Part shown: in pieces, positions 1-32,870 of the stretch | How positions within the stretch are numbered: the first letter of the stretch is position 1 | How the letters are laid out: the number at the start of each line of letters is the position of its first letter | From: Bacilli bacterium | GTDB lineage: Bacteria; Bacillota_I; Bacilli_A; RF39; UBA660 | Direction: 5' to 3' | Length of the DNA stretch: 32,870 bases | NCBI GenBank assembly: GCA_028703035.1 | Contig: JAQVNR010000004.1 | Span: 1 to 32,870 of the forward strand | Position numbers and translations under genes: made by a program | The notes under the pieces: model-generated | What the model saw: only the letters and a program-made list of their open reading frames with translations | Databases searched by the model: none | Told to the model about the DNA's origin: nothing

Positions 1-11
1 CTAGTTCAGTG

Positions 12-272
12 TTATTTTGATTCAACTATTAATTTAATAGCGGTTTTTTCAACCCCATCGATTGTAATATCACTAAATGCTGGTATTACAACTAGATTTT
101 TCCCACTTGGAGCTACAAATCCACGTGCTATAGCAATTGCTTTAATTGCTTGGTTAAGTGATCCCGCTCCAATAGTTTGTAGTTCAACAGTACCATCTTG
201 TCTAAACACATTAGCAATAGCTCCTGCTACTTTACTTGGATTACTCTTGCTTGAAACTTTTAATATTTCCAT
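12..272 (-). CDS. spoVS: Stage V sporulation protein S (SpoVS)
   Basis: MEILKVSSKSNPSKVAGAIANVFRQDGTVELQTIGAGSLNQAIKAIAIARG matches SpoVS; start set at M5 of the ORF after GTGGAGGTAGGA RBS. Confidence 0.93.
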   Translation of the reverse strand: MEILKVSSKSNPSKVAGAIANVFRQDGTVELQTIGAGSLNQAIKAIAIARGFVAPSGKNLVVIPAFSDITIDGVEKTAIKLIVESK

Positions 273-506
273 TCCTACCTCCACTAAAATATATGAAAGT
301 AAGATGGATTTAGAATAAAATATAATTTTAATCCTTTATTCTTGAATTGATAATCAAATTTTGTTCAGCTAATATTGTTTTTTAACCCCTTCCTTTATGA
401 CAAAGTTATGACCAAAAAAATATATGATAATAGTATATCTTACATTACTATGAATTTAGCGTTTATAATAATTATCATTAGCTATAAGCATATTGTTATC
501 GTCCAG

Positions 507-640
507 TTAAACAATCGGTGTTCTATCTGTTATTGATGCACCTTTTTCGTTTCTATAATATTTTGTAGTGTAATAAACATAAGAAATTATATTTGAATTT
601 TTTAAATCTCCTATATATTCTTGTGGCAGGTTATAAAAGT
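507..640 (-). pseudogene. Short C-terminal coding remnant, family unknown
   Basis: Minus frame reads NFVYSNNFYNLPQEYIGDLKNSNIISYVYYTTKYYRNEKGASITDRTPIV* with a stop upstream and no start. Confidence 0.25.
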
Positions 641-787
641 TATTACTATATACAAAGTTTCAATTTTATCTAGTACTTTATAATCCATATTTAGTCTAAC
701 ATTTAAATTTATATGTAATTATTTTGGTCTCAGTATGAATTATGTTTTGGGTTTTAATAAATAAATTTATTTAATATATCATTAGGA

Positions 788-865
788 GTATCCATAATTG
801 CACAAAGATTAAAACATTTAAGGTTAGAAAATGGTTTACCGCAAGTAAAATCAACTAATTTTTAA
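788..865 (+). pseudogene. Remnant of XRE-type HTH regulator N-terminus
   Basis: Frame reads VSIIAQRLKHLRLENGLPQVKSTNF*, resembling the start of XRE HTH domains, then stops. Confidence 0.3.
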
Positions 866-917
866 AGATATTTTTAATTGTAATATATTTTTATACTGTT
901 TAATTACTTAATGGTTG

Positions 918-1113
918 AATTCAAAAATAAATGCATATAAATGAAGTTTTGCTCGAAATCAGATGTAAATGCATATGATTTCTAGATAAATCATGAATTT
1001 AATTTGCAAAAATTGTTAAAATATAGTTTAATATAAAGCGAAACACCTATATTATTGCACGCAAAAAGATAAGAAATTAAGCATTTTTAAAAAATTCAGA
1101 AGTAAATGCATAT
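918..1113. repeat. Three degenerate 21-bp direct repeats, consensus AATTCAGAAGTAAATGCATAT
   Basis: Copies at 918-938, 956-976, 1093-1113; core TAAATGCATAT also at 2586-2596. Confidence 0.6.
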
Positions 1114-1220
1114 TCTTATTAAGATTGAGAATACTAATTTGTATTGCAATTTGTATGTCGTTTATAACATATGAAGGATATTTCTATCCTTCATATAAAA
1201 TTCCATTATTAGACGGAATT

Positions 1221-1265
1221 AAAAGTCAAGGGTAAACACGCTCGCTAAAGCGGCCCTTGACTTTT
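1221..1265. terminator. Hairpin with 12-bp perfect arms AAAAGTCAAGGG/CCCTTGACTTTT, probable terminator downstream of transposase
   Basis: Perfect inverted repeat directly after the transposase stop. Confidence 0.6.
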
Positions 1266-1272
1266 ACTTTAT

Positions 1273-2526
1273 TTACTTTTTTAACAAAGTATTGTTAAGT
1301 ATTACATCATTTGGCTCTATATAATACATATCTATTTTGTTTAGAGTTCTTTCATTAGTTGTAAATAACATCGACTTGAAAGGACATTGATTGTTTAATG
1401 ATTCTCGACATAAGCTATTTATATGATTGGCAATTAAGTTACAATCTTCTTGTGTAAGATCATTAAATGAAGATCCCTTTGGTAATATATATCTAATAAA
1501 CTCATGGTTCTTTTCCAATGCTCCTTTTTGATCACTCCTGTATGGATCACAATAAAACAGTTTAACAACTTTTTCTCCTGTTTTATGATAGAATTCAATA
1601 GATTCAGTATCTAAAAATTCACTACCATTATCAGTTAGTATTATTTCAAATAATTGTTTAAATTCCTCTTCAGATAGTATGTCTTGTAAATCTTTAAATA
1701 CTTTTTTAACACACTCTTGTGTTAAAGAATCAATTAAAAAAATCAACATGAAATTATGCTTTCGCCAAAGTAATGTTAGAAAAGCTTTACCGCCTTTGTT
1801 ACCTTCAACAGTATCCATTTCAACTATATTACAGTTAGGATTTTCTAAGGTATAATCAAGGAAGTCTTGATATGTTCTGTTTATTCTAACTATTCTTTCT
1901 GTTTTTGTTCTTCTTTTTTTAGAGTTTTTTCTTGTTTTATATCTAACTTTACGATTTAAATCAATATTTCTAAATTTGAATAATCCAGCATCTATATAAG
2001 AGTAGAATGTAGTCTTAGAGAAATCTAGTATATCAGGGTAATTAATTAATACATGATTAATAGGTTGGTTTTGATCTGTTATCAAAGGTCCAATAACTTT
2101 ATCAATAATATGTATTTCTTCCTCTGTAATATCAAAACCACTTCTAGAATCAATTAATCTATTTCTATATGTTTTATTAGCTTCTTTAGCATAATAAACA
2201 TACCTTTCTTTTCTGCATCCGTTTCTTGATTTACATCCATTACAAACATAAGGACTTGATTGTAATTTTAAACATTGATCTTTTTCATAACAATCTAATT
2301 TGTAATCACAATATTTTTTATGGCAAGTGTGTCTGTTTTTACAAACTGTATCACCACCGTATGATAAAGTATGAATGTGAGTTTTATTTTTAGCAACTTC
2401 TCTTAAAATAGTAGAATGAGATTTATTTAATTTCTTTGCAATTTTATAAATAGAATCTCGATTGTTCAAATCAGCTTCTATACAACATCTATCTTCATAA
2501 GTTAAATGTTTTGAATTTGTAGTCAT
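1273..2526 (-). CDS. IS30 family transposase
   Basis: N-terminal HTH (HLTYEDRCCIEADLNNRDSIYKIAKKLNKSHSTILREVAKN), DDE core (IVEMDTVEG, LTDNGSEF, KGALEKNHEFIR); RBS AGAAGGTTATT before ATG at 2526. Confidence 0.93.
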   Translation of the reverse strand: MTTNSKHLTYEDRCCIEADLNNRDSIYKIAKKLNKSHSTILREVAKNKTHIHTLSYGGDTVCKNRHTCHKKYCDYKLDCYEKDQCLKLQSSPYVCNGCKSRNGCRKERYVYYAKEANKTYRNRLIDSRSGFDITEEEIHIIDKVIGPLITDQNQPINHVLINYPDILDFSKTTFYSYIDAGLFKFRNIDLNRKVRYKTRKNSKKRRTKTERIVRINRTYQDFLDYTLENPNCNIVEMDTVEGNKGGKAFLTLLWRKHNFMLIFLIDSLTQECVKKVFKDLQDILSEEEFKQLFEIILTDNGSEFLDTESIEFYHKTGEKVVKLFYCDPYRSDQKGALEKNHEFIRYILPKGSSFNDLTQEDCNLIANHINSLCRESLNNQCPFKSMLFTTNERTLNKIDMYYIEPNDVILNNTLLKK

Positions 2527-2578
2527 AATAACCTTCTTTCTAGAGACATACAAATTGCAAAAGTTATAATATCATAGT

Positions 2579-2617
2579 AAAAAGTTAAATGCATATAGAT
2601 TGTGCATTTAACTTTTT
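2579..2617. repeat. 15-bp perfect inverted repeat AAAAAGTTAAATGCA/TGCATTTAACTTTTT
   Basis: Direct reading, upstream of the transposase. Confidence 0.7.
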
Positions 2618-2637
2618 ATTTAACATTTTTAAAAAAA

Positions 2638-2668
2638 TTATCAATTATACTTACAAGATAATTGATAA
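2638..2668. repeat. 11-bp perfect inverted repeat TTATCAATTAT/ATAATTGATAA upstream of murT
   Basis: Direct reading; hairpin or operator. Confidence 0.5.
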
Positions 2669-2710
2669 TAATAATAAAGTAAGTTATAATTTAATTAGGA
2701 GAAGATGTAG

Positions 2711-4075
2711 ATGATAAATATATTAATTATTATAAATAAACTAATAACATTACTATGTAAAATATTTAGTAAATTGTTTAATAAAAATGGAACTGTTCTT
2801 CCAGGTAGTATAGTTTTAAAATTAAATCCTGATATTTTAACAAAAATAAAATATCCTAAATATGTAATTGGCATAACCGGCTCTAGCGGAAAAGGCTCTA
2901 CTACTAACTATGTAGCGCATATTCTAAAAAGTGCTGGTTTAAAAGTTGTTTGGAACAACTCTGGATCTAATGTTTTAAATGGTGCGACAACCTTAATTTT
3001 AAACAATACCAACTTTTTGACAAGAAGATTAAAAGCTGATGCCCTTCTTTTAGAACTAGATGAATCATATATTAGACATATCTTTAAAAGTAATAATTTA
3101 ACTCATCTAGTTGTTACAAATATAACTAGAGATCAACCATCTAGAAATGGAAATCCAGACATTATTTTAAATAAAATTAAATATTCAATTGACTATAATA
3201 CTCATTTAATTATTAATGCTGATGATTCTACTGTTAATAAACTTAGTTTAAATCATCAAGGAAAACTCACCTCATTTGGAATAGCTAAAAATAAATATAG
3301 TTTGAATAAGCCAATTAGTAATAATATAGACTCTGCCTACTGTCCAATATGCTCAGCTAAATTAATATATGGTTATTATCATTATGGACATTTAGGTGGC
3401 TATAAATGCAAGTCTTGTGACTATAAAAGAAATATTGATTATGAAGCTTCTAAAATAGACTTAGATAAAAAAACGATGATTATTAATAAAAATAAAATAT
3501 CTTTAAACAAAAATATTTTCTTTGATGCTTATAATATCCTAGCAGCTTATACTTTATGTAAAGAAATTGGCATTAAAGATGAAGATTTACTTAAAGCTTT
3601 AAATATTAATAAAATAATATCTAAACGAATGAAAAGTTTGAAATTAGGTGACCGAGATGTTATCATGATTGAAAGCAAAAATGAAAACAACTTAAGTTAT
3701 AACCAAAGTTTAACTTATATTAATCAAACAAAAGAAACTAAAACAATTATTCTTGGATTTGATAATGTCTCAAGAAGATATAAGCATAATGATTTGTCTT
3801 GGTTGTATGACATTGACTTTAATATTCTCGATACTGAAAATATCGATCGGATATTTTGTATCGGAAGATTTAGATTTGATGTAGCAGCTAGATTAATAAA
3901 CTCGGGAATTAATCCTGAACTTTTAATTCTTGTTGAGGATATTAATAATATTATCACTCTTTTAAAAGAAAATAGTACTGGTACTATATTTACTATGGTT
4001 TGTTTTGATATGACAGATATTTTAACCAAATTATTTATCAAAGAAGAAGAAGAAGGTGATAATGATGAAAATTAA
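2711..4075 (+). CDS. murT: Lipid II isoglutaminyl synthase, MurT subunit (Mur ligase family)
   Basis: GITGSSGKGSTTNYVAHIL P-loop, Cys4 insertion CPICSAKLIYGYYHYGHLGGYKCKSC, followed by GatD. Confidence 0.9.
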   Translation: MINILIIINKLITLLCKIFSKLFNKNGTVLPGSIVLKLNPDILTKIKYPKYVIGITGSSGKGSTTNYVAHILKSAGLKVVWNNSGSNVLNGATTLILNNTNFLTRRLKADALLLELDESYIRHIFKSNNLTHLVVTNITRDQPSRNGNPDIILNKIKYSIDYNTHLIINADDSTVNKLSLNHQGKLTSFGIAKNKYSLNKPISNNIDSAYCPICSAKLIYGYYHYGHLGGYKCKSCDYKRNIDYEASKIDLDKKTMIINKNKISLNKNIFFDAYNILAAYTLCKEIGIKDEDLLKALNINKIISKRMKSLKLGDRDVIMIESKNENNLSYNQSLTYINQTKETKTIILGFDNVSRRYKHNDLSWLYDIDFNILDTENIDRIFCIGRFRFDVAARLINSGINPELLILVEDINNIITLLKENSTGTIFTMVCFDMTDILTKLFIKEEEEGDNDEN

Positions 4076-4772
4076 AATAGCTCATTTATATTATGATTTA
4101 CTTAATCTATATGGAGAACAAGGAAATGTTCTAGCCCTTCAAGATGCCTTTAAAAAGCAAGGAGTAGATATAGCAGTTGATTTATTAACTGTTGGTGATA
4201 AAATGGATTTTGATAAATATGATTTATTATACATGGGAAGTGGCACTAAAAACAACTTGCTAATTGCTTTAGAAGATTTTAAAAAACATACAGTAACATT
4301 TAAAAAAGCAATTAAAAATAATAAATATTTTATATCTACAGGTAATTCTCATGAAATATTTGGCAAGTTTATTGAAGTAGATAATGAGAAATATAAAGCT
4401 TTAGGAATATTTAATTATTATACAAAACAAAATCAAATAAGAATTGTTGGAGACTCGATTATGGAATTTAAAGACTTAGAACCAATAATAGGTTTTCAAA
4501 ATCGTTCTTCTGTTATGCAAAATAATAAAAATCATTTATTTAATGTAATAAATGGATATGCTGATAATTACAAATCTTCATATGAAGGATACCTTGAAAA
4601 TAATTTTATTGGAACATATTTAATTGGTCCACTACTTATTAGAAATCCCCATTTAACTGATTATATCGTAAAAGATATTTTAGAAAATAAAAACATAACT
4701 TATAAACTAATTGATAACACTTTTGAATATAAAGCTTATGATGAATACTTTAAAAATTTTTATAATCAATAA
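4065..4772 (+). CDS. gatD: Lipid II isoglutaminyl synthase, GatD glutamine amidotransferase subunit
   Basis: MKIKIAHLYYDLLNLYGEQGNVLAL N-terminus; overlaps murT end. Confidence 0.88.
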   Translation: MKIKIAHLYYDLLNLYGEQGNVLALQDAFKKQGVDIAVDLLTVGDKMDFDKYDLLYMGSGTKNNLLIALEDFKKHTVTFKKAIKNNKYFISTGNSHEIFGKFIEVDNEKYKALGIFNYYTKQNQIRIVGDSIMEFKDLEPIIGFQNRSSVMQNNKNHLFNVINGYADNYKSSYEGYLENNFIGTYLIGPLLIRNPHLTDYIVKDILENKNITYKLIDNTFEYKAYDEYFKNFYNQ

Positions 4773-4802
4773 AAAAATGAGTTTGAACTCATTTTTTAAA
4801 CA
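4768..4802. terminator. Bidirectional intrinsic terminator between gatD and cotY-like gene
   Basis: AAAAAATGAGTT TGA ACTCATTTTTT. Confidence 0.8.
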
Positions 4803-5251
4803 CAATCGACGAAAGTGTCGCTTAAGCATCGAACTGCACAGACGCAATTTAAATCCATTGTAAAGAAGCTGTTTGATGCTACCCAAGGAATATTGCATGT
4901 ACTTTTTTCAGGATTAGGAACTAATACTCTAAAAGTAGCACAATTGCCTTCTAATTTTTCAACTCTGAATACTGATGAACAATCATCTGATGTATCTAAA
5001 CCTGTTATAGTTGAGCACACTTCAACATTATCCTTGCATACTGGCATGCTAAACGGAATACCATTACCACAACAAGTAAATAATTGAATTGGTCTAGTAT
5101 TGAATACTATACAATTAGTACCCCCTCCTAATATCGGTCTATCACATGAATCAGTACAATTGTTTGGACAAGCATTTTCTTGAAGTACATTTATAACTTT
5201 TAATATTTCCGTAATACAATTCCCTTTTCCAGAGCATTCATTATTACACAT
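4796..5251 (-). CDS. Spore coat protein, CotY/CotZ-like, Cys-rich
   Basis: MCNNECSGKGNCITEILKVINVLQENA...GGGTNCIVFNTRPIQLFTCCGNG is typical of the CotY/CotZ/ExsY family. Confidence 0.85.
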   Translation of the reverse strand: MCNNECSGKGNCITEILKVINVLQENACPNNCTDSCDRPILGGGTNCIVFNTRPIQLFTCCGNGIPFSMPVCKDNVEVCSTITGLDTSDDCSSVFRVEKLEGNCATFRVLVPNPEKSTCNIPWVASNSFFTMDLNCVCAVRCLSDTFVDCV

Positions 5252-5281
5252 ATATTTTCACCCTTTCATATATACTCATTA

Positions 5282-5308
5282 TATTTTATGTACTAATTAA
5301 AAATTAGT
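5282..5308 (-). promoter_or_regulatory. Candidate SigK-type promoter for cotY-like gene (AC-N16-CATAAAATA)
   Basis: Matches AC-N16/17-CATANNNTA. Confidence 0.5.
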
Positions 5309-5343
5309 GATATTATTTTTCTTAAATATAGTGTATACTTATA

Positions 5344-5667
5344 GTGGTGATAAAAATGTGGTGGCAATATTTAATTATATTTTTTGTCTTAGCTATTATA
5401 TCTTTAGTTATAGTAAAACTAAATAAGAAGAATTTTACTTTTGAAATTAATAAACTAGTTCAGTTTCTTGGAGGTAAAGATAATATTCTCGATACTGAAG
5501 TAAACTTGTCAAGATTTAAAGTAACACTCAAAGACGTAACAATCGTTGATAAAGATGCAATTCAAAAGTTAGGCGCTAAAGGAATAGTAGAAATAGACAA
5601 TCAATTAAAAATTATATTCGGACCAAATGCTAGAGCATTAAAAAAATACATTAGTGAAATGAAATAA
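5344..5667 (+). CDS. Membrane-anchored PTS EIIB-like domain protein lacking active-site Cys
   Basis: N-terminal TM helix; LVQFLGGKDNILDTEVNLSRFKVTLKDVTIVDKDAIQKLGAKGIVEIDNQLKIIFGPNA aligns with glucose-type EIIB. Confidence 0.75.
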   Translation: MVIKMWWQYLIIFFVLAIISLVIVKLNKKNFTFEINKLVQFLGGKDNILDTEVNLSRFKVTLKDVTIVDKDAIQKLGAKGIVEIDNQLKIIFGPNARALKKYISEMK

Positions 5668-5684
5668 CTAATGTATTTTTTTCT
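5640..5684 (+). terminator. Intrinsic terminator overlapping the stop codon of the EIIB-like gene
   Basis: ATACATTAG...CTAATGTATTTTTTT. Confidence 0.8.
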
Positions 5685-5694
5685 TGTTTATATT

Positions 5695-6873
5695 TTATTT
5701 AATTATTATTTTAGTAATAGATTTTTTACCTTTGCGAATAATAAATTCTTTTTTTGTTACTTCGTGATTAAAATCATTTATTTTTTCATTATCAACAGTA
5801 ATACCACCTTGTTCTATTAATCTTCTTGCTTCACTTTTGGATGTAGTTAAGTTTGAGTTTACTAAAACATCTATAATATTATTATTCGTGACTGATATTG
5901 TTATAGATGGCATATCTTCTGTGATTTCTCCTTTGAAGATTTTTTCACTTGTTTCTAAAGCTTGGTTATATTCTTTTTCTCCATGGAGAAAAGTTATAAT
6001 GTCTTTGGCTAATGCTTTTTGAGCAATTCTTGCCTCTGGTTTTTTTTGATGTTCTTTTTCGATTTCCATAATTTCTTTTGGTGATAAAAATGACAGCATT
6101 TTTAAGTAAGAGATAATCACACGGTCATCTTGATTAATAAAAAATTGATACATTTCATATGATGAAGTTAAGTTTTTATCAAGCCAAACAGCGTTTCCTT
6201 CACTTTTACCAAATTTTTTGCCATTTGCATCAAGAATTAAAGGCATTGTAAAAGCAAAGAGTTCTGTACCTTGTTTTTTGCGAGCAAGTTCTAATCCTGC
6301 AGTAATATTACCCCATTGATCTTGACCACCTATTTGTAGGGTGCAGTTTTTATTATTATATAGCCATAAAAAGTCTAAGGCTTGCATTATCATATAAGAA
6401 AACTCTGTATATGTTATTCCTACATCTAATCTTGATTTAACTGTGTCTTTGGCTAGCATATAGTTTAAACTAAAGTATTTACCATAATCTCTTAAATAGT
6501 CTATAAAGTTAATATCTTTTGACCAATCATAGTTATTAACTACTTCAAAACCAAATATTTCTTCAACTTGTTTTCTTAAACCTAGATAATTCTTATCAAG
6601 TTCTTCTTTAGTAATCATCGGTCTTTCTGAGTCTGGTTTCGGATCTCCAATTAAACCAGTCGCGCCTCCCACTAAAAGAATTGGATGGTGCCTACCATCA
6701 GCTAATCTCTTAGCTACCGAAAAAGATGAGTAATGGCCAATATGCATAGATTCAGCTGTTGGGTCTGTGCCAATATAAAAGGTAAATCCTCCGTTATTAA
6801 TCATTTCTTCGAGTTTTGGACTACTTACATCATTTATTAGTCCCCGCCATTTTAATTCATCAAATAATTTCAT
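5695..6873 (-). CDS. tyrS: Tyrosyl-tRNA synthetase
   Basis: YIGTDPTAESMHIGHYSS, GGQDQWGNITAG, KFGKSEG, C-terminal S4-like domain. Confidence 0.96.
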   Translation of the reverse strand: MKLFDELKWRGLINDVSSPKLEEMINNGGFTFYIGTDPTAESMHIGHYSSFSVAKRLADGRHHPILLVGGATGLIGDPKPDSERPMITKEELDKNYLGLRKQVEEIFGFEVVNNYDWSKDINFIDYLRDYGKYFSLNYMLAKDTVKSRLDVGITYTEFSYMIMQALDFLWLYNNKNCTLQIGGQDQWGNITAGLELARKKQGTELFAFTMPLILDANGKKFGKSEGNAVWLDKNLTSSYEMYQFFINQDDRVIISYLKMLSFLSPKEIMEIEKEHQKKPEARIAQKALAKDIITFLHGEKEYNQALETSEKIFKGEITEDMPSITISVTNNNIIDVLVNSNLTTSKSEARRLIEQGGITVDNEKINDFNHEVTKKEFIIRKGKKSITKIIIK

Positions 6874-6874
6874 T

Positions 6875-7348
6875 CTATTTACCAGTGGAACCAATTCCGC
6901 CTTTCCTTTCTGCTATTATTTCTTCTTCATTATCAATTGTTCCATATTTTATAAATAATCCTTGAGCAATAGCGTCTCCTATTTTAAATGAAAATATTTT
7001 TTCACTAGTATTTTCTATTTTTATAAATATATGTCCTTCATTATCTCCATTATTATAATAATCAGCATCAATTATTCCTACTTGATTAACTAGTCTTATT
7101 CCATGTTTAAAGCCTAGTGAGCTTCTAATTATAATCATCAGTATTTCATCACCTGGTAATAAACATTTAATCCCTGTCGGAATAATTATACTTTCTTTTG
7201 GTTTTAGATCATAATCTATTAATGAAAATATATCATAACCTCCTGAGTTTTTAGTCTTTCTTACGGGTATTGAATAACTATTATATAGCTCTTCATTATT
7301 AACATCTTTCATAAATTGTTCTAAACTTATCTTTTCAAATTTTCTCAT
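6875..7348 (-). CDS. dut: dUTP diphosphatase
   Basis: SGGYDIFS, RSSLGFKHGIRLVNQVGIIDADYYNNGDNEGHIFIKIEN, GDAIAQGLF, RKGGIGSTGK; ATG after GGAGGAAG RBS. Confidence 0.88.
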   Translation of the reverse strand: MRKFEKISLEQFMKDVNNEELYNSYSIPVRKTKNSGGYDIFSLIDYDLKPKESIIIPTGIKCLLPGDEILMIIIRSSLGFKHGIRLVNQVGIIDADYYNNGDNEGHIFIKIENTSEKIFSFKIGDAIAQGLFIKYGTIDNEEEIIAERKGGIGSTGK

Positions 7349-7383
7349 TTCTTCCTCCAAATTTTCCAAATAAAAAATCATCA

Positions 7384-7503
7384 ACTAAAGGACGAGTTTT
7401 CCCGCGGTACCACCTTAATTCATGATTATCATGCATCTTTTACCTTTAACGTGGGCATTTTATACGTTTTAACTCCAGGACTGTAAATCCCTTCCTAATT
7501 AAC
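7384..7503 (-). ncRNA. T-box-like leader, unusually short, upstream of dut-tyrS
   Basis: AAGGTGGTACCGCGGG...CTCGTCCTTT antiterminator (minus), stem III-like CATGATAATCATG. Confidence 0.75.
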
Positions 7504-7509
7504 AAATTT

Positions 7510-7538
7510 AGTATAACAAAAGATTATTTGTTAGTCAA
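7510..7538 (-). promoter_or_regulatory. SigA-type promoter TTGACT-N17-TATACT for T-box/dut/tyrS
   Basis: Direct reading, minus strand. Confidence 0.8.
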
Positions 7539-7622
7539 ACCAATTTGATTTTCTAAAATTATATAATAGTTCATCATTTTAATATCAAACTAGCATCAAT
7601 CTCTTTGTTTTAGAAGCAAAAG

Positions 7623-7642
7623 AAAAACGCCTTCGCGTTTAA
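7623..7642 (-). terminator. Intrinsic terminator overlapping the stop of the YtxH-like gene
   Basis: AAACGC GAAG GCGTTTTTCTTTT. Confidence 0.7.
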
Positions 7643-8082
7643 TCTTTTTTAGTTTTAGTTTTAGCTTTAGGTGCAGATTCTTTTTTAGTACTTTCTAATT
7701 TTTCTGCAGTATTATTAAGAAGCTCAATTGTTTTATCTCTTACTTCAGCTGCTGCTTTTTGCAAAACTGGAGTACCTTTTTCTAAAGCTAATTTGTATAA
7801 TTCTTCAGCTTTATTTTTAATATTTAAAGCTTGTTTTCTTGCAATTACGCCAACTTTTTCACTATCTAAATCCATTAGCTCTAATTTTAAATCTTCAATT
7901 TTTTCGGAAATAGATTCTTTAACATCTTCGACTTCTATCTCTTTAATATTGGCTTTTAACTCACTTAGTTTTTCCATTACATCTTTTCTAGTTTCTGAGC
8001 CTTTCTTAGGTGCAAATAAAAGCCCTAGACCTCCACCTATAAGTAATCCGGTAAATATTCCGCCTTTTCTTCTTTTACTCAT
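7639..8082 (-). CDS. YtxH-domain protein
   Basis: GGIFTGLLIGGGLGLLFAPKKGSETRKDV. Confidence 0.8.
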   Translation of the reverse strand: MSKRRKGGIFTGLLIGGGLGLLFAPKKGSETRKDVMEKLSELKANIKEIEVEDVKESISEKIEDLKLELMDLDSEKVGVIARKQALNIKNKAEELYKLALEKGTPVLQKAAAEVRDKTIELLNNTAEKLESTKKESAPKAKTKTKKD

Positions 8083-8368
8083 AATCATCTTCATCCTTTC
8101 CGTTTAATCCGAATATCTTATTTACTAATGATACAACAGTGTCAACCACTTTAATACTCAAAAAGTTTAATTTTTCCGAAGCAAAATTAACTATTTTAAA
8201 CATTCCATTTAATGCATCGACTTTTTCTTTAATACAATCAACAATTTTATTTACTTTATCTATTGTTATTATAAGCTTAACTCCTAGAATAATTACAATA
8301 ACAAGTAAAATAATTAATAATAAGTAAATAATTATCGGTAGTACGACCCCTAATGCTTCCACTTTCAT
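8075..8368 (-). CDS. Small membrane protein, DUF948-like
   Basis: N-terminal TM helix then coiled coil; overlaps YtxH gene. Confidence 0.5.
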   Translation of the reverse strand: MKVEALGVVLPIIIYLLLIILLVIVIILGVKLIITIDKVNKIVDCIKEKVDALNGMFKIVNFASEKLNFLSIKVVDTVVSLVNKIFGLNGKDEDDYE

Positions 8369-9105
8369 TCCTCACTTTCTTTTCTATCTTCATACATAGA
8401 ATCTATTAAATTAAATAAATCCGTTTCAATTGTATTTTCTATGTTAAGATCTTTTTCATCACTATATGGCTGGTCTGGTAATTCATCATCAATTATTGGT
8501 TTTATTTCTTCTTTTTTTATATTTTTTTCGTCTTCAGCCATTAATATCTCATCTAGTGTTTTTAAAGCTTCATCTGCTTCTTTAACAGGCTTCTCTTCTT
8601 TAGAAGTCTTTTTTTTAGAAATCTCTTTTTTAGAATTTATTCCGTAAGCTTTTTTTCTTACCTCATCTAAATCAGGGGCAGCAACACCAATATCTGTTTT
8701 AACTATTATATCATCTTTACTATAATTTTGATCTAGTATTCCATAGACTGGTGATATTATTGGCGTTGGTTTAAACTTATCTTTTGATTTCTCGGTTTTC
8801 ATCTCTTCGTTAAATAGCCTCGAAAAATCTTTTGGATCAGATTTTCTTACTGGTTCATCTTCAAACTTGAAATTGCGATTACTCCTTGTAACTTCTTCTA
8901 CTTCTAAAGGAAAATTAAATGTTGAATCAGATTTCATTAATTCTCTTTCTGATATTTCTTCTTTAGAAATTTTGATTTCTTTAATTGTATTTTCTTCCTG
9001 AAATTTGGGTAATTTAATTTCTTCTTTTTCTTTTTTAGTTATTATAGGTAATTCATCTTCTTCAATATCAAACAAGACATCTTTAAGCTTTTTAAATACT
9101 TTCAT
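8365..9105 (-). CDS. Charged, probably disordered hypothetical protein with ISPVYGILDQNYSKDDI motif
   Basis: K/E-rich; short hydrophobic motif; overlaps next gene by 4 nt. Confidence 0.7.
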   Translation of the reverse strand: MKVFKKLKDVLFDIEEDELPIITKKEKEEIKLPKFQEENTIKEIKISKEEISERELMKSDSTFNFPLEVEEVTRSNRNFKFEDEPVRKSDPKDFSRLFNEEMKTEKSKDKFKPTPIISPVYGILDQNYSKDDIIVKTDIGVAAPDLDEVRKKAYGINSKKEISKKKTSKEEKPVKEADEALKTLDEILMAEDEKNIKKEEIKPIIDDELPDQPYSDEKDLNIENTIETDLFNLIDSMYEDRKESEE

Positions 9106-9118
9106 GTATATACTCTCC

Positions 9119-9754
9119 TTAATTAATTAAATCTGGATCAGGTATGTCATCGTCATATTTATCATATTCCTGAACATACTCAACATAATTACTATCCCTT
9201 CCACGTACTTCAAATATATTTAACGCCTCTTCATTGAACTTTAGGATGTCATCACCCATCATGTTTTTGAGTATATCATCATTATATTTGATAGTAGATA
9301 ATATAACTAGAGAATTAACTATTCCTTCTTTTAAATAATTAATGTCTACTATTAGTTCTATTTTAGCATAATTATACATTATTTCAATTAAATATTTATT
9401 ATTTTGTAAATTAACTTCTAAATAACCTTCTTTATCTTGATAATTGATAACTTTACTTAAATAACTATTTTCATTTAAGGTGTATTCTTCTTTAATATTA
9501 TTATAATAACTAACAAGATCAACATATAAATAATATTTATAACCTTGGGATGTTATTTTTTCATTTAATTCATTTACTTCTTTAACTACTAAATTTGTTG
9601 GTAAATAATATTTATAACCAGTCCTGTAAGTATTAGTTAAATTTAGTTTACTTTGAATAACTTCACTAATTAATTTATCTTCATCTGCTTTACTTATATT
9701 AGTACAGCCAGTTATAAATAAACATAAAGTTAAAATTAATAATATTTTTCTCAT
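9119..9754 (-). CDS. Putative lipoprotein
   Basis: MRKILLILTLCLFITGCTN signal peptide and lipobox. Confidence 0.75.
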   Translation of the reverse strand: MRKILLILTLCLFITGCTNISKADEDKLISEVIQSKLNLTNTYRTGYKYYLPTNLVVKEVNELNEKITSQGYKYYLYVDLVSYYNNIKEEYTLNENSYLSKVINYQDKEGYLEVNLQNNKYLIEIMYNYAKIELIVDINYLKEGIVNSLVILSTIKYNDDILKNMMGDDILKFNEEALNIFEVRGRDSNYVEYVQEYDKYDDDIPDPDLIN

Positions 9755-9858
9755 ATGCACCTGCCTGCTCCAATTATACCAAAAATATTAATATATTTAA
9801 ATCTTTTTATATATAAAAATTAAGCAAAGGTACAAATAATATAAACTTTATATATTTA

Positions 9859-10470
9859 TTATTTATTTTTAGTTGCATATAAATAATTTATTGTTTGTCC
9901 TTTTAAAGCAAACTTTTTTTCATATTCAGTTAAAACATTAAATATATCTTCCTGATGCAAGTCTAGTGATACTTTTTTTAATGTATAACCGCACTTACTA
10001 AAAGAAGTAAGTGAGTAAGCAAATAAAGATTTATTATCAGTCTTTTGATAAATATTTATAATATTATCAAAGATTGTTTCATAAAGTTTTATAAAATTTG
10101 GACTAGTAAGCCTTCTTTTCTCATGGCGAGTTTTAGGCCATGGATCAGAAAAATTTAAATAAAGCGCTGTAATTTTAATTTTGATATATTTATTTATATC
10201 AATAGCATCAAAATTCATAAATTTTAAATTGTTTGGTAATTCTTCTACTTTTTCTAAAGCTCTTACTAAAACTGATTCATATTTTTCGATTCCTACAAAA
10301 TTAATACTTGGAAAAGTCTTTGCCATCTCAATTAAAAAATCTCCCTTACCAGTTCCTATTTCAAGATGCACAGGATTATTATTATCAAAAGTATCTTGAT
10401 TTAATTCTTTAATTACTAGTGCGTGTGACTGAGCAATCTCACTTGCATTCTTAACATTTCTTAAGCGCAT
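9859..10470 (-). CDS. trmB: tRNA (guanine-N7-)-methyltransferase
   Basis: PVHLEIGTGKGDFLIEMA, NFSDPWPKTRHEKRRLT. Confidence 0.95.
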   Translation of the reverse strand: MRLRNVKNASEIAQSHALVIKELNQDTFDNNNPVHLEIGTGKGDFLIEMAKTFPSINFVGIEKYESVLVRALEKVEELPNNLKFMNFDAIDINKYIKIKITALYLNFSDPWPKTRHEKRRLTSPNFIKLYETIFDNIINIYQKTDNKSLFAYSLTSFSKCGYTLKKVSLDLHQEDIFNVLTEYEKKFALKGQTINYLYATKNK

Positions 10471-10489
10471 TTTTATGCCTCCTTTATAA

Positions 10490-10516
10490 ACATTTATCCT
10501 AAACTTACATATAATA
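10490..10516 (+). promoter_or_regulatory. Candidate SigK-type promoter (AC-N16-CATATAATA)
   Basis: Same layout as upstream of the cotY-like gene. Confidence 0.4.
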
Positions 10517-10533
10517 GTCTAGAGGTGAAGAAG

Positions 10534-10860
10534 ATGAAAAAAAATAGAAATGCTTTTTTTGAAAGCTCTGGATATGGTAATATTAATCCTGGTATGAACC
10601 CTAATATGATGAATCCAAATATGATGCAACCAGGACAAATAAGTAGTAATGCTAACTTTTATGCAGGTCCTCCCCTTAATCAAAATGTAAATACGGGTGG
10701 AATGACTAGCGTTCCTGCAGATATAGACTCTAGACTTGCAAAAATAGAAAGACAAATAAACAGATTAGAAACTAGAGTTAATAAATTAGAAGGAGATACA
10801 GAGGGAGTTATTTATCCAGAAAACGATTATAATTATTCTAATTCTATGTATATGGTTTAA
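10534..10860 (+). CDS. Hypothetical Met/Asn/Pro-rich protein with C-terminal coiled coil
   Basis: NPNMMNPNMMQP repeats, IDSRLAKIERQINRLETRVNKLE; RBS AGAGGTGAAG before ATG. Confidence 0.7.
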   Translation: MKKNRNAFFESSGYGNINPGMNPNMMNPNMMQPGQISSNANFYAGPPLNQNVNTGGMTSVPADIDSRLAKIERQINRLETRVNKLEGDTEGVIYPENDYNYSNSMYMV

Positions 10861-12509
10861 CTCTTTGTTTTTATTTTAAACTTACCAAAGGTGAGTTTTT
10901 TTATGATCTTTTCTAAATCTTTGCCACCAAATATATATTGAGGTATTTTCATCTTTACACTAATGCCTAAATAAATTATGCCCCCAATTACAGCATTTAT
11001 TAAAATTACCTTGACTGCATCAGTTCTACTATAAACATTAAATGGTAAGAACATATTTATTACAAGTAATATAGCTGTCATAGTTAGGGCTGGTACAAGT
11101 AATTTTAAAACTTGTTTAATTGTTTCTTTATATGATAATTTGTGTTCTAAGCTTATGGCATGAAGCCCTATATAAATAGATATTATAAAACTAATTAAAG
11201 TAGCTGCTAATGCTCCATAATAAGCTCCAATTCCAATATAATTACATAGAATCATTAAAGGTACATTAAGTACTACTTTAAATAAAAATCCAAAAATACT
11301 TGATTGATAAACTGCTTTATATTTATTTAAACTTTGCAGTGTTGAGGTAACAATCATATATAGATTAGCAAATAAAGCTGTAAATATTAAGACTCTTAAT
11401 ATCTCTCCACCATAATGATTAATGTTATAAAATAATGTCCAAACAGGTATAGCTAAGATTGATAAACCTAAAGTAAGAGGAACCGATATATATATTATCA
11501 TTTGGAGTGATTTATTAATCTTATGATTTAAATCATCCCAATTTTTCTTAGTGTATGCCTCAACTATAGAAGGTATTAAACTAACAGTCATCCCCATTGC
11601 AATTGAATTAACAATCATACATAATTTGCTACCCCAAGTAGCAATAGCGCTCGTTATAAATTCAGCATCACTTGCTGTATAACCTAAATGATCAAGAGTC
11701 CTTAAAATTAAAACCATATCTACAAAGTTATAAACACTGTTAACTAAGTTTATAATTACAAACGGTATTGCATAAATTGCAATTTTTTTAAGAATAGCTT
11801 TATCAGAAATATTATCTTTTTTATATTCTTTATCTAGATTTAAAGCTTTTTTATTTTTTTGGATACTTCTTTGTAAGTAAATATAAGCTACTACACCACC
11901 CACAAATGCTCCAAAAACTGCTATACCAACTGCTAAAGTAAGACTTGAATTAAATACTTTATAAGCAAGGTATGATCCAGTTAATATTACAAATATTCTT
12001 ACTATTTGTTCAATTAGATTAGAGCTAGATGAAGGAGTTATATAGTTATGTCCTTGTAAAAAGCCCTTAGTTACACTCAAATGAGGAATTATTAAAATTG
12101 CAAAAGAAACACATCTTATAACAAAAGAAACATCTTCTATTGTATTACCACCTGTTAAATTACCAAGAATTAAGACTGCAAGTTCTTCTGCAAAAACAAA
12201 GAGAACTATAAATGATGCAACTGATATATAACCAATAAACTTTTTTCCAAGTTTAAAAGCTCTAGTTTTTGCCTCAGTCATACCAAGCGCACTATATTCG
12301 CTAATTATTTTACTAATTGCACTAGGTATCCCAGCTGATGAAATACTTAAGAATATTAAATATATATTATAAGCATAACTATATAAAGCTCCACCTTTTG
12401 AACCAACAATTATATAAAAAGGCACAACATAAATCATCCCCAATATTTTAACTAATATTACCGATGCAGTTGCGATAAACGTTCCTTCAATAAAACTGTT
12501 TTTTTTCAT
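10857..12509 (-). CDS. Lipid flippase of SpoVB/YtgP (MOP superfamily) type
   Basis: GTFIATASVILVKILGMIYVVPFYIIVG...SSAGIPSAISKIISEY, about 14 TM segments. Confidence 0.85.
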   Translation of the reverse strand: MKKNSFIEGTFIATASVILVKILGMIYVVPFYIIVGSKGGALYSYAYNIYLIFLSISSAGIPSAISKIISEYSALGMTEAKTRAFKLGKKFIGYISVASFIVLFVFAEELAVLILGNLTGGNTIEDVSFVIRCVSFAILIIPHLSVTKGFLQGHNYITPSSSSNLIEQIVRIFVILTGSYLAYKVFNSSLTLAVGIAVFGAFVGGVVAYIYLQRSIQKNKKALNLDKEYKKDNISDKAILKKIAIYAIPFVIINLVNSVYNFVDMVLILRTLDHLGYTASDAEFITSAIATWGSKLCMIVNSIAMGMTVSLIPSIVEAYTKKNWDDLNHKINKSLQMIIYISVPLTLGLSILAIPVWTLFYNINHYGGEILRVLIFTALFANLYMIVTSTLQSLNKYKAVYQSSIFGFLFKVVLNVPLMILCNYIGIGAYYGALAATLISFIISIYIGLHAISLEHKLSYKETIKQVLKLLVPALTMTAILLVINMFLPFNVYSRTDAVKVILINAVIGGIIYLGISVKMKIPQYIFGGKDLEKIIKKLTFGKFKIKTKS

Positions 12510-12522
12510 TATATGTCACTTT

Positions 12523-12693
12523 CTAATCTCTATAAATCACTAAGGCTGAAAAACAATATATTTGTTCTTCACCATTAGTTGTAATAGCAACGCTATATTT
12601 GATATCAAATAAATCTTCTATTTCACTTAAAAAACTATTAATAGCGCTCTCTAAATCCTTTTCATGGGATTCATCAAATACTTTAACTAACAT
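12523..12693 (-). CDS. Sporulation protein Cse60 family
   Basis: MLVKVFDESHEKDLESAINSFLSEI...DIKYSVA; RBS AAAGGAGG. Confidence 0.75.
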   Translation of the reverse strand: MLVKVFDESHEKDLESAINSFLSEIEDLFDIKYSVAITTNGEEQIYCFSALVIYRD

Positions 12694-12896
12694 ATGCCCT
12701 CCTTTATTTAAGGATAGCACTTGCTTAAGTTAAATTTTGTCGTTTTTCTAAATTTAAATTCACTGATTTATATCTATAATTATATCTAAAACCAAAACAA
12801 AAATCGACTTTTAGATAGCCTGTTTACACTAGATTGGCATATATTAAGTTCATACAACTATGCAAAGATAATATTATTAAATATGTTAATTAAATG

Positions 12897-13577
12897 TTAA
12901 TTACTTAAATAAGATTTAACTAAATCATAAATATCATCAGAAATAGCTTCTATTGTTCTGACTTCATTATCTTTAGTACAATTAATCATATCAAATTTAT
13001 ATCTTTCTTTTATTAAAAAGTAAGTTTCTTCAGCATTTATTTGATGATTTTTGTCTCTTTCAGCACCATCTTTTGACTCACTTCTTCTTTTTCTTAAAAC
13101 CTCTCCTGCTTCATATGGCATGTATAAGAAAATTACTTTATCTGGTTTAGGTAGTTCAAGTAAGTTAAATTCTAAATGTTCAAGCCATAAAAGCATGGCA
13201 ATTTTTTCTTTTTCCGAATTGAATTTAGCGCCTTGATGTCCCATGTTAGATTCAACATACCGATCTAAGATAACTGTTGTGCCATTAGATAATTTGTCCG
13301 TTATTTTTGATATATTATAAACTCTGTCAGCTGCATAATAAAGTGCGGCTACTTTTGGGGGAATATGTGTTGTTCCTTCAGGAAAAGTACATTTTCCATA
13401 ATCGGACTTACCTAAAATATTTCTAGCTATTATCTCCCCCGTTGGAGTATCATACATCGGAAAAGATAAATATTCAGCTTTGATTCCGCTTTTATTTAAT
13501 CTTTCTACTAACTTAGTTGACTGAGTTTTTTTACCGGAACAGTCTGTTCCTTCAATTACAATTAATTTACCTCGCAT
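12897..13577 (-). CDS. tmk: Thymidylate kinase
   Basis: IVIEGTDCSGKKTQ P-loop, ILDRYVESNMGHQG. Confidence 0.9.
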   Translation of the reverse strand: MRGKLIVIEGTDCSGKKTQSTKLVERLNKSGIKAEYLSFPMYDTPTGEIIARNILGKSDYGKCTFPEGTTHIPPKVAALYYAADRVYNISKITDKLSNGTTVILDRYVESNMGHQGAKFNSEKEKIAMLLWLEHLEFNLLELPKPDKVIFLYMPYEAGEVLRKRRSESKDGAERDKNHQINAEETYFLIKERYKFDMINCTKDNEVRTIEAISDDIYDLVKSYLSN

Positions 13578-14252
13578 TTACATTACTTCCTTATCTTCTA
13601 TTTTTTTCTTGAATTTATATAACTTAGCTGGCCTATTTCCATCAAATTGCTCATGTTTACTAGTATCATCTAAAATATCTAAGCTAAGTATTTTCTTACG
13701 AAAATTTCGTCGATCAAATTTTTTATTTAAAATGGCTTCATATACTTTTTGGAGTTCTGGAATTGTTACTGTATCCGGATATAAAACTTTTAAAATATTT
13801 GATTTAACTATTTTCTTTTGAAGTTCTTTTACTCCTTCAGCTAAGATTTCTTCATGATCAAAGCCAAGTGGTGGTATTTTATCTAAAGCAAACCAATCAG
13901 CATTAGAAGTAGTTCTAGTTTTTCTTAATATATTTACTCTTTTAGAGTCTATTACTCCAAAAAAACAAACTGCTACCATTCTCATAACTGGACTTCTGTT
14001 AACTTCACCAAAAATTTTAAATTCAGTTATATTAATATTTTTAATTCCTGATTTTTCTTCAATTTCTCTTAATGCTCCAGTTATTAAATCTTCATTATTA
14101 TATAGAGCTCCACCAGTTAAGACCCAATATCCTGCGAAAGGCTCATTGGTTCTTTTAACAAGTAAAACTTTGGTAATGCCTTGCTCAACAGTAAAAAGAA
14201 CAGTTATAACATGAATTCCTTGATTTTTATACAGCTTATTTCTGACGTCCAT
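13578..14252 (-). CDS. NrtR-like Nudix-domain protein with C-terminal winged-helix-like region
   Basis: Nudix box GALYNNEDLITGALREIEEKSGI; C-terminal TIPELQKVYEAILNKKFDRRNFRKKIL typical of Nudix-related regulators. Confidence 0.82.
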   Translation of the reverse strand: MDVRNKLYKNQGIHVITVLFTVEQGITKVLLVKRTNEPFAGYWVLTGGALYNNEDLITGALREIEEKSGIKNINITEFKIFGEVNRSPVMRMVAVCFFGVIDSKRVNILRKTRTTSNADWFALDKIPPLGFDHEEILAEGVKELQKKIVKSNILKVLYPDTVTIPELQKVYEAILNKKFDRRNFRKKILSLDILDDTSKHEQFDGNRPAKLYKFKKKIEDKEVM

Positions 14253-14781
14253 TTTTACTTTTTCTCTTCTTTAAACAATTAGAACAAAGAGCTATATAAT
14301 TTTCATTTCCAACTAAGACTGTTTTTACTTTTTTTCCGTCATAATATGAATATATAGCATCCCGATTACAATCATTACATGATGCTTTTTTGGTAACTAT
14401 TTGATCAGCAACTGCTAAAATTTCAGGCATAATTCCAAATGGTTCTTGCTCGCTAGTTTGATTAAGTCCGGCAATAAATATATCAATATCTTTTTTAATT
14501 GATAAATCAAGTAGAATTTGAACATTACCAGTTAAAAGGTTTGCTTCATCAATAAAAATAGTCGTAATTTTTTTATTAAGATATTTTTTAATATCTTTTA
14601 AATCTTTTATTAAAATAGCTTTTACTTCTTTATTGCATCTAGTTTTAATAATTCCATAATCTCTTGTATCAATAAAAGGTTTAAATAATAATATTTTGCT
14701 TTTATGATATTTTTTATTATATTCATCTAATAATTCATCAGATTTACCGCTAAACATTGGCCCAGTTATTACTTTAATCAT
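14236..14781 (-). CDS. tdk: Thymidine kinase
   Basis: ITGPMFSGKSDEL, FIDEANLL, zinc site CNDCNRDA...CSNC; RBS AGGAG before ATG at 14781. Confidence 0.93.
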   Translation of the reverse strand: MIKVITGPMFSGKSDELLDEYNKKYHKSKILLFKPFIDTRDYGIIKTRCNKEVKAILIKDLKDIKKYLNKKITTIFIDEANLLTGNVQILLDLSIKKDIDIFIAGLNQTSEQEPFGIMPEILAVADQIVTKKASCNDCNRDAIYSYYDGKKVKTVLVGNENYIALCSNCLKKRKSKNGRQK

Positions 14782-14791
14782 TATTACTCCT

Positions 14792-14811
14792 ATGTGTATC
14801 TTATTACACAT
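14792..14811. promoter_or_regulatory. Candidate operator palindrome ATGTGTA-TCTTAT-TACACAT
   Basis: Perfect 7-bp arms between -10 and RBS of tdk. Confidence 0.6.
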
Positions 14812-14813
14812 TA

Positions 14814-14842
14814 ATCATATAATAATTAAAAAAGTAAGTCAA
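14814..14842 (-). promoter_or_regulatory. SigA-type promoter TTGACT-N17-TATGAT for tdk operon
   Basis: Direct reading, minus strand. Confidence 0.7.
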
Positions 14843-14888
14843 GAAAAAGAGACTTAATTTACAGTTTCAAATTAGTAATTTAGAAAGC

Positions 14889-15924
14889 TTACAAGTCTAA
14901 GCTATCTTTATTTAAAAGAAATTCTTGCAATCCTATAATAACAATTCCTAGTTCATTTTGCCATACTTTGGCAATTGAGCCAATTATCTTTTTAAAGGAA
15001 TCATCTATTCTAACTAATGATTTTTGTTCTTGTTCCATTTTTTCTTTAGTTCCAATATGTAGAGCTGACTGGATATAATATCTTTTACTACCTTGATTAC
15101 ATATAAAATCTACTTCTAATTGTTTTCTTATTTTTTCACCATCTTCAGATACCATATTATGTTCTACTAATCCAACATCTACATTATAACCTCTAGAAAT
15201 AAGCTCATTAAAATGATATTTAGAAGGTGTAGAAATATATTTTTTACCTTTAACATCATATCTATCAGCTTTGCAGATCATAAATGATTCTAAAACTATA
15301 TCTTTTTGCAAATTATTCCTATCAATTATATCTTTAAAATAAACTTTTTCAAAAATAGATCTTAAATATATAATTTTTTCTTCATCTTTTTTAAAAGATA
15401 AAATCATTGGTAATCCGCCATAATTTAAGTATTCATCCCAAGCTTCTTTTTCGGGACCTTCAAAAGCTGCTTTAAATTCACTGAAACTTAATGGATTAAC
15501 TCGTATTTCATATCCTCGACCTCTAAATTCTGTGATTATATTGGTCGAAAAAAATTGAATTACTTCCTGTTACATATATATCCAAATTATTTAATTTATT
15601 TAATCCATTTAATACTTTTTCAAAATTTGAAACAAATTGAATTTCATCTAAAAATATATAGTATTTTTCTTAAGATACAATTCTTTCTCTAATATATGCT
15701 CCAAGTACTTTAGAATTTAAAAGATTCTCATTTTCATCATTATCTAAAGATAATTTTATAATATTTTCTTTTTTTACCCCTTCAGCTATTAAGTAATCAT
15801 AATATAAATTAAACAACAAGTATGATTTACCACACCTTCTTATTCCAGTTATGACCTTAATAATATTATTATCACGTAAACTTATTAGTTTGTTTAAATA
15901 TAAATCTCTTTATATTTCTCTCAT
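14889..15924 (-). pseudogene. Decayed ATP-binding protein (AAA_14/DUF4143 type)
   Basis: MREI*RDLYLNKLISLRDNNIIKVITGIRRCGKSYLLFN...RERIVS*EKYYIFLDEIQF...VTGSNS; two in-frame stops and a frameshift near 15545-15555. Confidence 0.88.
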
Positions 15925-15946
15925 AGTAGCTCCTTTTGAATATTTT

Positions 15947-15960
15947 TGCGGGTACCCGCA
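15947..15960. promoter_or_regulatory. GC-rich perfect palindrome TGCGGGTACCCGCA
   Basis: Just upstream of decayed ATPase start; followed on + by CTTTTTTT. Confidence 0.65.
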
Positions 15961-15974
15961 CTTTTTTTCAATTT

Positions 15975-16388
15975 CTATTTAAAAGTATATCCACATGAAA
16001 TACAATATTTATTTAGAATATCATTAGGTGTAGCGCACTCTGGGCAAAACTTTTGGGTTTTATGTAATTTTATATCAAGTACTTCAACGTTTGGTGCTTC
16101 CTTGCTAGGCTGCATATTAAATGCATTAACTGCCTCAAATTTTTCTTCATTTAGTAAAAACTTTTTTGCTTCTATTTCAGAATTAGCTATCAGCTGAGCT
16201 TCAATTTCCGGAACTTTTTTTTCTATAGGTGTAACAGTCTCTTCGATAATATTACTTTCTATTTCTTGAGGTGCCATTAAGTCTATTTTATTAGAATCCA
16301 ATGACACTAAATCAGGAATATTATGTTCAATAAATTCCTCTTCTATTACTTCTTCTTTTTTATTAAATATTTTCTTTAAAAATTTCAT
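15975..16388 (-). CDS. Hypothetical protein with C-terminal zinc ribbon
   Basis: CPECATPNDILNKYCISCGYTF. Confidence 0.65.
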   Translation of the reverse strand: MKFLKKIFNKKEEVIEEEFIEHNIPDLVSLDSNKIDLMAPQEIESNIIEETVTPIEKKVPEIEAQLIANSEIEAKKFLLNEEKFEAVNAFNMQPSKEAPNVEVLDIKLHKTQKFCPECATPNDILNKYCISCGYTFK

Positions 16389-16446
16389 ATGACTACCATT
16401 CTTTCAAGGATATCTTTTTATCTTCCTAAGTAAATATTACCATATT

Positions 16447-16474
16447 AAAAGATTGAATTCAATTCAATCTTTAA
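16447..16474 (-). terminator. Intrinsic terminator of leuS
   Basis: AAAGATTGAATT GA ATTCAATCTTTT on minus strand. Confidence 0.7.
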
Positions 16475-19289
16475 TAACGATATTAACAATTTTTTTAGGG
16501 ATTATAATAACTTTTATTATTTCGTTATTTTCTAGATGTCTTTTAACATTTTTTTCGGTTGTTGCTAGAGCTTTTATTTCTTCTTCGCTCATATCTTCGG
16601 TAACAGAAATAGTACCTCTTAATTTACCATTTACTTGAACACCGATTGAAACAGATTTACTTATTAGTTTAGCTTCATCATATTTAGGATATTTCTGATT
16701 ATGAATACTAAATTCATTGTTTAGAGTTTCACACCATAGCTCTTCAGTTATATGAGGTGCAAAGGGGGCTAAAATTAAAAGTAATTGTTCTAAATAGTAT
16801 CTAGGTATCCCCTCTTTTTCATGCCTTACAAGCATATTAGTATATTCCATTATTCTAGCAAGTGCTGTATTAAATTGAAAATTAGATGTATCTAATTTAA
16901 CATTTTTAATTGTATAATGGAGACTTTTTTCAAGTTCGGGTATTTCTTTTATTTCGTCTTTATAACTTTTAACAAGTCTTTCAATTTTATTATAAAACTT
17001 ATTTATAGCAATTATTCCATCATCAGTCCAAGGACCACCATCGATATAGTTAAAACCAAACATTAAATAATTTCTTAAAATATCTGAGCCATATGCATCT
17101 ACAATTGGATCCGGTGCAACTGTATTGTCTTTACTTTTACTCATTTTCTCACCATCAGCACCTAATATAATACCTTGATGAACTAAAGATTCAAAAGGCT
17201 CATCAAAATTTAAATAGCCCATATCTCTTAAAGCTTTTGTAAAAAATCTCGCATAAAGAAGGTGCATAACCGCATGTTCAATTCCGCCAACATATTTATC
17301 TACTGGTAATATTTTATTTATAATATCTTTGTTAAATGCTTCTTTATCATTATTTGCATCAGGAAATCTTAAAAAGTACCATGATGAGCAGACGAATGTA
17401 TCAAGAGTATCACATTCTCTTTTAGCAACAGAACCACATACTGGGCATTTAACATTTATAAATTCTTTTGATTTTTTTAGAGGACTTTCACCATCAGGAG
17501 TAAACTCTGCTTCTCTTGGCAGAAGTACTGGAAGATCAGCATCAGGTACTGGAACCATCCCACATTTATCACAATAAATAATTGGAATTGGTGCTCCCCA
17601 GTATCTTTGTCTAGATACTAACCAGTCTCTTAGTTTATAATTAATTGCTCTTTCCCCAGTTTTGTTTTTTTCTAAATATTTAGTTATTTTCTCTATTGCC
17701 TCTTCTTCATTAAGCCCATTGATAATATCTGAATTAATATGTTTACCATCACCTATATAGGCTTTTTCTTCTTTAAATTCGAAAGCTGTTTGATGTAGTT
17801 CATCTTTTATTTCATTTAAAATTTTTGACTCACTTACCCACTGTACTTTAAATTTGTTTTCTTCTTCGATATCTAAATCTTGATCTATTTTTGCCTCATC
17901 TATAAGTTCAAAATAAACTAAATCACATTCTATATTATAAGCTTTTTCTTTATTATAAGCATAATAATGGTGATTAATAGGAAAAGCTTGATGTAAAAAT
18001 TTTAAATTAGTATAGCCTGTTTCTTCTATTACTTCTCTAAGAGCACATTCTAAAGCTGTTTCATTTTCTTTAATTGTTCCCCCAATAAATAATCTGCCAC
18101 CTAAATTGCCCCAATTAATTGTTAAGTATTTATTGGTTTTAGGATTATAAACAACTGCTACAATACTTTTTTTAGTTGTCTCATTTTCTCTTGCATCACC
18201 AGTTACCTTTTGAACAACAGGAATAATTTCTAAATTAAATTTTTTAGCTAATTCAAAATCTCGCATGTCATGAGCTGGAACGGCCATAATTGCTCCAGTT
18301 CCATATGTTGCTAGAACGTAATCTGCTATCCAGATTGGAATTTTTTTATTATTGATTGGGTTTATAGCATAACTTCCAGTAAAAACTCCAGTTTTTTCAC
18401 GTGCGGTACTTGTTCGATCTATTTCGCTTTGAGTTGCAGCAATTTTTTGATAATTTAGGACTTCTTTTCTTTGTTCTTTAGTTGTAATTAAGTCAACTAA
18501 ATCATGTTCTGGTGCAAGCACGCAGTAGGTAGCCCCATAAAGTGTATCTGGTCTTGTAGTAAAGACTTTAAATAATTTATCAGTACCATCAATCTTAAAA
18601 GTAATATAAGCACCCTTACTTTTACCAATCCAGTTTCTTTGCAAAGTTTTAGTTCGCTCTGGCCAGTCTAATTTATCTAAATCTGCAAGTAGTTCTTCAG
18701 CATAGTCAGTAATTTTAAAGAACCACTGACTCATTTTTTTTCTAACTACAACTGATGAGCATCTTTCACACTCGCCACTTACAACTTGCTCATTAGCTAG
18801 AACTGTATTACAAGATGGACACCAGTTAACTGGCGCTAATTTTTTATAAGCTAGACCTTTTTTATAAAATTCTAAAAATAACCACTGTGTCCATTTATAA
18901 TAATTAGGATTAGATGTATCTATTTCAAAATCCCAGTCATAAGTCGCGCCAATATTTTTAAGCTGGTGCTTCATCACTCTAATATTTTGCTGAGTTGACT
19001 TTTCTGGATGAATACCAGTTGTAATTGCATAATTTTCAGCCGGAAGTCCAAAAGCATCAAATCCCATTGGATGAAACACATTATATCCTTCCATCCTCTT
19101 TAATCTTGCCCAAGTATCAGCAACACCATAATTCCACCAATGTCCCATATGTAGTTTAGCACCTGATGGATAAGAAAACATTTCTAAACAGTAAAGCTTT
19201 TTTCCTTCTGCTTCTCTATCAAACTTATATATTTTTTCTTTTTCCCATTTATCTCGCCATTTTTTTTCAATTTTATTTATATTTTCCAT
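16464..19289 (-). CDS. leuS: Leucyl-tRNA synthetase with internal Nudix domain
   Basis: FSYPSGAKLHMGHWWNY, editing motifs TTRPDTLYGA and GTGAIMAVPAHDMRDFELA, KMSKS; Nudix box GTIKENETALECALREVIEETGY. Confidence 0.96.
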   Translation of the reverse strand: MENINKIEKKWRDKWEKEKIYKFDREAEGKKLYCLEMFSYPSGAKLHMGHWWNYGVADTWARLKRMEGYNVFHPMGFDAFGLPAENYAITTGIHPEKSTQQNIRVMKHQLKNIGATYDWDFEIDTSNPNYYKWTQWLFLEFYKKGLAYKKLAPVNWCPSCNTVLANEQVVSGECERCSSVVVRKKMSQWFFKITDYAEELLADLDKLDWPERTKTLQRNWIGKSKGAYITFKIDGTDKLFKVFTTRPDTLYGATYCVLAPEHDLVDLITTKEQRKEVLNYQKIAATQSEIDRTSTAREKTGVFTGSYAINPINNKKIPIWIADYVLATYGTGAIMAVPAHDMRDFELAKKFNLEIIPVVQKVTGDARENETTKKSIVAVVYNPKTNKYLTINWGNLGGRLFIGGTIKENETALECALREVIEETGYTNLKFLHQAFPINHHYYAYNKEKAYNIECDLVYFELIDEAKIDQDLDIEEENKFKVQWVSESKILNEIKDELHQTAFEFKEEKAYIGDGKHINSDIINGLNEEEAIEKITKYLEKNKTGERAINYKLRDWLVSRQRYWGAPIPIIYCDKCGMVPVPDADLPVLLPREAEFTPDGESPLKKSKEFINVKCPVCGSVAKRECDTLDTFVCSSWYFLRFPDANNDKEAFNKDIINKILPVDKYVGGIEHAVMHLLYARFFTKALRDMGYLNFDEPFESLVHQGIILGADGEKMSKSKDNTVAPDPIVDAYGSDILRNYLMFGFNYIDGGPWTDDGIIAINKFYNKIERLVKSYKDEIKEIPELEKSLHYTIKNVKLDTSNFQFNTALARIMEYTNMLVRHEKEGIPRYYLEQLLLILAPFAPHITEELWCETLNNEFSIHNQKYPKYDEAKLISKSVSIGVQVNGKLRGTISVTEDMSEEEIKALATTEKNVKRHLENNEIIKVIIIPKKIVNIVIKD

Positions 19290-19292
19290 CTT

Positions 19293-19637
19293 TTACTTCT
19301 TTCTATTTCTAACAAGTGCTTTGCCAATTGATCCATATATCAAATAAATTAAAATCATCAAGAGAGCAAAGCCAATTATTATTTGCCATATATAATCATC
19401 AGACAAAATAGTTGTAATAGTTGCTGTTACAGCTATTATTAAACTATTTACCAAAACAAATACTAATCCTAATTTATCTTCATCAAAATCTTTTTTAGAT
19501 AATTTAAATTTAGATTTAAGTAATAAAAACTCTCTTGACTTTTTTAAAGTACCTCTCTTTTTTTTAACAAAATAATTAATTAATAATATTATAAATATAC
19601 TAACAAAAGTTATTAAAAAAAACATTAAATCTTCCAT
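19293..19637 (-). CDS. Hypothetical membrane protein between Leu T-box and leuS
   Basis: Three predicted TM segments. Confidence 0.6.
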   Translation of the reverse strand: MEDLMFFLITFVSIFIILLINYFVKKKRGTLKKSREFLLLKSKFKLSKKDFDEDKLGLVFVLVNSLIIAVTATITTILSDDYIWQIIIGFALLMILIYLIYGSIGKALVRNRKK

Positions 19638-19649
19638 ATATCCTCCTAT

Positions 19650-19837
19650 AAAAAAGCACGATTTTTCTAAAGGACGAAAAACCGCGGTACCACCTTAATT
19701 GGATCTTTAAACTAATAAAGGAGTTAACCTAGTACATCCAAAAGTAAGTTCATAACATTAACATGTTAATTTACACCAAACATTAACTCTCTATAATATT
19801 AAATATTATTACTACTCTTTTTTCTTCTGCTTAAAAA
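19650..19837 (-). ncRNA. T-box riboswitch, Leu specific (specifier read as CUU)
   Basis: AAGGTGGTACCGCGG...CGTCCTTT; AGAGAG...GGTG; GAA-CUU-ACU; terminator CGGTTTTTC GTCCTTTA GAAAAATCG. Confidence 0.88.
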
Positions 19838-19838
19838 T

Positions 19839-19867
19839 ATTATATTAAATTTCTGCAATATATTCAA
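19839..19867 (-). promoter_or_regulatory. Promoter TTGAAT-N17-TATAAT for Leu T-box operon
   Basis: Direct reading; overlaps the 3' end of the GH31 gene. Confidence 0.65.
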
Positions 19868-22256
19868 GTAATTTAATAAACATTTTAATATATTTGCTTT
19901 TTAAACCTTTTGATTTAAACTTTCTGATTGCAATTCTTTTTGTTTTAATCTCTGAATCACTAAATAAAACACTGGCAATTTCTTCTTTTAAAGTAGTTTT
20001 TATTTGCAAGTCAGAAATAATTGTATCAATATCTTCATTAATTATCCGCTCAGCATCTATTTCAATATCAGTTCCTTTACAGTTAATAGAAATCTGCTTA
20101 CTTGAATCAGCATCTGCAACCTCAACAATAAAGTCATTACCAGATGCATACGACTGAACTTCATTTTGTAATTTATCGCCTATATAAAGAATTACTTCAT
20201 CAGCTTCTCGGGTATTCCTAAATCTAATCTTATAAAATCTTTTATTAGGTACTATTCCGCCTTTTCCTTCTGTTGGCCTAATAATAGCGGTAAAATTATT
20301 AACTTGATAATTATAATCTATATCCGTTATCAAGTATTCTCCATTTTTATATAAAGAAGAAATACCGTCATCTTCATATAATTTGTAAGTACTACTCTTG
20401 CCTGGAAAAATATGAATTTCCAATCTTTCTGGAGAATCAGTATTATTTAGATCATTATCATCTAATATTGCTAGGGGGATAATCGTGCCTTTTTTAGCAA
20501 ATACTGGATAATCTTCATCTTTGAAAAATGAAACATATCTTTTACCTCCGACATACTTTTTACCAGTTTTAAAATCATACCAAATACCATTAGGTAAAAA
20601 GATTCGGTGAACAGTTCGGTTCATAAGTATTTCTTTTTTATTAGTAATTGGAGCGATAAACAATTCTGATCCAAAATAATACTCATTTTTATATAATGGC
20701 TCATCATATATTTCTGGATATTTATAGTACACAGGTTGAATAAGAGGTAACCCCGTTTTAGCATATTTATAACCTTCAGTATATATATAAGGAATAAGCC
20801 GGTGACGAAGTCTTAAATAATCTTTAACAATTGCCAAAGTTTTAGCATCCCAAAGCCATGGTTCTCTTTTGTAATAATGACTCTCAGCTGATGATAATCT
20901 TAAAATTGGACTAAAAACACCGAATTGGACAAAGCGAATATACATCTCTCCATCTTCTACTCCATCTAAATATCCGCCAATATCATGACTCCACCAGCTC
21001 ATACCAATATTTGAACTCGTTGAGTTATATTCAGGTATTATGTTTAAATTATTCCAGCTAACTTCTGTATAGCCTGAATAATGAACTGGGTAATTGTGAG
21101 CTGCCAGTCCTCCATTTCTAGATAGAATCATTCCTCTTTTACTAAAATCTTTTTTATAATCAGTAAAATGATAATGATTAAGAGCTCTTAAAGTCAGTAA
21201 ATCTCTAGGATTATAATAATCAATCCAGTAAAAATCAACCCCTATATTGTTAAGTGGTCTGATTAGCTCATCAAAATAAGCAGATAAAATACCTTTATTA
21301 AATACATTAAAAGGAATAATGCCACTATCAGTTAGTTCAGCAGTTGTTTTAAATCTTTCATAAGATATCTCATCTGGAGAAATCCCCCCAGTTGGGTCTA
21401 TATTTAATCCTAATCTTATTTTTTTTGCATGAAGAAAGTCAATCATCTTTTTAGGATTATCTAAAAGATCATAATTAAAAGTAAAACCCGAATAAGTATT
21501 TTCATAAAGAATGTGCCAGTACTTACTTAAAAGAATAATGGATAAAGGAATATCACGACTGTTAAATTCCCAAATTAAATCCTCAATTTCTTTTTTTGTA
21601 TATGGATAATCTTTATTCCACCAAACTCCTAAAGAATAGCGAGGAATTAGTGGAGGCTTACCAGTTAATTTATAGTAATCTCTTAAACAAAAACCAAAGT
21701 CTTTACGATATAAAAAGACATAAATATCTATTCTTTTATCACTACGGCGCCCAAGTGAACCATCTTTATTAAATATTAAACTTTCTGAATCATCAAGTGA
21801 AACAAAACCATCAGTTGAATATAATCCTTTACTGTAATTAACACTACCATCAGAATTATCTAAACTATAACTAGTCCCTTTAAAGTTACGTGCCTCTGGA
21901 TGATGATAATACCAAAACTTATCTGTATTAACTAAGCTTATTTTCAAATTTTGATCTGGTGTTACTCTAGAACCAATAAATGGTCTATTTTTAGTATATT
22001 CTAATTTAAAATAATTTGTCGAAATAACTAAAAAATCTTTATCTTCTTTTTTTAAAAATTTAGGAACATTAAAACGTCTACACTTAACTAGTTCAGTTGG
22101 TCTATTTTCAAAAGTACCTGTTTCACTATATTCAAGACGCACTAAAACATCACTTAAAATAGTGATGCGATACTTTTCCCCAGTTATCATTGCTCCATCT
22201 ATTGAACTTGCTTCTTCATAATTAGGAACTGAAAAATGTGGTTTTAAACTAGCCAT
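19845..22256 (-). CDS. Glycoside hydrolase family 31 (alpha-glucosidase-like)
   Basis: GVDFYWIDYYNPRD, MSWWSHDIGGYLDG, RLSSAESHYYKREPW. Confidence 0.9.
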   Translation of the reverse strand: MASLKPHFSVPNYEEASSIDGAMITGEKYRITILSDVLVRLEYSETGTFENRPTELVKCRRFNVPKFLKKEDKDFLVISTNYFKLEYTKNRPFIGSRVTPDQNLKISLVNTDKFWYYHHPEARNFKGTSYSLDNSDGSVNYSKGLYSTDGFVSLDDSESLIFNKDGSLGRRSDKRIDIYVFLYRKDFGFCLRDYYKLTGKPPLIPRYSLGVWWNKDYPYTKKEIEDLIWEFNSRDIPLSIILLSKYWHILYENTYSGFTFNYDLLDNPKKMIDFLHAKKIRLGLNIDPTGGISPDEISYERFKTTAELTDSGIIPFNVFNKGILSAYFDELIRPLNNIGVDFYWIDYYNPRDLLTLRALNHYHFTDYKKDFSKRGMILSRNGGLAAHNYPVHYSGYTEVSWNNLNIIPEYNSTSSNIGMSWWSHDIGGYLDGVEDGEMYIRFVQFGVFSPILRLSSAESHYYKREPWLWDAKTLAIVKDYLRLRHRLIPYIYTEGYKYAKTGLPLIQPVYYKYPEIYDEPLYKNEYYFGSELFIAPITNKKEILMNRTVHRIFLPNGIWYDFKTGKKYVGGKRYVSFFKDEDYPVFAKKGTIIPLAILDDNDLNNTDSPERLEIHIFPGKSSTYKLYEDDGISSLYKNGEYLITDIDYNYQVNNFTAIIRPTEGKGGIVPNKRFYKIRFRNTREADEVILYIGDKLQNEVQSYASGNDFIVEVADADSSKQISINCKGTDIEIDAERIINEDIDTIISDLQIKTTLKEEIASVLFSDSEIKTKRIAIRKFKSKGLKSKYIKMFIKLLEYIAEI

Positions 22257-22386
22257 ATTCTTTACCCTCTTTATTATCATAATAATATCATATTTTATAT
22301 AAGTGGGCAAGCTCGTTTAACAAGCTTTTTCTTTGTTATTTTGGTGGTTTTTATGGAGCACCCCCAAAAAAATCATTTCAATATGT

Positions 22387-22415
22387 TTGACAAACTACAT
22401 ATAATTATATATAAT
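22387..22415 (+). promoter_or_regulatory. Consensus SigA promoter TTGACA-N17-TATAAT for rpsD
   Basis: Direct reading. Confidence 0.9.
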
Positions 22416-22421
22416 ACAAAT

Positions 22422-22570
22422 GCAGATTTAAGGCAGGACCTTTAATTAAGCAAGTAATGTGTTTATTTGAAATAACTTTAGTAACTTATACTGCCTAAGG
22501 GAAAAAGATGAGTAGACACCCTACATGTTTGAAAAGGTTATCCTTTTAAAGCAAAGAAAGGAGAAATATT
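22422..22570 (+). ncRNA. Structured rpsD (S4) autoregulatory-type leader
   Basis: About 150-nt leader with AAGGCAGGACC...ACTGCCTAAGGG pairing ahead of rpsD. Confidence 0.6.
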
Positions 22571-23173
22571 TTGTCAAGATATACAGGACCAATTTATCGT
22601 AAAAGTCGTCGACTTGGTTTTAGTACTCTAGAAAATGGAAAAGAATTAAGTAGAAAACCATATCCTCCAGGAATTCATGGAACAAGCAGACGTAAAAAAA
22701 CAAGCGAATATGGAATTCAATTACAAGAAAAACAAAAATTAAGATTCATGTATGGACTTACAGAAAAACAATTTGCCCGTACTTTTGAAAAAGCAACTAA
22801 GATGCAAGGAATTACTGGTGAAAATTTATTTAAACTACTTGAAAGTAGACTTGATAATGTTGTCTATCGTATGGGACTAGCTAGCACAAGACGTGCTGCT
22901 AGACAAATTGTTAACCATGGTCACATTTTAGTTAATGGATCAAGTGTTGATATCCCATCTTATACAGTTAAACCAGAATCAATAATTTCTGTTAAAGAAA
23001 AATCTTTAAACCATCCGGCTATTAAACAATCTCTAGAGGCAACTTTAGCAAGACCAGCTTATGTAAATTTCGATGTTAAAAAGATGAGCGGTACATTTAT
23101 AAGATTACCTGAAAGATCGGAACTTAATGCTGATATTAATGAATCGTTAGTAGTAGAATACTATAACAGATAG
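22571..23173 (+). CDS. rpsD: 30S ribosomal protein S4 (TTG start)
   Basis: [18 protein letters not shown]...[43 protein letters not shown]. Confidence 0.97.
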
Positions 23174-23203
23174 AAAAACTGAAAAAATTTCAGTTTTTTT
23201 TGT
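23174..23203 (+). terminator. Intrinsic terminator of rpsD
   Basis: AAAACTGAAA AAA TTTCAGTTTTTTTT. Confidence 0.85.
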
Positions 23204-23264
23204 ATTTTAACAGTATCAGCATATTATTAACAAAAAAAAAAGCTTATTAAATATAAACTTCTTT

Positions 23265-26200
23265 TTATTTAACTTTTTCTATTTCAATAAAAACTTTGTG
23301 ATTATTTATATCTATTGTTTGAATTAGGTCTTCTTTAAAATTAATGCTTAACCCTAAAGTTTCATCTTTAATATATTCTTCAAATTTATTAATCGTTTCT
23401 ATTATTTTTTCACTTGCATTATAATAAATATGGATGCGATCTACTAAATTTAATTTTAGTTCTTTACGAATATTTTGGATTTTACTAACTAACTCTCTAG
23501 CTAAACCTTCTAACAATAATTCTTCAGTTAATGTGGTATTTAAAATTACAAAGTTATTAGCACCCATTCCGACATTTAAACCTTCTTTGGAAGAAATTCT
23601 TATTTCAATCATATCTTCTGAAACTAAAATTTCTTCTTCATCTAAGTTTAATTTTATTTTTTTTCCAGATTGAAGCTTAGTTATTTCATTATCTGTTAAA
23701 TTCTCTAAAAGCATTGCAAAAGTCTTTATTTTAGAACCAAATATTTTGCCTACTTCTTTATAGTTAGGTTTAACTGATAAATTCATATAATTATTTAAAT
23801 TATCAACATAAGTAATTTTTTTAACATTTAACTCTTCTTTTATTAGTTCATCTAATTCGGCAATTATATTTTTGTTTTTTCCATCAAGTAGTATTTCTGA
23901 AAGAGGCTGGCGGACCTTTATTTTAGTTTCTTCTCTAACGTTTCTACCAATACTTATTAAACTTCTTACTAAATCCATTTTAGTTTCTAATGGCTTGTTA
24001 ATTAAGTTTTCATCATATTTAGGAAAATCTGTTAAATGTACTGACTCCTTACCAGTTAACTTTCGATAAATTTCTTCGGTTATAAAAGGAGAAATTGGAG
24101 CGATTAGTTTACATAATCCTATCAGGGTTTCATAAGTAGTTAAGTAAACTGACTGTTTAGAATTATTCAAAGTACTTCCCCAAAAACGATCTCTATTTCT
24201 TCTAATATACCAATTAGATAAATCTTCTGATACAAAATCTGTTGCAAACTTTACTACTTTATGAAGATCATATGCCTCATAAGCATCAGTTACATTCTTA
24301 ATTAGGGTGTTATATTTTGATAGTAACCATCTATCAATATCTTCCCGTATTTTTACTGGAACATCACATTTATCAATATCAATATTATCAATATTTGCAT
24401 ACATTGAGAAAAATGAATAAGTGTTTTTTAGGGGATTAAAGAATTTAGAATAAACTTCTTTTAATCCTTCATAATCAAACTTAAGTGGCATCCAAACAGG
24501 TGATGCATAAAGCAAATAAAATCTAACTACATCTGCTCCATACTCTTCCATTAGAGCAAAAGGTTCAATAATATTGCCTTTACTTTTACTCATTTTCTTA
24601 CCTTCAGAATCAAGCAACAAATCATTTACTAATACATTTTTATATGGAGCTTTACCAGTAATAAAGGTTGATATTAATATCAGTGTGTAAAACCAGCCTC
24701 TTGTTTGATCAATTCCTTCACAAATAAAGTCCGCTGGAAACTGAGTTGCAAAAACTTCTTTATTTTCAAAAGGATAATGGTACTGGGCAAAAGGCATTGA
24801 CCCAGAATCAAACCAACAATCAATTACTTCTGGAACTCTTTTCATTTCTTTAGAACATTTAGGACATTTTAATTTTACTTCATCAATATTTGGCCTATGA
24901 AGTGAAATAGCTTTATCAATTTTAATAGTAGCTTTTTTGATAAGCTCATCTTTTGAGCCTATCATCTCTTCATGACCACAAACACATCTCCATAAAGGAA
25001 GTGGTGTCCCCCAATATCTATTTCGAGATATTGCCCAATCATTCATATTTTCAAGCCAGTTACCAAAACGTTTTTCTCCAACATGAGCAGGAAACCAATT
25101 AACTTTATTATTCTCAGCAATAACCTTATCTTTAATTTTAGTTACTTCTAAATAATAACTAGGTTTAGAATAATATATAAGTGGACTATGACATCTCCAG
25201 CAGTGCGGATAATTATGATTTATTCTTTGCTTTTTAAATAATTTGTCATTTTCTCTTAAATATTTAATTATTTCAATATCTGCATCAAAAACAAGTAAAT
25301 CCTTCCAAGGCCCTTCAGTATATTTTCCAGCCTCATCAACTGGGTTAATAATTGGTAAATTATATTTTCTACCAACTTCATAGTCATCTTGCCCAAAAGC
25401 TGGAGCCATATGCACAATACCAGTCCCGTCTTCCATACTCACGAAAGTAGCATTAGTTACATAAAAAGCTTTTTTAGCTGGATTTATAAATGGAAGAAGT
25501 TGCTGATATTCTTCATACTCTAAATCTTTTCCTAAATAGGTTTCTATTACTTCTGCATGTCCTATTACATTACTTACTAGTTTTTTAGCAACTATAAAAT
25601 TATAGTCACCAGACTTTACCTTAACATATTCTTCTTTGGGATTTACACAAAGGGCAACATTTGCAAGAAGAGTCCAAGGGGTAGTTGTCCAAACTAAAAA
25701 GTAAGCATCTAATTTCTTCGATTTAAAAGGCACTGTTACTGTCTCAACAGTTACATCTTTGTATCCTTGAGCAACTTCATGGCTAGCAAGCCCTGTTCCA
25801 CATCTTGGACAATATGGAAGTATTTTATGCCCTTCATAAAACAAACCTTCATCAAAAAACTTCTTTAAAATCCACCACTCGGTTTCTATATAATTATCAT
25901 GATAAGTTAGATAAGGATTTTTTAAATCAATAAATTGTCCCATTTTAGTTGTTAATTTAGCAAACAAATCTTCATTACGCATCACACTTTCACGACACTT
26001 TTTATTAAATTTAGCAATACCATATTTCTCGATATCATTTTTCGAAGTAAAGCCAAGTTCTTTTTCTACTTCCAGTTCAACTGGAAGACCATGAGTATCC
26101 CAACCAATCTTACGTAAAACTTTATAGCCTTTCATTGTTTTATATTTACAAAAAGAATCTTTTAATAACTTTGCCAGCATATGATGAAGCCCAGGGTATC

Positions 26201-26351
26201 CATTAGCAGTTGCTGGTCCATCATAAAATACAAAATACTTATCACGATTATCAATTGACTTTTGAAAAACATCATTTTTTTCCCAATAATCTGAGTATGA
26301 TGACTCTACCATACTTATTTTTTCTTTACTTAATTCTTCATATTTTTTCAT
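23265..26351 (-). CDS. ileS: Isoleucyl-tRNA synthetase, type 2-like, with GLHH in place of HIGH
   Basis: YDGPATANGYPGLHHMLAKLLKD, GWDTHGLPVELEVEKELG, GKKMSKSKGN. Confidence 0.96.
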   Translation of the reverse strand: MKKYEELSKEKISMVESSYSDYWEKNDVFQKSIDNRDKYFVFYDGPATANGYPGLHHMLAKLLKDSFCKYKTMKGYKVLRKIGWDTHGLPVELEVEKELGFTSKNDIEKYGIAKFNKKCRESVMRNEDLFAKLTTKMGQFIDLKNPYLTYHDNYIETEWWILKKFFDEGLFYEGHKILPYCPRCGTGLASHEVAQGYKDVTVETVTVPFKSKKLDAYFLVWTTTPWTLLANVALCVNPKEEYVKVKSGDYNFIVAKKLVSNVIGHAEVIETYLGKDLEYEEYQQLLPFINPAKKAFYVTNATFVSMEDGTGIVHMAPAFGQDDYEVGRKYNLPIINPVDEAGKYTEGPWKDLLVFDADIEIIKYLRENDKLFKKQRINHNYPHCWRCHSPLIYYSKPSYYLEVTKIKDKVIAENNKVNWFPAHVGEKRFGNWLENMNDWAISRNRYWGTPLPLWRCVCGHEEMIGSKDELIKKATIKIDKAISLHRPNIDEVKLKCPKCSKEMKRVPEVIDCWFDSGSMPFAQYHYPFENKEVFATQFPADFICEGIDQTRGWFYTLILISTFITGKAPYKNVLVNDLLLDSEGKKMSKSKGNIIEPFALMEEYGADVVRFYLLYASPVWMPLKFDYEGLKEVYSKFFNPLKNTYSFFSMYANIDNIDIDKCDVPVKIREDIDRWLLSKYNTLIKNVTDAYEAYDLHKVVKFATDFVSEDLSNWYIRRNRDRFWGSTLNNSKQSVYLTTYETLIGLCKLIAPISPFITEEIYRKLTGKESVHLTDFPKYDENLINKPLETKMDLVRSLISIGRNVREETKIKVRQPLSEILLDGKNKNIIAELDELIKEELNVKKITYVDNLNNYMNLSVKPNYKEVGKIFGSKIKTFAMLLENLTDNEITKLQSGKKIKLNLDEEEILVSEDMIEIRISSKEGLNVGMGANNFVILNTTLTEELLLEGLARELVSKIQNIRKELKLNLVDRIHIYYNASEKIIETINKFEEYIKDETLGLSINFKEDLIQTIDINNHKVFIEIEKVK

Positions 26352-26369
26352 ATATTCCTCCTATAAATT

Positions 26370-26580
26370 AAAAAAATCATAAACTAAAGGACGAGCAAAT
26401 GCCCGTGGTACCACCTTAATTCATGACTATCATGCTCTTAAACTTCATAACGGAAAGTAACCGATTTTTTAAAAAAATGCATCAGATTAGTGATCTATTA
26501 ATAAATATTATACTTACTTTCACCAAATGTAAACTCTCTTTAATAATTTTTTATTAGCCGGCTAATCTTCAAACTGCTTA
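26370..26580 (-). ncRNA. T-box riboswitch, Ile specific (specifier read as AUC)
   Basis: AAGGTGGTACCACGGG...CTCGTCCTTT; AGAGAG...TTTGGTGAAAGTAAGTATAATA; AUAG-AUC-ACU. Confidence 0.9.
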
Positions 26581-26586
26581 TAAAGA

Positions 26587-26615
26587 ATTATATGCAATTA
26601 TTGCTACTTTGTCAA
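26587..26615 (-). promoter_or_regulatory. Consensus SigA promoter TTGACA-N17-TATAAT for ileS
   Basis: Direct reading, minus strand. Confidence 0.88.
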
Positions 26616-26643
26616 ATTATTTTATAAGTTAGAATCCTTATTA

Positions 26644-26850
26644 TTAACGAACTTCAATTAAATTACTAATTTCTTTTATATTAGTTAAAAACTCTAATAT
26701 ATCAAAAGCTATAATATCTATATTATTAAAATACTTATAAAGTTTTATTGCGTCAATAACATCGACGTGAATTTTTGGTGCGAAAAATATTGAAAAAGTA
26801 TCCTCTTTAACTTTTTGTTTATATTCTGTTAAGTGTCTTTTAATAGGAAT
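26644..26850 (-). pseudogene. C-terminal remnant resembling AlwI-type restriction endonuclease
   Basis: IPIKRHLTEYKQKVKEDTFSIFFAPKIHVDVIDAIKLYKYFNNIDIIAFDILEFLTNIKEISNLIEVR* with stop upstream and no start. Confidence 0.4.
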
Positions 26851-27011
26851 AATTTAATTATTAATTGATCACATATGTACACTACTTATTTCTATTTTCC
26901 TTTAAAATAATTAAAAAAAAAGCAGCTTTCAGTAAAACATATTTGCTTCTTATATTTAAAATTATAATTGTTTGTTTCTGTTTTAAGTTTTAATATAATA
27001 AATACTTGTAA

Positions 27012-27632
27012 TTAATTTTTTAAGTTTGCAATTGAGACTACTAATACTCCATCTGATCTTTGATAAGAATTTTGTCCCCCATATAGAACCATTAAAAATG
27101 ATGGTTTTCCTTTTATATCAGTATTAATTTTGTTTTTTAATTGCAATAGATTTGTAGCTGCTTCATCAACTTTTTCTTCACCAAGTTTTATTTCTACCGC
27201 GCCCCATCTACCATCATTTAATTCTAGTATCGCATCTATTTCATAACCTTTTTCTTCTCGATAATTAAATATATTACCATCAATACTATCTATATAAATT
27301 CTTAAATCTCGCAAAGCTAAAGCTTCAAATAGAAAACCAAAATAATTAAAATCAGTTAAAATTTTTGCACTTGTTAATCTTAAAGAGGAACAAACCAAGG
27401 AAGTATCAACCAATAATTTTTTATCACTTTTTCTAAGAGCTGTTTTACTTCTAATTGAAGTAGGCCAAGAAGGAATATTTTCAATTATAAATAATTTTTC
27501 TAAAGTGATTTTATAATCTCTAAAGGTATTACTACTAATTTCAATTCCTTCATTGATCATATCTTCCATTATTGTTACATTACTTGCATAAGTTGCAATA
27601 TTTCTTGAATATGATCTTAGAAGAGCATTCAA
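27012..27632 (-). pseudogene. C-terminal fragment of DUF4143-type ATP-binding protein
   Basis: IENIPSWPTSIRSKTALRKSDKKLLVDTSLV...FGFLFEALALRDLRIY...GYEIDAILELNDGRWGAVEIKLG; no P-loop half. Confidence 0.75.
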
Positions 27633-27634
27633 AT

Positions 27635-27674
27635 AAAAACAGCAATATTTAATAAAACATAACTGCTGGTTTTA
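27635..27674 (-). terminator. Intrinsic terminator with truB stop codon inside the hairpin
   Basis: AAAACCAGCA...TGCTGTTTTT on minus strand. Confidence 0.65.
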
Positions 27675-28497
27675 TTTTCTGAGGATCTTTATCATATTTT
27701 TTATAAAGGGCTATTTCTTTATCTCTTACTACAAATAAAATATAATTATCTATTTCTCTATCTAATATCTGACCGTTTTTTACTTTATATAGCATTTTTG
27801 GATCTATTTCTTCTTTTGGATAATCTTTTAATATTTCTATTACATTATAGAAGTAATGTTTATTATATAAAACATCATCTAAGGAAGATGCATTATCTAT
27901 TTTAAAATTACCCAAAGAAGTTCTTCTAAGTTCAGTAAGTGTTGCAACTGTTCCAAGTGATGCACCAATATCTCTTACTAAACCACGAATATAAGTTCCT
28001 TTAGATACTTTAGTTTTAATTTTAATAATATCTTTGTCAATAGATAAAAGTTTTAAATCATATATAGTAACGTCTCTTTTAGGGAGCTCTACTTCTTCAT
28101 TGCATCTAGCATATTCATATAATTTTTTACCCATAACTTTGACTGCTGAGTATATAGGAACTTCTTGACTATAGGTTTTAATATATGATTTTAATGTTTT
28201 CTTGATTTCTGTTTCTTTAATATTTACTTTTTCTTCGATTAATATATTGCCTGTAATATCTAAAGTATCAGTTAAAACTCCTAATTTAAAAGTAGCTATA
28301 TATTCTTTATCTTGATTAGTTAATATATTAGATAGTTTAGTTGCTCTACCAATTAAACATACTAAAACGCCAGTTGCCATTGGATCTAGTGTGCCAGTAT
28401 GACCTATTTCTTTTGTTTCTAATATCTGATTTAATCTATTAACTACATCTCTGCTAGTAATACCAGCTGGTTTATCAATAACTATCGCACCATTCAT
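27649..28497 (-). CDS. truB: tRNA pseudouridine(55) synthase
   Basis: GAIVIDKPAGITSRDVVNRL, GHTGTLDPMATGVL. Confidence 0.97.
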   Translation of the reverse strand: MNGAIVIDKPAGITSRDVVNRLNQILETKEIGHTGTLDPMATGVLVCLIGRATKLSNILTNQDKEYIATFKLGVLTDTLDITGNILIEEKVNIKETEIKKTLKSYIKTYSQEVPIYSAVKVMGKKLYEYARCNEEVELPKRDVTIYDLKLLSIDKDIIKIKTKVSKGTYIRGLVRDIGASLGTVATLTELRRTSLGNFKIDNASSLDDVLYNKHYFYNVIEILKDYPKEEIDPKMLYKVKNGQILDREIDNYILFVVRDKEIALYKKYDKDPQKIKPAVMFY

Positions 28498-28566
28498 TTT
28501 ATTTACCCTTCTTTAACCTACTAAGTAATTCTTATTAGTTGTTTTTTTCTTTTTTCCCCAAACCAA

Positions 28567-28905
28567 TTATTTATTTATATCTGCAAGTATCCTTTCGATA
28601 TTAGTACCATATTCAATCGACTTATCAAAGATGAATTTTAATTCCGGTGTATGTCTAATATCAATTCGCTCAGCAAGTTCAGTTCTTAAAAATGAACTTG
28701 CTTTATTTAATTCTTCTTGAACTAAATTTTTATCATAATCACCTAAATAAGTATAATATATTTTAGCAAGACCTAAATCAGAAGTTACGTCAGTGGCAGT
28801 TATTGTAACAGTTTTTAGTATTTCTGATTTGGCTTTATCTAGAATAATTTCTGATAATTCTTTTACAATTTGTGAACCTATTCGTTCTGTTTTTATTTTA
28901 CTCAT
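28567..28905 (-). CDS. rbfA: Ribosome-binding factor A
   Basis: RIGSQIVKELSEII...RTELAERIDIRHTPELKFIFD. Confidence 0.95.
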   Translation of the reverse strand: MSKIKTERIGSQIVKELSEIILDKAKSEILKTVTITATDVTSDLGLAKIYYTYLGDYDKNLVQEELNKASSFLRTELAERIDIRHTPELKFIFDKSIEYGTNIERILADINK

Positions 28906-31007
28906 CTTTTTATTTCAACCTCTTCATAAGTTTCAAAGACATCTTTTTCTTTAATATTATTATAATTATCTAAAGTTATACCACATTCAAAACCTTGTTT
29001 TACTTCTTTAACAGTATCTTTTTCTCTTTGAATAGAAGAAATTTTACCATCATGAATAATGACTCCGTCTCTTATAATTCTTACATTAGATTGATTTTTA
29101 ATTATTCCACTAGTTACCATAACTCCAGCAATACTTCCAACTTTGCTAAATTTAAATAATTGCCGAACCTCAGCAGTTCCCATAATTTTTTCTTCAAATT
29201 CTGGGTCAAGTAAACCTTTCATAGCAAGTTCCATCTCTTCAACTAGTTTATAGATTACTTGATATAATCTTATTTCGACATTGTATTCTTTAGCAACATC
29301 TTTAGTAATAGAGACAGGTGAAACATTAAAACCAATCACTAATGCATCTGATGCATTAGCAAGAACAATATCGCTTTCAGTTATTGTTCCGATACCTGAT
29401 CTAATTACTTTTATTTTTGCGCCTGCAATATCTATTTTTTCTAAAGCATTTTTTACAGCTTCTTCAGAGCCTCTAACATCACATTTTAAAACAACGTTTA
29501 TTTCTTTGATTCCACATTTTATTTTTTCGAACATATCTTCAAAAGTTAGAGGAATATTTTGGCATCTTTTTTCTTTGCTTTGAACTAATCTTTTTGCCGC
29601 AACATCGCGTGCTGATTTTTCAAGTTCAAAAGCCATAAATTTATCTCCAGCTTCTGGATTTGCATTTAATCCCGTAATTTCAACTGGAGTAGAAGGTCCT
29701 CCCTCAACAATATCTCTACCTTGATCATCTTTTAAGGTTCTTACTTTACCATGAGTTGACCCAACAACTACTGGATCTCCTAATCTAAGAGTTCCATTTT
29801 GAATCAGTAGTGTTGCAACGCCTCCAATATTTTTATCAATCCGCGACTCGATAACTGTTCCAACCGCATAGCGATTTGGATTAGCTTTTAACTCTCCTAC
29901 CTCAGCAATTACTAAAAGTGTTGCAAGAAGCTTATCAATTCCCTCGCCTGTGTGAGCACTGATATTAACAAATGGGATATTTCCTCCCCAAGCTTCAGGA
30001 TTTAAATTAAGAGCAGCAAGCTCTTGCATAACTTTTTCAGGATTTGCCTCAGGTTTATCAATTTTATTGATTGCAACAACGATTGGAACATTTGCTGATA
30101 GTGCATGATCGATTGCTTCTTCGGTTTGGGGCATTACCCCATCATCAGCTGCGACAATTATAATAACAATATCTGTAACACTTGCTCCTCTTGCCCGCAT
30201 TTCCGTAAATGCCGCGTGACCTGGAGTATCAATAAATGTTAATATCTCCCCATTATAAGACGTTTGGTATGCTCCAATTGCTTGAGTGATTCCTCCTGCT
30301 TCACATGATGCCACACTTGCACATCTTATATAATCAAGTAGTGATGTTTTACCATGATCAACATGTCCCATAACTGTTATAACTGGTGGTCTTTTAACTA
30401 AATCTTCATCACTATCAACAATCTCATATTCTTCAAAATTAGAAATATCTTGGCTTGCTTCTTTTTTTAAAACTTTTTTATAATCAACAACAATTATTTC
30501 CGCTGTTTCAAAATCAATTGGTTGATTTTGATTAATCATTAGTCCTAAGCCAATCAACTTTTTAATTACTTCTGCACTTCCTACTTGCAGGCTATCAGCA
30601 AAATCTTTAACCGTCATTCCTTCTCTATAAAGAACAACATCACTGCTAGTTTCAACATTTCCCATTAGCTTAGTCTTATTTTTATACATAGCTTTTCTTT
30701 TCTTTGTATAATCACTAGTTTCTTTAACTTGAAATTTTTTCTTTAATTTTTGTTTTCTTTCAGAATCATCTTTAATATAACTAGATTCTTTTAATATTTC
30801 TTCAACAGCATCATCTAGTACATCATTATCCTCATGGGTTGCATCCGTATCGGTGCTGATAAGGTTCATAGAATTATCTAAAACAATAATATCATCATCT
30901 TCTAAAAGATCACTACTTTCTGTTTTTTTAATTCCCAGTTCTTTACACTTGCTTATTACTTCTTGAACTGTATAGCCCATCTCAGTTGCATATTCTTGTA
31001 TACTCAT
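28902..31007 (-). CDS. infB: Translation initiation factor IF-2
   Basis: [41 protein letters not shown]. Confidence 0.98.
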
Positions 31008-31025
31008 TTAAGAGCACCACCTTTC

Positions 31026-31277
31026 TTAATCTATCATCTTTAATAACTCATCATATATCAAGACATTTACATCAGTTTCAAATACTCTATTTAAGACTTT
31101 AGTATTTTTTGCTTTATTTATTACTTCAATATCTTTTTTTAAATAGCACCCTTTACCATTTAGTTTACCTGATAAGTCTATTTTTATTTCATTTTCATTC
31201 ATTACTATTCTAATTAAGTCCTTCTTAGGTAATTTTTCTTTAGTAATAACACACATTCTCATTGGAATTTTTTTCAC
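31026..31277 (-). CDS. ylxR: YlxR family protein (RnpM)
   Basis: PMRMCVITKEKLPKKDLIRIV...GKGCYLKKD. Confidence 0.9.
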   Translation of the reverse strand: MKKIPMRMCVITKEKLPKKDLIRIVMNENEIKIDLSGKLNGKGCYLKKDIEVINKAKNTKVLNRVFETDVNVLIYDELLKMID

Positions 31278-32395
31278 TAAGCTTCATTTCCTTCTTCAGT
31301 AATTTGCTTTAAGGTTTTAACAGTAATATGGAATTTAGTTAAACGACTAGCAAGCTTAATATTTATTCCTTTTTTACCGATGGCAAGTGGTAAGTTATCC
31401 TCATCAACAATTGCTAGAGCTTCTCTTGTTTTAGTATCATCTAGTATATTTACAATAATACCTTTAGCTGGAGATAAAGCATTAGCAATATACTCACTAT
31501 TATCTTCACTATAAAGTATTAAGTCTATTTTCTCGCCATTTAATTCTTTTAAAATACTAGAAATTCTAGAGCCTCTTTCCCCAATACATGTCCCAATTGG
31601 ATCAATTCTCTCTTGATCTGTATTTACCGCAACTTTGCTTCTTACTCCGGCTTCCCTAGCAACACCATAAAGTTGGATTATTCCATCTTCAAGTTCAGGT
31701 ATTTCTAGTTCAAACAATCTTTTAACAAAATTATTATGTTTTCTAGAACATAAAATTAGTGGTCCCTTAGGAGTTTCTTCAATTTTTTGTAAATAAACTT
31801 TAATTGAAGTTCCCATTTTTACTTCTTCACCAGGAATCATTTCAGTTTTAGGAAGGATTCCTCTTGTTCTTCCTAAGTCAATATAATAATTTTTATTATC
31901 TTCCATTGCCAGCATTCCTAGCATTATTTCATCTTGTTTATCAGAAAACTCTTCAACAATACTTGACTTTTCAGCATCTCTTATCTTTTGAGTTAAAACT
32001 TGTTTAGCAGTTGATGCTGCTACTCTTCCAAAATCTTTAGGTGTTACTTCTTCTTCAATTGTTTCCCCAACTTTAATATTTGGAACAAGTTTTTTTGCAT
32101 CTTCTAATAATATTTGCGCATCTTCGTTTATTTCCGGTTCTAAATAAGTAATATTACCTTCTTCATCAATAGTTTCTTCTCCATCAATATAGTCATCAAC
32201 TACTACTAAATATGAATAAACCTTAATATTACCTGTATCACGATTTATATCTACTTTAACATTAGTTTTAGAATCAAAATTTTTCTTATATGCAGTCATT
32301 AAAGCTTGCTCCATACCATCAAAAACTATATCTTTATCAATTCCTTTTTCTTGAGCAATATTATTTACTGCTTTAATAAATTTTTTCGTATCCAT
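31277..32395 (-). CDS. nusA: Transcription termination/antitermination factor NusA
   Basis: S1 and KH domains: DPIGTCIGERGSRISSILKELNGEKIDLI, LAIGKKGINIKLASRLT. Confidence 0.96.
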   Translation of the reverse strand: MDTKKFIKAVNNIAQEKGIDKDIVFDGMEQALMTAYKKNFDSKTNVKVDINRDTGNIKVYSYLVVVDDYIDGEETIDEEGNITYLEPEINEDAQILLEDAKKLVPNIKVGETIEEEVTPKDFGRVAASTAKQVLTQKIRDAEKSSIVEEFSDKQDEIMLGMLAMEDNKNYYIDLGRTRGILPKTEMIPGEEVKMGTSIKVYLQKIEETPKGPLILCSRKHNNFVKRLFELEIPELEDGIIQLYGVAREAGVRSKVAVNTDQERIDPIGTCIGERGSRISSILKELNGEKIDLILYSEDNSEYIANALSPAKGIIVNILDDTKTREALAIVDEDNLPLAIGKKGINIKLASRLTKFHITVKTLKQITEEGNEA

Positions 32396-32398
32396 TTT

Positions 32399-32650
32399 TT
32401 AACCTCTTTCTTTACTGGAAATATCTAATATATATTCTTCTTTTATTAAATCATACTCATCAATAATCGGATTTATTATTTTTGTTGCGTATGCTACCTG
32501 ATCTAAATCAAGTCCACCAACTTTATCTAAAGTAATCTTTAAAAAATTATATTTATTTTCTTTAACATACTCTATTTTATCAACAATAATTTTTCTATCA
32601 ACTAATTTACTTTCAATAACAATTTTTATTTTTTCTAAACTTTCTTGCAT
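32399..32650 (-). CDS. rimP: RimP N-terminal domain only (truncated ribosome maturation factor)
   Basis: LDLDQVAYATKIINPIIDEYDLIKEEYILDISSKERG*, operon position before nusA. Confidence 0.8.
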   Translation of the reverse strand: MQESLEKIKIVIESKLVDRKIIVDKIEYVKENKYNFLKITLDKVGGLDLDQVAYATKIINPIIDEYDLIKEEYILDISSKERG

Positions 32651-32673
32651 ATGTCCTCCTAAAGCAATAATAA

Positions 32674-32695
32674 AAGCGGGATGTTCTGCCCACTT
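32674..32695 (-). terminator. Leader hairpin AAGTGGG/CCCGCTT followed by TTTT upstream of rimP
   Basis: Stem then T-run on minus strand, between promoter and RBS. Confidence 0.55.
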
Positions 32696-32709
32696 AAATC
32701 TGTATTTGT

Positions 32710-32738
32710 ATTATAACAAAGGCCTTCACTAAAGTAAA
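32710..32738 (-). promoter_or_regulatory. Promoter TTTACT-N17-TATAAT for rimP-nusA operon
   Basis: Direct reading, minus strand. Confidence 0.6.
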
Positions 32739-32802
32739 GGATTTATAGTTACAATTCACAGCCAAATGACAAAATAATTTATTGCATAAGAAAGCGGAAC
32801 AA

Positions 32803-32868
32803 TTATTGTTCTTCTTTTTTGTAGTTTAATACTTCTGTTAGAGTATAAGGGTTGCCATGCATTAATCT
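32803..32868 (-). CDS. C-terminal end of a CDS continuing beyond the window
   Basis: Open frame to window edge: ...RLMHGNPYTLTEVLNYKKEEQ*. Confidence 0.4.
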   Translation of the reverse strand, partial: RLMHGNPYTLTEVLNYKKEEQ

Positions 32869-32870
32869 CT

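Follow-up and report, generated by a model that had tools for sequence, protein, structure and literature searches.

A type 2 isoleucyl-tRNA synthetase with GLHH in place of HIGH in an uncultured Bacilli bacterium, and in-place exchange of ileS coding sequences behind a retained T-box leader

The ileS gene of an uncultured Bacilli bacterium (GTDB lineage Bacillota_I; Bacilli_A; RF39; UBA660) encodes a type 2 isoleucyl-tRNA synthetase (IleRS2) in which the class I signature HIGH is replaced by GLHH. The gene lies in the window, by which is meant the whole stretch of 32,870 nucleotides that was analysed (assembly GCA_028703035.1, contig JAQVNR010000004.1). The whole account, namely that this is the sole housekeeping IleRS of the organism, that it is of the GXHH kind and predicted to be mupirocin-resistant, and that ileS has been exchanged in place behind a kept T-box, is given a probability of about 0.87. 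The link between GXHH in IleRS2 and mupirocin hyper-resistance has been known since 2023 (PMC10485003), and the enzyme of the window is a further case. What is added here is the interchange of sensitive-type and predicted hyper-resistant-type coding sequences behind a kept T-box; no description of such in-place exchange of IleRS1 and IleRS2 was found in the literature.

The features of the locus are collected in Table 1. GLHH had been reported at this site in a first-pass annotation made from the letters alone, and this is exact: the minus-strand codons gct aat gga tac cct GGG CTT CAT CAT atg give ATANGYPGLHHMLAKLLKD in a single open frame. The other motifs are in place, including GWDTHGLPVELEVEKELG, GWDTHGLPVE, KMSKS and the paired cysteines CPRC and CWRC, and the translated editing domain contains WTTTPWT, GTGIVHMAP and GQDDY.

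Table 1. Features of the ileS locus, in window coordinates
Feature	Position	Strand	Basis or remark
ileS, type 2 isoleucyl-tRNA synthetase, 1028 aa	23265..26351	-	ATG start, stop included
Non-canonical class I signature G54-L55-H56-H57 replacing HIGH	26181..26192	-	Codons, alignment, AlphaFold2 model
GWDTHGLP, residues 83-90, conserved catalytic-domain motif	26082..26105	-	Translation and alignment
CP1 editing domain, about residues 196-383	25203..25766	-	Match to isolated IleRS editing domain 1wk8
KMSKS motif, residues 586-590	24582..24596	-	Translation and alignment
Ribosome-binding site AGGAGG	26357..26362	-	Sequence
ileS T-box leader, aligned to model positions 1-219	26384..26582	-	RF00230
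Intrinsic terminator stem-loop of T-box	26391..26406	-	Sequence
T-box antiterminator sequence AAGGTGGTACCACG	26404..26417	-	Sequence and RF00230 alignment
Predicted AUC (Ile) specifier, immediately 5' of the stem I strand CUAAUC	26492..26494	-	Position in alignment
Promoter TTGACA-17-TATAAT, sigma-70-type, 12/12	26587..26615	-	Kept in sister species
rpsD, downstream neighbour marking the locus in same-genus IleRS1 or IleRS2 genomes	22571..23173	+	Gene order
truB, upstream neighbour marking the locus	27649..28497	-	Gene order

The assignment to type 2, implied in the first-pass annotation, was borne out by profile, domain and structure matches and by a tree in which the protein groups with IleRS2. 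The protein scored 942.4 bits against the ileS equivalog TIGR00392 (cut-off 621.4) and matched PF00133 (class I core), PF08264 (anticodon domain) and, over residues 835-1027, PF19302 (DUF5915), the type 2 C-terminal domain. The IleRS1 relatives end in CxRC motifs; the window protein is without C-terminal zinc-binding cysteines, and the IleRS1 combination of HXGH with a C-terminal zinc domain is absent from it. Its equivalog match, C-terminal domain, tree placement, motif and housekeeping setting are those of a G/AXHH type 2 IleRS. The closest solved structures by sequence are the set from Priestia megaterium IleRS2 (PDB 8c8u, 8c8v and 8c8w), which shares the full-length fold and domains at 42% identity; the natural motif of that enzyme is HVGH and its GVHH form is a laboratory mutant. 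The structure was also modelled with AlphaFold2, at moderate quality (mean pLDDT 78.5, pTM 0.66). The best PDB matches of this model were P. megaterium IleRS2, with TM-scores of 0.82-0.85 compared with 0.63-0.67 for IleRS1 structures, and its helix alpha-1 (55-73) has GLHH at the tip. As confidence was low in parts around the active site, the model backs the fold and not the side-chain geometry. The plasmid-encoded MupA and MupB of Staphylococcus are also type 2, and the window protein is 42% identical to MupA; unlike it, MupA has HAGH and is plasmid-borne. The NCBIfam models for MupA and MupB gave 915.7 and 898.8 bits, below their cut-off of 1900, and the protein belongs to neither family.

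T-box control of ileS had been proposed as well, and the leader agrees with it. The match to RF00230 was 83.6 bits (E 9.2e-19), short of the gathering score of 93, and the orthologous leaders of the same genus scored 98-124 bits, above the gathering score. Antiterminator, terminator and a stem I with specifier are all present upstream of this aminoacyl-tRNA synthetase gene, and the promoter is perfect. AUC is the likely specifier, as assigned by its position. Thermodynamic folding did not separate the leader from its shuffles (z 0.12).

In a published survey, G/AXHH was found in 86 of 163 IleRS2 sequences (Brkic et al. 2023, PMC10485003). The IleRS2 of Deinococcus radiodurans, with a natural ALHH, has a mupirocin Ki of 6.6 mM, which falls to 8.1 uM in its HVGH mutant (PMC10485003, Table 1), and introduction of GVHH increases the Ki about 200-fold for the IleRS2 of Thermus thermophilus and about 430-fold for that of P. 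megaterium (PMC10485003). A Ki of about 10 mM was reported for the IleRS2 of Streptomyces griseus (PMC4861432). IleRS1 does not tolerate the G/AXHH motif and cannot work with it (PMC10485003). The statement of the first-pass annotation that type 2 enzymes of the GXHH kind are extremely resistant to mupirocin is correct; their Ki values lie in the mM range (PMC10485003). The window enzyme shares with the G/AXHH enzymes of S. griseus and D. radiodurans the type, the exchange of signature positions 1 and 3, KMSKS and the housekeeping role; it differs from them in belonging to uncultured Bacilli and in the T-box leader in front of its gene. By homology it is predicted to be hyper-resistant. Going by the homologues, the shifted helix tip of IleRS2 would allow a histidine at the third motif position without catalytic loss, and this histidine would clash with bound mupirocin and raise the Ki up to the mM range. 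Of the earlier description of a hyper-resistant, T-box-regulated housekeeping enzyme, the type, the sole IleRS found in the 91%-complete genome and the T-box stand as described, and the resistance itself stands as a prediction from homologues. In the producer of the mupirocin-related thiomarinol, Pseudoalteromonas sp. SANK 73390, the IleRS on plasmid pTML1 (L220) carries HHGH, within the unusual sequence FATGKPHHGH, and not GXHH.

A tree of IleRS sequences was computed without the two motif columns. IleRS1 was split off from IleRS2 (SH-aLRT 100), and the main IleRS2 clade of the family was monophyletic (99). Its sister (100) was the IleRS2 of Acetoanaerobium noterae (L173), which has PGIHH, is 55% identical to the window protein and has its own T-box leader upstream; A. 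noterae belongs to Clostridia, unlike the organism of the window. MupA and the IleRS2 of Sutcliffiella and Paenibacillus, all with HXGH, formed another clade. A search of genome contigs with the window protein gave at least 80 loci, and as those listed were all close relatives (64-87% identity) the Clostridia side of the tree consists of one record. Most simply, the family would have acquired a Clostridia-type IleRS2 that already had GXHH, with outgroup sampling thin for the donor and the direction. The motif was probably inherited together with the acquired gene, since the Clostridia sister enzyme has GXHH too, and for this reason GXHH is in itself no sign that mupirocin was the selecting agent.

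The main clade comprised 149 distinct sequences, nearly all from the family of the window and one from Acetoanaerobium. GLHH was present in 90 of them, GIHH in 45, GVHH in 12 and HIGH in one, and in one the site was missing. GXHH is therefore common to this IleRS2 clade and not peculiar to the window genome, and its presence in 147 of 149 sequences shows that GLHH is not due to chance. IleRS matches came from 110 of the 116 family genomes with a completeness of 85% or more: 90 to the main IleRS2 clade, three only to a second, remote IleRS2 clade (34-36% identity) and 17 only to IleRS1, these types being set by identity and frame length and confirmed by sequence where loci were fetched. A fourth genome with the second clade, G109, has both IleRS2 clades. 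Of 232 family genomes, almost all with a completeness of 93% or more, 169 contained the G/AXHH pattern. This count is a minimum, since the pattern does not catch the ANA-PGIHH of an entire subclade. A pattern search for the canonical motif in an IleRS2 context matched none of 386 family genomes. Family genomes matching neither DNA pattern were considered as possible carriers of a new motif; the members fetched had ANA-PGIHH with GLDTHGLP or belonged to the second IleRS2 clade. No IleRS1 with GXHH was seen among the sequences examined, and no virus-borne relative in the viral contigs searched. In the rest of the class IleRS2 is rare: two of about 238 genomes sampled beyond the family had it, each with HIGH. 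The one HIGH sequence of the main clade (MAG Lapin-018 bin75; L115, 425-436) also has KMHKS and is nested inside the GXHH clade; it is probably a natural reversion, carried on a single 3.2-kb MAG contig.

These distributions bear on the reading that GXHH is simply the inherited state of an acquired IleRS2, without a current role in resistance, kept as the rest of the active site has become adapted to it. We would put this slightly below even odds. The motif is nearly invariant across a deep clade and is shared with the Clostridia sister, and some relatives make do with IleRS1 (derived most simply from IleRS2 in the genus of the window, as described below), as if resistance were dispensable. 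This reading is, however, compatible with resistance as a biochemical property, and the HIGH sequence in the same scaffold indicates that GXHH is not strictly locked in.

The second signature also varies in the family. KMHKS replaces KMSKS in 66 of the 149 clade sequences, with at least seven changes on the tree, and in 64 of these 66 both class I signatures are altered; the window has KMSKS. No description of KMHKS was found in the literature. The second IleRS2 clade (G087, locus L194; G054, L195; G109, L170; G082, L171) showed the motifs KIHH, HVGH and GIHH together with KFSKS or KFSKT, of which KIHH fits neither HXGH nor G/AXHH. Two genomes, G100 (C3/C17) and G109 (C63/C15), have two IleRS2 pieces each, which may be contamination or true second copies.

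Within the genus of the window, both enzyme types occur: five genomes have IleRS2 (G000, G001, G002, G003 and G006) and three have IleRS1 (G004, G005 and G007). Whichever type is present, ileS and rpsD face each other with at most one additional gene between them, and on the other side of ileS lie truB, rbfA, infB and nusA where the contigs reach far enough. The T-box leaders of the IleRS1 trio were 82-84% identical to that of the IleRS2 genome G001, whose leader shared 72-77% identity with those of its IleRS2 congeners. This similarity extends to the region of the start codon and ends at the coding sequence. The tree of promoter and leader united G001 with the IleRS1 trio (98/99), as did the InfB tree (99/97), whereas the G001 enzyme joined the IleRS2 of its congeners (100/100). 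The leader thus follows the organism tree and not the enzyme type, and since leader and InfB trees agree while the enzyme trees differ, the coding sequence was exchanged and the leader was kept. Most simply, the ancestor of the trio would have gone over from IleRS2 to IleRS1. The space between truB and ileS also holds remnants of other genes in the window, one of a DUF4143 protein gene (27012-27632, minus strand; a 424-codon frame in G003, L158) and one of a 195-codon frame (about 26647-26853, minus strand). Longer versions of both were present in G003, together with further genes between truB and ileS.

In other genera of the family, either type of ileS is found behind sepF and divIVA, in some cases with one to a few genes between (gene names at these loci were assigned by reading the sequences). 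This locus holds IleRS1 in eight genomes (G013, G023, G050, G053, G058, G065, G084 and G112), main-clade IleRS2 in six (G008, G010, G012, G016, G020 and G022) and second-clade IleRS2 in one (G082). Across 27 genomes, T-box identity rose with that of InfB (r 0.61, Mantel p 0.0002; a weaker 0.31 with within-genus pairs removed), and its correlation with enzyme type was slight (r 0.10, p 0.055). Enzyme type required 10 changes on the InfB tree, about as often as with shuffled labels; as the genomes were picked to include both types, this number indicates recurrence and not a rate. The IleRS1 and IleRS2 trees each track InfB (r 0.82 and 0.78), a sign of exchange mostly within the family. It seems fairly probable that ileS behaves in this family as an interchangeable cassette, in which IleRS1, GXHH IleRS2 and the remote IleRS2 swap at the same locus while promoter and T-box stay and the T-box buffers the change. 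The T-box would sense the charging of tRNA-Ile and set the amount of the enzyme encoded downstream, whatever its type, and in this way may ease enzyme swaps. This resembles in situ xenologous gene displacement, in which a gene gives way at its own locus to a homologue with a different ancestry; it differs from the general case in that the coding sequence alone was changed, promoter and T-box were kept, and the event recurred in one family.

The patchy distribution of types might also reflect an ancestor with two genes followed by differential loss instead of repeated exchange, which would fit the monophyly of the family IleRS1 and the tracking of InfB by both enzyme trees. This is unlikely, as IleRS1 and IleRS2 share one site and one T-box, which is hardly expected from two coexisting genes, the trio IleRS1 groups with G099 (95/99) and not with G069 of a neighbouring genus, and none of the 110 family genomes with a match had IleRS1 together with IleRS2. 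That the mosaic is a binning or assembly artefact is very improbable. The family records inspected are MAGs or uncultured bins, the genomes searched vary in completeness, and contamination is possible in G109 and G100 with their two pieces; against this, three independent genomes have IleRS1 and rpsD on one contig, two of these contigs also carry truB, rbfA, infB and nusA, with genes about 62-81% identical to those of the window, and the leader trees agree with InfB.

The first-pass annotation had further regarded the enzyme as free of decay and without a second ileS nearby, and both statements were confirmed. In a 20-sequence alignment P53, G54, H56 and H57 were invariant, as were the other motifs of the window IleRS. 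The dN/dS of the window gene against three sister genes was 0.10, 0.12 and 0.14, so purifying selection on ileS is strong. The same motif occurs in independently assembled genomes of sister species (L008-L010), and together with the invariant residues and the low dN/dS this excludes a sequencing slip or decay. Searches with the window protein and TIGR00392 gave a single match over the cut-off in the whole genome, which is 91.5% complete; a second ileS could sit on missing sequence, and the evidence that the window ileS is the only IleRS of the organism is strong but not final. Candidates for a second IleRS proved to be ValRS (C43; PRK13208, 964 bits), a MetRS-like protein (C50) and LeuRS (C52), an IHXGH pattern match in the same genome was ValRS, and the other class I synthetase gene of the window (16464-19289, minus strand), of the same superfamily, is LeuRS. 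That the GLHH enzyme has decayed or been neofunctionalised while another enzyme charges the tRNA, as might be suspected from HIGH being among the most conserved class I motifs with a catalytic first histidine (PMC10485003), deserves next to no credence, given that no further IleRS was found in the genome, that dN/dS is about 0.1 with other motifs invariant, and that GXHH enzymes are active in published assays (PMC10485003).

Other genes of the window were noted. In the 941-aa LeuRS the editing domain is followed at once by a NUDIX domain (PF00293, residues 375-492), and the homologue from the same genus in L160 is of almost equal length; a literature search found no description of a LeuRS-NUDIX fusion. 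Genes for SpoVS (12-284, minus strand) and a CotZ-like spore coat protein (4796-5251, minus strand) are present in this assembly of 1.29 Mb.

Annotation with the NCBIfam MupA and MupB models would miss intrinsic hyper-resistance of the GXHH kind. The family offers a natural comparison set, in which close species have, at the same locus and behind the same leader, either an enzyme with a predicted mM Ki or a sensitive-type IleRS1, and to which the more distant L115 adds an IleRS2 that has probably gone back to HIGH. This set makes both the cost of hyper-resistance and the driver of the turnover of ileS testable.
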